A DNA stretch of 64,000 nucleotides from Frondihabitans peucedani. GTDB taxonomy: Bacteria; Actinomycetota; Actinomycetes; Actinomycetales; Microbacteriaceae. Made by a program: the position numbers and the translations under genes. The notes under the pieces are model-generated. The model searched no databases. It was not told the DNA's origin and saw only the letters and a program-made list of their open reading frames with translations. Where the stretch lies: NCBI RefSeq assembly GCF_039537585.1, contig NZ_BAABAU010000001.1, forward strand, positions 496,001-560,000, given 5' to 3'. Shown here in pieces: positions 1-64,000 of this stretch. Each line of letters begins with the position of its first letter. The stretch's first letter is position 1.

Positions 1-2012
<2,012 letters not shown>

Positions 2013-2119
2013 GTGCCGTCTCCCTTGCGCTGACTACGCCCATCATTCTGGCGAAGCGCGGCGCCGCACCAGCAAGGCCAGCCTAAGTCCGCGGTGGTGT
2101 CGCGGGCGGGCCGAAGTCA

Positions 2120-2141
2120 TTTATCTTGATGTCAAGATAAA
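2120..2141. promoter_or_regulatory. MarR-type operator palindrome upstream of acnA
   Basis: TTATCTTGATGTCAAGATAA (2121-2140) is a perfect inverted repeat with 9-bp arms around a central TG, and the arms extend to 10 bp if 2120 and 2141 are included. The form TCTTGA-N2-TCAAGA is typical of MarR/UrtR-family operators. It lies about 110 bp upstream of the aconitase start and overlaps the stop codon of the convergently oriented upstream neighbour's 3' end (2132-2134). A TamR-like regulator of aconitase is a reasonable guess, but the regulator gene is not in the window. Confidence 0.65.
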
Positions 2142-2587
2142 CCTAGCACCTTCGGCCACACGTAGGCGAGATCGTCCGGCGTGCCGGCAAAGACGTCGCG
2201 GTAGAACTCCGGGTCCTTCTGGAGGAGTTTCGACCGGTGCGACTCGTGGACCTCGGGGCGGCCGAGCCAGTCGGGCGGGGCGGACGAGCCGTTCCGGTAG
2301 GCGGCGAGGTCGGCCGGATCCTGCGCCAGCACCTCGAGGGTCTTCTCCCGGCAGGTGTCGGCGAAGCCCCGCGCGGTCCACTCGTCGCAGACGGCGTCCT
2401 GGTAGGCCATGAGCGACGGGCGGTGGCCCCGCCACATGGCGGTCACCGGGTGGTGCTGCCAGCCGTAGCCGGGCACGGTCAGCGCCTTCATCACCTGGAG
2501 CGTCTCGACCCGCTGCTTGCCGAGCCGCTTCGAGTCGAGCGACCGAGCCGACTCGCGGAAGTCGCTGTACGGGAGGAAGGTCTGCAC
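2132..2587 (-). CDS. MSMEG_6728 family protein (pyrimidine-dimer glycosylase-like)
   Basis: A conserved actinobacterial protein of about 151 residues starting MQTFLPYSDFRESAR and containing LDSKRLGKQRVE and a WRGHRPSLMAYQ segment. These are shared with the MSMEG_6728 family, which is distantly related to T4 endonuclease V-type pyrimidine dimer DNA glycosylases. The exact activity is unproven. GTG at 2587 is preferred because the family begins directly with the QTFLPY motif; an in-frame TTG at 2599 would add DRCV. Its stop codon lies inside the palindrome upstream of acnA. Confidence 0.75.
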   Translation of the reverse strand: MQTFLPYSDFRESARSLDSKRLGKQRVETLQVMKALTVPGYGWQHHPVTAMWRGHRPSLMAYQDAVCDEWTARGFADTCREKTLEVLAQDPADLAAYRNGSSAPPDWLGRPEVHESHRSKLLQKDPEFYRDVFAGTPDDLAYVWPKVLGLS

Positions 2588-2678
2588 GCACCTATCCAAC
2601 GCCTGCCCGGCGCGGCCGTTCCGACCGCGGAGGCGGCTGCCGACCGCTTCGTCGGCGGGTCGAGAGCGACTGCCGCGG

Positions 2679-3449
2679 TCAGGAAGCGGTGTCGGCCGCG
2701 TCTTCGGCGTGGCGGGCGGCGTACACGGTGCGGACGAGCAGCCAGGTCACCCAGAGCATCGCCGCGTAGAACGGCACGCCCAGGATCAGCTTGAGACCGC
2801 CGAGGAGCGCCGCATCGCCGGCCAGGAACAGCGGCACCTCGACGGCGAGGCGGATCGCGAACAGGAGCACCCAGAGCCAGGTCGCGAGGGTCAGGACGCG
2901 CCGCTTGGCCCGGTCGTCGCGCCAGGCTCCGCCCTCGCCGGTCAGGAGACCGACGACGACGCCGATCAGAGGCCAGCGGGCCGCGAGGCTCACCAGCAGG
3001 ACGGTGATCGAGACGGCGTTGATGACGATGCCCGGGATGAAGTTGTCGACCGCGCGCCCGGACAGGAGTGCCAGGACGGCCGACAGCGCGATGCCGAGGA
3101 GGCCGGCCACGGCCTGCGGGATCGGCCCCCGCTGCACCGCCCGCACGACGACGAACACGACGCCGATCGCGACCGGGATCAGCACCGACGGCAGCAGCGC
3201 GTGCGAGAACGTGTAGATGACCAGGAACGCGAGGCCCGGCAGGATCGACTCGGCGAGACCCCGCACTCCCCCGATGGCCGCGAGGAGGGCATTGCCGGTC
3301 GGCACCTCGCCCGGCGCGACCTGCCCGATGCCGGCGCGCTGAGCGACAGCCCGCAGCTGGTCGCCGAGCGAGACAGCCGGCTGCTCGGCCGAGCCGTCGC
3401 GGGCTCCGGACGCAGGATCGGACTCGGGCCCGGTCGACGAGGTGCTCAT
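2679..3449 (-). CDS. DUF3159 multi-pass membrane protein
   Basis: A 256-residue integral membrane protein. The N-terminal ~45 residues are soluble and Ser/Gly/Glu-rich. About six hydrophobic segments follow (e.g. ILPGLAFLVIYTFSHALLPS, VLIPVAIGVVFVVVRAV, WLWVLLFAIRLAVEVPLFL), with an ARWPLIGVV...GEGGAWR loop typical of DUF3159. Function is unknown in the family. ATG at 3449 lies 7 nt after the stop of the DUF3710 gene on the same strand, so dut, DUF3710 and this gene form a probable operon read right to left. This three-gene order is common in related actinobacteria. Confidence 0.85.
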   Translation of the reverse strand: MSTSSTGPESDPASGARDGSAEQPAVSLGDQLRAVAQRAGIGQVAPGEVPTGNALLAAIGGVRGLAESILPGLAFLVIYTFSHALLPSVLIPVAIGVVFVVVRAVQRGPIPQAVAGLLGIALSAVLALLSGRAVDNFIPGIVINAVSITVLLVSLAARWPLIGVVVGLLTGEGGAWRDDRAKRRVLTLATWLWVLLFAIRLAVEVPLFLAGDAALLGGLKLILGVPFYAAMLWVTWLLVRTVYAARHAEDAADTAS

Positions 3450-3456
3450 CCGTCGG

Positions 3457-4194
3457 TCAGACGGCCGTCGCTCCGGGCTCGGTGGGCCCGGTCTTCGGCA
3501 TGTGCAGCGGGATCAGGTCGCGCGGCGGCATCGGCTCGGTGCCGCGGACGACGACGACGCTCCGGAAGAGCTCCTCGATCTTCTCGGCGGCCTCGGGGTC
3601 GATGGTGGCGTCGCCCGCGATGACGCCGCGGAGGAACCAGCGCGGCCCGTCGACGCCGACGAAGCGCGCCATGCGGGTGGTCTGGCCGGCGACGGCGTTC
3701 TCGGAGCCTGCGGCGATCGGGATCTCGGCGCGGATCTCGGGCCCGAACGGACCATCGACCTCACTCGTGGTGCCGCCCTGCTTGCGGATCTGGTCGGCGA
3801 TCTGCTCGCGGATCTCGTGCCAGAGCCCGGTGGAGCGCGGCGCGGCGAAGGGCTGAACCTGCAGCGTCGACTTCGCGAAGTCGAGCCCCACGGCCACGAC
3901 CCGCTTGGAGCCCTCCTCGACCTCGAGGCGGAGGTGCAGACCCTCGCGCGGGACGATCTTCACGCCCCCGAGGTCGACGTAGGGGCGCACGGGGTTGGCC
4001 TCTGACTCGTCGAGCGGGCCCTCCTCGGCGCGGTCGGCCGGAGCCGACTTGTCGTCGAAGACGATCTCGGCGGACGGGTCTTCGATGATCTCGAGCTCGG
4101 CCTCGGTCGCGTCGTCCGCCGTCTCGATCTCGGTGTCCGCAGCCTCTGCCGCGGCCAGTTCTTCTGCGGCCTGCCGCCGACTCTTCCTGCTCAC
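3457..4194 (-). CDS. DUF3710 domain protein
   Basis: A 245-residue soluble protein of unknown function. Residues 1-70 are acidic and low-complexity. The remainder matches DUF3710: VDLGGVKIVPREGL near residue 75, the SGLWHEIREQI-like block, and a C-terminal PRWFLRGVIAG segment. GTG at 4194 is chosen because GGAAGG lies upstream at good spacing and the GTGA overlaps the TGA stop of dut, implying translational coupling. The tight dut linkage is conserved in actinobacteria and hints at a nucleotide-related role, but this is inference. Confidence 0.88.
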   Translation of the reverse strand: MSRKSRRQAAEELAAAEAADTEIETADDATEAELEIIEDPSAEIVFDDKSAPADRAEEGPLDESEANPVRPYVDLGGVKIVPREGLHLRLEVEEGSKRVVAVGLDFAKSTLQVQPFAAPRSTGLWHEIREQIADQIRKQGGTTSEVDGPFGPEIRAEIPIAAGSENAVAGQTTRMARFVGVDGPRWFLRGVIAGDATIDPEAAEKIEELFRSVVVVRGTEPMPPRDLIPLHMPKTGPTEPGATAV

Positions 4195-4682
4195 TTGCTG
4201 CCTTCCGTCGTTGCTTCGCCGCTCTCGAGACGGGAGTACCCCGTCGAACCGAACCCGCCCTCGCCGCGGAGGCTCTCGGGCAGGGTGTCGACCTCGACGA
4301 ACCGCGCCCGGACTACGGGCACGATCACGAGCTGCGCGATCCTGTCGCCCTTCTCGATCGCGTAGTCGTCGGCGCTGTCGGTGTTGAGGAGCGTGACCTT
4401 GATCTCGCCACGGTAGCCCGCGTCGACTGTCCCGGGCGCGTTCAGGACCGTGATGCCGTGCTTCGCGGCCAGACCGGACCTCGGGACGACGAACGCCGCG
4501 TAACCGTCGGGCAGCGCGATCGACACCCCGGTCGGGACGAGGGCGCGCGCTCCGGCGGCGAGGGTGAGGCTCTCGGCCGCGAGGAGATCGGCGCCGGCGT
4601 CGCCGGGGTGCGCGTAGCCGGGAGCGGGAACCGCCTCCTGCCCCGCGACGGGCGCGAGGAGGACGTCGAGGGTCTGAGTCAC
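4191..4682 (-). CDS. dut: deoxyuridine 5'-triphosphate nucleotidohydrolase (dUTPase)
   Basis: Hydrolyses dUTP to dUMP and pyrophosphate, preventing uracil incorporation and feeding dTMP synthesis. The 163-residue protein has the trimeric dUTPase motifs in order: HPGDAGADL (motif 1), PRSGLAAKHGI (2), NAPGTVDAGYRGEIKV (3), GDRIAQLVI (4) and the P-loop-like C-terminal arm RGEGGFGSTG (5). GTG at 4682 gives the standard N-terminus. No Shine-Dalgarno precedes it, and TACCCT sits 6 nt upstream, fitting a leaderless transcript. An in-frame ATG at 4757 would run into the divergent gene's start. It is coupled by a 4-bp overlap to the DUF3710 gene. Confidence 0.97.
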   Translation of the reverse strand: MTQTLDVLLAPVAGQEAVPAPGYAHPGDAGADLLAAESLTLAAGARALVPTGVSIALPDGYAAFVVPRSGLAAKHGITVLNAPGTVDAGYRGEIKVTLLNTDSADDYAIEKGDRIAQLVIVPVVRARFVEVDTLPESLRGEGGFGSTGYSRLESGEATTEGSK

Positions 4683-4720
4683 GTGTCGAGGGTAGTGCAG
4701 AAGTCTGGTCGAATAGACCC

Positions 4721-5176
4721 ATGACCACGTACCGCGAACGTCTCGTCCCGCCGCCACTCGTCTTCCTCGCGCTGCTGATGGTCGTCCCGGCGAGCGTGCT
4801 GGTCTTCCTGCCGATCAACGTGCCGGTCGGCTGGTTCGTCGGCATCGGTCTCTTCGTCGCTTTCGGCCTCGCGCTCTGGTTCGGCAGCCCGGTCATGGCC
4901 GTCGACGAGCGGGGCTTCCACGCGGGCCGCGCGGTGCTGTACCCCGAAGAGATAGGAGCGACCGCCGCCTTCTCGAAGGAGGAGGCGACGGCCGAGAGGG
5001 GTCCGCGTCTGGACGCGCGGGCGTGGACGCTCTTCCGGGGCTGGGTGGGGCCGGTGCTCAGGATCGAGCTCACCGACGCGACCGACCCCGCTCCCTACTG
5101 GCTCGTGTCGACGAGGCACCCGCAGAGGATGTCGAAGGCGATCGACGGGATCAGGCCGCGCACTCCAGGCAGATAG
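4721..5176 (+). CDS. DUF3093 membrane protein
   Basis: A 151-residue protein with two N-terminal transmembrane helices (PPLVFLALLMVVPASVLVF and VGWFVGIGLFVAFGLALWF) and a cytoplasmic or exposed C-terminal domain containing PYWLVSTRHPQRM, the DUF3093 signature. Function is unknown. It is divergent from dut, with 38 bp between the two starts. Its last 26 bp overlap the 3' end of the convergent DUF4193 gene. Confidence 0.85.
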   Translation: MTTYRERLVPPPLVFLALLMVVPASVLVFLPINVPVGWFVGIGLFVAFGLALWFGSPVMAVDERGFHAGRAVLYPEEIGATAAFSKEEATAERGPRLDARAWTLFRGWVGPVLRIELTDATDPAPYWLVSTRHPQRMSKAIDGIRPRTPGR

Positions 5177-5444
5177 GCCCGAGCTTCGACTCGTGGTCGA
5201 GCTGCGAGCGGTGCTTCACCAGGAAGCACTCCACGCAGGTGAACTCGTCGACCTGCGGGGGCAGGACCACGACGTCGAGATCGAGGTCGGAGAGGTCCTG
5301 GCCGGCGAGCTCGAAGCTGCCGGGATTGTCGGCGTCGTCGGCGTCCACGACGCCGGACATCGCGTCGGGGACCCGCTCTTTCAGCGCCTCGATCGACTCG
5401 GAATCGTCGTCGTTCTTTCGAGGTGCGTCGTAGTCGGTGGCCAT
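5151..5444 (-). CDS. DUF4193 zinc-ribbon-like protein
   Basis: A 97-residue acidic protein beginning MATDYDAPRKNDDD. The C-terminal part has CVEC and CLEC pairs (with a KHRSQL spacer between) that would bind one zinc ion, matching DUF4193. Actinobacterial homologues are small and abundant, and their role is unknown. ATG at 5444 is preferred over the upstream in-frame start because the family begins with MATDYD and a GGACGGGC sequence lies just before it. It is convergent with DUF3093, with a 26-bp coding overlap. Confidence 0.88.
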   Translation of the reverse strand: MATDYDAPRKNDDDSESIEALKERVPDAMSGVVDADDADNPGSFELAGQDLSDLDLDVVVLPPQVDEFTCVECFLVKHRSQLDHESKLGPICLECAA

Positions 5445-5662
5445 GCCCGTCCAGTTCTGTCGGTGCTGCTCCTGCCGACCTGTCTCCAGATCGGCGCGCA
5501 CAGTCTGCATCACGGGATTGTCGATAGCAAACCGGGGCGCGCGGCCCCTGGAGCCCTCCGGAGCCGCACCGGGGGAACTTCCGGCACGCCCGGGGTATTC
5601 CCCGGAATGACTGGCCTTCCGTGGCATCCTGACTGCGAATCGCGACGGCGGAAGGCGTGACC

Positions 5663-6886
5663 ATGCAAGAGCTCAGAGTGATCGGTGTCGAGAGCGGCGC
5701 CCTGCTCGTCTCCACCGATGCGGGGAGTGAGTTCCGTCTTCCCGTCACCCACTCGCTGCAGTCGCAGCTGCGGCAGGCGAACCCCGAGCACACCCCGGCG
5801 GCCCCTCCGAAGGTCTCGCCTCGCGAGATCCAGGCGAGCATCCGCGGCGGCCGGACGGCCGAGCAGATCGTCGCCGACACCGGCGCCGACCTCGACTACG
5901 TCCGCCGCTTCGAGGGACCGGTCCTCGACGAGCGCGCCTTCGTGCTCGAGACGGCGCGGTCCGTCTCGGTGAGCGTCGTCGGGATGGCCGAGGCACCGGG
6001 CGGCAGCGCTCGCTTCGGCGACGTCATCGACACCCGGCTCGACGAGGCCGAGGCGACGGACCGCCAGTGGACGAGCTACAAGGATCCTGCGCTCGGCTGG
6101 ATCGTCCACGTCGCCTACACGACGCAGGAGATCGAGCGGGAGGCGTCCTGGCGCTTCGACCCGAAGAGGCAGGCGCTCTCGCCCGAGAGCGGCGACGCCC
6201 AGACCCTCTCGCGGCAGGACGGCAAGCACACCTCGCTCGTCCCCCGCCTCCGTGCCGTCGGCGGCGACAGCCTCCCCGACGAGTCGGGCCGCTTCGACAG
6301 CGGCGCCTTCGAGCCGGCGCCGGTCGCGCCCGAGACCACCGTGCCCGGTGACGACACCCCCGAGTCGGTCGCCATCGGCGCCCGCGCCCGGGAGGGCCGC
6401 TCGGCGGCGTCGGTCGCGGCGATGAACCGCGCCCCCGAGGCCGAGCCCTCGCACAACCAGACCGCCGACCTCCTGGAGGCGCTCCGCCGCCGCCGAGGCG
6501 AGCGGGAGTCAGCGCGCTTCGACGGCGACGGCGAGAGCGACGCTCAGGCCCGAGCCGCGCACCCCTCCACCGGGTCGCTGCGCGTGATCGACGTGCCGCT
6601 CGACGACTTCGACGGCCCCGAGACGTCCGAACCCGCCGACGCGGAACGGTCCGGCAGGCCGGAGTGGTCCGAGAGGCCCGAGTCGCCGCGCGCGACCAAG
6701 CCGCTCGCGACCCACCCGACCGCGTCGCGTCGTACCGAGACGCAGGACGACACCGCCGGGCAGCAGGAGCAGCGCCGTCCCGAGCGCCAGAAGTCGACGT
6801 CCGGCTCGCGCCGCAAGGGCCGGGCCTCCATGCCCAGCTGGGACGAGATCGTCTTCGGCGCCCGCAGCGACGACGACCCGGCCTGA
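5663..6886 (+). CDS. sepH: septation protein SepH
   Basis: SepH is an actinobacterial cell-division protein that binds FtsZ and stimulates its assembly. The 407-residue product has the N-terminal DUF3071 region with a helix-turn-helix-like segment (SPREIQASIRGGRTAEQIV, about residues 50-70), the conserved RQWTSYKDPALGWIV block, a long disordered middle and a C-terminal motif around MPSWDEIVFG. GGAAGG precedes the start; ATG at 5663 has 7-nt spacing, while the in-frame GTG at 5657 would be only 1 nt from it. It stands alone, convergent with the next gene. Confidence 0.93.
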   Translation: MQELRVIGVESGALLVSTDAGSEFRLPVTHSLQSQLRQANPEHTPAAPPKVSPREIQASIRGGRTAEQIVADTGADLDYVRRFEGPVLDERAFVLETARSVSVSVVGMAEAPGGSARFGDVIDTRLDEAEATDRQWTSYKDPALGWIVHVAYTTQEIEREASWRFDPKRQALSPESGDAQTLSRQDGKHTSLVPRLRAVGGDSLPDESGRFDSGAFEPAPVAPETTVPGDDTPESVAIGARAREGRSAASVAAMNRAPEAEPSHNQTADLLEALRRRRGERESARFDGDGESDAQARAAHPSTGSLRVIDVPLDDFDGPETSEPADAERSGRPEWSERPESPRATKPLATHPTASRRTETQDDTAGQQEQRRPERQKSTSGSRRKGRASMPSWDEIVFGARSDDDPA

Positions 6887-6936
6887 CCGCCTGCCCGCCT
6901 GAGCTGCCGCTCAGCCGAACCGCCGCTCGCCTGCGG

Positions 6937-8070
6937 TCAGCGGGCGAAGACCCCGAACCGGGCCAGCGGCACCTGCGTCTCGTCGGGCGACCACGAGCCG
7001 TGCTGGCCGATCATCGAGCGCCCGCGCTCGTCGGCCTCGCGGTAGTAGGCGATTCCCTTGCGGGCGGCGACGAGCAGGTCGCCGATCCGCGGCTCCACCG
7101 CCGGATCGACGGGGCCGAACCAGCCCGCGTCGATCGCCTCGCGGCGGGTGGCGATCCACGACCGGTGGCCCTCGGCTGCGCGCCAGGCCTCGACCAGCCG
7201 GTCACGGGCATCCTGCGTCAGATCGGGCTCGACGTAGAGCTGCAGGCAGCGCGGCTCGCCGCCGACGTGCCGCACTCCGTCGAGCAGCCCGGGCTTGTCG
7301 CCGAAGATCACGTGCTTGTGCGCCGGCACGTCGACCACGCCGTGGTCGGCGGTCACGAGCACACCCTGGCCGGTGCCGAGGCCAGACACGAGGCGGCCGA
7401 GCTGCGAGTCGACCTCCTCGAGCGCGCGCGACCACTCGTCGGACTCCCAGCCGTGGCGGTGGCCCGCCATGTCGAGCTCGGGCACGTAGAGGTAGGTGAG
7501 AGACGGACCGGGAGCCTGCAGGATGCTCGCGGCGGCCTCGAACCGGTCGCCGACGCTCTCGGCGGCTCGATACGCAGCACCGCGGAGGATCGCCTTCGTC
7601 AGTCCCGAGGCGGCGTAGCGGCCCGGCCCGACGGAGTGCACCGAGACGCCCGAGTCGCGGAGCCGCTCGAAGACGGTCGGGACGCGCTGCCAGGTCAGCG
7701 GGTCGAGAAGGCCGGCGTCCCAGCCGGAGAGCTGGCGGACGACCCTGTCGTGCTCCGGATCGAGGACGCTGTAGCCGACCAGGCCGTGGACGCCGGGGAG
7801 CACGCCGGTCGTGATCGTCGTCAGGGCGGAGGCCGTCGTCGTCGGGAATCCCGACCAGAGCGTCTCGGCGGCGGCGGTGAGCGTGCGGGCATACGCTGCG
7901 CGCTGCTTGAGGGCGGCGCTGCCCAGGCCGTCGACCACGACCACGACGATGCCGGTCGCGAGCGGGAGACCCAGCGGGTTCGACTCCCCGCGGAGCGCGG
8001 CTCCGCAACTCGGCAGGACGTCGGCAAGGCTCCGGGCCTCGGTGTCCCTCGCCGGTACCATGGTCGTCAT
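6937..8070 (-). CDS. alkaline phosphatase superfamily phosphodiesterase/nucleotide pyrophosphatase
   Basis: A 377-residue soluble protein of the type I phosphodiesterase/nucleotide pyrophosphatase family. The metal site is visible as VVVVDGLGSA (first Asp), the nucleophile region FPTTTASALTTITTG, PELDMAGHRHG, and VTADHGVVDVP (Asp-His pair). No signal peptide or membrane helix is apparent, so it is probably cytoplasmic. The substrate cannot be assigned. ATG 8070 has CAGACT 7 nt upstream and no convincing Shine-Dalgarno; ATG 8061 is the alternative start. It is divergent from parC. Confidence 0.85.
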   Translation of the reverse strand: MTTMVPARDTEARSLADVLPSCGAALRGESNPLGLPLATGIVVVVVDGLGSAALKQRAAYARTLTAAAETLWSGFPTTTASALTTITTGVLPGVHGLVGYSVLDPEHDRVVRQLSGWDAGLLDPLTWQRVPTVFERLRDSGVSVHSVGPGRYAASGLTKAILRGAAYRAAESVGDRFEAAASILQAPGPSLTYLYVPELDMAGHRHGWESDEWSRALEEVDSQLGRLVSGLGTGQGVLVTADHGVVDVPAHKHVIFGDKPGLLDGVRHVGGEPRCLQLYVEPDLTQDARDRLVEAWRAAEGHRSWIATRREAIDAGWFGPVDPAVEPRIGDLLVAARKGIAYYREADERGRSMIGQHGSWSPDETQVPLARFGVFAR

Positions 8071-8206
8071 CGGCCTCAGTCTGGCACAGCACCGCGGTGC
8101 GGCGTCCGTCTGCTCCCGGCCTGAGAGTCCTCCTCCCCCACCCACCGCCCGCGGCCGGTCCCGCCGCGGCGGCACCTCCACCTGAAGAGCTGGTTCACAC
8201 ACCGAC

Positions 8207-10663
8207 ATGACGACGACCGACAGCGCATCCGGGCCCCTCGACGGCGAACGCATCGAGGAGATCGACGTCTCCGCCGAGATGCAGGGCTCGTTCCTGGAGT
8301 ACGCCTACTCGGTCATCTACTCGAGAGCGCTCCCCGACGCCCGCGACGGACTCAAGCCCGTGCAGCGCCGGATCCTGTACCAGATGTCGGAGATGGGCCT
8401 CCGACCCGACCGCGGCCACGTGAAGAGCGCACGCGTCACGGGCGAGGTGATGGGCAAGCTGCACCCGCACGGCGACGTGGCGATCTACGACGCGCTCGTC
8501 CGTCTTGCTCAGGACTTCACGATGCGGCTGCCGACGATCGACGGCCACGGCAACTTCGGGTCGCTCGACGACCCGCCCGCCGCCGCGCGATACACCGAGG
8601 TGCGCCTCGCCGCGGCCGCCCTCGCGATGACCGACGGCCTCGGCGAAGACGTCGTCGACTTCGTGCCGAACTACGACAACCAGCTGATGCAGCCGGAGGT
8701 GCTGCCGTCGGCGTTCCCGAACCTGCTCGTCAACGGGGGCTCCGGCATCGCCGTCGGCATGGCGACGAACATGGCGCCGCACAACCTCATCGAGGTCGTC
8801 GGGGCCGCGAGGCACCTGATCGACGACCCCGACGCGTCGCTCGACGACCTGATGGCCTTCGTCCCCGGGCCCGACCTCCCTACCGGCGGGACGATCGCGG
8901 GGCTCTCCGGGGTGCGCGACGCCTACGCGACCGGCCGCGGCAGCTTCAAGGTGCGGGCCAAGGTCTCGATCGAGAACCTCACCGCCCGCAAGAAGGGCCT
9001 CGTCTTCACCGAGCTGCCCTACCTCGTCGGGCCCGAGAAGGTCATCGAGAAGGTCAAAGACGGCGTCAACGCCAAGAAGCTGACTGGCATCTCCGACATC
9101 AACGACTACAGCGACCGCCACCACGGCATGCGCCTCATCGTCGAGATCAAGACCGGCTTCAGCCCGGAGGCGGTGCTCGAGCAGCTCTACCGCCACACGC
9201 CGCTCGAAGACGGCTTCAGCATCAACAACGTCGCCCTCGTCGAAGGGCAGCCGCGCACCCTGGGGCTCAAGGAGCTCCTCGAGGTCTTCGTCGCCCACCG
9301 CCTCGCCGTGGTCACCCGCCGCAGCCGCTACCGGCTGCAGAAGAAGGAGGACCGCCTCCACCTCGTCGAGGGCCTCCTCATCGCGATCCTCGACATCGAC
9401 GAGGTCATCCAGGTCATCCGGACGAGCGACGACTCCGACTCCGCCAAGACGCGGCTGCGCGAGGTCTTCGACCTCTCCGACCTCCAGGCCGAGTACATCC
9501 TCGAGCTGCGGCTCCGGCGGCTGACCCGGTTCTCGCGCATCGAGCTCGAGACCGAGCGCGACGAGCTGAACGCGCAGATCGCCGAGCTCCGCGAGCTCCT
9601 CGGCGATCCCCGGCTCCTCCGCGCCCTCGTGTCCTCGGAGCTGGCAGACGTCGCCGACACCTTCGGGACCCCCCGCCGCACGCTCCTCACCGAGGCGGCG
9701 CCGTCGGTCGCGTCCACGTCTCGGAAGGCCGCTCCGGTGCTCGAGGTGGCCGATGTCGCGACCAGGGTGTACCTGTCGACGACGGGGCGGATCCTGCGCG
9801 TCGATCTGGTCGAGGCGGCTGCCGACGGACCGGTGCCGCCGACGCGACGCACCAAGCACGATGCGATCCGGTCGTCGATCACCACGACCACGCGCGCCGA
9901 GATCGGTGCCGTCACGAGCACCGGCCGCTTGATCCGCTTCAGCCCGGTCGATGTGCCCGCTGCTCCCCCGTCGTCGGTGCAGCTCGGCGCCGGCGTCCCG
10001 ATCGCCGACTATCTCGGGCTCACCGACAAGCGCGAGAGGGTGCTCGGCCTGGTGTCGCTGACGTCCGACGAGCCGATCGCTCTCGGCACGGCCCAGGGCG
10101 TCGTGAAGCGCGTCACCCCGGGAGCGTGGCCGTCGAAGCCCGACTTCCCGGTCGTCACGCTGAAGCCCGGTGACGCGGTCGTCGGGGTGGGCCAGGGCGG
10201 AGACTCCGACGAGCTCGTCTTCGTGACGAGCACGACGCAGCTCCTCCGCTACCCGGCGAGCCTCGTGCGGCCGCAGGGGCCGGCCGGCGGCGGAGTGGCG
10301 GGCATCTCGCTCGGCTCTGGTGCGAGCGTCCTCTTCTTCGGAGCCGTGCCCGCAGGATCGGAGGCAGTGGTCGCCACGATCTCGACCTCGACGGCCACCA
10401 TCGCCGGTGCCGACCCCGGGCGGGCCAAGGTCAGTGCCTTCGCCGACTACCCGGCGAAGGGCCGCGCGACCGGCGGTGTCCGGGCTCACGCGCTCCTCAA
10501 GGGCGAGGACTCCCTGTCGATCGCCTGGGTCGGGGTCGCGCCGCCGCTCGCCGTCGCAGCGGACGGCGGCGTCCGGAAGCTGCCGGAGACCCTCGCGCGA
10601 CGCGACGCCTCCGGGACGCCGCTCGACACGGTCGTCGGCTCGATCGGTGGCGCCGTCTCGTAG
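8207..10663 (+). CDS. parC: DNA topoisomerase IV subunit A
   Basis: Type IIA topoisomerase DNA-cleaving subunit of 818 residues, acting with ParE in decatenation and relaxation. The N-terminal breakage-reunion domain carries [19 protein letters not shown], the HPHGD motif and the catalytic tyrosine in [11 protein letters not shown] coiled coil ([15 protein letters not shown] onwards) and a beta-pinwheel C-terminal domain follow. No canonical gyrase QRRGGKG box is seen in the C-terminal half, which favours ParC over GyrA. It is convergent with parE, with stops 21 bp apart, an unusual tail-to-tail arrangement for partner subunits. No strong ribosome-binding site precedes the ATG. Confidence 0.95.
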
Positions 10664-10684
10664 CGGTGCACTCGGTGGTACGGC

Positions 10685-12850
<2,166 letters not shown>

Positions 12851-13095
12851 AGGGCTCCTTCTGACGTGCTGCCGCCGACACACCGGCGGAATACGCGGGG
12901 GCAGACGACCGTTCAAGAATACGGGCGCGCGACCGCCGATCCGCACCCGACACCCCCGCAGAGGGACGCCCTGAACTGGGGCCGTGAAAACACGTACGCG
13001 ATGAGCGAAATCCAGCGAATTGTCGCACGGACGAAACGTCCACGTGTTTTGATGAGTGTCACGAACCCGCGCACCACCTTCTGGAGGAGCATCCA

Positions 13096-13323
13096 ATGAC
13101 TCAGATGGCCACCGACCACAACGCCGTCGACGAGCTCGGCTCCCGTTACCAGCTCTCCGCAGCAGACCGTTGCGACAGCTGCGGGGCCCAGGCCTATATC
13201 CGGGCCACCATGGCCAGCGGCGAACTCCTGTTCTGCGCCCACCACGGCGCCAAGTTCAAAGAGAAGCTGCAGCCGAACGCCATCGAGTGGCTCGACGAGA
13301 CGGCCAAGCTCAGCGCCCACTGA
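13096..13323 (+). CDS. DUF7455 small zinc-binding protein
   Basis: A 75-residue protein with a CDSCGAQA pair followed by FCAHHGAKF, giving Cys-x2-Cys...Cys-x2-His type ligands and matching the actinobacterial DUF7455 family of unknown function. GGAGGAGC lies just before ATG at 13096. A pair of inverted AAAACACGT / ACGTGTTTT arms lies in its upstream region (12987-12995 and 13042-13050). A strong hairpin terminator follows the stop. Confidence 0.9.
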   Translation: MTQMATDHNAVDELGSRYQLSAADRCDSCGAQAYIRATMASGELLFCAHHGAKFKEKLQPNAIEWLDETAKLSAH

Positions 13324-13356
13324 TCGACCTCGATCAGGGCGCCCGACAGACTCACA

Positions 13357-13393
13357 AGAAGGCCCGCCTCCCCATCCGGGAGGCGGGCCTTCT
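13357..13393. terminator. bidirectional rho-independent-type hairpin
   Basis: A perfect 16-bp stem, AGAAGGCCCGCCTCCC paired with its complement around the loop CATCC, lies between the convergent DUF7455 gene and the 3' end of the gatD homologue, so it can end transcripts from both sides. The T-tract is short, as is usual in GC-rich actinobacteria. Confidence 0.85.
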
Positions 13394-13416
13394 GCTGTCG
13401 AGGGGCGTGTCGCCGG

Positions 13417-14169
13417 TCACATGGCCTTGAAGGCGCGCTCCAGATTGGCGTGGACGACCTCGCGCGACTTCGCCGCGAAGTGGTCGAGCTTCGCGTGCGA
13501 CTCGTTCGTCGAGTAGCTGCCCCCGGTGCGAGCCACCGCCGCACGCAGCAGGCGATCGGTCAGCTCCGGGTTGAGCGGCAGCACCGGGCCCTTCAACTGC
13601 GTGCCGAACGAGGCACCGCGGACGACGCCCTCGCGGCCGTCTCCGTTGCCGCCACCGTGCGTGACCGTGCCGAGCGGAGTCGATCCTGCGCCGAGCTCGA
13701 GGCTCGAGGCGTGGTCTTCGAACCCGTACAGGGTGAGCGCGCCGCCCTGGTAGCCGGTCTCGACCTGGAAGTAGTTGGCACGGCGCTTCGCACCGCGACG
13801 GGCGGTCGCGTCGAAGAAGCCGAGCCCCTCGAGGTCTCCGCCCTCCCCGCCGACGATGCCGCGCGACAGGATCTCCATGCCGCCTCCGATGGCGATGACG
13901 GGCACGCCCTCGTCTGCCCAGTCGGAGAGCGGGGCACCCAGACGCAGGATGTCGTCGTGGAGCGCCCGCAGAGTCGACAGGGGTCCGCTGCCGATGACGA
14001 CGATGTCGGCGGTGGTGGGCACGGCGTCGCCGGGGCGGTGGGCCGAGACCGTCACGTCGAGCCCCGCTCGACGCGCGCGCTCGGCCAGGGTGACGACGTT
14101 GCCGCCGTCTCCGGAGACGCCGAGCTGCTCCGGGTAGAGCTGGACGATGGTCAGGGAGTCGGAGCTCAC
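13417..14169 (-). CDS. gatD: GatD-like class I glutamine amidotransferase homologue lacking catalytic Cys and His
   Basis: Homologue of GatD, the glutaminase partner of MurT that normally releases ammonia for amidating D-Glu of lipid II. The 250-residue protein keeps the family frame (QLYPEQLGVSGDGGNV at 10-24, EGVPVIAI, FGTQLKGPVLPLNPEL). The nucleophile elbow, normally CGGYQ-like, reads GGGME at 95-99, and the catalytic His region, normally GTYLHGP-like, reads GTQLKGP with Lys at 193. There is no cysteine in the whole protein. The glutaminase therefore cannot work by the known mechanism. GTG at 14169 overlaps the murT TGA by 4 bp. Family membership is firm; the loss of activity is inferred from sequence. 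Confidence 0.88.
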   Translation of the reverse strand: MSSDSLTIVQLYPEQLGVSGDGGNVVTLAERARRAGLDVTVSAHRPGDAVPTTADIVVIGSGPLSTLRALHDDILRLGAPLSDWADEGVPVIAIGGGMEILSRGIVGGEGGDLEGLGFFDATARRGAKRRANYFQVETGYQGGALTLYGFEDHASSLELGAGSTPLGTVTHGGGNGDGREGVVRGASFGTQLKGPVLPLNPELTDRLLRAAVARTGGSYSTNESHAKLDHFAAKSREVVHANLERAFKAM

Positions 14170-15425
14170 GCTTGCTTCTCCAGGTCGGGGTAGCCGAGCA
14201 TGTTGCGGGCGATCATCATCTGCTCGTAGTTGACGATGAAGTTCTTCGTCTTGTTCGACGGCGCCGGCAGGGCCTTCATCAGCTCGATCGCCCTCTTGAT
14301 GTCGGGCTCGACGGTGCCGATGGGGATCCCGGCGTGCTCGAGCCGCAGGGCGATCTGCCAGGCCTTCGCTCCCGAGACGACATCGACGTGGTCGAGCGAG
14401 GCGAAGTCGACGTCGTAGATCCAGGAGATGTCGGGGGTGCCCTCGTCGATCGCCAGGAGGACCTGCTCCGGAGCCGACTCGAAGGCGTCGAGGTTGAGCT
14501 GGAGGCTGGCGGCGTTCTTGAACATGACGAACTCGGCCTCGTCGCTGCCGATCCTGAGCCGCTCGCCGCGCCCGTAGGCGGGCTTCATGGCGGCGAAGGC
14601 CGCCACGGCGCGGTCGGACCGGAACTCGGAGCCGAGAGCCACCCGCGCCGCCTGGATCGCGGCTGCAGCGTCGACGGCGTAGTGGAGCCCGCGAGCGGGG
14701 AGCCTGACGTCGAGGTCCTCGCCGCCCACGCGGACGGTGGCGCCGCGCGGGGTGAGGGCGACCACCTCGGCCTCGGCCTCGAGGGCAGCCCGGTCGCCGG
14801 CGGCCGCGAAGTCGTTGGCGTTCTGCAGGCCGTGCGGGGCGGCCGCGACGAGATCGCCGGAGGCGCCGAAGCGGGTGACGTCGAGCGTGGCGCTGGTGAA
14901 CGGGCCGAGGTACTCGTCGTCGCGGTTCGTGACGACGTGGGCCGACGACGTCGCCGCCGTGTCGGTCATCATGTCGGCGACGCGGGACGTCTCGTAGAAG
15001 CGGTACAGCTGGTCGACCTGCACGTTCAGCATGAGGACGGTCGACGGGTGGAGCAGGCCGCTGAGCTCGACGGCGAACGCCTCGTCGACCTCGATGACAC
15101 CGACGTCGGCCTTGAGCCGGCCGAAGACGCTGACCTCGGACAGGAGCGCCGAGGCGATCCCCTGCGGGAGGTTCGCACCCGTCGGGTTGGTGAAGACGCG
15201 AAGACCGTGCGAGCGCATCACGTCGGACAGCATGTGCGTCGTCGTGGACTTGCCGTTGGAGCCCAGGACGAAGAGCACCCCGCGGTCGAACTGCTTCGTC
15301 ACGTCGGTGAGGAAGGACGGGAGCAGCTTGAGCACGAGGTAGCCCGGGTACGCCGACCCGCCCCCTCGGGCCCGGGCGAGAACACGTGCGAGGCGCCCGA
15401 GGAGGATCGGGAAGACGAAGCGCAT
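14166..15425 (-). CDS. murT: MurT-like Mur ligase family protein (no zinc ribbon)
   Basis: Mur-ligase-fold protein of 419 residues. MurT normally activates the alpha-carboxyl of D-Glu in lipid II with ATP for amidation. Visible here are a hydrophobic N-terminus (VLKLLPSFLTDVTKQFDRG), the P-loop GSNGKSTTT at 55-63, the IEVDEAF acidic motif at about 111-117, and the C-terminal DUF1727 segment with DISWIYDVDF. Differences from ordinary MurT: no Cys4 zinc ribbon (the protein has no cysteine), and the usual FRDQLDRY motif reads VQVDQLYRF at about 135-143. ATG 15425 lies 5 bp after the sigA stop. A weak ribosome-binding site suggests translational coupling. It overlaps gatD by 4 bp. Confidence 0.88.
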   Translation of the reverse strand: MRFVFPILLGRLARVLARARGGGSAYPGYLVLKLLPSFLTDVTKQFDRGVLFVLGSNGKSTTTHMLSDVMRSHGLRVFTNPTGANLPQGIASALLSEVSVFGRLKADVGVIEVDEAFAVELSGLLHPSTVLMLNVQVDQLYRFYETSRVADMMTDTAATSSAHVVTNRDDEYLGPFTSATLDVTRFGASGDLVAAAPHGLQNANDFAAAGDRAALEAEAEVVALTPRGATVRVGGEDLDVRLPARGLHYAVDAAAAIQAARVALGSEFRSDRAVAAFAAMKPAYGRGERLRIGSDEAEFVMFKNAASLQLNLDAFESAPEQVLLAIDEGTPDISWIYDVDFASLDHVDVVSGAKAWQIALRLEHAGIPIGTVEPDIKRAIELMKALPAPSNKTKNFIVNYEQMMIARNMLGYPDLEKQA

Positions 15426-15430
15426 ACGGC

Positions 15431-16747
<1,317 letters not shown>

Positions 16748-17066
16748 TGGTGCACCTTTCACTCGGGCTGGGTACGTCGTGAGCATGTCCCCAACACGGC
16801 CACTGATCAGACCCTGATCCGCGTTCTGGGCATAGCTAGGACCCATGTCAAGCCCTCGGCGTTTCACCAGAGGACAGGAACGGGTCCGTAGTCAAGTATT
16901 GCACGGCTCGGGCCGAACCGTTTACAGAACTGAGCGATCCTGGTAAAGGAGGGCGGTGATCCTGGTCGGTGAGGCCGCTGGCCGTGCATGTCTGCACCGT
17001 CTTCAACCGTCCTGGGAGCCGCTGGTATTCCCTCGTCGAGGTCGACCAGGAGGCTGACGGAGAGCG
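16748..17066 (-). promoter_or_regulatory. sigA upstream region
   Basis: About 320 bp without a gene, between sigA and the PAC2 gene on the same strand. It is slightly more AT-rich than its surroundings. On the minus strand TTGACA occurs at 16851-16846 with TAGCTAT 8 nt further on, but spacing to a TANNNT at the usual 17-18 bp is not clear. It most likely holds the sigA promoter(s) and a 5' leader; no element could be fixed exactly. Confidence 0.4.
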
Positions 17067-17996
17067 TCAGCCGAGGCCGGCAGAGCCCTCGTCGTCGCCC
17101 GGGCGGCTCGCGAGGAACTTCTCGAGCTCGGCGGCGATGGAGTCGGCGCTCGGCACCTGCCCGTCGAGGCCGATGAGCGGCGACGGCAGCGGGTTGCCCT
17201 CCATGTAGGTGTCGTGGCGCTCCTCGAGCGTCTGCACGAGACGCGACAGCTCCTGGTTGCCCTGGACCTGCTCGTCGACCTTGGTCAGGAACTCGCGCCC
17301 CTCCTCGCGGAGGCGGTCGGTCGGGAAGATGAGGCCGGTCGCGGCACTGATGCTCGACAGGGCCGTGACGGCGGCGTCGGGGTACTCGGTGTCGGCGAGG
17401 TAGTGCGGCACCAGAAGGACGAACCCGGCCGTCGGGTGACCCGTCTCGGCGAGGCGGTACTCGACCAGGTGCAGGCCGTTCGCCGGCGCCTGCGTGGTGG
17501 GCTTCCAGACCGAGAGGCTCTCGATGAGGTCGACGCGGTTGCCCGACACCGTCACCCCGAGGGGCCGCGTGTGCGGCACCGGCATCGGGATCGCGTGCAC
17601 CCACGTCGTGGTGGCGACCTCGTAGCGCTCGACGAGGTCGAGGATCGCACTCGAGAACTGGTTCCAGCGGAAGTCGGGCTCGAAGCCCGACAGGAGGAGG
17701 AACGGCTGGCCGATCTCGTCGCGCATCAGGCTCAGGGTGAGGGTCTGCGCCCGGTAGTCGGAGATGTGGTCTTGATCGAACGTGATGATGGGCCGCCTGG
17801 CCCGGTAGTCGAGCAGGATGTCGGCGTCGAAGGTCGCGACGATCTCGCCCTCGAGGGTCTCGAGCATGTACTGCGACAGCTGGCCCACGGCGGTGCCGGC
17901 ATCGGCGAAGCCGGTGAGACCGGCGACCAGCGGGAGGCCGGTGGGGACGCCCTCCGCGCCGGGAGAGAGTTCGTAGAGGTCACGTGGGTCGGCCAT
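17067..17996 (-). CDS. PAC2 family protein
   Basis: A 309-residue protein of the PAC2 (proteasome assembly chaperone-like) family. The N-terminal part shows LVAGLTGFADAGTAVGQLSQYML followed by TFDADILLDYRARRP, and QPFLLLSGFEPDFRWNQF follows, all typical of bacterial PAC2 proteins. The C-terminal helical part holds coiled-coil-like RLVQTLEERHDTYM. The role in actinobacteria is unsettled. ATG 17996 has TAGCAT 6 nt upstream and no Shine-Dalgarno, suggesting a leaderless mRNA. It is divergent from pepA. Confidence 0.9.
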   Translation of the reverse strand: MADPRDLYELSPGAEGVPTGLPLVAGLTGFADAGTAVGQLSQYMLETLEGEIVATFDADILLDYRARRPIITFDQDHISDYRAQTLTLSLMRDEIGQPFLLLSGFEPDFRWNQFSSAILDLVERYEVATTTWVHAIPMPVPHTRPLGVTVSGNRVDLIESLSVWKPTTQAPANGLHLVEYRLAETGHPTAGFVLLVPHYLADTEYPDAAVTALSSISAATGLIFPTDRLREEGREFLTKVDEQVQGNQELSRLVQTLEERHDTYMEGNPLPSPLIGLDGQVPSADSIAAELEKFLASRPGDDEGSAGLG

Positions 17997-18088
17997 GCCT
18001 CAATGCTAGGCACGGCCGGACGACGGCACGCCCCGGTGCGAGATGCTGACAGCGAACAAGTCGCCCGTGCCTGGATACGATCGAGAGC

Positions 18089-19579
18089 ATGACTGTCCCC
18101 GCGCTCTCCGTGTCCGCCGACCTGCCCGAATCCGCCGTCCTCGTCGTCGGGGTCGTCCCCGCCGAGGGCGACGCGAAGCCCTCGCTCCTCTGGGAGGCGC
18201 CCGACCTCGAGGCGACCCTCACCGACATCGGCGTGAGCGGCGGCCGCGACGAGCTCACGAGGCTCCCCCTCTCGGTTCTCGGCGGCGCCGCCGACTCCGC
18301 CGGAGGCGCCACCTCCGTGGCGCTCATCGGCCTGGGCGGCGAGCCGAGCGTCGAGACCCTCCGCTACGCCGCAGGATCCGCGGCCCGTCAGCTCGCGGGA
18401 GCACAGCGCATCGCGCTCACCCTCCCCGTGACCGACGGCGACGAGGCCCTCGCCGTCCTCGAGGGCGCGGCCATCGGCGCCTACTCGTTCGACACGTACC
18501 GCCGGGCCACGGCGGACGACGCGCGGAAGCCGGTCGAGGAGGTCGTCCTCGTGACGGGGACGAGCATCCTGCCGGCCGTCGTCGAGCGCGCGGCCGCCAC
18601 CGCGACCGCCGTGCACACGGTGCGCGACCTGGTCGCGACTCCCCCGATCGACCTGTCGCCCGAGGTCCTCGCCGACGAGGCAGTCCGACTCTCCGCCTCG
18701 CGCGACGTCACCGTCACGGTCCTCGCGGGCGACGAGCTCGCCGCGGGCGGCTACGGCGGGATCATCGGCGTCGGGCAGGGCTCGGCGCGGCCTCCGCGCC
18801 TGGTCAAGGTGCAGTACGCGCCCGCCGGAGCCGAGAAGCACCTGGCGCTGGTCGGCAAGGGCATCACCTACGACACCGGCGGGCTGTCGCTGAAGCCCGC
18901 GGGGAGCATGGTCGGCATGAAGTACGACATGACCGGTGCCGCCACCGTCCTGGCCGTCGCCCTCGCCGCCGCCGACCTCGCGCTGCCGGTCAAGGTGACC
19001 GCGTGGCTCTGCGTCTCCGAGAACATGCTCGGCGCCGACCCGATCCGACCCGACGACGTCCTGACCATCAAGAACGGCACGACCGTCGAGGTGACCAACA
19101 CCGACGCCGAGGGCCGCCTCGTCCTCGCCGACGGGCTGTCGGCCGCGAGCGAGGAGCAGCCCGACGCGATCGTCGACGTCGCCACGCTCACCGGTGCGCA
19201 GGTCGTCGCCCTCGGCACGCGCTACGTCGGGGTCATGGGCACCGACGACTTCGCTCCGCGGGTCGTCGAGGCCGCCGATCACGCCGCCGAGCCGTTCTGG
19301 CGGGTGCCTCTCGCTCCCGAGCTGCGGGCCCGCCTCAAGTCGGACGTCGCCGACCTCGTGAACGCGACCCCGGGCAACACGGCCGCCGGGATGCTGCTCG
19401 CGGGCGTCTTCCTGAAGGAGTTCGTGGGCAAGAAGGCGGGCACCGAGGAGCTCATCCCCTGGGCCCACCTCGACATCGCCGGCCCGAGCGAGAACAAGGC
19501 CGGAGGCTACGGCTTCACGACCAAGGGGCCGACCGGCATCACGGTCCGCACCCTGATCGACCTCGCCGCCTCGTTCTGA
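18089..19579 (+). CDS. pepA: leucyl aminopeptidase (cytosol aminopeptidase, M17)
   Basis: Bimetallic aminopeptidase removing N-terminal residues from peptides in the cytoplasm. The 496-residue protein has the variable N-terminal domain and the catalytic C-terminal domain. The latter shows LVGKGITYDTGGLSLKP, the KYDMTGAA metal/substrate segment, the M17 signature NTDAEGRLVLADGL, and a final PWAHLDIAGPS. ATG 18089 has TACGAT 7 nt upstream, consistent with a leaderless start. A hairpin terminator follows its stop. Confidence 0.96.
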   Translation: MTVPALSVSADLPESAVLVVGVVPAEGDAKPSLLWEAPDLEATLTDIGVSGGRDELTRLPLSVLGGAADSAGGATSVALIGLGGEPSVETLRYAAGSAARQLAGAQRIALTLPVTDGDEALAVLEGAAIGAYSFDTYRRATADDARKPVEEVVLVTGTSILPAVVERAAATATAVHTVRDLVATPPIDLSPEVLADEAVRLSASRDVTVTVLAGDELAAGGYGGIIGVGQGSARPPRLVKVQYAPAGAEKHLALVGKGITYDTGGLSLKPAGSMVGMKYDMTGAATVLAVALAAADLALPVKVTAWLCVSENMLGADPIRPDDVLTIKNGTTVEVTNTDAEGRLVLADGLSAASEEQPDAIVDVATLTGAQVVALGTRYVGVMGTDDFAPRVVEAADHAAEPFWRVPLAPELRARLKSDVADLVNATPGNTAAGMLLAGVFLKEFVGKKAGTEELIPWAHLDIAGPSENKAGGYGFTTKGPTGITVRTLIDLAASF

Positions 19580-19593
19580 CGCTGGAGCCCCGG

Positions 19594-19631
19594 GCCGCCC
19601 TGACCGACCTGACAGAGTCGGCCAGGGCGGC
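19594..19631 (+). terminator. hairpin terminator after pepA
   Basis: A 15-bp stem with one mismatch (GCCGCCCTGACCGAC against GTCGGCCAGGGCGGC) and an 8-nt loop starts 15 bp after the pepA stop. It separates pepA from lpdA. Confidence 0.75.
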
Positions 19632-19777
19632 GTACTAGGGTAGTGGAGGCGGGAAAATCCGCCGGAGAAGGGCTGCCAGGCCCATTCGCGTTCCGCTCCG
19701 ACTCGACTGCGACCCAGACGAACCGGGCGGCGTGAGAGGTTCTGCAGCCGCGTCCGAACGCACGAAGGAGTTGCTGG

Positions 19778-21151
19778 GTGTCGGAACAGAATTTTGACGT
19801 GGTGGTGCTCGGCGGCGGGAGCGGCGGATACGCCGCAGCGATCCGCGCCAGCGAGCTGGGCTTCTCGGTCGCCGTGATCGAGAAAGACAAGGTCGGCGGC
19901 ACCTGCCTCCACCGCGGCTGCATCCCCACCAAGGCGCTCCTCCACGCGGCCGAGGTCGCGGACGTCTCGCGCGAGTCGTCGAAGTACGGCGTCAGCACCG
20001 ACTTCCACGGCGTCGAGATCGCGAGCGTGACCACCTACCGCCGCGACATCGTCGAGCACAAGTACAAGGGCCTGCAGAGCCTCCTCAAGGCGCGCAAGAT
20101 CACCACGATCACCGGCTCCGGCCGCCTGACCTCCCCGTCGACGGTCCAGGTCGGCGACGACACGATCACCGGCAAGAACATCATCCTGGCGACCGGCTCC
20201 TACTCGCGGAGCCTCCCGGGCCTGGCCATCGGCGGACGCGTCATCACGAGCGAGCACGCTCTCGAGCTCGACTACATCCCCGAGCGCGCCATCATCCTGG
20301 GCGGCGGCGTCATCGGCGTCGAGTTCGCCAGTGTCTGGAAGTCGTTCGGCGTCGACGTCACGATCATCGAGGCGCTCCCCCACCTCGTCCCCAACGAGGA
20401 GGAGTCGATCTCCAAGTCGTTCGAGCGGGCCTTCCGCAAGCGCGGCATCAACTTCAACCTCGGCACCCGCTTCCAGGGCGTCGAGCAGAGCGACCACGGC
20501 GTCGTCGTCACCCTCGAAGACGGCAAGACGTTCGAGGGCGACATCCTGCTCGTGGCCGTGGGCCGCGGCCCGGTCACTGCAGACCTCGGCTACGAGGAGG
20601 TCGGCGTCACCATGGACCGCGGCTTCGTCATCACGAACGAGCGCCTCGCCACCAGTGTCCAGGGCGTCTACGCCGTCGGCGACATCGTCCCGGGGCTGCA
20701 GCTGGCGCACCGCTCGTTCCAGCAGGGCATCTTCGTCGCCGAAGAGATCGCGGGCCTCTCGCCGATCGTGATCGAAGACGCGAACATCCCCAAGGTGACC
20801 TACTCCGACCCCGAGGTCGCCTCCGTCGGGCTCACCTCCGCCAAGGCCATCGAGAAGTACGGCGCCGAGAAGATCTCGGCGTACGACTACAACCTCGCCG
20901 GCAATGGCAAGTCATCGATTCTCGGCACCGCAGGCTCCGTCAAGGTCGTGCGCGTCGTCGACGGCCCGGTCGTCGGCATCCACATGATCGGCGCCCGCGT
21001 CGGCGAGCTCGTCGGCGAGGCGCAGCTCACCGTCAACTGGGAGGCCTACCCCGAAGACGTCGCATCGCTCATCCACGCGCACCCCACGCAGAACGAGGCC
21101 CTCGGCGAGGCGATGCTCGCTCTGGCGGGCAAACCGCTCCACGCCATGTAG
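19778..21151 (+). CDS. lpdA: dihydrolipoyl dehydrogenase (E3)
   Basis: FAD-dependent E3 of the 2-oxoacid dehydrogenase complexes, reoxidising dihydrolipoamide with NAD+. The 457-residue protein shows the FAD fingerprint VVVLGGGSGGYAAAIRASELG, the redox disulfide GGTCLHRGCIPTKALL, an NAD-binding GGGVIGVEFAS, YAVGDIVPGLQLAHRSF and the C-terminal His-Glu pair in HAHPTQNEALGEA. GTG 19778 follows AAGGAG with 7-nt spacing. It is 67 bp upstream of the E2 gene; the two very likely form an operon. Confidence 0.97.
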   Translation: MSEQNFDVVVLGGGSGGYAAAIRASELGFSVAVIEKDKVGGTCLHRGCIPTKALLHAAEVADVSRESSKYGVSTDFHGVEIASVTTYRRDIVEHKYKGLQSLLKARKITTITGSGRLTSPSTVQVGDDTITGKNIILATGSYSRSLPGLAIGGRVITSEHALELDYIPERAIILGGGVIGVEFASVWKSFGVDVTIIEALPHLVPNEEESISKSFERAFRKRGINFNLGTRFQGVEQSDHGVVVTLEDGKTFEGDILLVAVGRGPVTADLGYEEVGVTMDRGFVITNERLATSVQGVYAVGDIVPGLQLAHRSFQQGIFVAEEIAGLSPIVIEDANIPKVTYSDPEVASVGLTSAKAIEKYGAEKISAYDYNLAGNGKSSILGTAGSVKVVRVVDGPVVGIHMIGARVGELVGEAQLTVNWEAYPEDVASLIHAHPTQNEALGEAMLALAGKPLHAM

Positions 21152-21218
21152 TCGTCCTGCCGCACCGAGTCGCTGTAGCAAAGTCCCTAGATCAGAACTG
21201 CAAGAAGGAGTTCCACTG

Positions 21219-22841
21219 ATGAGCGAATCCGTCAACCTCCCGGCACTCGGTGAGAGTGTCACCGAGGGCACGGTCACCCGCTGGTTGAAGAATGTCGGAG
21301 ACCGGGTGGAGGTCGACGAGCCGCTGCTCGAGGTCTCGACCGACAAGGTCGACACCGAGATCCCTTCGCCCGTCGCGGGAGTCGTCGAGGAGATCCTCGT
21401 CGCCGAAGACGAGACCGTCGAGGTCGGCACGCCCCTGGTGAAGATCGGTGACGGCAGCGGCGCCGGCGCCCCTGCCGACTCGGCCCCCGAGGCCGAGGCA
21501 CCCGGCACCGGCCCCGCCTCGCCCGAGGCCGACCACCCCGCCTCCGAGGATTCCGGCGAGTCGTCCGAGGGCTACGAGGGCCCCGCGCCGACCGACGAGG
21601 CCGCGACCGCCGAGGGCTCCGACCAGGGCTCCGGCGACCAGAGCTCGGACGAGTCCGACGACGAGGCTGGCGAGATCGTGCCGTCCGACGCCGCTCCCGC
21701 TCCCGGCGAGAAGGCCGACGCCGCTCCCATCGCGCCGCCGACCGACGTCGACCCGGCCCCTGCTGCTGCTGCGACGGCTGCTCCGGCCCCCGCTGCCGCT
21801 GCTCCGGCCCCCGCTGCCGCTGCTCCGGCCGCCGCTGCTCCGGCCGCGACTGCTGCCGCCGCACCCGCCGCTCCCGCGCCGGCTGCCGCCGCTCCTGCGG
21901 CGCCGTCGACCGGCGCTCCCGTCGGCTACGTCACCCCGCTCGTGCGCAAGCTCGCCAACGAGAAGGGCATCGACCTCTCGACCCTCACCGGCAGCGGCGT
22001 GGGTGGCCGCATCCGCAAGGAGGACGTCCTGGCAGCTGCCGAGGCCGCCTCGAAGGCCGCTGCAGCGACCCCGGCCGCTGCGGCTCCGGCTGCCTCCTCG
22101 TCCTACCAGCCGCTCCCCGTCTCCGAGCTCCGCGGCACGACCGTCCCGATGACCCGCCTCCGCAAGGTGGTGGCTCAGCGCGCCGTAGAGTCGATGCAGC
22201 AGACCGCCCAGCTCACCAGCGTCGTCGAGGTCGACGTCACGAAGGTCGCCGCGTTCCGCGACTCCGTGAAGGCCGACTTCGTCGCCAAGACGGGCAACAA
22301 GCTGTCGTTCCTGCCGTTCTTCACGCTCGCGGCGGCGGAGGCCCTCCAGGCCTACCCGAAGCTGAACGCGACCGTCGACGGCGACTCGATCGTCTACCCC
22401 GACACCGAGAACATCAGCATGGCGGTCGACACCGAGCGCGGTCTGCTGACGCCCGTCATCAAGAACGCCGCGTCGCTCGACCTCGCCGGGCTGGCCGCCT
22501 CGATCGCCGACCTCGCCGGCCGGACCCGCGACAACAAGCTGACCCCCGACGAGCTCTCCGGCGGCACGTTCACGGTGACCAACACGGGTTCGCGCGGCGC
22601 GCTGTTCGACACCCCGGTCGTCTTCCTGCCGCAGGTCGCCATCCTCGGCACCGGCATCGTCGTCAAGAAGCCCGTCGTCATCACCGCTGACGGCTCCGAG
22701 TCGATCGCGATCCGCTCGATGGTCTACCTGGCCCTCTCGTACGACCACCGCATCGTCGACGGTGCCGACGCCGCTCGCTTCCTGGTGGCCGTCAAGAACC
22801 GCCTCGAGGGCGGCGACTTCCAGGGCAAGCTCGGCATCTGA
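21219..22841 (+). CDS. sucB: dihydrolipoamide acyltransferase E2 (SucB-type, shared 2-oxoacid dehydrogenase E2)
   Basis: E2 core of pyruvate and/or 2-oxoglutarate dehydrogenase, 540 residues. There is one lipoyl domain (lysine in LEVSTDKVDTEIPS, about residue 43). A long acidic then Ala/Pro linker (about 80-230, with repeated APAAAAPAP units) leads to the peripheral subunit-binding domain (PLVRKLANEKGIDLSTLTG, about 242). The catalytic domain ends in SYDHRIVDGADAARFL. GAAGGAG lies upstream of ATG 21219. In actinobacteria this E2 commonly serves PDH with AceE (right edge of this window). The sucB name follows convention; the substrate is not provable here. Confidence 0.93.
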   Translation: MSESVNLPALGESVTEGTVTRWLKNVGDRVEVDEPLLEVSTDKVDTEIPSPVAGVVEEILVAEDETVEVGTPLVKIGDGSGAGAPADSAPEAEAPGTGPASPEADHPASEDSGESSEGYEGPAPTDEAATAEGSDQGSGDQSSDESDDEAGEIVPSDAAPAPGEKADAAPIAPPTDVDPAPAAAATAAPAPAAAAPAPAAAAPAAAAPAATAAAAPAAPAPAAAAPAAPSTGAPVGYVTPLVRKLANEKGIDLSTLTGSGVGGRIRKEDVLAAAEAASKAAAATPAAAAPAASSSYQPLPVSELRGTTVPMTRLRKVVAQRAVESMQQTAQLTSVVEVDVTKVAAFRDSVKADFVAKTGNKLSFLPFFTLAAAEALQAYPKLNATVDGDSIVYPDTENISMAVDTERGLLTPVIKNAASLDLAGLAASIADLAGRTRDNKLTPDELSGGTFTVTNTGSRGALFDTPVVFLPQVAILGTGIVVKKPVVITADGSESIAIRSMVYLALSYDHRIVDGADAARFLVAVKNRLEGGDFQGKLGI

Positions 22842-22842
22842 G

Positions 22843-24231
22843 TCACCCGGGGGGTCCGCTCCGCGAGACCGTCCGAACACGCCAACCGGCCTCTGTCCTC
22901 GTCACGAGGACGGAGGCCGGTTCGTCGTCTGCGTGACCGGCAGCCGCGTAGAGCACAGCCCCGCCAAGCCGGTTCACGACCGAGCGGACTTCGACGGGCA
23001 CCGGGAGGTCGGCGAGGAGCGCAGGATCGTCGACGGCGGCGGTGTCCGCAAGCAGTGCAGGAGACTCCGGCTCGTCCACTCCCGCGAGGCACTCGGAGTC
23101 GAGCGCCTCGAGGCAGGCCGCCCGAAGGCGGAGGAGCACGCGCGCTGCGCCGTCCGCGTCGTCGCCCGCGAGGACGGCGGCGGTCTCGGCCTCGCGGTCG
23201 GCGGTTGGAAAGGCAGCCGGAGAGGTCGCAGGAGAGGCAGCCGGACTGGTCGCCGCGCGGGCTCCTCCGCCCGCCGACGTCGATACCGACGCTGAAGCCG
23301 AGACCGATGCGGTGGCGGCATCGGGCGGGCTGGAGCTCGGTGCTCCTACGACGATCAGCCCGACGACGGACGAGACGACCAGCGCGGCGGCGCCCGCCCA
23401 CACCCGAGGCCGCGTCTGCCGGAGGGCTGCGAGGGTGCTGGCGGCGAGGGTGCTGGCAGCGAGGGCGCCGGCAGTGAGACGGCGCACCGGCGTCGTCAGG
23501 GCGGCGGGGGCCGGGCTGCCACCGGACCCCGCAGGCTCGGGCTCGGGGTGAGCGGGGGGATCCTGCGCGCCCTCGAGGGGAGCCGGCTCGTCGAGCTCGA
23601 AGACGACCTCCAGGAGCTCGTCGATCGACGCCTCCGCCTCGCAGAGGGTCTCGAGGATCCTCCGGCTGCCCGCCCTGCCGCCGTGGGTCGCGGCGAGCAC
23701 CTCGTCGACGAGGGCTCGAGCCGTGGCCGCGGGCTCGAGCAGGCGCGGGTCGTCGAGGCCGACGACGCGGAGCGAGGTGAGCAAGGGTGCACCGCGGTCG
23801 TCGAACAGGATGTCGTCGAGGCCGGTCGCCGCGGTCAGCCGCACGCGCGGGTCGAGTCCGCGGCGCTCCAGGTGGAGGAGGGCGAGCAGGATCGGCGCCA
23901 CCAGCGTGACGGCCTCCCCCGCCGTGATGACGCGGCGCCGAGCCAGCAGAGCCTGCGCGGTCGTCGTCCCGAGCCGCGGCAGCAGGACTCCGACGCCCCG
24001 CGAGCCGAGGTCGACCAGGCCGGCCAGTCGGACGACGTGCTCGTGCTGAGCCGTCGCGAGGGCGACGCCGAGCGCCAGCGCCTCGGCGGTCGCGCCGCTC
24101 CCCCGGTAGAGCTTGACCACCAGGGGCTCCGTCGGGTCGTCGGCGGCCGGGCGCCACTCGAAGACGTCGGCCCGGGGTCCGCTCGCGAGGAGGTCGCCCG
24201 GGGCGCCGGGAGGTGTCGGTGGGATCGGCAT
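22843..24231 (-). CDS. pseudokinase-like single-pass membrane protein
   Basis: A 462-residue protein. The N-terminal ~220 residues resemble a Ser/Thr protein kinase fold: VVKLYRG holds a candidate ATP lysine, then AQHEHVVRLAGLVD and LLPRLGTTTAQALL. The HRD catalytic loop and the DFG motif are not recognisable, so catalysis is doubtful. A Pro/Ala linker and one transmembrane helix (VWAGAAALVVSSVVGLIVVGA, about 300) lead to a Ser/Ala-rich stalk and an extracytoplasmic domain of about 110 residues ending WRVRTVSRSGPPG. It is convergent with sucB (1 bp between stops). A long hairpin lies inside its 3' coding end. Confidence 0.7.
   Translation of the reverse strand: MPIPPTPPGAPGDLLASGPRADVFEWRPAADDPTEPLVVKLYRGSGATAEALALGVALATAQHEHVVRLAGLVDLGSRGVGVLLPRLGTTTAQALLARRRVITAGEAVTLVAPILLALLHLERRGLDPRVRLTAATGLDDILFDDRGAPLLTSLRVVGLDDPRLLEPAATARALVDEVLAATHGGRAGSRRILETLCEAEASIDELLEVVFELDEPAPLEGAQDPPAHPEPEPAGSGGSPAPAALTTPVRRLTAGALAASTLAASTLAALRQTRPRVWAGAAALVVSSVVGLIVVGAPSSSPPDAATASVSASASVSTSAGGGARAATSPAASPATSPAAFPTADREAETAAVLAGDDADGAARVLLRLRAACLEALDSECLAGVDEPESPALLADTAAVDDPALLADLPVPVEVRSVVNRLGGAVLYAAAGHADDEPASVLVTRTEAGWRVRTVSRSGPPG
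22884..22922. terminator. long hairpin inside a gene end, probable sucB terminator
   Basis: A 19-bp near-perfect stem (AACCGGCCTCTGTCCTCGT and its complement, one T-G mismatch) starts 43 bp after the sucB stop. It lies within the coding 3' end of the convergent pseudokinase gene, so the same DNA encodes protein and a terminator-like structure. Confidence 0.6.
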
Positions 24232-24356
24232 GGGCTGATCCTGCGCCTCTCGATGCCCGAGCCCTTCGACGCCCGCCGGCCGCTGTGGAGGGATGCAGCA
24301 CCGAGCGTCCCTGGGGAGGAGCGCCGCGGTGCCTCGGAGCCCGTATCCTAGTCAGC

Positions 24357-25100
24357 ATGGCACGCAGCAAGTCCTCTGAGAGCGCAGCTCCCTCGTCCGC
24401 GACGTCCGCGTCGAAACCCGCGAAGGAGCCCGGTCGCATCAAGCAGATGTACCAGGTCTTCAACATGACCCGCCGGTACGACAAGATGGCGATCTGGTGG
24501 ATGCTCGCCGCCTTCCTCGTGCCCGTCCTGCTCGGTGTCCTGCTCGCCTTCCTGCTCGGCGGCGGCAACGTCCTGAGCTTCATCCTCTACATCGTCGTCG
24601 GCGTCATGGCCGGCATCCTGGTGTTCATGATCGTGCTCGGCCGCCTCGCGGAGCGCGCCGCCTACTCGCAGATCGAGGGCCAGCCCGGTGCCGTCGGAGC
24701 CGTCTTCAAGAGCGGCCTCCGTCGTCAGTGGCGCGCCAGCGAGATGCCCGTCGCCGTCAACGGCCGCAGCCAGGCCGCCGTCTACCGCGCCGTCGGCCGA
24801 CCCGGCATCGTCCTCGTGACCGAGGGCACCAAGGGTCAGACGCAGAAGATCGTCGACGAGGAGCGCCGGAAGGTCCAGCGCATCACGCCCGGCGTCCCCG
24901 TCACGGTGCTCGCGGTCGGGCCCGACGCCGACGCGATCCCGCTGCACAAGCTCGCGCGCAACATGAACAAGGGCAAGAAGGCCATCGGTCGCGACGAGAT
25001 CCTCGCCGTCAGCAACCGCCTCGAGTCGCTCGGCCAGAACAAGCTGCCGATCCCCAAGGGCGTCGACCCGATGCGGGTCCGCCCCGGCCGGCCGCGCTGA
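24357..25100 (+). CDS. DUF4191 membrane protein
   Basis: A 247-residue actinobacterial protein. Two transmembrane helices (MAIWWMLAAFLVPVLLGVLL and VLSFILYIVVGVMAGILVF, about 43-85) are followed by a cytoplasmic domain with GAVFKSGLRRQW, RPGIVLVTEG and HKLARNMNKGKKAIGRDEI, typical of DUF4191. Function is unknown. It is characteristically found next to RDD and glnA in actinobacteria, as here. ATG 24357 has TATCCT 7 nt upstream and no ribosome-binding site, so a leaderless start is likely. An upstream in-frame ATG at 24213 is not supported. Confidence 0.88.
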   Translation: MARSKSSESAAPSSATSASKPAKEPGRIKQMYQVFNMTRRYDKMAIWWMLAAFLVPVLLGVLLAFLLGGGNVLSFILYIVVGVMAGILVFMIVLGRLAERAAYSQIEGQPGAVGAVFKSGLRRQWRASEMPVAVNGRSQAAVYRAVGRPGIVLVTEGTKGQTQKIVDEERRKVQRITPGVPVTVLAVGPDADAIPLHKLARNMNKGKKAIGRDEILAVSNRLESLGQNKLPIPKGVDPMRVRPGRPR

Positions 25101-25113
25101 TCCTGACGCGAAC

Positions 25114-25158
25114 ACACGAATCCGCCCTCTCGCTTCTGCGAAAGGGCGGATTCCGTGT
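25114..25158. terminator. bidirectional hairpin terminator
   Basis: A long imperfect stem (ACACGAATCCGCCCT paired with AGGGCGGATTCCGTGT, an inner CGC/GCG pair and a TTCT loop) lies between the convergent DUF4191 and RDD genes. Confidence 0.8.
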
Positions 25159-25178
25159 CTGCGGGGTCGAGCGGCCGA

Positions 25179-25604
25179 CTAGATGCGGACCAGGATCGAC
25201 GCGATCGCGCGGTCGTGAAGCCCGCGCTGATCCTGGTCGTAGATGACCGCGGGGATCACGAGGCAGATGAGCACCGTCCGGACGATCGGCTTCCAGACGC
25301 CGATGTAGCCTCCCGCCAGGGGCACCAGGCGGAGGCGAAGGACGATGTGCCCGATGCTGCCCCCGATCGTGACGAGGAACACGATCTGCATGACCGCGAA
25401 GACCCCGAGCGTCGCGAACGAGTTGTAGTGGAAGAACGTGATCGAGATGACGACGGCGAGGAGCCAGTCGATGAGGAGGGCCGCGATCCGGCGCCCGAAC
25501 CTGGCCATCGACCGCGGACCGCTCTCGGGGAGGCCCAGGTCGTGACCGGGCCACGGGCTCTTCGGCTTCGATTCACCCGGGAGGGGCGGAGGGGCGCTCG
25601 ACAT
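25179..25604 (-). CDS. RDD family membrane protein
   Basis: A 141-residue protein with a Pro-rich N-terminus, the RDD-type entry [17 protein letters not shown], two to three further hydrophobic segments and the conserved end [20 protein letters not shown]. Function in actinobacteria is unknown. ATG 25604 is preferred over GTG 25610 because TAGGCT lies 7 nt before it, matching the leaderless promoter pattern. It is divergent from glnA, and the GlnR-type box lies between the two starts. Confidence 0.88.
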
Positions 25605-25653
25605 GGTCACGAGCCTACCGACGGCCGATCGGTGCCCCCTGCGCGGGTCACGC

Positions 25654-25691
25654 GTAACAACCCGGAAACATCCGCGACACTGGGGGGAAAC
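25654..25691 (+). promoter_or_regulatory. GlnR-type nitrogen-control box upstream of glnA
   Basis: Four half-sites at an exact 11-bp period: GTAAC, GAAAC, GACAC and GAAAC, each separated by 6 bp. This is the published actinobacterial GlnR arrangement (gTnAc-n6-GaAAc repeated). It lies 75 bp upstream of the glnA ATG. An OmpR-type GlnR would be expected elsewhere in the genome. Confidence 0.8.
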
Positions 25692-25766
25692 GGGTTCTCA
25701 ATAGCCTCATCACTGGAGGCGTCCCGCTTTCGCCCACGTTCCACGCCCATTGGAGAGACCTCGCGT

Positions 25767-27191
25767 ATGTTCAAAGATTCTTCCGAGGTGCTGAAGTTCA
25801 TCAAGGACACTGACGTCAAGTTCCTTGATATTCGATTCACCGACCTGCCCGGTGTCCAGCAGCACTTCAACATCCCCGCATCCACGGTCGACGAGGAGTT
25901 CTTCTCGGTCGGTCAGCTGTTCGACGGCTCCTCGATCCGCGGGTTCGCGTCGATCCACGAGTCCGACATGCAGCTCATCCCAGACGTCACCACGGGCTAC
26001 GTCGACCCCTTCCGCGCCGAGCGGACCCTCATCCTGGTCTTCGACATCTTCAACCCGCGCAACGGCGAGCTCTACTCGCGCGACCCGCGTCAGGTCGCCA
26101 AGAAGGCCGAGCGCTACGTCGCCTCCACCGGAATCGCCGACACGGCGTTCTTCGCCCCCGAGGCCGAGTTCTACATCTTCGACGACGTCCGCTACGACGT
26201 GAAGCAGAACGGCTCGTTCTACTCGGTCGACTCCGAGGAGGGCGCCTGGAACACCGGCCGCGCCGAAGAGGGCGGAAACCTCGCCAACAAGACCGCGTAC
26301 AAGGGCGGCTACTTCCCGGTCTCGCCCGTCGACAAGACGGCCGACCTCCGCGACGACATCAGCCTCAAGCTGATCGAGTCGGGCCTCGAGCTCGAGCGCG
26401 CGCACCACGAGGTGGGCACCGGCGGTCAGCAGGAGATCAACTACAAGTTCGACACGATGGTCCACGCGGCCGACGACATCCTGAAGTTCAAGTACATCGT
26501 CAAGAACACGGCCGAGCAGTGGGGCAAGGTCGCGACCTTCATGCCGAAGCCCCTCTTCGGCGACAACGGCTCGGGCATGCACACCCACCAGTCGCTCTGG
26601 AGCGACGGCAAGCCCCTCTTCTACGACGAGAACGGCTACGGCGGTCTCTCCGACCTCGCCCGCTGGTACATCGGCGGCCTGCTCAAGCACGCCCCCGCCG
26701 TCCTGGCGTTCACGAACCCGTCGATCAACTCGTACCACCGCCTGATCCCGGGCTTCGAGGCCCCCGTCAACCTGGTGTACTCGGCCGGAAACCGCTCCGC
26801 TGCCATCCGCATCCCGATCACCGGCACGAACCCGAAGGCCAAGCGCATCGAGTTCCGCGTCCCCGACGCGGCGTCGAACCCCTACCTGGCGTTCGCCGCG
26901 CAGCTGATGGCCGGCCTCGACGGCATCCAGAACCGCATCGAGCCGCACGAGCCCGTCGACAAAGACCTCTACGAGCTCCCGCCCGAAGAGGCCAAGAACA
27001 TCCCGCAGGTGCCGGCATCGCTCGAGGCCGCCCTGCTGGCGCTCGAGGCCGACCACGAGTTCCTGACCAAGGGCAACGTCTTCACCGAAGACCTCATCGA
27101 GACCTGGATCGCGTACAAGCGCGAGAAGGAGATCCTGCCCATGGCGCAGCGTCCGCACCCGTTCGAGTTCGAGATGTACTTCGGCGTGTAG
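25767..27191 (+). CDS. glnA: glutamine synthetase type I (main, adenylylatable)
   Basis: ATP-dependent synthesis of glutamine from glutamate and ammonium; a cytoplasmic dodecamer. The 474-residue protein has the beta-grasp N-domain ([20 protein letters not shown]) and the catalytic domain with [46 protein letters not shown] and [16 protein letters not shown]. The adenylylation tyrosine is present in [10 protein letters not shown] (about residue 397), so GlnE control is expected. ATG 25767 has GGAGAG 9 nt upstream. A GlnR-type box sits upstream. The 3' end runs into a 73-bp hairpin repeat that can act as its terminator. Confidence 0.98.
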
Positions 27192-27201
27192 TCAGCGCCC
27201 C

Positions 27202-27274
27202 CGCTAAACCCTCGGGTTCGGCTCGCGCGGTGGTCCTAGGACCACCGTGGCGGCCGGACCCGAGGGTTTTGTCG
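27202..27274. repeat. 73-bp hairpin repeat, copy 1
   Basis: A near-palindrome with core CGGTGGTCCTAGGACCACCG (27228-27247) and outer arms AAACCCTCG / CGAGGGTTT. It matches copy 2 at 28288-28360 in inverted orientation at 65 of 73 positions. It starts 11 bp after the glnA stop, and its right arm ends in GGGTTTTG, so it doubles as the glnA terminator. Confidence 0.85.
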
Positions 27275-27372
27275 TGCGAGCCTCCGCTCCACAGGGCGGG
27301 GCAGCCGCGCGGCCGTCCACAGGGGCGCAGGATCAGGGCTCGCTGCGGGATGAGGACGGCCAGGGTCGACCC

Positions 27373-28326
27373 ATGCACGCCACAGCCACCTCCCGCACAG
27401 CCGACTTCGTCACGACGGGCCTCGACGACAGGTCCCTTCGTCGTCTCGGTGCGTCCGGCGTGCTCGTCCGCGTGGTCCGCGGCGTCTATCTCCCCTCCCC
27501 TGTCTGGGAGGCCCTGAGCGAGCGGGAGCGGTCCGTCACCCGCATCGTCGCGGTCGTCGAACGCCTCACGACGAAAGTCACCGTGTCGCACTGGTCGGCG
27601 GCCGCGATCTGGGGCTTCCCCGTCCCCGACGCCTGGCCGAGAGACGTCCAGGTCATCGACGAGAAGCGCGCGACGAGCAATCGCATCGCCACCCTCCACC
27701 GGCGTCCGGGCCGCGCGACCGGCGACGAACACGTGCGCTGGAACGACCTCTGGGTCACGAGTCCGGCGCGGACGGCCGTCGACCTCGCGCTGATCTCCCC
27801 CTTCGACGTGGCAGTGCTGGTCTTCGACCACGTGCTCGCATCGACCGGCGGTGACAAGTCGGACCTGCACGCGATCCTGCTCCGGTCGCCATCTGCGCGC
27901 AGGATCCGCTCCGCCACCGCCGCTCTCGAGTTCGCCGACGGCTCCTCGGCCTCGCCCGGCGAGTCGTTCAGCCGAGTGTCGATGGCGAGTCGCGGACTCC
28001 CTGCCCCCGAACTGCAGAAGGCGTTCTCGGACGCGCAGGGGCTGATCGGGGTCGTCGACTTCTGGTGGCCGCTGGTCGGCGTGGTGGGCGAGTTCGACGG
28101 AGCCTGGAAGTACTCCGACCCGAGGTTCCGCCAGGGGCGGAGCGCGGCGGGCGTCGTCGTGGACGAGAAACGGCGCGAGGCCCGGCTGCGGGCCCATCCC
28201 GACGTCCGCGACGTGGTCCGCTGGGACTACGCGGTGGCGCGCGACCCCGACGAGCTGGCTCGGCGGCTGTGGGCTGCCGGCGTGCCGCGGCTAAACCCTC
28301 GCCTCCGGCCGCCGCGGTGGTCCTAG
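27373..28326 (+). CDS. AbiEi-like winged-helix / Vsr-like (DUF559-type) domain protein
   Basis: A 317-residue protein. The N-terminal ~45 residues resemble the winged-helix of AbiEi-type antitoxins (LRRLGASGVLVRVVRGVYLP). The middle holds VSHWSAAAIWGFPVP and SPARTAVDLAL. The C-terminal ~110 residues resemble the Vsr/DUF559 nuclease-like fold (FDGAWKYSD, VVDEKRREARLR, VVRWDYAV). No partner toxin is adjacent. ATG 27373 is the best start by homology but lacks a strong ribosome-binding site. The last 12 codons and the TAG stop are encoded inside hairpin copy 2. Its function may be antitoxin-like, nuclease-like or regulatory. Confidence 0.65.
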   Translation: MHATATSRTADFVTTGLDDRSLRRLGASGVLVRVVRGVYLPSPVWEALSERERSVTRIVAVVERLTTKVTVSHWSAAAIWGFPVPDAWPRDVQVIDEKRATSNRIATLHRRPGRATGDEHVRWNDLWVTSPARTAVDLALISPFDVAVLVFDHVLASTGGDKSDLHAILLRSPSARRIRSATAALEFADGSSASPGESFSRVSMASRGLPAPELQKAFSDAQGLIGVVDFWWPLVGVVGEFDGAWKYSDPRFRQGRSAAGVVVDEKRREARLRAHPDVRDVVRWDYAVARDPDELARRLWAAGVPRLNPRLRPPRWS

Positions 28327-28360
28327 GACCACCGTGGGAGCCGAACGCGAGGGTTTAGCG
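28288..28360. repeat. 73-bp hairpin repeat, copy 2 (inverted)
   Basis: The same 20-bp core palindrome and AAACCCTCG / CGAGGGTTT arms as copy 1, in the opposite orientation as judged from the asymmetric inner arms. Positions 14 and 59 of the stem are G-C in copy 1 and C-G in copy 2, a compensating change that keeps pairing. It lies between the convergent AbiEi/Vsr-like gene and ugd and overlaps the former's 3' end. Confidence 0.85.
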
Positions 28361-28393
28361 AGCGCTGGAGCGGCGCAGGCGCGACACGCGAGG

Positions 28394-29815
28394 TCAGGCG
28401 GGCAGAGCCGAGCCCTCGAGCACACGGCGCTGGCGGGCGACGACGCGACCGCCGAGCGGACGCACCTCCCAGCCCGCGGCCGACCACACCTCGGTGTCGA
28501 GCGCGTTGCGCGCGTCGAGCACCACGGGGTTCGCCGCGAGCTCGGCGAGGTGCGTGGGGTCTGCGTTCACGAAGACGGGCCACTCCGTGAGCAGCAGGAC
28601 CACGTCGGCGTCCGTCACGGCCTCGTCGAGGCTGTCGGCGAACGAGAGCGTCGGGAAGCTGCGCTGAGCCGTCTCGGACGCCTCGGGGTCGACCACGAGC
28701 ACCTGGGCGCCGCGGAGGTGGAGCGCCGCAGCGACGTTCAGGGCCGGCGAGTCGCGGACGTCGTCTGTGTCGGGCTTGAAGGCGGCCCCCAGGATCGCCA
28801 GCTTTCGGTTGAGCACGGAGCCCCCGCACGCGTCGATCGCCTGGTCGATCACGCGCTGGCGCTGCAGCATGTTGATCTCGTCGACCTCCTGCATGAGCCC
28901 CACGACGCGGCCTGCGCCGAGCTCGTTGGCCCGCGACATGAGGGCGCGGATGTCCTTCGGGAGGCAGCCGCCGCCGAAGCCGAGCCCGGCGTTCAGGAAC
29001 TTGCGGCCGATCCGGTCGTCGTGCCCGAGAGCGTCGGCGAGCACGCGGACGTCGGCGCCGGCGACCTCGCAGAGCTCGGAGATCGCGTTGATGAACGAGA
29101 TCTTCGTCGCGAGGAACGCGTTGGCCGACACCTTGACGAGCTCGGCGGTGGCGAGGTCGCACGAGATGACGGGCGTGCCGGTCGCGATCGGCGCCGCGTA
29201 GACCTGGCGCAGGATCGCCTCGCTGGTGGCGTCGGTCCCGCCGAACACGATGCGGTCGGGCCGCAGGGTGTCTTCGACGGCGTGGGCCTCGCGGAGGAAC
29301 TCGGGGTTCCAGACGACCTGGGTCTCGATCCCCTCGGGCTTCGCGTCGGCGACGAGCTTGCGGAGGCGTGCCGCGGTCCCGACCGGGACGGTCGACTTGC
29401 CGACGATGATGCCGTCGTGGCTGAGCGACTCGGCGACGGCCTTGGTGGCCGCCTCGACGTAGCTGAGGTTGGCGGCGTGGCTCCCCCGGCGCTGCGGGGT
29501 GCCGACGCAGATGAAGTGGACGTCGCTGGTCGCGACGGCGTCGGCGAGGTCGCTCGTGAAGCGCAGGCGGCCGGAGGCGACGTGCTCCACGATCAGCTCG
29601 GGCAGGCCCGGCTCGAAGAACGGCACGCGGCCGGCGCTCAGCGCCTCGACCTTCGACGGGTCGGTGTCGACGCCGATGACGTCGAAGCCCATCTCGGCCA
29701 TGGCGGCAGCGTGAGTGGCGCCGAGGTAGCCGGTGCCGATGACGCTGATGCGGGGCTTGAGTGCGGTGCCGTGGTCGAGGGCCGCGGGATCCTGCGATTT
29801 CTTTGACGTGGTCAT
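28394..29815 (-). CDS. ugd: UDP-glucose/GDP-mannose 6-dehydrogenase family
   Basis: NAD-dependent four-electron oxidation of a nucleotide sugar, most often UDP-glucose to UDP-glucuronate. The 473-residue protein has the N-terminal Rossmann motif SVIGTGYLGATHAAAMAEMG, PFFEPGLPEL, the FLREAHAVEDTLRPDRIVFG segment, the catalytic cysteine in GFGGGCLPKDIRAL and the C-terminal LGAAFKPDTDDVRDSPA. ATG 29815 follows GGAGA. It is third in the minus-strand run GT2-GH26-ugd and would supply an acidic sugar donor for the polymer made by the GT2. Confidence 0.93.
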   Translation of the reverse strand: MTTSKKSQDPAALDHGTALKPRISVIGTGYLGATHAAAMAEMGFDVIGVDTDPSKVEALSAGRVPFFEPGLPELIVEHVASGRLRFTSDLADAVATSDVHFICVGTPQRRGSHAANLSYVEAATKAVAESLSHDGIIVGKSTVPVGTAARLRKLVADAKPEGIETQVVWNPEFLREAHAVEDTLRPDRIVFGGTDATSEAILRQVYAAPIATGTPVISCDLATAELVKVSANAFLATKISFINAISELCEVAGADVRVLADALGHDDRIGRKFLNAGLGFGGGCLPKDIRALMSRANELGAGRVVGLMQEVDEINMLQRQRVIDQAIDACGGSVLNRKLAILGAAFKPDTDDVRDSPALNVAAALHLRGAQVLVVDPEASETAQRSFPTLSFADSLDEAVTDADVVLLLTEWPVFVNADPTHLAELAANPVVLDARNALDTEVWSAAGWEVRPLGGRVVARQRRVLEGSALPA

Positions 29816-29855
29816 GAGTGTCTCCAGTCGTGGTGGGAGAAGCGGGGTGAGGCCG

Positions 29856-31544
29856 TTACGAGGCCGGTGTGACCGGCCGCAGGGCGTAGTCGATGTCGGT
29901 CCGGCTGATGCCGGTCGCGAACGCCTGCAGGGCAGTCGCGGTGGAGTTCAGACGCCAGTCGTTGGTGACGAGCTGGCCGTTGAGGGTGGTCGTGACCGTG
30001 AGGCTGAACCACGAGAAGCCGATGATGTCCTTGTTCTCGGGGGCTGCCAGCGCGTTGAACAGGTTGGTGATCCAGCCGGCCTTGAGGCCGCCGCCCTCCG
30101 TCGCTCCGACCTCCGCCAGGAAGATGGGCTTGTCTGCGATCTGACGCAGGATCGAGAGGGTGTCGCCGAACGTGTCAGCGAACGACCCGTCCTGCGGCCC
30201 GTCGCCCGAGGGGCGTTCGTAGCCCGACATCCCGATCCAGTCGACGTACTCGTCGCCCGGGTAGAGCGAGGCGTTGTACTCGAGGGTCTTGTGCGTCTTG
30301 GTCAGGTTGTTGATGCGGTTCGGCGCCCAGATCCAGTTGACGTACTCGTTCGCCCCCTCGCCGGCGAACACGTCGTGGACGTGCTGCCACATCAGCTTGT
30401 ACTGACCGGCGCTGTTGCCGTTGACCGAGTTGCCGTGACCGTCGTCCTCCGACCAGGGGTACCAGGTCGCGTTCATCTCCTGGTCGAGGCGGATGCCGAC
30501 GGGCTGGCCGTTGGTGACGATCGCGTCGGCGTACTTCTTCAGGTAGGCGTCGAAGTCGCCCTTGATGATGTTGCCGAGCGAGTACTCGGGCTGGTCGGGC
30601 TGGTTGTTGCCCGCTGTCGACGACTGCGACTCCCAGGTGATGATCGGCAGGTCGCCCTTGGCCCAGGAGCGCTGGACGGCGTCCGCCCGGAAGTCCTGGT
30701 CCCAGCCCTGGAAGTAGCCGGCGCTGTTCGGCTGCTCGCCGACCTTCTTGGTGACGTCGTCGAACTCCGACCAGCTGAACGGCGACTGGGCCGTGTAGAG
30801 CCCGAAGTAGCGCGAGGTCGGGTTCTTGATCGAGGCGAGGGTGGGCGTGGAGGGGACGACCGGTCCGGTCGGGGCGCCGCCCGTGCCGCCGCCGGAGCCG
30901 TCACCAGAGCCGCTGCCAGAGCCGGACCCGGTGCCAGCGCCCGTGCCCGTGCCCGTGCCGGTGCCGCCCGTGCCGGTGCCGGTGCCGCCGGAGCCGCCCG
31001 CAGCCGAGCCGTCGCCGGCCGGGAAGTCGCCGTTGGTGCTTCCGCCGCCGAGGGTGGACCCGCCGCCGTCGCTCGCCGTGAAGGCCGACTTCGTGGCGCC
31101 CGCGTCGGCCTGCGCCTTCAGCGAGGACGCCTTGCCGGTCGCGGTCGCCGCCTCGGACTTCGCCGTGGCGAGCTGCGACTCGAGCGCCTTCGCCTTGCCG
31201 AGAGCCGCCTGGAGCTGCTTCTGCTGCTCCGCCAGCTGTGCGGACTGGTCGTTCACCTGCGACTTGGTCGAGACCAGCTGCGTGAGGAGGCTGGCGCGGT
31301 CGTTCTTGAGCGCCATCGATCCTGCGATCGGCTTCACCACGTCGGTGACCGCGTGACGGACCACGTTGTCGGTGGGCGACATCCACACCAGCCACGAGAT
31401 GAGCGCGAGGAGCACCACGATGGCGGTCGCGCCCAGCGCGGAACGGCGGGAGTTCTTCTTGCCGGTGGTCCACCAGGCGGTGCCGGTGCTGAGGGGCGTG
31501 ATCATGGTCGAGCCATGACCGGAGGGCGAGGTGAGGTCAGACAA
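29856..31544 (-). CDS. membrane-anchored GH26-like glycoside hydrolase
   Basis: A 562-residue protein. A short cytoplasmic N-terminus and one transmembrane helix (LGATAIVVLLALISWLVW, about 37-54) are followed by a coiled coil (about 85-150) and a Gly/Thr/Ser linker with GTGTG repeats. The C-terminal ~320 residues form a TIM-barrel resembling family GH26. The acid/base is visible in RLDQEMNATWYPW and the nucleophile in KPIFLAEVGATE. It is probably extracellular and tethered, trimming the polymer made by the neighbouring GT2. The TTG start at 31544 overlaps the GT2 gene by 8 bp and has GGAGG 9 nt upstream; ATG 31506 is the alternative start. Confidence 0.8.
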   Translation of the reverse strand: MSDLTSPSGHGSTMITPLSTGTAWWTTGKKNSRRSALGATAIVVLLALISWLVWMSPTDNVVRHAVTDVVKPIAGSMALKNDRASLLTQLVSTKSQVNDQSAQLAEQQKQLQAALGKAKALESQLATAKSEAATATGKASSLKAQADAGATKSAFTASDGGGSTLGGGSTNGDFPAGDGSAAGGSGGTGTGTGGTGTGTGTGAGTGSGSGSGSGDGSGGGTGGAPTGPVVPSTPTLASIKNPTSRYFGLYTAQSPFSWSEFDDVTKKVGEQPNSAGYFQGWDQDFRADAVQRSWAKGDLPIITWESQSSTAGNNQPDQPEYSLGNIIKGDFDAYLKKYADAIVTNGQPVGIRLDQEMNATWYPWSEDDGHGNSVNGNSAGQYKLMWQHVHDVFAGEGANEYVNWIWAPNRINNLTKTHKTLEYNASLYPGDEYVDWIGMSGYERPSGDGPQDGSFADTFGDTLSILRQIADKPIFLAEVGATEGGGLKAGWITNLFNALAAPENKDIIGFSWFSLTVTTTLNGQLVTNDWRLNSTATALQAFATGISRTDIDYALRPVTPAS

Positions 31545-33096
31545 TGAAGAGGGCCTCCAGGACGAGGATCACGGCACCGATGAGGTACGGCCATCCGGCT
31601 TTCGGGTTCAGGCGGCGCCGCGCGGGCACCTGGGTCTTGGGCGTGGCTGCGACCGCGGTCTTCGCCTCGCGACGGCTCTTGACGAGGACGGTCCCGGACT
31701 CGGGGTTCTCGGGGGTGCCGAAGTCGAAGAGCGTGTCGACGGAGGGTTGCCCCGGCGTGTCGGTGAACTGGGCCTCGAGGGCGTCGAGGGGCGTCTCCAT
31801 CCGCTGTTCGCGGCTCTCGACCTCCTCCGCGACCTCCTCGGTCACGACGCCGCCCGTGTAGGCACCGGCCCTGGTCCCCCAGCCGGCCGAGTGGCCCATG
31901 CGGAAGAAGCCGATGATTCGGATGGGCATCAGGAAGAACGTCGACACGATGATGAAGACGGGCAGGCGGATGAAGTCGCCGGGCTTTTCAGAGAGGTGCC
32001 GCATCTGCCGGATCGCCATGCTGAGCACCGACGAGGCCACCATCAGGGCGACGATCGCCAGGACGCCGGAGCGGAAGCCGTATTCGTGCAGGATACCGGT
32101 GTACAGGTTGGTCCCCTGGCCGGTGAGCCCGTTGTAGATCCAGCCGCCGACGACTCCGAGGAGGACGAACGGCAGGATGATGTCCATCGCGAAGAAGAAC
32201 GCGAGCATCGGGGCGTGCCCGAGCATCCAGGGCATCATGCGGAGGGTGTTGTACTGGCTGCCGCGAGCCCAGCGGAGCTGCTGCTTGAAGAGCTTCTTGA
32301 TCTTCAGCGGAGCATCCGTGTAGACGAGGCTCGTGTACTGGTAGACGGTGCGGTAGCCCTCTTTGAGCGTGAGGTTGGTGAGCGTGCGGTCGTCGCTGAC
32401 CTCGAGGAACACGCCCATGAACTTCTCGGTCATGAACTTGTCCATGACCCGCACCAGGATCTCGCGACGGAAGGCGATCGTCCGGCCCGGGAGGCAGCCG
32501 ATCTGCCCCAGGACGCTCTGCGCCGGCATCGAGTAGAGCGCGCGGCTGTTCTCCAGCCAGTCTGCCCAGCGCGTGATCCAGCTGCGCTCCGGCTCCAGGA
32601 TGCGCTGGCGGGTGGTGACGCCGCCGACGTTGGCCTGCGCGAACGGCTTCACGAGCTCGCTGAGCGTGCCGGGAGTCCAGACGGTGTCGGAGTCGACGAG
32701 GACGGTGATGTCGCCCTTCGACAGCTCGGTGCCGATCATGACCGCGTTCCGCTTGCCGGGGATCGGTGTGTGCGTCCACTGCACCAGGGGCGCGAAGTCC
32801 TCGCAGATCGCCTGGAGCGCCGGGTTCGGGGCGCCGTTGATGACGACGATGATCTCGTCGGGCCCCTGCTCCACCATGCGGCCGATCACGTCGCGGAAGA
32901 GGTCTTCCGGCTCGTCGACCACGGGCACGACGACGCTCGTCGTACCCGTGTAGGTGCCGGTGAAGGGCCGGTAGCTGCGCGAGATCACGACCTTGATGAT
33001 CCAGAGGACCCAGATCATGATCGAGTACACGCTGAAGAGGTAGACCTCAGGGTGACCGTTGACTTCGTGACGGATTTGGAGAATGAACGTTAACAC
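31537..33096 (-). CDS. processive GT2 glycosyltransferase, hyaluronan-synthase-like
   Basis: A 519-residue membrane glycosyltransferase. An N-terminal transmembrane helix precedes the GT-A domain with VVVPVVDEP, IVVINGAPNP, the DSD metal motif (VLVDSDTVW), GCLPGRTIAFR, the SDDRTLTNL acceptor motif and QQLRWARG (QxxRW). At least four C-terminal helices and a cytoplasmic tail with one last helix follow. This is the layout of synthase-dependent polymerases (HasA, chitin or cellulose type). With ugd two genes downstream, a uronic-acid polymer is plausible. GTG 33096 is the only reasonable start; its ribosome-binding site is weak. A 525-bp upstream gap probably controls the operon. Confidence 0.88.
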   Translation of the reverse strand: MLTFILQIRHEVNGHPEVYLFSVYSIMIWVLWIIKVVISRSYRPFTGTYTGTTSVVVPVVDEPEDLFRDVIGRMVEQGPDEIIVVINGAPNPALQAICEDFAPLVQWTHTPIPGKRNAVMIGTELSKGDITVLVDSDTVWTPGTLSELVKPFAQANVGGVTTRQRILEPERSWITRWADWLENSRALYSMPAQSVLGQIGCLPGRTIAFRREILVRVMDKFMTEKFMGVFLEVSDDRTLTNLTLKEGYRTVYQYTSLVYTDAPLKIKKLFKQQLRWARGSQYNTLRMMPWMLGHAPMLAFFFAMDIILPFVLLGVVGGWIYNGLTGQGTNLYTGILHEYGFRSGVLAIVALMVASSVLSMAIRQMRHLSEKPGDFIRLPVFIIVSTFFLMPIRIIGFFRMGHSAGWGTRAGAYTGGVVTEEVAEEVESREQRMETPLDALEAQFTDTPGQPSVDTLFDFGTPENPESGTVLVKSRREAKTAVAATPKTQVPARRRLNPKAGWPYLIGAVILVLEALFIV

Positions 33097-33621
33097 GATT
33101 GCCGCCTGCGGGGAGGGTAGAAGTGGTGGCTTCCGCGTCTTTGGGGAATCGGGCGTTCGGGGTGTTCCAATTTGTAGTCGATGACGAAGGGGCTCACAAG
33201 ACGACCCCCGCTCTGGGGAGGAGTTCCCAGGAGTGGGGTACGTGCTTGTCCTCCTCTCGGTGTCGTGCGAAATGCCGACCGGGGGTGACGCTCAGACTCC
33301 ATGCCGATACGTGTACCCCGAATGGTCCGGCACCGGTGTCTCTGAGTAGTCCTCATGAGCTGCAGAATTGCTGATCAGGAGCCAGAATATTCGTGATCGG
33401 TGCGGCGTGGCGATCCTGACCCCCATTTCGCGGGACACCTCCTGCGCCCCGCCCGTCACAGCGCTCCTCGTCACGCGGCCGTAACCTGGCGGACACGCGG
33501 CGAGGGGTACAGACGACGATTTCGGGGGACGACAGATTCTTCTGCCGCCGATTTGCGAACCGGATCGTTCTTGGGCGTGTCGCGAGCCGCTCTCAGTCGG
33601 CCGGGCGCTTTGCCTGCCGCC
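33097..33621. other. 525-bp gap upstream of the polysaccharide operon
   Basis: No convincing gene on either strand, although short open frames exist. Base composition is more AT-rich than the flanks. It lies between the glnE stop and the GT2 start, both on the minus strand, so it should hold the promoter and a long leader of the GT2-GH26-ugd operon. Runs such as CCCCAGAGCGGGGG and paired CTCCT/AGGAG stretches suggest RNA structure, but no known riboswitch class was recognised. Confidence 0.4.
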
Positions 33622-36609
33622 TCAACCGGTGGGCTCGGGCGACTTCTCGATCCCGTAGAAGCCGGCCTCGAACACGTGGCGGGCGCGCCGGGTGGTCGCG
33701 AGATAGTCCTCTTCGAGCTGCGTGGCGGATCCTGGCGGGTATTCGAGGAGGCGCGCGACGGCCTCGAGCTGGCGCCGGTCGGCCGGGAGCACGTCGGACG
33801 TGCGCGACGTCCAGAGCATGACGGCGGAGCGGGCGCGCGAGGCGATGATCCAGGCGTCGCGCAGCCGGCCGGCGTCCGCCTCCGTCACGAGGCCGGCGCC
33901 GACGGCGGCGTCGAGGGCTCCCAGCGTCGACGGGGTCCGGAGACCGGGCACCCGCGCGGCGTGCTGCAGCTGCAGCAGCTGCACGAACCACTCGACGTCG
34001 CTGAGAGACCCCCGACCGAGCTTCAGGTGCCGCGTCGGGTCCGCCCCCTTTGGCAGACGCTCCGACTCGACGCGGGCCTTGATGCGCTTCACCTCGCGGA
34101 CGTCCTGCTCGGACAGGTGCTCGGGGTACCGGACGGTGTCGGCGAGGCGCTCGAAGTCGCCGAGGAGCGCAGGATCCCCCACCGCTCCCCGCGCCCGCAG
34201 CAGCGCCTGGGCCTCCCAGGTCAGTGCCCACCGGGCGTAGTAGGCCGCGTACGCGTCGAGGGAGCGCACGACGGGGCCGTTCTTGCCCTCGGGCCGGAGG
34301 TCGGCGTCGAGGTCGAGCGGCATGAGGGGGTCCTCGGTGAAGCGGTGGAGCGCCGCCACGATCTGGGTGGCCCGAGACTGGGCGGTCGGATCGGCAGGAT
34401 CGGCAGGACGGTAGACGTAGAGGACGTCGGCGTCCGACGCGAAGCCGAGCTCCTGACCGCCGTACCGTCCGAGCGCGATCACTCCGAACTCGAGGCCGTC
34501 CCCCCTGCCGTCCCGTCGCGCCAGCGCGAGCGCGCCCGCGATCGTCGTGGTCGTCACATCGGAGAGGCCCGTGCCGAGCTCGTCGACGGTGACGACTCCG
34601 ACGATGGCGCCGAGGGCGATGCGCAGGATCTCGCGGCGCCGGCTCCCCCGGAGCACCTGCGCCGCTACCGCAACATCGTCGTGCCTCGCCACGGTCGCGC
34701 GCATCTCGTCGGCGAGGACCTCGAAGCTCCTCGGGCGGAGATCGTCGTCGTCCTCCAGCCAGGACGCCGCCTCGGGGATGCGCTCCAGCAGGTCGGCCAC
34801 GAACCGGGACGACGAGAGGACGGTCGTGAGGCGCTGCGCCGCGCCCGAGGAGTCGCGGAGCATCCGGAGGAACCAGTACGACTCCCCCAGTCCGTCGCTC
34901 AGCCGTCGGAACGCCAGCAGCCCCAGGTCGGGATCGGTGCCGTCGGCGAACCACTGCAGCATGGCCGGCAGCAGGTGCCGCTGGATGCTCGCCCGCCTGG
35001 AGACGCCGCTCGTCATCGCGGCGATGTGCGCCAGCGCGCCACGGGGATCGCGGAACCCGATGGCCTGCAGCCGGGCGACGGCCGATCCTGTGGTCAGGGC
35101 CAGCTCCTTGTCGGGGCGTCGCGCCACGGCCGTCAGGAGGGGGCGGTAGAAGAGCCGCTCGTGCAGGCTGCGGACCCGGCGCTTGATTGCGTGCCAGTGG
35201 TCGACGAGCTCGGTGGCCGACGGAGCGAGGCCGGTGGCGCGGGCGAGGAAGCGGAGCTCCTCCTCGCCGGTCGGCATCAGGTGCGTGCGGCGGAGGCGCG
35301 ACAGCTGGATGCGGTGCTCGAGGAGCCGGAGCTCGCGGTAGTCGCGGTCGAACTCCGTCGCCTCGGCGCGGCCGACGTAGCCCTCCCGGACGAGGGCGCC
35401 CAGGGCGCCGAGCGTCGACCGCTGCCGGATCTCGGGGTCGGCCTGACCGTGCACGAGCTGCAGCAGCTGGATCGTGAACTCGATGTCGCGGAGCCCTCCC
35501 GGGCCGAGCTTCAGCTGCCGGTCGACCTGGTCGGCGGGGATGTGCGCGGTGACGCGCTCGCGCATCCGCTGCACCGACTCGACGAAGTTCTCGGCCTCGG
35601 CGACCGACCAGACCATCGGTGCGAGCCGCTCGACGTACTCGTCGCCGAGCTCCCGGTCGCCCGCGATCGGTCGCGCCTTGAGGAGCGCCTGGAACTCCCA
35701 CGGCTTCGCCCAGCGCTCGTAGTAGGCGATGTGCGACGACAGCGTGCGGACCAGCGCGCCGTTCTTGCCCTCGGGGCGGAGGTTCGCGTCGACCTCCCAG
35801 AGGGGCTCCTCGGGGCCGATGTCGGAGAGCACGCGCGTGGCGTGCACGGCGAGCCGCGTCGCGATCTCGACGGCGCGCGCAGGATCGAGGCCCTCCCGGG
35901 CCTCCGCGACGAAGATCACGTCGACGTCGCTCAGGTAGTTGAGCTCGCGCGCTCCCGTCTTGCCCATGGCGATGATCGCGAGGCGCGTCGAGGCGATCTC
36001 GTCGGCGTCGAAGGAGACCTCACGGCGTGCGACGTCGAGGGCTGCCTCGAGGGCGGCACCGGCGAGATCGGCGAGGGCCGCGGCGACCACGTCGAGGCCG
36101 GCCACAGGATCGTAGAGGCCGAGATCGTAGGCGGCGAGCGACACGAGGTGCTCCCGGTACGCGACGCGGAGTGCGAGCCGCGCGTCGTCGCCCTTCCTGC
36201 CGTCCACCGCCTCGAGGAGGTCGCGCTCGTAGTCGTCCTGGTGCGGGACGGTCCAGACCTTGCGACGGAGGACCCGGAGGGCCTCCGGTCGCCGGAGGAA
36301 GAACTCGGCGAGGCCCTCGGACGCCCCGAGCACCAGCATGAGCCGGTCGCCGGGACGCTCGTCGGTCTTCGTCGGACTCGGGTCGCTCGTGGCGGCGAGG
36401 AGCTCGCCGACCTGGTCGGGTGCGCGCTCGAGCAGGCGCGCGAGCCGGATCAGCGCGTGATCGGGGTCGGCGCTCTGCGAGAGGGCCGGCAGGAACGACT
36501 CGACGAGCGGCTGAGAGTCGCGGAGCTGGTCGAGGAGATCGCGACTGGCGCGGAGGTCGGCGAACCCGTACCGCGCCAGATCGGTCAGAGCTGTCGCGGA
36601 GCGGGGCAT
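33622..36609 (-). CDS. glnE: bifunctional glutamine synthetase adenylyltransferase/deadenylyltransferase
   Basis: Adds or removes AMP on the GlnA tyrosine according to nitrogen status. At 995 residues it is about the usual actinobacterial length. Two nucleotidyltransferase domains are visible: the N-terminal one with ARELNYLSDVDVIFVAEA, the C-terminal one with GRYGGQELGFASDADVLYVY, each followed by EVDANLRPEGKNG or DLDADLRPEGKNG, and a helical regulatory linker between. ATG 36609 gives MPRSATALTDLARYGFAD and lies 20 bp after the glnA2 stop, an operon arrangement conserved in actinobacteria. No clear ribosome-binding site is seen. Confidence 0.95.
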   Translation of the reverse strand: MPRSATALTDLARYGFADLRASRDLLDQLRDSQPLVESFLPALSQSADPDHALIRLARLLERAPDQVGELLAATSDPSPTKTDERPGDRLMLVLGASEGLAEFFLRRPEALRVLRRKVWTVPHQDDYERDLLEAVDGRKGDDARLALRVAYREHLVSLAAYDLGLYDPVAGLDVVAAALADLAGAALEAALDVARREVSFDADEIASTRLAIIAMGKTGARELNYLSDVDVIFVAEAREGLDPARAVEIATRLAVHATRVLSDIGPEEPLWEVDANLRPEGKNGALVRTLSSHIAYYERWAKPWEFQALLKARPIAGDRELGDEYVERLAPMVWSVAEAENFVESVQRMRERVTAHIPADQVDRQLKLGPGGLRDIEFTIQLLQLVHGQADPEIRQRSTLGALGALVREGYVGRAEATEFDRDYRELRLLEHRIQLSRLRRTHLMPTGEEELRFLARATGLAPSATELVDHWHAIKRRVRSLHERLFYRPLLTAVARRPDKELALTTGSAVARLQAIGFRDPRGALAHIAAMTSGVSRRASIQRHLLPAMLQWFADGTDPDLGLLAFRRLSDGLGESYWFLRMLRDSSGAAQRLTTVLSSSRFVADLLERIPEAASWLEDDDDLRPRSFEVLADEMRATVARHDDVAVAAQVLRGSRRREILRIALGAIVGVVTVDELGTGLSDVTTTTIAGALALARRDGRGDGLEFGVIALGRYGGQELGFASDADVLYVYRPADPADPTAQSRATQIVAALHRFTEDPLMPLDLDADLRPEGKNGPVVRSLDAYAAYYARWALTWEAQALLRARGAVGDPALLGDFERLADTVRYPEHLSEQDVREVKRIKARVESERLPKGADPTRHLKLGRGSLSDVEWFVQLLQLQHAARVPGLRTPSTLGALDAAVGAGLVTEADAGRLRDAWIIASRARSAVMLWTSRTSDVLPADRRQLEAVARLLEYPPGSATQLEEDYLATTRRARHVFEAGFYGIEKSPEPTG

Positions 36610-36629
36610 GAGGGTCGGCGGAGCCCGGG

Positions 36630-37967
36630 CTACAGCATCTCGAGGTTGGAGCGGAGTTCGAACGGCGTCACCTGGGCGCGGTACTCCTTCCACTCCTGGC
36701 GCTTGTTCTTGAGGACGTAGTTGAACACGTGCTCGCCGAGCGTCTCGGCGACCAGCTCGGAGTCCTCCATCAGCGACAGGGCGTGGTCGAGGCTCGCCGG
36801 CAGCTGGTTGTAGCCGAGGGCGCGCCGCTCGGCGTCGTTCAGGCTCCAGACGTTGTCCTCCGCCTCGGCGGGGAGCTCGTAGCCCTCCTCGATGCCCTTG
36901 AGCCCGGCGGCCAGGAGGAGCGAGAACGCCAGGTAGGGGTTCGCCGCGGAGTCGATCGCGCGGTACTCGACACGGCTGGACTGGCCCTTGTTCGGCTTGT
37001 AGAGCGGCACGCGCACCAGGGCGGACCGGTTGTTGTGGCCCCAGGTGACGAAGCTCGGGGCCTCGTCGCCGCCCCAGAGGCGCTTGTAGCTGTTGACGAA
37101 CTGGTTCGTCACCGCCGTGATCTCGGGCGCGTGGCGGAGGAGGCCGGCGATGAACTGGCGGCCGATCTTCGACAGCTGGTATTCCGCCCCGGCCTCGTAG
37201 AACGCGTTCGCGTCGCCCTCGAAGAGCGACAGGTGCGTGTGCATGCCCGACCCCGGCTGGCCCTGGAGGGGCTTCGGCATGAACGTCGCGTAGACGCCCT
37301 GCTCGATCGCGACCTCTTTGACCACGGTGCGGAAGGTCATGATGTTGTCGGCCATCGTCAGCGCGTCGGCGTAGCGGAGGTCGATCTCGTTCTGGCCGGG
37401 GCCGGCCTCGTGGTGGCTGAACTCGACCGAGATGCCGAGGTCTTCGAGCATGCGCACCGAGCGGCGGCGGAAGTCGTGGGCGGTGCCGCCCGGGACGTTG
37501 TCGAAGTAGCCGGCCTGGTCGACGGGCTCGGGGCCGTTCTTGCCGAACTTCGACGACTTGAGCAGGTAGAACTCGACCTCGGGGTGCGTGTAGAAGGTGA
37601 AGCCGCGGTCGCCGGCCCGGGCGAGGGTGCGCTTCAGCACGTTGCGGGGGTCGGCGACGCCGGGCGCCCCGTCGGGGGTCGCGATGTCGCAGAACATGCG
37701 GGCGGTCGGGTCTTCGGTGCCGCGCCACGGCAGGATCTGGAACGTGGTCGGGTCGGGGTGCACCAGCACGTCGGCCTCGAACGAGCGGGTGAGCCCCTCG
37801 ATCGCCGAGCCGTCGATGCCGACGCCCTCGGCGAAGGCCCCCTCGACCTCGGCGGGCGCGATGGCGACGGACTTGAGCGTGCCGATCACGTCGGTGAACC
37901 AGAGCCGGATGAACTTGATGCCCCGCTCTTCGATAGTGCGAAGAACGAAGTCGGTTTGCTTGTCCAT
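36630..37967 (-). CDS. glnA2: glutamine synthetase, GlnA2 type
   Basis: A second type I glutamine synthetase-like enzyme, 445 residues. It shows LWFTDVIGTLKSV, GVGIDGSAIEG, THPEVEFYLL, GPGQNEIDLRYADAL, QPGSGMHTHLSLFEG, NRSALVRVP and EYRAIDSAANPYLAF. The position of the adenylylation tyrosine reads NVWSLND instead of NLYDL-like, so it should not be controlled by GlnE although it shares an operon with glnE. Homologues in some actinobacteria act as gamma-glutamyl-polyamine synthetases, an open possibility here. ATG 37967 follows GAGAGGG. It is divergent from nadE. Confidence 0.92.
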   Translation of the reverse strand: MDKQTDFVLRTIEERGIKFIRLWFTDVIGTLKSVAIAPAEVEGAFAEGVGIDGSAIEGLTRSFEADVLVHPDPTTFQILPWRGTEDPTARMFCDIATPDGAPGVADPRNVLKRTLARAGDRGFTFYTHPEVEFYLLKSSKFGKNGPEPVDQAGYFDNVPGGTAHDFRRRSVRMLEDLGISVEFSHHEAGPGQNEIDLRYADALTMADNIMTFRTVVKEVAIEQGVYATFMPKPLQGQPGSGMHTHLSLFEGDANAFYEAGAEYQLSKIGRQFIAGLLRHAPEITAVTNQFVNSYKRLWGGDEAPSFVTWGHNNRSALVRVPLYKPNKGQSSRVEYRAIDSAANPYLAFSLLLAAGLKGIEEGYELPAEAEDNVWSLNDAERRALGYNQLPASLDHALSLMEDSELVAETLGEHVFNYVLKNKRQEWKEYRAQVTPFELRSNLEML

Positions 37968-38003
37968 TCAGACCCTCTCTACTCCCTGAGTAGGCTAGTG
38001 GCT

Positions 38004-39740
38004 ATGCCCCGACTCCGCTTGGCGCTCGCACAGACGAACCCCGTCGTCGGAGACCTCGCGGGCAACGCCGAGCAGCTGCTCGAGGCGGCCCGCGCAGCGC
38101 GCGCCGCGGGTGCCGACCTCCTCGCCACCGGCGAGATGAGCCTCACCGGCTACCCCATCGAAGACCTGGCTTCGAGGCCGAGCTTCCTGGTCGCCAGCCG
38201 CCGGGCGGTCGAGGCGCTGGCCGTGCGGCTCGAGAGCGAGGGGCTCGGCGATCTGCCCGTCGTGGTCGGCCACCCCGACGGCCCCTTCGAGCCCCGCCTC
38301 CTCGACACGTCGAACGCTCCGACGGCCATCGCGAAGAACTGCGCGAGCGTCCTGCAGGGCGGGCGTGTCGTGACGACGACGGCCAAGTACCACCTGCCGA
38401 ACTACTCCGTCTTCGACGAGTACCGGGTCTTCATCCCCGGTGAAGAGCTGCTCGTCGTCCGCGTCCGCGGCGTCGACGTGGCGCTCATCGTCTGCGAAGA
38501 CCTCTGGCGCGACGGCGGGCCGGTCGGTCGCGTCCTCGACGCCGGGGCGGGCCTCCTGCTGGTCGTCAACGCCAGCCCGTTCGTGGCCGGCAAAGACGAG
38601 GTGCGGCTCCCCCTGGTGACCCGCCGCGCGACGGAGAACGACACGATCGTCGCCTACGTCAACATCGTCGGCGGGCAGGACGACCTGCTCTTCGACGGCG
38701 ACAGCGTCGTGGTCGACGGCGGGGGCCGGATCCTGGGCAGGGCGCCCCAGTGGCGAGAGCACCTGCTCACGCTCGACCTCGATCCGCAGGCGTCGTCGGG
38801 GGCCGAGCTGCCGGAGGGGATCCGGCGGGTCGACGTCGAGTCGCGCGCGTTCGGCACCTACGACGCGCTGCCGCCCGACATCGCCGTCCTGCCCGACGAG
38901 CGCGAGCAGCTCTGGAACGCCCTCGTCGTCGGCACCCGCGACTACGTCGAGAAGAACGGCTTCCGCTCGGTGATCCTCGGGCTCTCCGGCGGCATCGACT
39001 CGGCGGTCTGCGCCGCGATCGCAGCTGACGCGATCGGGGCCGACCGCGTGTTCGGCGTGTCGATGCCCTCGCAGTGGTCGTCCGACCACTCCCGGTCCGA
39101 CGCCGACGACGTCGCCGAGCGCATCGGGGTGCGCTACTCCGTCGAGCCGATCGCCGATCTCGTCGAGCCGTTCGAGCGCCAGCTCCACCTGACCGGGCTG
39201 GCAGCCGAGAACGTCCAGGCCAGGGCGCGCGCCCTCATCCTGATGGGGCTCTCGAATCTCGACGGTCACCTCGTGCTGACGACCGGCAACAAGACCGAGC
39301 TGTCGGTCGGGTACTCCACGATCTACGGCGACTCGGTGGGCGGGTTCGCGCCGATCAAGGACGTCCCGAAGACGATGGTCTGGGAGCTGGCCCGCTGGCG
39401 GAACGCCTCCGCCGAGGCGCGGGGCGAGCGGGGGCCGATCCCGGAGAACTCGATCACCAAGCCGCCGTCGGCCGAGCTGCGGCCTGGCCAGGTCGACGAA
39501 GACACCCTGCCGCCGTACGAGGTGCTCGACGGGATCCTCGACGCGTACATCACGAGGTCGCTCGGCGCGGCCGACGTGGTGGCCCTCGGCTACGACGCCG
39601 ACGTGGTCGCCGAGGTGACGCGGCTGGTCGACCGCTCCGAGTGGAAGCGGCGCCAGGGGGCGATCGGGCCGAAGATCTCGGGGATGGCCTTCGGACGCGA
39701 CCGGCGGCTGCCGATCACGTACCGGCCGACCGTGTTCTGA
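38004..39740 (+). CDS. nadE: glutamine-dependent NAD+ synthetase
   Basis: Last step of NAD biosynthesis, amidating deamido-NAD with ammonia from glutamine. The 578-residue protein has an N-terminal nitrilase-type glutaminase domain (Glu in ATGEMSLTGYP, Lys in TAKYHLPNY, Cys in ALIVCEDLW) and a C-terminal synthetase domain with the PP-loop LGLSGGIDSAVCAAIA, LTTGNKTELSVGYST and KPPSAELRPGQVDED. ATG 38004 has TAGGCT 7 nt upstream and no ribosome-binding site, a leaderless arrangement. A strong hairpin follows. Confidence 0.96.
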   Translation: MPRLRLALAQTNPVVGDLAGNAEQLLEAARAARAAGADLLATGEMSLTGYPIEDLASRPSFLVASRRAVEALAVRLESEGLGDLPVVVGHPDGPFEPRLLDTSNAPTAIAKNCASVLQGGRVVTTTAKYHLPNYSVFDEYRVFIPGEELLVVRVRGVDVALIVCEDLWRDGGPVGRVLDAGAGLLLVVNASPFVAGKDEVRLPLVTRRATENDTIVAYVNIVGGQDDLLFDGDSVVVDGGGRILGRAPQWREHLLTLDLDPQASSGAELPEGIRRVDVESRAFGTYDALPPDIAVLPDEREQLWNALVVGTRDYVEKNGFRSVILGLSGGIDSAVCAAIAADAIGADRVFGVSMPSQWSSDHSRSDADDVAERIGVRYSVEPIADLVEPFERQLHLTGLAAENVQARARALILMGLSNLDGHLVLTTGNKTELSVGYSTIYGDSVGGFAPIKDVPKTMVWELARWRNASAEARGERGPIPENSITKPPSAELRPGQVDEDTLPPYEVLDGILDAYITRSLGAADVVALGYDADVVAEVTRLVDRSEWKRRQGAIGPKISGMAFGRDRRLPITYRPTVF

Positions 39741-39768
39741 GGCTCTCGGCGCAGGTCAGGCTCTCGTG

Positions 39769-39826
39769 ACACGCAGTCCGGCCCGAGTCACGCGTCGTGC
39801 GGCGTGACCCGGGCCGGAATGCGTGT
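39769..39826. terminator. bidirectional hairpin terminator
   Basis: A 25-bp stem with two mismatches (left arm 39769-39793, right arm 39802-39826, 8-nt loop) lies between the convergent nadE and SPOR-like genes. Confidence 0.8.
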
Positions 39827-39838
39827 CGGGAGACCGCC

Positions 39839-40021
39839 TCAGTCGCGCTCGGCCTCCTCGGCCGCCCACTTCTCGCTGTTGGCCTTGATGCGCTCCATCG
39901 CGTGCTCGGCCTCCTCGCGCGTCGCGTAGGGCCCGGCACGGTCGACGGCGGGCGAGACCATGCCCTCCTCGACCTGGTGCGTCTTCGTGTTGAACCAGAA
40001 CTCCTGCTCGTTGTCAGCCAT
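39839..40021 (-). CDS. small SPOR-like conserved protein
   Basis: A 60-residue protein, [19 protein letters not shown]..., with [23 protein letters not shown]. This is a compact SPOR-like unit found as a stand-alone small gene in many actinobacteria, typically next to map. Function is unknown. ATG 40021 has TAGGCT 6 nt upstream and no ribosome-binding site. It is divergent from map. Confidence 0.82.
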
Positions 40022-40087
40022 GACGGCAGCCTACCCACGCCGCCCTCACGACGGACCGAGCGTCCGGCGGCCCCTAAGCTGGTGGAC

Positions 40088-40951
40088 ATGTCCCGGGATG
40101 AACACGGTCACCTGACCCCGGGCCGGATCTCGCCGCAGCGTCCGGTCCCCGCGTCGATCGCTCGTCCGGAGTACGTCGGCAGGGTCGCGCCCGCCCCCTA
40201 CGACGGCGGCGACGTCTACGATCCTGCGACCGTCGACGCGATCAGGCGCAGCAGCAGGATCGCGGCCGACGCCATCACCGCCGTCGGAGCCGCCATCCGG
40301 CCGGGCATCACGACCGACCAGCTCGACGTCGTCGCGCACGACTACGTCACCTCGCACGGCGCCTACCCGTCGACCCTCGGCTACCGCGGCTACCCGAAGT
40401 CGGTCTGCACCTCGGTCAACGAGGTGATCTGCCACGGCATCCCCGACGACACGGTGCTCCAGGACGGAGACGTCGTCAACATCGACATCACCGCCTTCCA
40501 GGAGGGCGTCCACGGCGACACCAACCGCACCTTCGTGGTCGGAGAGGCGTCGCAGGACGCCGTCGACCTCGTCGAGCGCACCCGCGAGGCCCTGAACCGC
40601 GGCATCAAGGCGGTGGCCCCGGGCCGCCAGGTCAACGTGATCGGCCGCGCTATCGAGGTCTACGCCAAGCGCTTCGGCTACGGGGTCGTCCGCGACTACA
40701 CCGGGCACGGGGTCGGGCGCGCGTTCCACAGCGGGCTGATCATCCCCCACTACGACGCCCCGCAGTACACCGACGTGATGGAGCCCGGCATGGTCTTCAC
40801 CATCGAGCCCATGCTGACCCTCGGCGGCATCGACGCCGACATCTGGGACGACGACTGGACCGTCACCACCCGCGACCACTCCCTCACCGCCCAGTTCGAG
40901 CACACGCTGGTCGTGACCGAGCGCGGCGCCGAGGTCCTGACCACCTACTGA
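40088..40951 (+). CDS. map: methionine aminopeptidase type I
   Basis: Removes N-terminal Met from nascent proteins. The 287-residue protein has an actinobacterial N-terminal extension with PxxP-like segments ([19 protein letters not shown]). The pita-bread fold shows [13 protein letters not shown] (His), [20 protein letters not shown] (two Asp ligands), [13 protein letters not shown] (His), MVFTIEPML (Glu) and [10 protein letters not shown] (Glu). ATG 40088 has TAAGCT 7 nt upstream, so it is probably leaderless, although GGTGGA is also close. The stop TGA overlaps a GATCCTGC octamer. Confidence 0.96.
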
Positions 40952-41003
40952 TCCTGCGGGGCGGCTTCTCGGCCGACCTCGACCCAACGAGAGAGGCACA
41001 CCC

Positions 41004-41765
41004 ATGGCAACCAAGGCAGTGGGAATCGACATCGGCGGCACCGGAATCAAGGGAGCCATCGTCGACGTCGACAGCGGCGAGCTGATCACCGACCGGATCA
41101 AGAAGGCCACCCCCGAGGGCGGCGAGCCCGACGCGATCGTCGCGGTCGTGAAGCAGATCGTCGAGGAGCTCGGCGACGACGCGAACGACCTGCACGTCGG
41201 CGTGTGCTTCCCGGCGGCGATCATGGACGGCAAGACGCTGTCGGCTGCCAACGTGTCGAAGAAGTGGATCGACTTCGAGGCCGAGAAGCTGTTCGAGACC
41301 ACCCTCGGCAAGGCGATCCACTTCGTCAACGACGCCGACGCCGCCGGCTACGCCGAGGCCCGCTACGGCGCAGCCAAGGGCGTCGACGGCCTCGTGATCA
41401 TGACCACCCTCGGGACCGGCATCGGCACGGCCCTCCTCCACGACGGCACCCTGATCGTCAACGCCGAGCTCGGACACCTCGAGATCGAGGGCAAGGACTA
41501 CGAGACGAAGGCCTCGTTCGCCGCCAAGGAGCGCGACGACCTGTCGTGGAAGCACTGGGCCAAGCGCCTGCAGAAGTACTACTCGCACCTCGAGGCGCTG
41601 CTCTACCCGCGGCTGATCATCGTCGGCGGCGGGGTGTCGAAGCACTACCAGGAGTTCCTGCCGCTGCTCGACCTGCGCGCCGAGATCGTGCCCGCGAAGC
41701 TCCGCAACAACGCGGGGATCCTCGGTGCTGCGGCGCTGGCGTCGGAGTCGAAGCCCGCGTTCTAG
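41004..41765 (+). CDS. ppgK: polyphosphate glucokinase
   Basis: ROK-family kinase phosphorylating glucose with polyphosphate (and often ATP), a typical actinobacterial enzyme. The 253-residue protein shows the phosphate loop GIDIGGTGIKGAIVD, NDADAAGYAEA, MTTLGTGIGTALL and ELGHLEIEGKDYE, which lies in the position of the ROK zinc/His motif. GAGAGAGGCAC lies before ATG 41004. It is 52 bp downstream of map on the same strand, so co-transcription is possible. Confidence 0.95.
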   Translation: MATKAVGIDIGGTGIKGAIVDVDSGELITDRIKKATPEGGEPDAIVAVVKQIVEELGDDANDLHVGVCFPAAIMDGKTLSAANVSKKWIDFEAEKLFETTLGKAIHFVNDADAAGYAEARYGAAKGVDGLVIMTTLGTGIGTALLHDGTLIVNAELGHLEIEGKDYETKASFAAKERDDLSWKHWAKRLQKYYSHLEALLYPRLIIVGGGVSKHYQEFLPLLDLRAEIVPAKLRNNAGILGAAALASESKPAF

Positions 41766-41873
41766 GCGGCCTGCGCGGCTGCGGGCCTCGTGGCGCGCGC
41801 CGCGGTGCCGCCCTACGTTGGGCGGACTGAGCACCCTGCCGCGGCGCCGTGCCGTGTCCGCGAGACGTTGCGC

Positions 41874-41930
41874 GGCAGCGGGCCTCGTCGGGCAGCAGCG
41901 GGCCCGGGCGGGCAGCAGCGGGCCTCGTCG
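41874..41930 (+). repeat. short degenerate tandem repeat downstream of ppgK
   Basis: About three units of roughly 20 bp, consensus GGCAGCAGCGGGCCTCGTCG, lie in the 200-bp gap between ppgK and the 3' end of rnpB. No gene is seen there. Confidence 0.5.
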
Positions 41931-41962
41931 GGGTCGGCGCCCGGGCGGGCCAGCCGGGCGGG

Positions 41963-42350
41963 GCGAATGGGCCGACTGCTACGCCGGGTTCTGTCCGGGT
42001 GTCGTGCGAGCACGACACCGTGGACGGCCATCTATCTCGGCGCTGCGTTGCCGCAGCGCTCCAGCGGTCTACCCGAGGACTCAGCGAGCCGCCTCGAACG
42101 TCCTCTGTCTGACCTTGCTCCGGGCGAGGTTTACCTAGCCGGTCGGTCACCCGAACCGCTGGTGGTCTCTTACACCACCGTTTCACCCTTACCGCGAGCC
42201 CCGGAGGGCCCGTGGCGGTCTGCTCTCTGTTGCACTGTCTCGCGGGTTGCCCCGGGTGGGTGTTACCCACCGCCCTGCTCTGTGGAGCCCGGACGTTCCT
42301 CGGCACGACCCCGAGGGGCCGCGACGCGACCGTCTTGTCGACCCATTCGC
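41963..42350 (-). ncRNA. rnpB: RNase P RNA, bacterial class A
   Basis: Catalytic RNA of RNase P, maturing tRNA 5' ends. The minus strand contains the universal GAGGAACGTCCGGGCTCC (CR-I region) followed by CACAGAGCA, the AGGGTGAAACGGTGGTGTAAGAG block, and the 3' conserved ACAGAACCCGGCGTA. The ends are set by the P1 helix: GCGAATGGG at the 5' end (42350) pairs with CCCATTCGC at the 3' end (41963). About 388 nt. Ends are accurate to a few bases. Confidence 0.95.
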
Positions 42351-42424
42351 GAGGATCAGCCTACCGTCTGTGCGGCTCGCGCTCGGGCACGGGGGCGCCA
42401 GCGCCGCCTTCAGCGGAAACGCGC

Positions 42425-43165
42425 CTAGATTCCCGACTCGTCGGTGCGCACCAGGATCGCCTGGCTGTCGGGGCAGAGCAGGACGTCGTCGGGGGCTGCC
42501 GACCGGACGGTCGCGAGGTCGTTCCCGGTCAGCTCGACGCCGCTGGCGCTCGAGACGCGCGCCCGGAGGTGCGACGCGCCGACGCCGTAGCGCTCGCGCT
42601 GCCGCTCGTAGAGGGCGAGCAGCTCGGTGGGGACGCGGCCGGCGATCGTCTCGCGGTTCGCCACGGCGTGAGTGCGCTCCGACTCGACGTCTCGGAGCGA
42701 GACATCGCGGGCCGCGTCGAGCTCGGACCGCTTGGCGGCGAGAGCGTCGAGCTCCCCCTGCGTCGAGGCGACGACGGCACCGGAGGACTCGACGCGGTCC
42801 ATCACGTCGAGCTGCACGTCTTCGAGGGCGCTCTGACGGGTGGCGAGGGCCTGCAGCTCCTGCTCGAGGGCCTGGATGTCCTTCTGCGACGAGCTGTTCT
42901 GCAGGCGGTCGCGGTCGCGCGCGACACGGGCCTCGACGATGGCGACGTCGGACTCGATGCGGGCGAGCTCTCGGCGGGCGTCCTCGGCGGCGCCCTCCTC
43001 GGTGGTGAGGCGCACTCGGAGCGCGGCGACCTGCTTGTCGAGTTCGGCGAGAGCCTGGTTCTCGGGGAGCTGGCGGCCGCGGTGCGCGAGCTGCTGCAGG
43101 CTCGTGTCGAGCTGCTGGAGGTCGAGCAGGAGTGCCTGGTCGGCGGGACTGGCTTTCAGGGGCAT
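42425..43165 (-). CDS. coiled-coil protein with degenerate C4 zinc-ribbon
   Basis: A 246-residue protein of the zf-RING_7/C4-type zinc ribbon family. A long antiparallel coiled coil spans residues 10-180 (LLLDLQQLDTSLQQLA, ALEQELQALATRQSAL). The C-terminal domain keeps the family frame (LLALYERQRERYGVGAS..., VRSAAPDDVLLC...AILVRTDESGI). Three of the four zinc cysteines are gone: the first pair reads SSAS and the second CPDS. It therefore probably does not bind zinc in the usual way. It lies just upstream of rnpB and downstream of the Nif3 gene on the same strand. Confidence 0.85.
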   Translation of the reverse strand: MPLKASPADQALLLDLQQLDTSLQQLAHRGRQLPENQALAELDKQVAALRVRLTTEEGAAEDARRELARIESDVAIVEARVARDRDRLQNSSSQKDIQALEQELQALATRQSALEDVQLDVMDRVESSGAVVASTQGELDALAAKRSELDAARDVSLRDVESERTHAVANRETIAGRVPTELLALYERQRERYGVGASHLRARVSSASGVELTGNDLATVRSAAPDDVLLCPDSQAILVRTDESGI

Positions 43166-43267
43166 GGTGGTCTCACTCGGTCGGGGCGCACCGCAGGATC
43201 GAGGCGCGAGGGCTGGGTGCGCGGAGCGCTGAGGCGGAAGGACGGCAGGGGAAGGGACCGGACAGGG

Positions 43268-44086
43268 TCATCGCACGACCGCGAAGTCCCACGGGTCGGT
43301 CCGGAGATCGGAGAGGGTGACCTCGACGTCGGGCAGGAGCTGCCGGAGCTGCGCCGCGGCCGTGTCGAGCCAGAGCCACTCGCTCGCCCAGTGCGACACG
43401 TCGACGAGAGCCGGCCCCCGCCCCAGGAGCATGAGCTCGCGGGCGTCGGACGCCGGGTGGTGGCGGAGATCGCTGGTGATGTAGACGTCGGCGCGTCGGA
43501 CGGCGTCGTTCGACAGCAGCGAGTCTCCGGCGCCGGCGCAGAGGGCGACCGTCTCGACGACTCGCTCGTGGTCGCCGGCGACGCGGACTCCACCAGCGGT
43601 CGGCGGGAGGATGTCGGTGAGGAGCCGGGCGAGAGCCATCAGGGTCAGGGGCTCGGCGAAGCGACCCGTGATCCCGAGCCCGGTGGCGGCGCCGGGCCCG
43701 GCCGGCTCGAGCGGCACCTGGTCGACGAGCCCGAGCTGGTGCGCGAGCACGCGCGAGGTGCCGGTCTCGACGGCGTCGGCGTTGGTGTGGGCCGCGAGGA
43801 GGCTCACTCCCCCGCGGATCAGGCGCGCGATGAGAGCGCCCTTGGTGGTCGACTCGGCCACGGTCGTGGTGCCGCGGAGGAGCAGCGGGTGGTGCACGAG
43901 GAGCAGGTCGGCACCGATGTCGAGCGCCTCGTCGGCGGTCTCGAGGACGGCGTCGACGGCGAGGTGCACATGGCCGATCGTGGCCGCAGGATCACCGATC
44001 ACGAGCCCGGGGGCATCCCACGACGCGGCGCCCGAGACGGGCCAGAGCTGTTCGACGGCGAGGCCGACCGCTTCGAGAGTGGACAC
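43268..44086 (-). CDS. Nif3-like dinuclear metal-centre protein (DUF34)
   Basis: A 272-residue NIF3/YbgI family protein. Metal ligands are visible in LLLVHHPLLLRG, LLAAHTNADAV and VDVSHWASEWLWL (His plus Glu). The family is suspected to act as a GTP cyclohydrolase-like or metal chaperone enzyme; its role is unresolved. GTG 44086 has TAAGCT 6 nt upstream, and this hexamer overlaps the TAA stop of the preceding gene. It is therefore expected to have its own leaderless transcript besides read-through. Confidence 0.9.
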   Translation of the reverse strand: MSTLEAVGLAVEQLWPVSGAASWDAPGLVIGDPAATIGHVHLAVDAVLETADEALDIGADLLLVHHPLLLRGTTTVAESTTKGALIARLIRGGVSLLAAHTNADAVETGTSRVLAHQLGLVDQVPLEPAGPGAATGLGITGRFAEPLTLMALARLLTDILPPTAGGVRVAGDHERVVETVALCAGAGDSLLSNDAVRRADVYITSDLRHHPASDARELMLLGRGPALVDVSHWASEWLWLDTAAAQLRQLLPDVEVTLSDLRTDPWDFAVVR

Positions 44087-44095
44087 GCTCCCAGC

Positions 44096-45304
44096 TTAGT
44101 CGGCGGGCTGATCCTGCTCGGTGTTCGCGGTCCGGGCTGAGGAGGACAGGCGGTCGCCGATCGCCACGACCACGAGGGCCAGGACGAATGCGCCGACGAG
44201 GGCCGCCACGATCGAGAGCTCGACGTGCGCGCCGCGGGTCGCGACCAGCCCGCTCAGGAAGCCCTGCCACCCGAATCCGGGGGCGGTCGTGCTGACGAGT
44301 CCTTCGCCGACAACGGTCCCGACGACGAGGCCGCCCACGAAGACCCCGGAGCGCCAGGCACTCGGGAGCCCGGACGCAGGGGTGCCGGTCGGGAGCAGGC
44401 GGCTGACGCCGAACCGCGCGACGACCGCACCGAGGAAGGACGCGGCCAGGGCGGCGGCCGCGGCGAACCCGGCGGTGAGGGCGAGGGACGCACCGGTCGG
44501 CGCCAGCACCAGCGAGACGACGACCAGGGTCAGCGCGAGTGCTGCCGCGGCGACGACGAGGACGGGGCTGACGGCCGACCGGGCGGCCGTCGTGGAGACC
44601 GGTGCGTCGTCGGCGCGCTCGAGGAGTTCCTCGTCGGCCAGGCGGGCACGCTCGGCGTGCGGGTTGGCGGCGGGTTCGGGGGCCGTCCCTGTCGGGATGA
44701 CCGGTGCTGAGTCGTGGGCGTCAGCGGAGACGATGCGCTCGGGCACCAGAGCCTCGCCGGCAGGCGCCGAGGTGGTGGCCACGATCGACGGACCGGTCTG
44801 GACGGGGATGACGCCGGTGAAGTGGAGGCGGGTGCGCTCGAGCTCGTCGAGAGCGTCTTCCGTGCCGATGCGCCGGATCTCCGCCTCCCAGGCGGCGAAG
44901 CGGGCGGCCTCGGCAGCGCGGAGCTGCATCTGCGCCTGCAGGATGCCGATCAGGTCGACCGTGGCGGTGTCGTCGGTGTGGCGGTCGACGAGCGGCACGA
45001 GGTCCTCGTCGTCGAGGGAGCCGCGCAGCGGAGGGCGCGGGAACCCGCGGTCGACGTCGTCGTCGTCGTCGTCCTGCAGCACCGCTTCGAGCGCGGCGGC
45101 GGGGTCGAGCGGGGCGACGACCTCGACGACCGGGGGCGCGGACTCGTCGGCGCTCACGCTCACCGGCGCAGGATCCGCCGGGAGCGCCTCGGGCAGAGAC
45201 AGACCTCCGGCCGGTGTGAATGTCGAGCGGCGGAGGGGGTGCTCTCTCTCGTCCACGAAGGCCGTCACCGTCCCCATCGTCCTCGAATCCAGCTGATCGG
45301 TCAT
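44096..45304 (-). CDS. conserved membrane protein, unknown function
   Basis: A 402-residue protein with no recognised domain. The first ~240 residues are hydrophilic and acidic, with a DDDDDDVD run near 85 and a helical AQMQLRAAEAARFAAWEAEIRR stretch near 130. The last ~160 hold about four transmembrane helices (VLVVAAAALALTLVVVSLVL, LTAGFAAAAALAASFLG, SGVFVGGLVVGTVVGEG, LSIVAALVGAFVLALVVVAI). ATG 45304 has TATCAT 6 nt upstream, a leaderless pattern. It lies directly before the Nif3 gene. Confidence 0.75.
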   Translation of the reverse strand: MTDQLDSRTMGTVTAFVDEREHPLRRSTFTPAGGLSLPEALPADPAPVSVSADESAPPVVEVVAPLDPAAALEAVLQDDDDDDVDRGFPRPPLRGSLDDEDLVPLVDRHTDDTATVDLIGILQAQMQLRAAEAARFAAWEAEIRRIGTEDALDELERTRLHFTGVIPVQTGPSIVATTSAPAGEALVPERIVSADAHDSAPVIPTGTAPEPAANPHAERARLADEELLERADDAPVSTTAARSAVSPVLVVAAAALALTLVVVSLVLAPTGASLALTAGFAAAAALAASFLGAVVARFGVSRLLPTGTPASGLPSAWRSGVFVGGLVVGTVVGEGLVSTTAPGFGWQGFLSGLVATRGAHVELSIVAALVGAFVLALVVVAIGDRLSSSARTANTEQDQPAD

Positions 45305-45407
45305 GCCGGAATGATATGCGCTCATATCCGTGTATTCGTCAGGCGCGCCGGTGCTGCTCCCGCGCGTGTCGCGCCCCGATCGGAGCCGAGCTCGCGCCAG
45401 ACGGAGA

Positions 45408-45438
45408 AGAGGGGCGGCCGATCACCGGCCGCCCCTCT
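45408..45438. terminator. hairpin terminator after the ABC-F gene
   Basis: A 13-bp perfect stem, AGAGGGGCGGCCG with its complement, and a 5-nt loop lies in the ~250-bp gap between the ABC-F stop and the next minus-strand gene. Nothing else was recognised in the gap. Confidence 0.75.
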
Positions 45439-45557
45439 GGTGAGGTGAGAGTAGGGGTCTCACGGGCAGTGGTTCGGCACCCTCCGCGAGGGGGTTGGGT
45501 GGCGGCGGGACCCCAGACCGGGTGCGACCCGATCGGGGTGCGCGGGCGGAGCGCCGC

Positions 45558-47246
45558 TCACCGGGCCCGCGCGACCCGCCCCTCGTCCCACACCGGCTCC
45601 GGCGCCTCATAGACCGTGCCGTCGCTTCCGAAGACCACGAACCGGTCGAACGAGCGGGCGAACCAGCGGTCGTGCGTGACCGCGATCACGGTGCCCTCGA
45701 ACCTCTCGAGCGCCTCCTCCAGGGCCTCCGCCGACACGATGTCGAGGTTGTCGGTGGGCTCGTCGAGGAGGAGGAGGGTCGCGCCGCCGAGCTCCAGCAG
45801 CAGGATCTGCAGGCACGCCTGCTGTCCGCCGCTCAGCGACTCGAACACCTGCTCGGCCGACTCGACGAGGCCGTAGCGGTCGAGGGCGCGGCTCGCGGCC
45901 TCGCGCCCGAGGCCCGCCCGCTCCTCGTCGCCCGCGTGCAGGATCTCGAGCAGCGTGCGTCCGATCATGTCCGGGTGCTCGTGGGCCTGTGCGAACCACC
46001 CCGGCACCACTCGGGCCCCCAGGATCGCGCGCCCGGTGTGGGCGACCCCGTCGAGCCCGCGGCCGACGGCGGTCAGGTGCCCCTCTCTCGGCTCGGGGTC
46101 GGTGCCGCCCTTCGCCAGCAGCCGCAGGAAGTGCGACTTCCCCGACCCGTTCGAGCCGAGCACGGCGATCCGCTCGCCGAACCAGAGCTCGGCGTCGAAG
46201 GGCGCCATGAGTCCGGTGAGCTCCAGCCGCTCGCAGACGACCGCTCTCTTGCCGGTGCGGGAGCCCCGCAGACGGATGGCGAGATCCTGCTCTCTCGGAC
46301 GCTCTTCCGGCGGACCCGCCTGCTCGAACTTCGACAGTCTCGTGACGGCGGCCTGGTAGCGCGAGGCCATGGAGTCGTTGTTCGCGGCCTTGATCTTGAG
46401 GTTCCGCACGAGGGTCTGGAGCTTCTCGTGCTGCTCGTCCCACCTCCGGCGGAGCTCGTCGAGGCGGTCCATCCGGTCGGCCCGCGCCTGGTGGTAGGTG
46501 CCGAAGGTCGAGCCGTGGGTCCACGTCGTGTTGCCCGCCGCGCCGACCTCGACGGTGATGACGCGGTCGGCGACCCGGGCGAGGAGCTCGCGGTCGTGAC
46601 TGACCAGCAGGACGGTCTTCGGCGAGGCCGCCAGGGCGTCTTCGAGCCACCGCTTGCCGGGCACGTCGAGGTAGTTGTCGGGCTCGTCGAGGAGCAGCAC
46701 CTGCTCGGGCCCGCGGAGGAGCGCTTCGAGGACGAGCCGCTTCTGCTCGCCTCCGCTCAGGGTCGTGACCTCCCGGTACCGCGCCCGCTCGAACGGGACG
46801 CCGAGGGCCCGGATCGTGCAGGTGTCCCAGAGGGTCTCCTGCTCGTAGCCGCCGGCGTCGGCGTAGTCGCCGAGCGCGGTGGCGTAGGCCATCTGAGTGT
46901 CGTGCTCGTCGCGCTCGATCAGGGCGTCCTCCGCCTGGACCAGCGCTCGAGCCGCAGAGCGCACCGCGGGCGGCGCGACCGAGATCAGGAGATCGTGGAC
47001 GGTGGTGTCGTCGCGGACGTGACCGACGAACTGGTCCATGACGCCGAGGCCGCCGTCGATCGCCACCACTCCCCCGTCGGGCGCGATCTCGCCTCGGATG
47101 AGGCGGAGGAGGGTCGACTTGCCGACCCCGTTCGCGCCGATCAGGACCGCCTTCGACCCCTCGCCGACGCGGAACGAGACCTCGTCGAGGAGCGGTCTCC
47201 CGTCGGCGAGGGAGTACGAGACTCTCGCGACGTCGATGTAGCCCAT
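45558..47246 (-). CDS. ABC-F family ATP-binding protein
   Basis: A 562-residue protein with two ABC domains in tandem and no membrane segment, so an ABC-F ribosome-binding factor and not a transporter. Domain 1 has Walker A GANGVGKST, signature LSGGEQKRL and Walker B LLLDEPDNYLD. Domain 2 has GSNGSGKS, LSGGQQACLQ and LLLDEPTDNLD. The linker (about 240-320) is a charged helical arm (DRLDELRRRWDEQHEKLQTL). Members either protect ribosomes from antibiotics or tune translation; which applies cannot be told here. ATG 47246 follows GGGAGA. Confidence 0.9.
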   Translation of the reverse strand: MGYIDVARVSYSLADGRPLLDEVSFRVGEGSKAVLIGANGVGKSTLLRLIRGEIAPDGGVVAIDGGLGVMDQFVGHVRDDTTVHDLLISVAPPAVRSAARALVQAEDALIERDEHDTQMAYATALGDYADAGGYEQETLWDTCTIRALGVPFERARYREVTTLSGGEQKRLVLEALLRGPEQVLLLDEPDNYLDVPGKRWLEDALAASPKTVLLVSHDRELLARVADRVITVEVGAAGNTTWTHGSTFGTYHQARADRMDRLDELRRRWDEQHEKLQTLVRNLKIKAANNDSMASRYQAAVTRLSKFEQAGPPEERPREQDLAIRLRGSRTGKRAVVCERLELTGLMAPFDAELWFGERIAVLGSNGSGKSHFLRLLAKGGTDPEPREGHLTAVGRGLDGVAHTGRAILGARVVPGWFAQAHEHPDMIGRTLLEILHAGDEERAGLGREAASRALDRYGLVESAEQVFESLSGGQQACLQILLLELGGATLLLLDEPTDNLDIVSAEALEEALERFEGTVIAVTHDRWFARSFDRFVVFGSDGTVYEAPEPVWDEGRVARAR

Positions 47247-47438
47247 TGTGTTCTCCCAGTCGGCGGGTCGACGGCTCTCCGTCGACGCCGCCCCGAGGGC
47301 AGCCGACCAGACTAGCGGCGCCCGGGCCGCTCCCGCCACCGCGGTGGCTCGCCCCGTTCGGGGTGTGGTGCGTCGGCCGGGCCTCCGGCAGTCTTCGGGC
47401 AGTCCCGGCGATGCGCGTCGTGGCGCGTAGGGAGATCG

Positions 47439-49772
47439 ATGTCAGCCACCGGTGCACTCCGAGGACACACGATCGGGAGGCGGGCCGTCGCGGTCCTCTC
47501 CGCTGTCACCGCCGCGGCAGTGATCGCCGCGGCATCCCTCGCTCTCGGCGCGGCTCCCGCGCGGGCCGACACGACAGGGAACACCGACGTCGTCGTCGCC
47601 AGCATCCGCATCCGCCCGATCGACCCGGTGGTCGCGGGCTCGCAGTTCACGTTCACGGTCGACGGGCTCGACTCGTCGGGCGCCGTCGTCGCCGACGTCA
47701 CCGACGACCTGACCGAGCTCGACCTCCTCCAGCCCGGCAGCACCGAGCCGATCGTGTTCCCGAGCTACGCGGTCCACAGCGCCCTGTACGGCACCTACGT
47801 CGGCACGAACACCCTCACCGTTCACGACGGCGACCTGGTCTCGGACCCCCTCGACTTCGAGGTCGTCGCCGGGCCGCCGGCGAGCCTCTCGTGGACGAAC
47901 ACGACATCGTCCTTCGAGTCCGGCACCTCCTTCGCCTTCGACACCCGCGCTTACGACGCACAGAACGACCCGCTCCCGAGCGACGGCGCCGTCGTCACGT
48001 CGACCGACCCGTCCGATTCGGTCGACGGCACCTCGGTGACCTTCGGCGACCCCGGGACACGGACCATCACGGTCACGCTCGGCGACGCCACGCTGAGCCG
48101 CGACGTGGAGGTCACGCCCGCCCCCGTGGTCCTGCCCGCCGTCCTCTCGTTCATCGACCCGCCGGCGCTCCCGATCGAGGCGGGCTCACCCTGGCAGTAC
48201 CTCGTGCGCGCAACCCAGGGCGACGAACCGGTGCCGACCGACGCGCCCTTGTTCACGGTCACCTCGCCGGACGGCGACGCACTGGCGCCGAAGTACCTCG
48301 TCGTCGGCCCGGACGGCGACATCACCATCAAGAGGGCGGGCTCCTGGCTGGTCACCGCCACGAGCGGCGACCTCACCGCCAGCACGCCCGTCACGATCAC
48401 CGCGTCGTTCCCCTACCGCCTCTCCGGAGTCCCGACGCAATTGCAGGCGGGCGCCTTCCGGGCGGTCCTCGGCGCCGTCGACATCTACGGCAACGCCGTG
48501 CAGCTGAACTCCGAGACCGACATCGGCGACGAGGACGGCACGGAGTACTCCTTCGCAGCGGGCACGTCGACCCTCACGGGCACGATCAGGACGGCCGGGA
48601 AGCATCGGCTGATCCTGCGCCCGGACGGTGTCGAGCTCGACTACCGGCCGACGGTCACCGTCACCCTTGGAGCACCCTCGTCGCTCTCCTTCGTCTCGCC
48701 CGCCCTCTCGGTCACGGCCGCAGGCTCCGCCACCTACTCCATCCAGGGTGTCGACGCCTACAGCAACAGAGGAGCGGTGACGGCGAAGCTCACGAGCAGC
48801 AACCCTCTCGACACGGTCTCGGGCACCACCGTGACGTTCGGCAGGATCGCTGGGACCCGCACCCTCACGGCGACCTCCGGCTCCCTCTCCAAGAAGCTCG
48901 CGGTCGCGGTCGTCGCCGGAAAGACGGTCGCGCTGAAGATCGTGCCGGCCGCGTCGTCGTGGGAGGCGGGCACGTCGCTGGCATTCACCCTGACCGGCAC
49001 CGACGCCTACGGCAACGCGACCCGGATGGACCAGGCCTCGGTCGACTCCTCCGGGTCGGGTGACGGCGTCGACACGAGTCGCGTCCAAGGCACCGTGGGT
49101 GCAGGTTCTGTGTCGGGCAGGTACGCGGGCCGGCGGACCCTCACCGCGACCCTCGGCGCCGTCCACGCCAGCGTCGTCGTCTCGGTCGCCCCGTCGCGGG
49201 TCGCAACGTCGTCGATCTCGGGCCCGGCCCTCGGCACCCTCGCCATCGCAGGGCAGAAGGTCACCTTCGTGCTGAACGCGTACGACCGCTTCGGCAACCG
49301 GATCGACACCTCGGCCGCGCGCTTCTCGTCGTCGACCGCCGGCGACGTCTTCGTCGGCCACACGGTGCAGTTCCTCACGCCGACCGATCACGTGAAGGGG
49401 CAGAGGCGCACGACGATCTCGTCGGTCTTCACCTGGCGCGGTGCGACGACGCAGACGACCTTCGCGAACCTGATCATCGCCAACGACAACGCCGCCCTCG
49501 GCATGGCCGCTCCGAAGACGGCCTCCGCGGGCAAGCCGTTCACCGTGACCGTGACGATCGGGAAGGGCACCAGCGGCTACCAGCCGACGGGCTCGCTCCG
49601 CCTCGCGTACGACTCCAAGACGGTCACCGTCGCCCTCGGCAGCGCCTCCAGCTACCGGATCACCGTGCCGGGGCTCTCGAAGGGCACGCACACCCTCCGT
49701 GCCACCTACCTCCCGACCGGCTACGTCTACCCCGGGAACACGACGCCGACGGCGACCGTCAGCGTCGGCTGA
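47439..49772 (+). CDS. secreted protein with repeated Ig-like domains
   Basis: A 777-residue exported protein. The signal peptide (RRAVAVLSAVTAAAVIAAASLALGA-type) has a probable cleavage after APARA (about residue 44). About seven to eight beta-rich Ig-like modules follow, with recurring phrases such as AGSxxxFTVDGLD, VDAYSNRG, GTDAYGNAT and NAYDRFGNR, resembling bacterial Ig/invasin-type domains. There is no LPXTG motif or C-terminal anchor helix. It is likely a surface or released structural or adhesin protein. GGGAGATCG precedes ATG 47439. Stand-alone, divergent from the ABC-F gene. Confidence 0.78.
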   Translation: MSATGALRGHTIGRRAVAVLSAVTAAAVIAAASLALGAAPARADTTGNTDVVVASIRIRPIDPVVAGSQFTFTVDGLDSSGAVVADVTDDLTELDLLQPGSTEPIVFPSYAVHSALYGTYVGTNTLTVHDGDLVSDPLDFEVVAGPPASLSWTNTTSSFESGTSFAFDTRAYDAQNDPLPSDGAVVTSTDPSDSVDGTSVTFGDPGTRTITVTLGDATLSRDVEVTPAPVVLPAVLSFIDPPALPIEAGSPWQYLVRATQGDEPVPTDAPLFTVTSPDGDALAPKYLVVGPDGDITIKRAGSWLVTATSGDLTASTPVTITASFPYRLSGVPTQLQAGAFRAVLGAVDIYGNAVQLNSETDIGDEDGTEYSFAAGTSTLTGTIRTAGKHRLILRPDGVELDYRPTVTVTLGAPSSLSFVSPALSVTAAGSATYSIQGVDAYSNRGAVTAKLTSSNPLDTVSGTTVTFGRIAGTRTLTATSGSLSKKLAVAVVAGKTVALKIVPAASSWEAGTSLAFTLTGTDAYGNATRMDQASVDSSGSGDGVDTSRVQGTVGAGSVSGRYAGRRTLTATLGAVHASVVVSVAPSRVATSSISGPALGTLAIAGQKVTFVLNAYDRFGNRIDTSAARFSSSTAGDVFVGHTVQFLTPTDHVKGQRRTTISSVFTWRGATTQTTFANLIIANDNAALGMAAPKTASAGKPFTVTVTIGKGTSGYQPTGSLRLAYDSKTVTVALGSASSYRITVPGLSKGTHTLRATYLPTGYVYPGNTTPTATVSVG

Positions 49773-49907
49773 GGCCCGGTCGGGCGTACGGTCGGCGCTC
49801 GTCGGGCCCACGGTCGGGACCTTCTCGGGGCCCGGACCGGGCGCCCCGGCACGGCGCGGACAGCAGGATCGTCGTGGTCGAGGGCCCGGAGCGACTACCG
49901 TTTGACT

Positions 49908-51731
<1,824 letters not shown>

Positions 51732-51762
51732 CGTCCGCACGGGCGCCCCGAGCCAGACGACA

Positions 51763-51796
51763 CCGCCCCGCCACCCTCTCCAGGGTGGCGGGGCGG
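51763..51796. terminator. hairpin terminator
   Basis: A perfect 15-bp stem CCGCCCCGCCACCCT with complement and a CTCC loop lies between the helicase stop and the convergent gene at 51812. Confidence 0.85.
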
Positions 51797-51811
51797 TCGT
51801 GTCTCGACGGG

Positions 51812-52309
51812 TCAGGCGGCCGCCTGGGCGCGGGCGACGACCGCCTCACGCTCCCGGGCCTCGTCCTCGAGGGCGGCGGCGTACTCGGCGCTGCCCTGGC
51901 CGTGGCTGGCGCCGACGGCGCGACGGGCGGCTGTCGCGGCACGCAGGTCGGCGACGACTGACGCGATCGCGGCGGGCGTCGGGGTCGACGCTCCGGCCTC
52001 GGCCACCCAGCCGTAGGTGCCTCCGACGGAGAGCGGGCCGGGCACCGCCTCGGCCGCGCTCGAGCGGAAGTCGAACGTGGTCTCCTCGAACACCGACCGG
52101 GCCTCGGCCTTGTTCCGGCTCATCAGCCGGGTCGTCCGGTACTCCTCGGTGAGGGTCGCCGCAGCCGAGACCACGGCCTCGCCGCCGTCGATGACGACGT
52201 CGTAGGTGCCGGCCTTGATCGTGTAGCGGTCGTACCAGGCGGCGTCGTCGAGCGTGTCGTCGACGTACTCGAAGTCGTCGAGGATGGTCAGGTGGTGAGC
52301 GGATGCCAT
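51812..52309 (-). CDS. hypothetical protein
   Basis: A 165-residue protein with no recognised family. It has no signal peptide or membrane segment. The N-terminal half looks beta-rich with aromatic and Tyr/Asp residues (FEYVDDTLDDAAWYDRYTI, GTYDVVIDGG). The C-terminal third is Ala/Arg-rich and helical. GAAGGAGG lies before ATG 52309, a strong ribosome-binding site, and codon use matches its neighbours, so it is a real gene. Confidence 0.7.
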   Translation of the reverse strand: MASAHHLTILDDFEYVDDTLDDAAWYDRYTIKAGTYDVVIDGGEAVVSAAATLTEEYRTTRLMSRNKAEARSVFEETTFDFRSSAAEAVPGPLSVGGTYGWVAEAGASTPTPAAIASVVADLRAATAARRAVGASHGQGSAEYAAALEDEAREREAVVARAQAAA

Positions 52310-52408
52310 GGGGGTCCTCCTTCGGGCGCGAGCCGACCGCGGTTGCGGACTCGGAGGCCACCGTCCATCCTGGTGCCCACCACCGACACCGCGGGCCGCG
52401 ACTGGCCG

Positions 52409-52474
52409 CAGCGTCGCGGGCGCGGGGCGCAGGGCGCGGGGCGCGGGGCGCGGGGCGCGGGGCGCAGCGTCGCG
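52409..52474 (+). repeat. GC-only minisatellite
   Basis: About six units of GCGCGGG-type 7-mers bounded by direct repeats CAGCGTCGCG at 52409-52418 and 52465-52474, in the 175-bp gap between two minus-strand genes. No gene is seen in the gap. Confidence 0.65.
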
Positions 52475-52484
52475 AAGGCGCGGG

Positions 52485-54287
52485 TCAGGGATCGAGGCCG
52501 GGGCGCGACCACAGGGCGTTGTCGTATCCCGGATCCCACGTGATCCTGCGCCAGCCCGCCTCTACGCCCGCAGGCCACGACTTTCGCGCGATGGCGAGGT
52601 CGGTCGTCGGCAGGGCGGCCGTCCCCGAGACGACGGGCACGACGCGGGGCGCCAGGAAGAACTCGTACGCGTTCCGGCTGATGACCGACGACCGGTTCGG
52701 CGCCAGCGGGTCGGGGGCCGTGACGAACGACACGCTCGCGCTGCCGAACCGGTCGACGGCGTGGGTGAGAGTGAAGGCGGAGGCGTAGCCGCCGTAGGCG
52801 GGCGCCACCGTCCGGGTCTGGGCGACCAGGCTCGACCCGAGCGCGAAGACGAGGGCGAGCGCGAGCATCACGGCGCGATGGCGCACGAGGAGACCGAGGG
52901 CGAGCACGGCCAGGAGGACTCCCCCGCCGATGAGCGCCGCCTGCACGAGCGGGAGCGCGGCGTCGTCGGCACCGAGCTGCCAGCCGTACTGCACGATGCC
53001 GAGGACGTTCATCGGGTTCCAGCCCGACGTCGTCTCGTCGGCGGTCGGGACCACGGCGTGCGCGAGGAGTCCGAACCCGGCCGTCACGACCGCGAAGGCG
53101 CCGACGGTGGCGATTCCGAGCCGGACGAAGCGCCGTCGCAGGCGGACAGGAGCCGCAGACCGTCCGGCCCCGAGGGCCCGGGGTGCGAGACGCACCAGCA
53201 GGACCATCCCGAAGAACGCGAGCAGATCGGTGGCGGGCTCGAGGTAGCGGCCGTAGACGAACAGGTCGAGCCGGTCGCGCTGGGCGACCGAGCGGCTGAC
53301 GTACGTGATGCTGATCGCGGCGAGGCCGAGCGCCCACACCCCGAACCAGAGGGCCCAGCCCGGCCTCCTCGACCTGATCTCGGAAGCCGCCCTCAGGATC
53401 ACGAAGACGACGCCGGGGATCGCGAGCCCGGCGGTCGCCACCACCAGGTACCAGACCTGCCCCGAGGTCCCGAGGGCCGTGGCCGCCGGGGCGCTTCCGA
53501 ACAGCTTCGCGACCCCGTCGGCCTCGCGACCCGTGGAGCGGTAGACGACGACCTCCAGGTGCCGGTAGAGCGCGTACCCGAGCGCGGAGATGATCAGGGC
53601 GGACGCGAGGAGCGCTGATCCTGCGCGGAATCGGCGCTGGAGGAGCAGCAGGATCGCCCAGGCCACCGCCGCCACGACGATCCCCGCGACGCGGCCGTGC
53701 ACGACGAACGCGAAGCCGGAGGCTGCTCCTGCGGCCAGGTACCAGCGGACCGTCTCCGCCCGGGCTGCGATCACGGCCAGCAGGACGGCCGATGCGACCA
53801 CGAGCACGAGGAAGCTCTCGGCCAGAGCGAAGCCGGCCATCAGCGCGTGGGCGGGGAGCGCGACGACCACCGAGGCGGCAAGGACGGCGTGGGCGGTGCG
53901 GAGCCCGAGCCGGCGGCCGAGCGCGGCGAGCACCGGGATCGTCGCGAGCGAGCTCAGAGCCGACAGGATCACGGCTCCCCGGTAGAGGGCGAGCGGGTCG
54001 CGGAGGATCCACCACAGCGGCACCAGCACGAGCGACCAGCCCGGGTAGTACGAGTCGGCGTCGATGCGGAGGGCGGGGCCGCCGCCGATGGCGATCGTGT
54101 TGGCGAGGTAGCCGATCTCGTCGCCGAAGAAGACCGGCGAGGTCCGGGTCACTCCGAGCGTGACGAGGAGCGCGGTCGTCAGCGTGACGGCCGTGAGTGC
54201 GAGGACCCCGCTCAGAGTCGACGGCAGGCGCAGCCCCCTCGCGCGGAGGCCGGCTGCCGTCACGACGGGGCGGGCGAGGAGGGTCAC
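52485..54287 (-). CDS. GT-C-type membrane glycosyltransferase-like protein
   Basis: A 600-residue polytopic membrane protein with about 12 hydrophobic segments. The first extracytoplasmic loop begins FFGDEIGYLANT, placing an acidic Asp-Glu pair where GT39/GT83-type polyprenyl-phosphate-dependent glycosyltransferases carry their catalytic Asp. A later FVYGRYLEPATD segment is also typical of this fold. The donor and acceptor are unknown. GTG 54287 has TAGGGT 7 nt upstream, a leaderless pattern. It is divergent from the next gene. Confidence 0.75.
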   Translation of the reverse strand: MTLLARPVVTAAGLRARGLRLPSTLSGVLALTAVTLTTALLVTLGVTRTSPVFFGDEIGYLANTIAIGGGPALRIDADSYYPGWSLVLVPLWWILRDPLALYRGAVILSALSSLATIPVLAALGRRLGLRTAHAVLAASVVVALPAHALMAGFALAESFLVLVVASAVLLAVIAARAETVRWYLAAGAASGFAFVVHGRVAGIVVAAVAWAILLLLQRRFRAGSALLASALIISALGYALYRHLEVVVYRSTGREADGVAKLFGSAPAATALGTSGQVWYLVVATAGLAIPGVVFVILRAASEIRSRRPGWALWFGVWALGLAAISITYVSRSVAQRDRLDLFVYGRYLEPATDLLAFFGMVLLVRLAPRALGAGRSAAPVRLRRRFVRLGIATVGAFAVVTAGFGLLAHAVVPTADETTSGWNPMNVLGIVQYGWQLGADDAALPLVQAALIGGGVLLAVLALGLLVRHRAVMLALALVFALGSSLVAQTRTVAPAYGGYASAFTLTHAVDRFGSASVSFVTAPDPLAPNRSSVISRNAYEFFLAPRVVPVVSGTAALPTTDLAIARKSWPAGVEAGWRRITWDPGYDNALWSRPGLDP

Positions 54288-54346
54288 GGGACGAACCCTA
54301 GTAGGTGCGGGTTGCGGTCACGGCGCTGTCGGTCGCTCCTGGCAGG

Positions 54347-55420
54347 ATGCGGGTCGTGACCTCTCGTGCCGGATCCGACCGTGCTGCGCCTCCCCCTCAG
54401 CATCCTGCGGGCACGGTCGTGGTCTCGAAGAACCCGAAGACGTCGAAGACCGAGCAGGACGTCCGCGACCGACTGACAGCCGCGGGCCTGCAACTGCACC
54501 CGGGCCGGTCGGCGATCCAGTGCGGGTTCGACGAGGAGCGCCGCACCTGGCCGGTCCTGACGCCCGACTACCTCCTGCGCGAGAGCAGGGTCTGCGTCGA
54601 GTTCGACTCCGGCTACACCCACCGGGACGAGGAGGCGTCCGACCGCCGGCGCAACGCCCTCTTGAACGACGTCGGCTGGACCGTCGTCCGGCTGCGGACC
54701 GGCGGTCTCCCCGCCCTCGGCCCCTACGACGTCACGACCGACACGTCGTCGTTCACGGTCGGGGCGATCACCGCCCTCGTCGAGAGCATCGAGGACGCCG
54801 TGGCAGGACGCCCCGGGGTTCAGAGGCACATCGACAAGGCCCCGGCGCGGGTGCGGAAGAGGAGCCGACTCGGCTCCCTCGCCGCCGACAAGCATGTCGA
54901 GAATGCGGTCTACTCCTCCTGGACGCTCGACAGCGGCAGGGTCCTGAGGCTGACCGTGATGGCCGGCGGGCACTTCCTCGGAGCACCCGGAGGAGGCTGG
55001 CGGACTCCGGCGTTCGTGATCCGCCTGGGCCTCGACCGGCTCCCGCGCAGCAGCTGGCGGGGCAACCTGGAGGCACTCCTCGAGACGATGCCGGAGGAGA
55101 GCCTCGCCCCGACATCGAGGTTCCCGTGGGGCGACGACCTCTTCACCGGCGAGCACGCCGACGTCCAGGTGGAGTCGACCTTCAATGTCGGCGCCTCCGC
55201 GCACATCGGCTCGACGACTCTGCCCGCCGCGGACGGCTTCGACGACGACACCATGCACCTTCTCGGCGGCGGGCGTCTCGCCCTCCACCCGGAGGCTCGA
55301 GACGCCGGCTGGAGGTTCGCCGACGTCCGCCAGCTGGCCGGGAAGCACGGCCCGTTCCAGAAGTACCTGCTGCTGCGGGACGGACCGCGCGGCGGCCTGT
55401 GGGCGGGTGGGCCCGAGTAG
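54347..55420 (+). CDS. Vsr-like nuclease-fold protein, unknown role
   Basis: A 357-residue protein from ATG 54347 (GTG 54356, with CAGGAT 7 nt before it, is equally possible). Residues about 40-130 resemble Vsr/DUF559-type PD-(D/E)xK modules: KTSKTEQDVRDRL, TPDYLLRESRVCVEFDSGYTH, DRRRNALLNDVGWTVVRLR. The remaining ~220 residues are unrecognised. No methyltransferase or partner gene is nearby, so restriction or mismatch-repair roles are unproven. Confidence 0.55.
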   Translation: MRVVTSRAGSDRAAPPPQHPAGTVVVSKNPKTSKTEQDVRDRLTAAGLQLHPGRSAIQCGFDEERRTWPVLTPDYLLRESRVCVEFDSGYTHRDEEASDRRRNALLNDVGWTVVRLRTGGLPALGPYDVTTDTSSFTVGAITALVESIEDAVAGRPGVQRHIDKAPARVRKRSRLGSLAADKHVENAVYSSWTLDSGRVLRLTVMAGGHFLGAPGGGWRTPAFVIRLGLDRLPRSSWRGNLEALLETMPEESLAPTSRFPWGDDLFTGEHADVQVESTFNVGASAHIGSTTLPAADGFDDDTMHLLGGGRLALHPEARDAGWRFADVRQLAGKHGPFQKYLLLRDGPRGGLWAGGPE

Positions 55421-55549
55421 TCGACTCCGCTTCGATCCGCTTCCCGGCAAGGGATTGCCCCGGGGTAGGACGACCTGTACAGTCGCGCATCCAGGGCTCA
55501 CCCGAGGAGTCGCTTATGCGCCCGAGCGGCGCGGACGAGAAGGGGAACC

Positions 55550-56572
55550 ATGAAGGCATCACGCACACGCACAGGAGTGACCGCGGTGCTCGCGGCACTC
55601 GTGCTCGCGGCGCTTCCGGCCCAGACGGCGCAGGCGACGCCGGGCCACTCGCGGGTCGCGGCGGTGTCGGCCGTCGCGGCGGCCCCGGGCAGCATCAGCG
55701 TGCAGCTCGTCGACATCGCAGGCGATCCCCTGGCTCTGGCCGGAGCGACCGCCAGCGTCTACGTCTCCTCGCCCGACGACCCCGGCTTCCGGAGGGCCGC
55801 CACCGACAGCTCTGGTCACGCTGTGATCTCCGACCTGCCGGCGACGCCGTACTACGACCTCACGATCGACCCCCCGAAGGCAGGATCGGCCACGTACGCA
55901 CCGACGCGCATCGACAGCGTCGGGGTCGCGGCCGGCGTCAGCACGGTCGTCTCGGCGACGCTCGCGCGCGGCGCCACCGTGACAGGCAGGCTCACCGGCC
56001 CGACCGGAGCACCGCTCGCGGGCACGAAGGTCACCATCGAGGGCATGACCTACGTCTTCCCGGAGGTCGAGACCACCACCGATGCGACGGGGCGCTACAC
56101 CTTCGTCGGTCTCGCCTCCGACGTCTACGAGCTCTTCACCGGAGACCAGATCTTCCGCACCAGCCTCTCGTGGATGACTCGCGCGCACGCCGAGCGGCCG
56201 GGCGTCGACCCGAGCCGCGTCACCCTCTCCACGCGCCTCGTCCACACGGCGTACGACATCGGAATCGGTGTAGACCCATCGGCAGACGGAGAGGCCACCG
56301 TCGGCGCGACCGTCACCCTGACGAACGTCTCGACCGGCGCGACCTTCACGCAGCGCACGGGAGGGGTGGCCGGGGTGCTGCAGCCGGTGAAGTTCGCTGT
56401 TCCGACGGGCGACTACACGATCAGCGTCCGCACGGTGGCGACTGCCGCCACGCCCAGCCGCACCTGGTGGTACACGGGCCAGCGGACGAAGATGACGGCG
56501 GACGCCGGATCGGCCCTGCGGAAGCACATCGACTTCTCGAGCGTGATCGGCATCTACGCGAAGGTGCCGTGA
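55550..56572 (+). CDS. secreted protein with carboxypeptidase-regulatory-like beta domains
   Basis: A 340-residue exported protein. The signal peptide MKASRTRTGVTAVLAALVLA... probably ends after AQA (about residue 29). Three beta-sandwich units follow, reading like CarboxypepD_reg/Cna-B modules: GSISVQLVDIAGDPLALAG, ATVTGRLTGPTGAPLAGTKVTIEG with TTTDATGRYTFVGLASDVYELF, and a last GATVTLTNVSTGATF unit. No anchor is present. AGAAGGGG lies before ATG 55550. A hairpin terminator follows at 56655. Confidence 0.78.
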   Translation: MKASRTRTGVTAVLAALVLAALPAQTAQATPGHSRVAAVSAVAAAPGSISVQLVDIAGDPLALAGATASVYVSSPDDPGFRRAATDSSGHAVISDLPATPYYDLTIDPPKAGSATYAPTRIDSVGVAAGVSTVVSATLARGATVTGRLTGPTGAPLAGTKVTIEGMTYVFPEVETTTDATGRYTFVGLASDVYELFTGDQIFRTSLSWMTRAHAERPGVDPSRVTLSTRLVHTAYDIGIGVDPSADGEATVGATVTLTNVSTGATFTQRTGGVAGVLQPVKFAVPTGDYTISVRTVATAATPSRTWWYTGQRTKMTADAGSALRKHIDFSSVIGIYAKVP

Positions 56573-56654
56573 GCTCGAGCTCGCTGACGACTGGGACGTC
56601 CAGCTGAAGTCTGTCAAGACGTGGCCGTAGCTGCCGACCCACCGTCGAAGCAGG

Positions 56655-56686
56655 GCGCGCCCCCTGCTTACCCAGAGGGGGCGCGC
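56655..56686 (+). terminator. hairpin terminator
   Basis: An 11-bp perfect stem GCGCGCCCCCT with its complement and a 10-nt loop, 83 bp after the secreted-protein stop. Confidence 0.7.
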
Positions 56687-56938
56687 TGGCGTGCACCGAC
56701 GTGGAATCAGACACGCAGGCACGGCAGGATCAGGAACCTCCCGCCGACAGTGTGGATGGTCAACACCGCCTCCACGCGCACGGTGACGGGTGCGTTCTCA
56801 GAAACGACTAAGACGGCGGTGCGGCGGCGCCCTCGTGGCAGCGTCGCACTCGCTCCGCGGCCCTCGCCGCGACCGGACTCCACCTGCAAGATCAGGGTGA
56901 CTACGACGGGTTGCGCCTGTGGGGTGCAGACTCCACTC
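56687..56938. other. gap without a recognised gene
   Basis: About 250 bp at the start of the AT-richer accessory stretch. Short open frames exist on both strands but none has a start signal or a recognisable product. Confidence 0.4.
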
Positions 56939-57115
56939 ATGACACGTGGGTCCTGGCTGCTCCTCGCCGGCGTCGGGATCATCGTGACCGCGTTCGGCGG
57001 CGCCCTGGTCGGGGGCGGTCAGATCCTCGTCGGGACAGTCCTCACGATCCTGGGGGCGCCGACGTTCGGTCTCGCCGTCGGCCGGTACCGGCGGAAGGGT
57101 CCGCCGCTCACGTGA
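56939..57115 (+). CDS. small two-helix membrane protein
   Basis: A 58-residue product, MTRGSWLLLAGVGIIVTAF..., with two hydrophobic segments joined by GGALVGGGQ and a basic tail GRYRRKGPPLT. No family was recognised. CAGACT lies 6 nt before ATG, resembling the leaderless promoters in this window. It is the first of several tiny membrane genes in this stretch. Confidence 0.5.
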   Translation: MTRGSWLLLAGVGIIVTAFGGALVGGGQILVGTVLTILGAPTFGLAVGRYRRKGPPLT

Positions 57116-57640
57116 CTCGGACGGCGCTGGAGCCTGCGGCCCCTCGGCAGCCACTGGATCGACGATGCATCCCGGGCGCGGGACTGCTGTTGGTTCGCTC
57201 CCCGGCAACGACGACCGGGTTGCCGCCATGGTCCAGGGAGGGGGTTCTGTTTCTCCCGATGTCGACGATCGTTACGACGTGCGGCCCCAGCATCTCCTGG
57301 ACCCCGTCTCGCGTCCGCTGGTCGTCGAGCCGTCACGTGCCGGAGTCTCAATCAGCACGGCGGCTCTTTTCTCATGGGCGCTGCCAAGTACTCCAGGGCG
57401 CTCTACCTCCAGCAAGTCGAGAGGCGTCAGCGTTGCCAGGATCGCCAGGCGCCGCCGCTCACATTCCCCTTCCCGTGATCGCTTCGGTGGCGCGGCTGAC
57501 GCCGGGCGATTAGCGGGCCTGAGCGTGCACGTTCACCGTGCGGGTTAAACGCCCGTCGCTGTCGGGACGACCTTTTTCGGTGACACGGAAGGGCGCGCCG
57601 TGAGCTTTGGTCCACTTCGAGCACCGAGCTTATGGGTGGC
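57116..57640. other. gap without a recognised gene
   Basis: About 525 bp, more AT-rich than the core regions. A 34-codon open frame begins ATGGGCGCTGCC near 57377 (product MGAAKYSRALYLQQVERRQ...), but nothing supports it as a gene. No known RNA was recognised. Confidence 0.35.
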
Positions 57641-57646
57641 TCACGT

Positions 57647-57823
57647 TATGTCGAGAGAGATGCTGATCCGGGCAGTTGTTTCATCTGCGGGGGTGGCCTC
57701 GTCGCTGGCGGGCTCGTCGCGGCAGGAATCGCCATCGCCGCTATCGGTCTCGTAGCCGCCATTGTTGGTGCACTCGGTTTCGGGATCTTCGGATCGGCGA
57801 AATGGCCTCGCTGCAGAACCTGA
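57647..57823 (+). pseudogene. frameshifted and shortened copy of the downstream small membrane protein gene
   Basis: The frame starting ATGTCGAGAGAGATG reads MSREMLIRAVVSSAG, like MSRNIPIRAAALSAG of the intact gene at 57903. The reading then shifts frame by 1 nt near 57690-57705 and loses about 60 bp relative to the intact copy. In the other frame the end reads GLVAAGIAIAAIGLVAAIV...GFGIFGSAK, nearly the same as GLVAAGLAISAVGLIAAIV...GFAMFGSAK. The upstream sequence (GTGGCTCACGTT) is also duplicated. It is a decayed tandem duplicate. Confidence 0.65.
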
Positions 57824-57902
57824 TGTGGCCACCAGAGCGATGGGGGTTCCTCCTACGGACTTAGTTCTGGCGTCAAGTGAAAGCCTGTGGTTGGCTCAAA
57901 TC

Positions 57903-58136
57903 ATGTCGAGGAACATCCCAATTCGGGCCGCTGCGCTGTCCGCTGGAATCGGCCTCGTGGTTGGTGGTCTGGTCATTGCACTGCTAGGTCATCTGGCGGT
58001 TTCCATGGGTTCGTGGACTAGCGGTCTTGTGGCTGCCGGCTTAGCCATCTCCGCTGTCGGCCTTATTGCCGCCATCGTTGGAGCTCTCGGCTTCGCGATG
58101 TTCGGATCGGCGAAGAACCCCCGCGATCAGACCTGA
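57903..58136 (+). CDS. small membrane protein, intact copy of a tandem duplicate
   Basis: A 77-residue protein, MSRNIPIRAAALSAGIG..., with two to three Gly/Ala-rich transmembrane segments and a short tail GSAKNPRDQT. Family unknown. No strong ribosome-binding site is seen. A broken relative lies immediately upstream (57647-57823), which supports this frame and start. Confidence 0.6.
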   Translation: MSRNIPIRAAALSAGIGLVVGGLVIALLGHLAVSMGSWTSGLVAAGLAISAVGLIAAIVGALGFAMFGSAKNPRDQT

Positions 58137-58178
58137 AACGGAACGTTCAGGGCACGCTGAGGGTTCCGAAACCGGGTG

Positions 58179-58502
58179 CTATCTGCCGCTGCGACTCGTC
58201 GCCTCTGCTAAGGCATCTGCGAACGATTTGCCGTCGTTGGCATGGCCGGTGAAGGTCGTCCTGGCTCCGTCGATCATGAGAGTCATTCGTACCCAATTGG
58301 GCCGCCCACTCCGTTTGTCCAGACGGACCTCTCGAGAGACGACCTCGACCGAACTGAGAGGCGATGTCACGGGCACTTTGCCCCGAAAGACCCGGTAGTG
58401 CTTACGCGTGAGGACATCACTTGAGAGCTTCAGCTCGTCCACTCCATTGAAGCCCCACCAGGGTCCTGGAGAAAACCGTGCGGCGATCTCAAAGTCAGTC
58501 AC
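58179..58502 (-). CDS. hypothetical protein, possible PH-like fold
   Basis: A 107-residue soluble protein: MTDFEIAARFSPGPWWGFNGVDELKLSSDVLTRKH... then RMTLMIDGARTTFTGHANDGKSFADALAEATSRSGR. The strand-rich body and final helix are like small PH-type domains, but no family is assigned. GTG 58502 has TAGCCT 7 nt upstream, a leaderless pattern. AT-richer than core genes. Confidence 0.6.
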   Translation of the reverse strand: MTDFEIAARFSPGPWWGFNGVDELKLSSDVLTRKHYRVFRGKVPVTSPLSSVEVVSREVRLDKRSGRPNWVRMTLMIDGARTTFTGHANDGKSFADALAEATSRSGR

Positions 58503-58698
58503 GATCCCGAGGCTAGCGTTTCAGCGCTCCGCTGGGGCCAAGTTGGACCGTCACCCTGCGGCCGCAATTCCTTCACACAACGAGCACGATTGACGTTCCC
58601 CCTCGGGCATGGTGGCGATTGGCTCCTCGACGTACGGTGGTCGAATAACGGCTACGCGTAGCGCCTTGGCATCAGCGGGTAAATGGCATGATGACCTC

Positions 58699-58974
58699 GT
58701 GACTCAAACGGGTGCGGCCGGTGCAAGAGACCGCGTAGGGACAGCCCTGTTCTTCATCGGGGCCGGTGTCATCGCGCTGACGGTCGTGGCCGCCCTTGTG
58801 TCAGCCGTCATGGTCTTCGTCGGTGCAGCCGGAGGCCTCGGCATTAGCGTTGTCGCCGTGGACGTCTATGAGTTCGAGGCGGCGAGCATGTACCTCGGCG
58901 CTATGGTCATGGTCGGCGGGCTTGCCCACGCCAGGAGGTTCGCACGCCGGGCCGAGTCGGCCGCTGGTGAGTGA
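58699..58974 (+). CDS. small two- to three-helix membrane protein
   Basis: A 91-residue protein from GTG 58699 (VTQTGAAGARDRVGTALFF...). The hydrophobic segments are FFIGAGVIALTVVAALVSAVMVFVG and, further on, ASMYLGAMVMVGGLAHA; the C-terminus is basic. CATGAT lies 6 nt before GTG. ATG 58609 would give a longer N-terminus of unlikely composition. No family was recognised. Confidence 0.5.
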   Translation: MTQTGAAGARDRVGTALFFIGAGVIALTVVAALVSAVMVFVGAAGGLGISVVAVDVYEFEAASMYLGAMVMVGGLAHARRFARRAESAAGE

Positions 58975-59150
58975 GAGTACTGAAGGTCATGAGGGGAAGC
59001 CGAGGCTTGTCCAGATGAGGACGAGGCCGTACCCGCGCCAGCGCATCGGTGGTGCCATCAGTTCCCGGTCCAGGCCGCGGCTGTGATGGGTCTCTCACCG
59101 CCGCCGAACCCTTGAATGGTCAGTCGGTAGCTGCCCGGTGTACGGAGGTA

Positions 59151-59453
59151 CTACGCGAGAGCGAAAGCGTTCTGCGTGCTGATCCCACCGGCTTGAGGGC
59201 TGATTTCCAAGCTGCCGCAGGATGACTGGACCGCCCACAGCACCCGGCCTCTGTCGGTGTGCTCGAGGCTGCTGATAGATGTGACGTCGCAGGTTTCGGT
59301 GGAGCGTGCATCAAACCACGCGAAGGAGTGGACGGCGACGAAGGTGAGGGCGCCGAAGAAGAGAACCCCTCCAGCGATGACGGCGACGATGGCGAACCGC
59401 TGCTTCCGACTCATCCCGGTTCCCATGTCACCGGTGTTGCCTGTGCTCGTCAC
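59151..59453 (-). CDS. hypothetical single-pass membrane/exported protein
   Basis: A 100-residue protein with a short N-terminus, one transmembrane helix (FAIVAVIAGGVLFFGALTFVAV) and an extracytoplasmic domain with two cysteines (ETCDVTS and SSCGSLE) that could form a disulfide. GTG start at 59453; the start is uncertain, with ATG codons 27 and 39 nt downstream. No family was recognised. Confidence 0.5.
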   Translation of the reverse strand: MTSTGNTGDMGTGMSRKQRFAIVAVIAGGVLFFGALTFVAVHSFAWFDARSTETCDVTSISSLEHTDRGRVLWAVQSSCGSLEISPQAGGISTQNAFALA

Positions 59454-59535
59454 GCTGCATCTTGTCGGCTGTCAAGGCGTCCGCGGTAGGGGCATTTTGA
59501 AGGGCCAGCGGATGCGGCAATCACTGCCGGTGGGT

Positions 59536-59650
59536 TCAGCGGGGCACGAGGACGGGTGCGCGGGCGGCGGGGATGAGGGCGTCCATGTCTGTTTCGATGA
59601 GGGGGACGCCGCCTCGTTGTGGGGTGGTGAGGTTGGCCTCTGAGACCGTT
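59536..59650 (-). pseudogene. possible gene remnant
   Basis: On the minus strand a frame with normal-looking codon use reads SEANLTTPQRGGVPLIETDM then DALIPAARAPVLVPR and a stop, but it has no start, and a run of nine G (plus strand, about 59658-59666) lies just upstream. It looks like the 3' end of a lost gene. The family was not recognised. Confidence 0.25.
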
Positions 59651-59688
59651 CAGAACCGGGGGGGGGCCGCTGCGTGTCGGAACTGCTC

Positions 59689-60294
59689 CTAGCGTCTCCT
59701 GCGGTGGTTGGCCCGGGCGAGCAGAATGGCGGCGCCCCAGATGAGGCAGAGCGCGAGAAGTCCCAGTGGGACGACCGCGATGACTGGCGTTCCCGCCTCG
59801 AATGACAGTTGACCGAAGGTGACGGCCGCCCCGGTGAGAAGACCCGGCAGGGCGAGGATCGCATAGTCCACTCTTTGGATGTGGGCGCGGTCTCGTCGCG
59901 CAGGCAGACTCCCGGGCGACGGCCGCCGGGGTGCAGGCGCCACCGCCGCTTCGATCTGGGGTCGGCCGGTGGCGTCTCCGTCATCGGCCTCTCGGGCGAG
60001 CCGGACGAGAGCGTCGAAGACCCCGCGGCCCGTTTCGAGTACGGCTTCCGGAACCGGGCCAGCTATCCCCAGGACCAGACCGTTCGTAGCAGCCACGACT
60101 ACCTCGACACCACCGGCACCATGATCGACGAAACGGAAACGGGTTGTCTCAGCCCTCGTCGCGAAATTGGTCCTCCGCCCGACGAGCGCTTCCTCCGGCA
60201 GTACTTCAATGAGAATCGCCCCCGGGACCGCTCTGACCGCAGCCCTCATCAACTCGTCGATACTGCCCATCGGCACGTCGAGCGTCGCCTTCAT
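59689..60294 (-). CDS. hypothetical protein with C-terminal membrane helices
   Basis: A 201-residue protein. The N-terminal ~110 residues form a soluble alpha/beta-looking domain (PGAILIEVLPEEALVGRRTNF, RFRFVDHGAGGVEVVVAAT). A linker and two transmembrane helices (YAILALPGLLTGAAVTFGQL and VIAVVPLGLLALCLIWGAAIL) follow, with a basic end RANHRRRR. ATG 60294 is used, with GTG 60297 adjacent; AGAGGA lies upstream. No family was recognised. Confidence 0.55.
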   Translation of the reverse strand: MKATLDVPMGSIDELMRAAVRAVPGAILIEVLPEEALVGRRTNFATRAETTRFRFVDHGAGGVEVVVAATNGLVLGIAGPVPEAVLETGRGVFDALVRLAREADDGDATGRPQIEAAVAPAPRRPSPGSLPARRDRAHIQRVDYAILALPGLLTGAAVTFGQLSFEAGTPVIAVVPLGLLALCLIWGAAILLARANHRRRR

Positions 60295-60470
60295 CACGTC
60301 CTCTTCATAACAGATTCCGTCGGGCGGCTACGAAGGTCGCGTGCCAGGCGGGCGCATGAATTCATACACGAGTGCGAGCACCGACGGGACGCCGACACCA
60401 TTCCGCTGCCCCCGGGCGTGCAGCCGACCAGCCCGACACAGACGCCGTCCCCGACCAGCACTTCCTCCGG

Positions 60471-60543
60471 TGGGCCCTACCGGGCTCGAACCGATGACAT
60501 CCACGGTGTAAACGTGGCGCTCTACCAACTGAGCTAAAGGCCC
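60471..60543 (-). tRNA. tRNA-Val (TAC anticodon)
   Basis: The cloverleaf reads 5' GGGCCTTTAGCTCAGTTGG; the anticodon stem-loop CCACG-TTTACAC-CGTGG gives anticodon TAC; the T arm is GGTTCGAGCC and the acceptor AGGGCCC with A discriminator. 73 nt; the CCA end is not encoded. It marks the right edge of the AT-richer accessory stretch. No duplicate of its 3' end was seen in the window. Confidence 0.95.
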
Positions 60544-60598
60544 GCTTCCCGACGACCGCGATCGCGATCACAGGAGCGTCCTGCCAGCGTACCGAACC

Positions 60599-61012
60599 TC
60601 ACGCTCCGGACGCGACGCCGACCTGCCAGGAGACACCGAAGCGGTCGGCGATCCAGGCGTAGCGGTCGTTGAAGGGGTAGCTGCCGAGCTCCATGAAGAC
60701 CTGCCCGTCGGCCGAGAGCGCCTCCACGACGCGGTCGACGTCCTCCGGGGTCGAGCAGTCGACGGCGAAGGAGATGGCGGGAGTGAAGGTGAACTCGTGG
60801 ACGGGCGGCGAGTCGATCACGCGGAAGCGGGCCCCGCCGATCCTGAACGAGGCGAATGCGATCGTGCCGTCGTCGGCGTTCACCTGCGACTCGACAGCGG
60901 TGTCGCCGAAGACGCCGGCATAGAGGTCGAGGGCGGCGGCGGCGTCACCGGTGAACATCAGCTGCGGCTCGACGGCTCGCGGCACGACCCGGGGCTGAGT
61001 ATCGTCGGTCAT
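60599..61012 (-). CDS. VOC/PhnB-like glyoxalase-fold protein
   Basis: A 137-residue protein of the VOC superfamily, PhnB/3-dmu-9-3-mt type: PQLMFTGDAAAALDLYAGVFGD, ADGQVFMELGSYPFNDRYAWIADRFGVSWQV. This group often lacks glyoxalase activity and its substrate is unknown. ATG 61012 has TAGCCT 6 nt upstream and no ribosome-binding site, a leaderless pattern. It lies 48 bp downstream of the peroxiredoxin gene. Confidence 0.85.
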   Translation of the reverse strand: MTDDTQPRVVPRAVEPQLMFTGDAAAALDLYAGVFGDTAVESQVNADDGTIAFASFRIGGARFRVIDSPPVHEFTFTPAISFAVDCSTPEDVDRVVEALSADGQVFMELGSYPFNDRYAWIADRFGVSWQVGVASGA

Positions 61013-61060
61013 GCGCCGAGGCTACCCGCGGCGGGCGACCTCCGACAGGTCGAATGGACC

Positions 61061-61534
61061 CTAGACGGCGACCGGTGCCAGAGCGTCGAGGGCTGCGCGG
61101 TAGTCGGCCAGCTCGCGGGCCTGGCCGGGAGCCGTGACGAACTGCTGGCGGATGATGCCCGCCTGGTCGATCACGAAGGTGGCCCGGTTGGCGAAGCCCT
61201 TGTGGTCGAGGAACACGCCGTACTCCTTGGCGACCTCGCCGTGCGGCCAGAAGTCGGCCAGGAGGTTGAACTCGTAGCCCTCGGTCTCGGCGAACGAGCG
61301 CAGGGTCGCCTTCGAGTCGACGGAGATGCCGAGCAACTCGACGCGGTGGTCGCGGAACATGCCGATGTTGTCGCGCAGGGTGCAGAGCTCGGAGGTGCAG
61401 GTGCTCGAGAACGCGAGGGGGAAGAAGACGAGAGCGACCGGCTTGACGCCCCGGTAGTCGGCGAGGCGGACGTGCTCCCCGAACTGGTTCGGGAGCTCGA
61501 AGTCGGGAGCCTGGATGTCGTTCTCCAGAGCCAT
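61061..61534 (-). CDS. peroxiredoxin (AhpE/BCP-like)
   Basis: Thiol peroxidase of 157 residues reducing hydroperoxides. The peroxidatic site is FFPLAFSSTCTSELC. It has the P-x3-T-x2-C-like arrangement, with a second cysteine five residues later that could act as the resolving residue. DFWPHGEVAKEYGVF and RATFVIDQAGIIR are typical of the family. ATG 61534 is preferred over the longer in-frame start at 61651 because homologues begin near ALENDIQAPDF and AAGGACC lies upstream. Confidence 0.92.
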   Translation of the reverse strand: MALENDIQAPDFELPNQFGEHVRLADYRGVKPVALVFFPLAFSSTCTSELCTLRDNIGMFRDHRVELLGISVDSKATLRSFAETEGYEFNLLADFWPHGEVAKEYGVFLDHKGFANRATFVIDQAGIIRQQFVTAPGQARELADYRAALDALAPVAV

Positions 61535-61821
61535 CTCTGCACGGTCCTTCCCCGTCTCCCGATCGGGGCGACGAGTGTCGTCTGGGGCGACCCGGTCCGG
61601 CCGCGGCACGATCGGCAATGTTACGCCTGGGCACGCCGAATGCAAGCGCATGGATCGGGGTCCGCTGAGAAGGGCTGTCGGTCGGTGTCACTAGAGTGGA
61701 GGGCGTCGGGCTCGACCCGTCCCCACCCCCGGACGAAGACGTGCTCGACATGACTGTGTCCCCAGACGCTGCGTCCATTCACGGCGCGGAACGTCTTCTT
61801 ACGAAACGAACGAGGTCAAGG

Positions 61822-64000
61822 GTGTCGGTACACGATCAGGATCCGTATTCGGTCGACGATTTCGATCGGGATCCCGAAGAGACGGCCGAGTGGAAGGAGT
61901 CGCTCGACGGCCTGGTCGCGACTCACGGTCACGAGCGTGCTCGCGAGATCATGCTCGGTCTGCTCTCGCGCTCGCGTGAGCTCCACGTCAACGTCCCGAT
62001 GGTCCCGACGACGGACTACATCAACACGATCGCCCCCGAGAACGAGCCCGCGTTCCCCGGCGACGAGGACATGGAGCGCCGATACCGCAAGTGGATCCGC
62101 TGGAACGCGGCCATCACGGTTCACCGCGCCCAGCGGCCCGGCATCTCGGTCGGCGGCCACATCTCCACCTACGCCTCGTCCGCCGCTCTCTACGAGGTCG
62201 GCTACAACCACTTCTTCCGCGGGCAGAACGCCCCGGGCGGCGGCGACCAGATCTTCTTCCAGGGCCACGCCTCCCCCGGCATGTACGCCCGGTCGTACCT
62301 CGAGGGCCGTCTCGACGAGCACGCGCTCGACGGATTCCGCCAAGAGAAGTCGCACGGCGCCGACGGCCTCTCGTCGTATCCGCACCCGCGACTCATGCCC
62401 GAGTACTGGCAGTTCCCCACAGTCTCGATGGGTCTCGGGCCGATCAACGCGATCTACCAGGCGCAGCTGGCGAAGTACCTCACCAACCGCGGTATCAAAG
62501 ACGCGTCCGACCAGCAGGTCTGGGCGTTCCTCGGCGACGGGGAGCTCGACGAGGTCGAGAGCCGCGGCCAGCTCCAGGTGGCGGCCAACGACGGCCTCGA
62601 CAACCTGAACTTCGTCATCAACTGCAACCTGCAGCGCCTCGACGGCCCGGTCCGCGGCAACGGCAAGATCATCCAGGAGCTCGAGAGCTTCTTCCGCGGC
62701 GCCGGCTGGAACGTCATCAAGGTCGTCTGGGGCCGCGAATGGGACGACCTGCTCGCCCGCGACACCGAGGGCGCGCTGCTGAACCTCATGAACACCACGC
62801 CGGACGGCGACTTCCAGACGTACAAGGCCGAGTCGGGTGCGTACGTCCGCGAGAACTTCTTCGGGCGCGACCCGCGGGCTCTCGAGCTCGTCAGCGGCTA
62901 CAGCGACGAGGACGTCTGGAACCTCAAGCGCGGCGGCCACGACTACCGCAAGGTCTACGCGGCCTACAAGGCGGCCAGCGAGCACAAGGGCCAGCCCACG
63001 GTGATCCTGGCGAAGACGGTCAAGGGCTACGGCCTCGGCCCGACCTTCGAGGGCCGCAACGCGACCCACCAGATGAAGAAGCTCACGCTCGACAACCTCA
63101 AGAAGTTCCGCGACGAGATGAGCATCCCCATCACCGACGCGACGCTCGAAGAGAACCCGTACCTGCCGCCGTACTACCACCCCGGTCAGGACGACGAGGC
63201 GATCGAGTACCTCCAGGAGCGCCGCCGCGAGCTCGGCGGATTCATCCCCGAGCGCCGCACGAAGCACACAGCCCTCTCGCTGCCCGACGACTCGGCCTAC
63301 GCCATCGCCAAGAAGGGCTCCGGCAAGCAGGAGGCGGCCACCACCATGGCCTTCGCCCGCCTGCTGAAAGACCTCCTCCGCGCACCCGACTTCGGTCACC
63401 GCATCGTCCCGATCATCCCCGACGAGGCGCGCACGTTCGGGATGGACAGCTACTTCCCGACGTCGAAGATCTACAACCCCAACGGCCAGCACTACACCTC
63501 CGTCGACCGCGAGCAGCTGCTGGCGTACAAGGAGTCGCCGCAGGGCCAGATCATCCACGTCGGCATCAACGAGGCCGGCGCGTTCGCGGCCTTCACGGCG
63601 ACAGGCACCAGCTACTCGACCCAGGGCGAGCCGCTCATCCCGGTCTACGTCTTCTACTCGATGTTCGGGTTCCAGCGCACCGGCGACGCCATGTGGGCGG
63701 CGGGCGACCAGATGGCCCGCGGCTTCGTCATCGGCGCCACCGCCGGCCGGACCACGCTGACCGGCGAGGGCCTCCAGCACGCCGACGGCCACTCCCCCCT
63801 GCTCGCCTCGACCAACCCCGCCGTCGTCAGCTACGACCCCGCCTACGGGTACGAGATCGGCCACATCGTGCGCGCCGGGCTGACCCGCATGTACGGCACC
63901 GACGACGAGGGCAACGCGGTCCACCCCGACCCCAACGTCATGTACTACCTCACGGTGTACAACGAGCCGATGCAGCAGCCGGCCGAGCCGGAGGGGCTCG
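61822..64000 (+). CDS. aceE: pyruvate dehydrogenase E1 component, homodimeric (3' end outside window)
   Basis: Thiamine-diphosphate-dependent decarboxylation of pyruvate and acetyl transfer to lipoyl-E2. 726 codons are in the window of about 900-920 expected. It shows [33 protein letters not shown], the ThDP motif [16 protein letters not shown]...[35 protein letters not shown] and GVFxxxG-type [17 protein letters not shown] 61822 follows GAGGTCAAGG, and the product begins [15 protein letters not shown]. Its E2 and E3 partners are most likely the sucB-type and lpdA genes at 19.8-22.8 kb. Confidence 0.97.

Follow-up and report, generated by a model that had tools for sequence, protein, structure and literature searches.

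What may a MurT/GatD pair still do once its GatD subunit has lost the catalytic residues of a glutaminase? The question is raised by two coupled genes in the 64-kb stretch of DNA analysed here (the window), for which the original prediction had proposed that the pair now ligates an amino acid to the alpha-carboxyl of D-Glu. The genes and the borders of their site are listed below.

13417-14169, (-): GatD homologue, 250 aa, GTG start; GatD-like pseudo-glutaminase
14166-15425, (-): MurT homologue, 419 aa; MurT-like ligase without Cys
15431..16867, (-): presumably rpoD/sigA, the primary sigma factor; borders the pair site on its upstream side, a conserved arrangement; true start uncertain
13096..13323, (+): small protein of 75 aa that contains Cys; in many loci it borders the site on the downstream side
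10685..13096, (-): presumably parE, for subunit B of DNA topoisomerase IV; borders the site downstream; start uncertain

The GatD and MurT frames share 4 bases of overlap and form a complete, coupled pair on the minus strand, which is the only cargo of the window's own rpoD-parE site. Pfam matched GATase_3 in the GatD homologue (9.8e-16) and MurT_C (1.9e-10) and Mur_ligase_M (6.2e-8) in the MurT homologue, and the MurT_C match is the single one in the window's whole genome. The top NCBIfam models were the GatD and MurT isoglutaminyl synthase models, both far below their equivalog cut-offs (92.7 against 450 bits for GatD and 101.3 against 800 bits for MurT). The AF2 model of GatD had a pLDDT of 94.2 and a TM score of 0.86 to S. 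aureus GatD (6gs2_A). For the MurT model (pLDDT 89.0) the 13 best PDB matches were all MurT chains, and the closest structures were 9sq9 and 9sqj with a TM score of about 0.65.

Loss of the GatD nucleophile and retention of the MurT ligase residues

The window MurT was searched in 150 family genomes, whose named members are Microbacteriaceae, and 129 of these gave a match; for nine of the 129 the match was weak and came from other Mur ligases or from a fragment. For comparison 124 loci (L002-L125) were taken and arranged in a quick MurT tree with a midpoint root, which served for drawing only. The window fell into one clade of 95 rows from 93 of the 150 genomes; a fragment in G038, 49% identical to the window protein, is outside this count. 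The remaining loci comprised the canonical clades V (14) and VIII (3), clade VI (9), clade VII (2) and the odd locus L122. From other families the 21 highest-scoring loci at order level were read, and the pair was canonical in all 21. Residues were counted in 97 clade rows (the 95 together with L207 and L211) and in 38 canonical rows (clade V, clade VIII and the 21 top-scoring loci of other families), with functional residues defined from PMC6085368 and PMC6113224.

The original prediction had placed GGGME at the nucleophile elbow of GatD and GTQLKGP at its catalytic His, and both placements hold in the alignment to S. aureus GatD: IAIGGGMEIL aligns to LTICGGYQFL with G95 in the position of the nucleophile Cys, and GTQLKGP aligns to GTYLHGP with K193 in the position of the His (Cys94/107 and His189/206 are both missing). 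The translations contain no Cys in either protein, as had also been stated. Across the homologues, the loss of Cys proved to be a mark of the whole clade, with the nucleophile present in 0 of 97 clade rows compared to 38 of 38 canonical rows. The column held G (71), A (17), S (4), N (3) and T (2), and as none of the 97 related rows has Cys in it the loss is well beyond chance. The loss of His did not extend as far: it is kept in 62 of the 97 rows and in none of the 18 rows of the window's subclade, whereas the canonical pairs keep both Cys and His (38/38). A contig scan confirmed 447 loci, and among the best 80 of these, from named carriers, the Cys was absent in all 79 loci with an alignable GatD (the exception was L185, Naasia). 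The amino acid pocket of GatD is, judged by its residues, partly preserved. The glutamine-capturing Arg is found in 91 of 97 clade rows and the pocket Asp in most of them, and in the window both are retained (R129 and D21).

The MurT homologue was altered at its gate and intact at its ligase center. Arg135, the gate Arg that lies beside the gate facing GatD, is present in 0 of 97 clade rows and in 38 of 38 canonical rows; in the window it is replaced by V137. The altered FRDQLDRY-type motif and the kept P-loop and DISWIYD segment, all of which had been noticed before, were found again: the RDQLDR-type motif reads VDQLYR, with the first Arg and the second Asp changed and the first D, the Q and the second R retained. 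In MurT, eight ligase residues (S. pneumoniae K59, N85, E110, D112, E113, N132, R140 and R304) are each conserved in 97 of 97 clade rows, as is D355. The ATP, Mg and acceptor residues among them (K59, N85, E110, D112, E113 and R304) are all present in the window protein, whose intact ligase residues are, in its own numbering, K59, N85, E112, D114, E115, R142, R286 and D332. N270 and N273, a couple of Asn presumed to contact the adenine, are mostly substituted in the clade. With these ligase residues kept and the GatD Cys lost, activation of a carboxylate by ATP looks intact and the glutaminase activity appears to be gone, as far as sequence can indicate.

A missing Cys4 zinc ribbon in MurT had also been taken as a sign of redirection, and this part of the argument failed. 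Canonical MurTs, both those of clade V and those read from other families of the order, have 0-3 Cys, and among the loci read Cys-rich MurTs were found only in clade VIII and in the unusual clade VI. Absence of the ribbon was therefore ruled out as a sign that the pair has been redirected.

Within the window's genus both genes evolve under purifying selection, with GatD freer than MurT and still selected: dN/dS in three pairs was 0.22-0.35 for GatD and 0.17-0.18 for MurT. Over six carrier pairs compared, dN/dS ranged from 0.06 to 0.35. In small-genome relatives (L065, L083, L097, L105, L107, L108 and L109) MurT was kept together with a low-scoring GatD at the same position, with scores down to 18 and 23 bits in L108 and L109.

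Gene exchange at the rpoD-parE site

The position of the pair is fixed. In 92 of 95 clade loci and 9 of 9 clade VI loci rpoD was present in the locus, compared to 0 of 38 canonical loci, where its absence at the 21 loci of other families is based on 1.5 kb of flank. The pair lies mostly between rpoD and parE, and in many loci with enough flank it is followed by the small Cys protein and parE; in L037, L073 and L110 there are 0.4-0.9 kb between rpoD and the pair. The clade loci lacking rpoD were L052, at a contig end, and L086 and L088, which are second copies. These second clade copies (L086 in G122 and L088 in G113) have the altered motifs KSPASMQ and QNPDSLR. An Ala-racemase-like gene accompanied the pair in the same stretch in 21 of 95 clade loci, and an ATP-grasp gene did so in L092 alone. 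At L104, on a contig of 927,303 bases from a reduced genome, a pair without the nucleophile Cys and a racemase-like gene occupy the rpoD-parE site.

Other cargo was found at the same site in genomes without the pair. A match to rpoD was obtained in 48 of 49 non-carrier genomes searched, and the stretch downstream of it was read in 40. Twelve of these sites were empty, 24 held a F420_ligase-like gene and two held unrelated cargo (L264 and L265); L275 had racemase-like sequence only, and L237 was cut by a contig end. The genomes with an empty site had a clade V pair only elsewhere (eight), a clade VIII pair only elsewhere (one) or no pair (three). Cargo families were named from Pfam matches of eight representatives. 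The F420_ligase-like protein has about 233 aa (for example L240:357-1055 (+), and also L247) and its partner is mostly an ATPgrasp_ST protein. An ATP-grasp gene accompanied it at 22 of the 24 sites, an Ala-racemase-like gene at 14 and a class III aminotransferase at two (G020 and G057), both of which lie at places that exceed the cut-off of TIGR00709, the diaminobutyrate aminotransferase model. The F420_ligase-like and ATPgrasp_ST combination is a candidate second cross-bridge ligase system.

The two systems exclude each other nearly, short of absolutely. A search for the F420_ligase-like protein covered 149 of the 150 family genomes and gave a hit in one of the 93 carriers compared to 23 of the 56 non-carriers (Fisher p 9e-11, relatedness ignored), and MurT_C was absent in all 35 non-carriers tested for it. 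The one carrier with both is G147, where the F420_ligase-like match has 39% identity. Both systems also occur together in the clade VII genomes G123 (L116) and G053, where a F420_ligase-like gene adjoins a Cys-less MurT/GatD-like pair.

The exclusion was exact within the large genus g85. Among 79 genomes, 65 had the F420_ligase-like gene and 14 had MurT_C, and the two sets were exactly complementary (chance figure 8e-16, relatedness ignored). In all 14 the pair was Cys-less with rpoD adjoining; among the 65 the site was read in G215, G229 and G243, and in addition in G326, a member outside the 79-genome sample. Had the two genes been unrelated, one would expect some genomes to carry both or neither. 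In-place swaps within a genus were seen in further genera as well: g6, g8, g57, g76 and g84 are each split between a genome carrying the pair and a genome whose site holds the F420_ligase-like set, and g37, g42, g48 and g67 are each split between a genome carrying the pair and a genome carrying clade VI. On the ParE tree the site states were scattered, with 22 changes compared to a shuffled mean of 36.9; the tree is good only for this scatter, because nine rows, probably in part wrong-frame picks, lie beyond branches about 9-10 long.

Clade VI (L111, L112, L114, L115, L118-L121 and L123) is a second MurT/GatD lineage lacking the catalytic Cys and His, with LFTHN-type and GTSL[IL]GP motifs and a Cys-rich MurT, and an ATP-grasp gene is present in 5 of its 9 loci. 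That the same loss occurs at the same site, on a branch separate under the midpoint root, suggests that the change happened twice, a reading that another root could alter.

The pair cannot be the ligase throughout the family. In 21 of the 150 genomes no MurT was found and a F420_ligase-like gene was present, 14 had an intact canonical pair only, and in nine neither MurT nor the F420_ligase-like gene was found (G019, G022, G049, G051, G062, G099, G119, G121 and G146). Three of these nine (G022, G099 and G146) are drafts of 66-87% completeness, with a weak MurT C-end fragment in G099. The near-complete genomes G019, G051 and G121 (loci L243, L256 and L254) have an empty rpoD-parE site and neither ligase, and the likewise near-complete G049 and G119 have unrelated cargo at the site and neither ligase.

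Proposed function and competing explanations

We consider it rather probable that the pair is a MurT/GatD-derived, glutamine-independent ligase that adds an amino acid to the alpha-carboxyl of D-Glu (the likeliest one being the group B D-diamino acid), and that rpoD-parE is the cross-bridge locus of the family. MurT would use ATP to phosphorylate the D-Glu alpha-carboxyl of a peptidoglycan precursor, just as happens in lipid II amidation, and an amino acid would take the place of ammonia by attacking the acyl phosphate with its amine. The donor would most likely be the D-diamino acid of the group B cross-bridge, and GatD would be retained as a folded, conserved partner without glutaminase activity. 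If an amino acid replaces ammonia, it would be natural for the gate Arg and the glutaminase to have been lost. It is in this way that we infer the substrate, the amine, the reaction and the structural role of GatD. The site would then hold one of two options, either the pair, joined in some loci by an Ala-racemase-like gene and at L092 by ATP-grasp, or the F420_ligase-like gene, which mostly comes with ATP-grasp, frequently with a racemase-like gene and in two cases with a diaminobutyrate aminotransferase. The second option would serve a two-step addition of Gly and a diamino acid.

The redirected ligase of the original prediction is in part supported: a conserved, selected, Cys-less pair of a group B family with intact ligase residues, exchanged at its site with other amide ligases and accompanied by racemase genes, speaks for it, whereas the zinc-ribbon argument had to be given up. 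Against the proposal stand the 14 genomes with only an intact pair, the nine with neither ligase, the exceptions of G147 and clade VII, and a diaminobutyrate aminotransferase whose spread follows the subclades poorly. The retained GatD Arg and pocket Asp also count against it, because a purely structural subunit need not keep them.

It is unlikely that the pair goes on amidating D-Glu, or else the bridge amino acid at its free carboxyl, with free ammonia as the donor and GatD needed for stability only. According to PMC6085368, ammonia can serve the S. aureus MurT/GatD at pH 8.5 with GatD still needed, and the intact MurT ligase residues are consistent with this; however, the explanation does not account for the exact complementarity in g85 with F420_ligase-like sites that carry ATP-grasp and racemase-like genes, nor for carriers that keep an additional canonical pair elsewhere (G054, G066 and G124). 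We regard it as quite unlikely that the pair ligates an amino acid at another precursor carboxyl or on another wall polymer and not as a bridge residue on D-Glu. The generic nature of the Mur ligase core speaks for it, but N85, D112 and E113, which are implicated in placing the acceptor carboxylate (PMC6085368), are invariant in 97 of 97 rows, and site cargo elsewhere includes racemase-like and diaminobutyrate aminotransferase genes. A GatD that works as a glutaminase with a substitute nucleophile would agree with the largely kept Arg and Asp of the glutamine pocket, but it is very improbable given that the nucleophile column is mostly Gly or Ala, that the His is gone throughout the window's subclade, and that S. 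aureus C94S is described as dead (PMC6113224). Decay to remnants, which the badly degenerate GatD of some small-genome members might suggest, is hardly credible in view of open frames, low dN/dS, invariant residues and the complementarity in g85.

The proposed cross-bridge ligase can be set beside the wall chemistry of its carriers. Schleifer and Kandler are said to have placed the start of the group B bridge at the D-Glu alpha-carboxyl, and in Microbacterium the bridge reportedly begins with Gly. The named carriers, from the best 80 of the 447 confirmed loci, include Agromyces, Cryobacterium, Rathayibacter, Leifsonia, Compostimonas, Herbiconiux, Clavibacter, Pseudoclavibacter, Glaciihabitans, Naasia, Ruicaihuangia and Rhodoluna. 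Microbacteriaceae walls are called group B (PMC10978784), and group B or diaminobutyrate walls are given for Clavibacter (PMC9190974), for Agromyces and Rathayibacter (PMC11294650) and for Cryobacterium, Compostimonas and Glaciihabitans (table in PMC7033078). The wall is B2gamma in Herbiconiux (PMC10011130) and B2beta in Rhodoluna lacicola (PMC4156110), and for Microbacterium D-Orn, L-Lys or diaminobutyrate are listed (PMC10757982). In some genera Gly or D-Ser is bound to the D-Glu alpha-carboxylate, and the passage describing this leaves the enzyme unnamed (PMC11555704). If g85 is Microbacterium, as its size may suggest, an attractive reading is that two ligases without a racemase fit Gly-Lys and two with a racemase fit Gly-D-Orn; one ligase would, equally attractively, fit a directly attached diamino acid.

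TIGR00709 was rejected as a marker of subclade chemistry. It scored above the cut-off in 20 of 80 genomes and was uneven across the subclades (1/17 in the window's subclade, 1/13 in KN3, 6/20 in KN2 and 8/21 in QN), with 3/6 in F420_ligase-like genomes and 1/3 in canonical-only genomes. It cannot assign wall type, because it is absent in the Herbiconiux-matched genomes G011 and G093, from a genus reported with diaminobutyrate (PMC10011130). The window's own genome has three long Ala_racemase_N matches (C1:2191907-2193729 and C3:391714-392361), two of them close by and on the same strand, and one of the three proteins may be the maker of a D-diamino acid.

A broader claim strikes us as about as credible as its opposite, namely that the rpoD-parE site works as a swappable cassette for the cross-bridge and so sets the group B chemotype. 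Two unrelated ligase systems, the glutaminase-dead MurT/GatD, which perhaps arose twice, and the F420_ligase-like gene, mostly with ATP-grasp, would replace each other there, with racemase-like and diaminobutyrate aminotransferase genes as accessories, and the emptied glutamine pocket of GatD may bind the amino acid donor or serve in its control. Wall type is a main taxonomic marker of Microbacteriaceae. If the claim is true, a single genomic site would explain much of the variety of wall chemotypes and wall type would be predictable from sequence; the pair would help to explain how the unusual cross-link of group B is made, and a glutamine amidotransferase would have become an amino acid ligase through loss of its glutaminase. 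The exact complementarity in g85 offers a direct genetic test.

Comparison with known systems

Three groups of known enzymes resemble the pair in part. MurC-MurF and the pseudomurein ligases attach an amino acid through an acyl phosphate made with ATP and are not known to have a GatD partner. Their likeness to the window MurT is remote in both sequence and fold, and the window protein differs in having MurT_C and in being coupled to a GATase_3 protein. Aslfm, the D-Asp ligase, and FemXAB of group A walls also attach cross-bridge amino acids; they are ATP-grasp or tRNA-dependent enzymes and act on the side chain of residue 3, not on the D-Glu alpha-carboxyl. In a literature search at the level of abstracts, no report of a Cys-less GatD or of a ligase starting the group B bridge was found.

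The closest relative is the MurT/GatD isoglutaminyl synthase, with structures from S. aureus, S. pneumoniae and S. pyogenes. Domains, gene order, fold and the ATP, Mg and acceptor residues are common to both. Unlike the synthase, the window pair has neither the nucleophile Cys nor the gate Arg, has lost the His in its subclade, lies at the rpoD-parE site and scores far below the NCBIfam equivalog cut-offs. The swappable locus, once confirmed, would be a larger finding than the pair itself.
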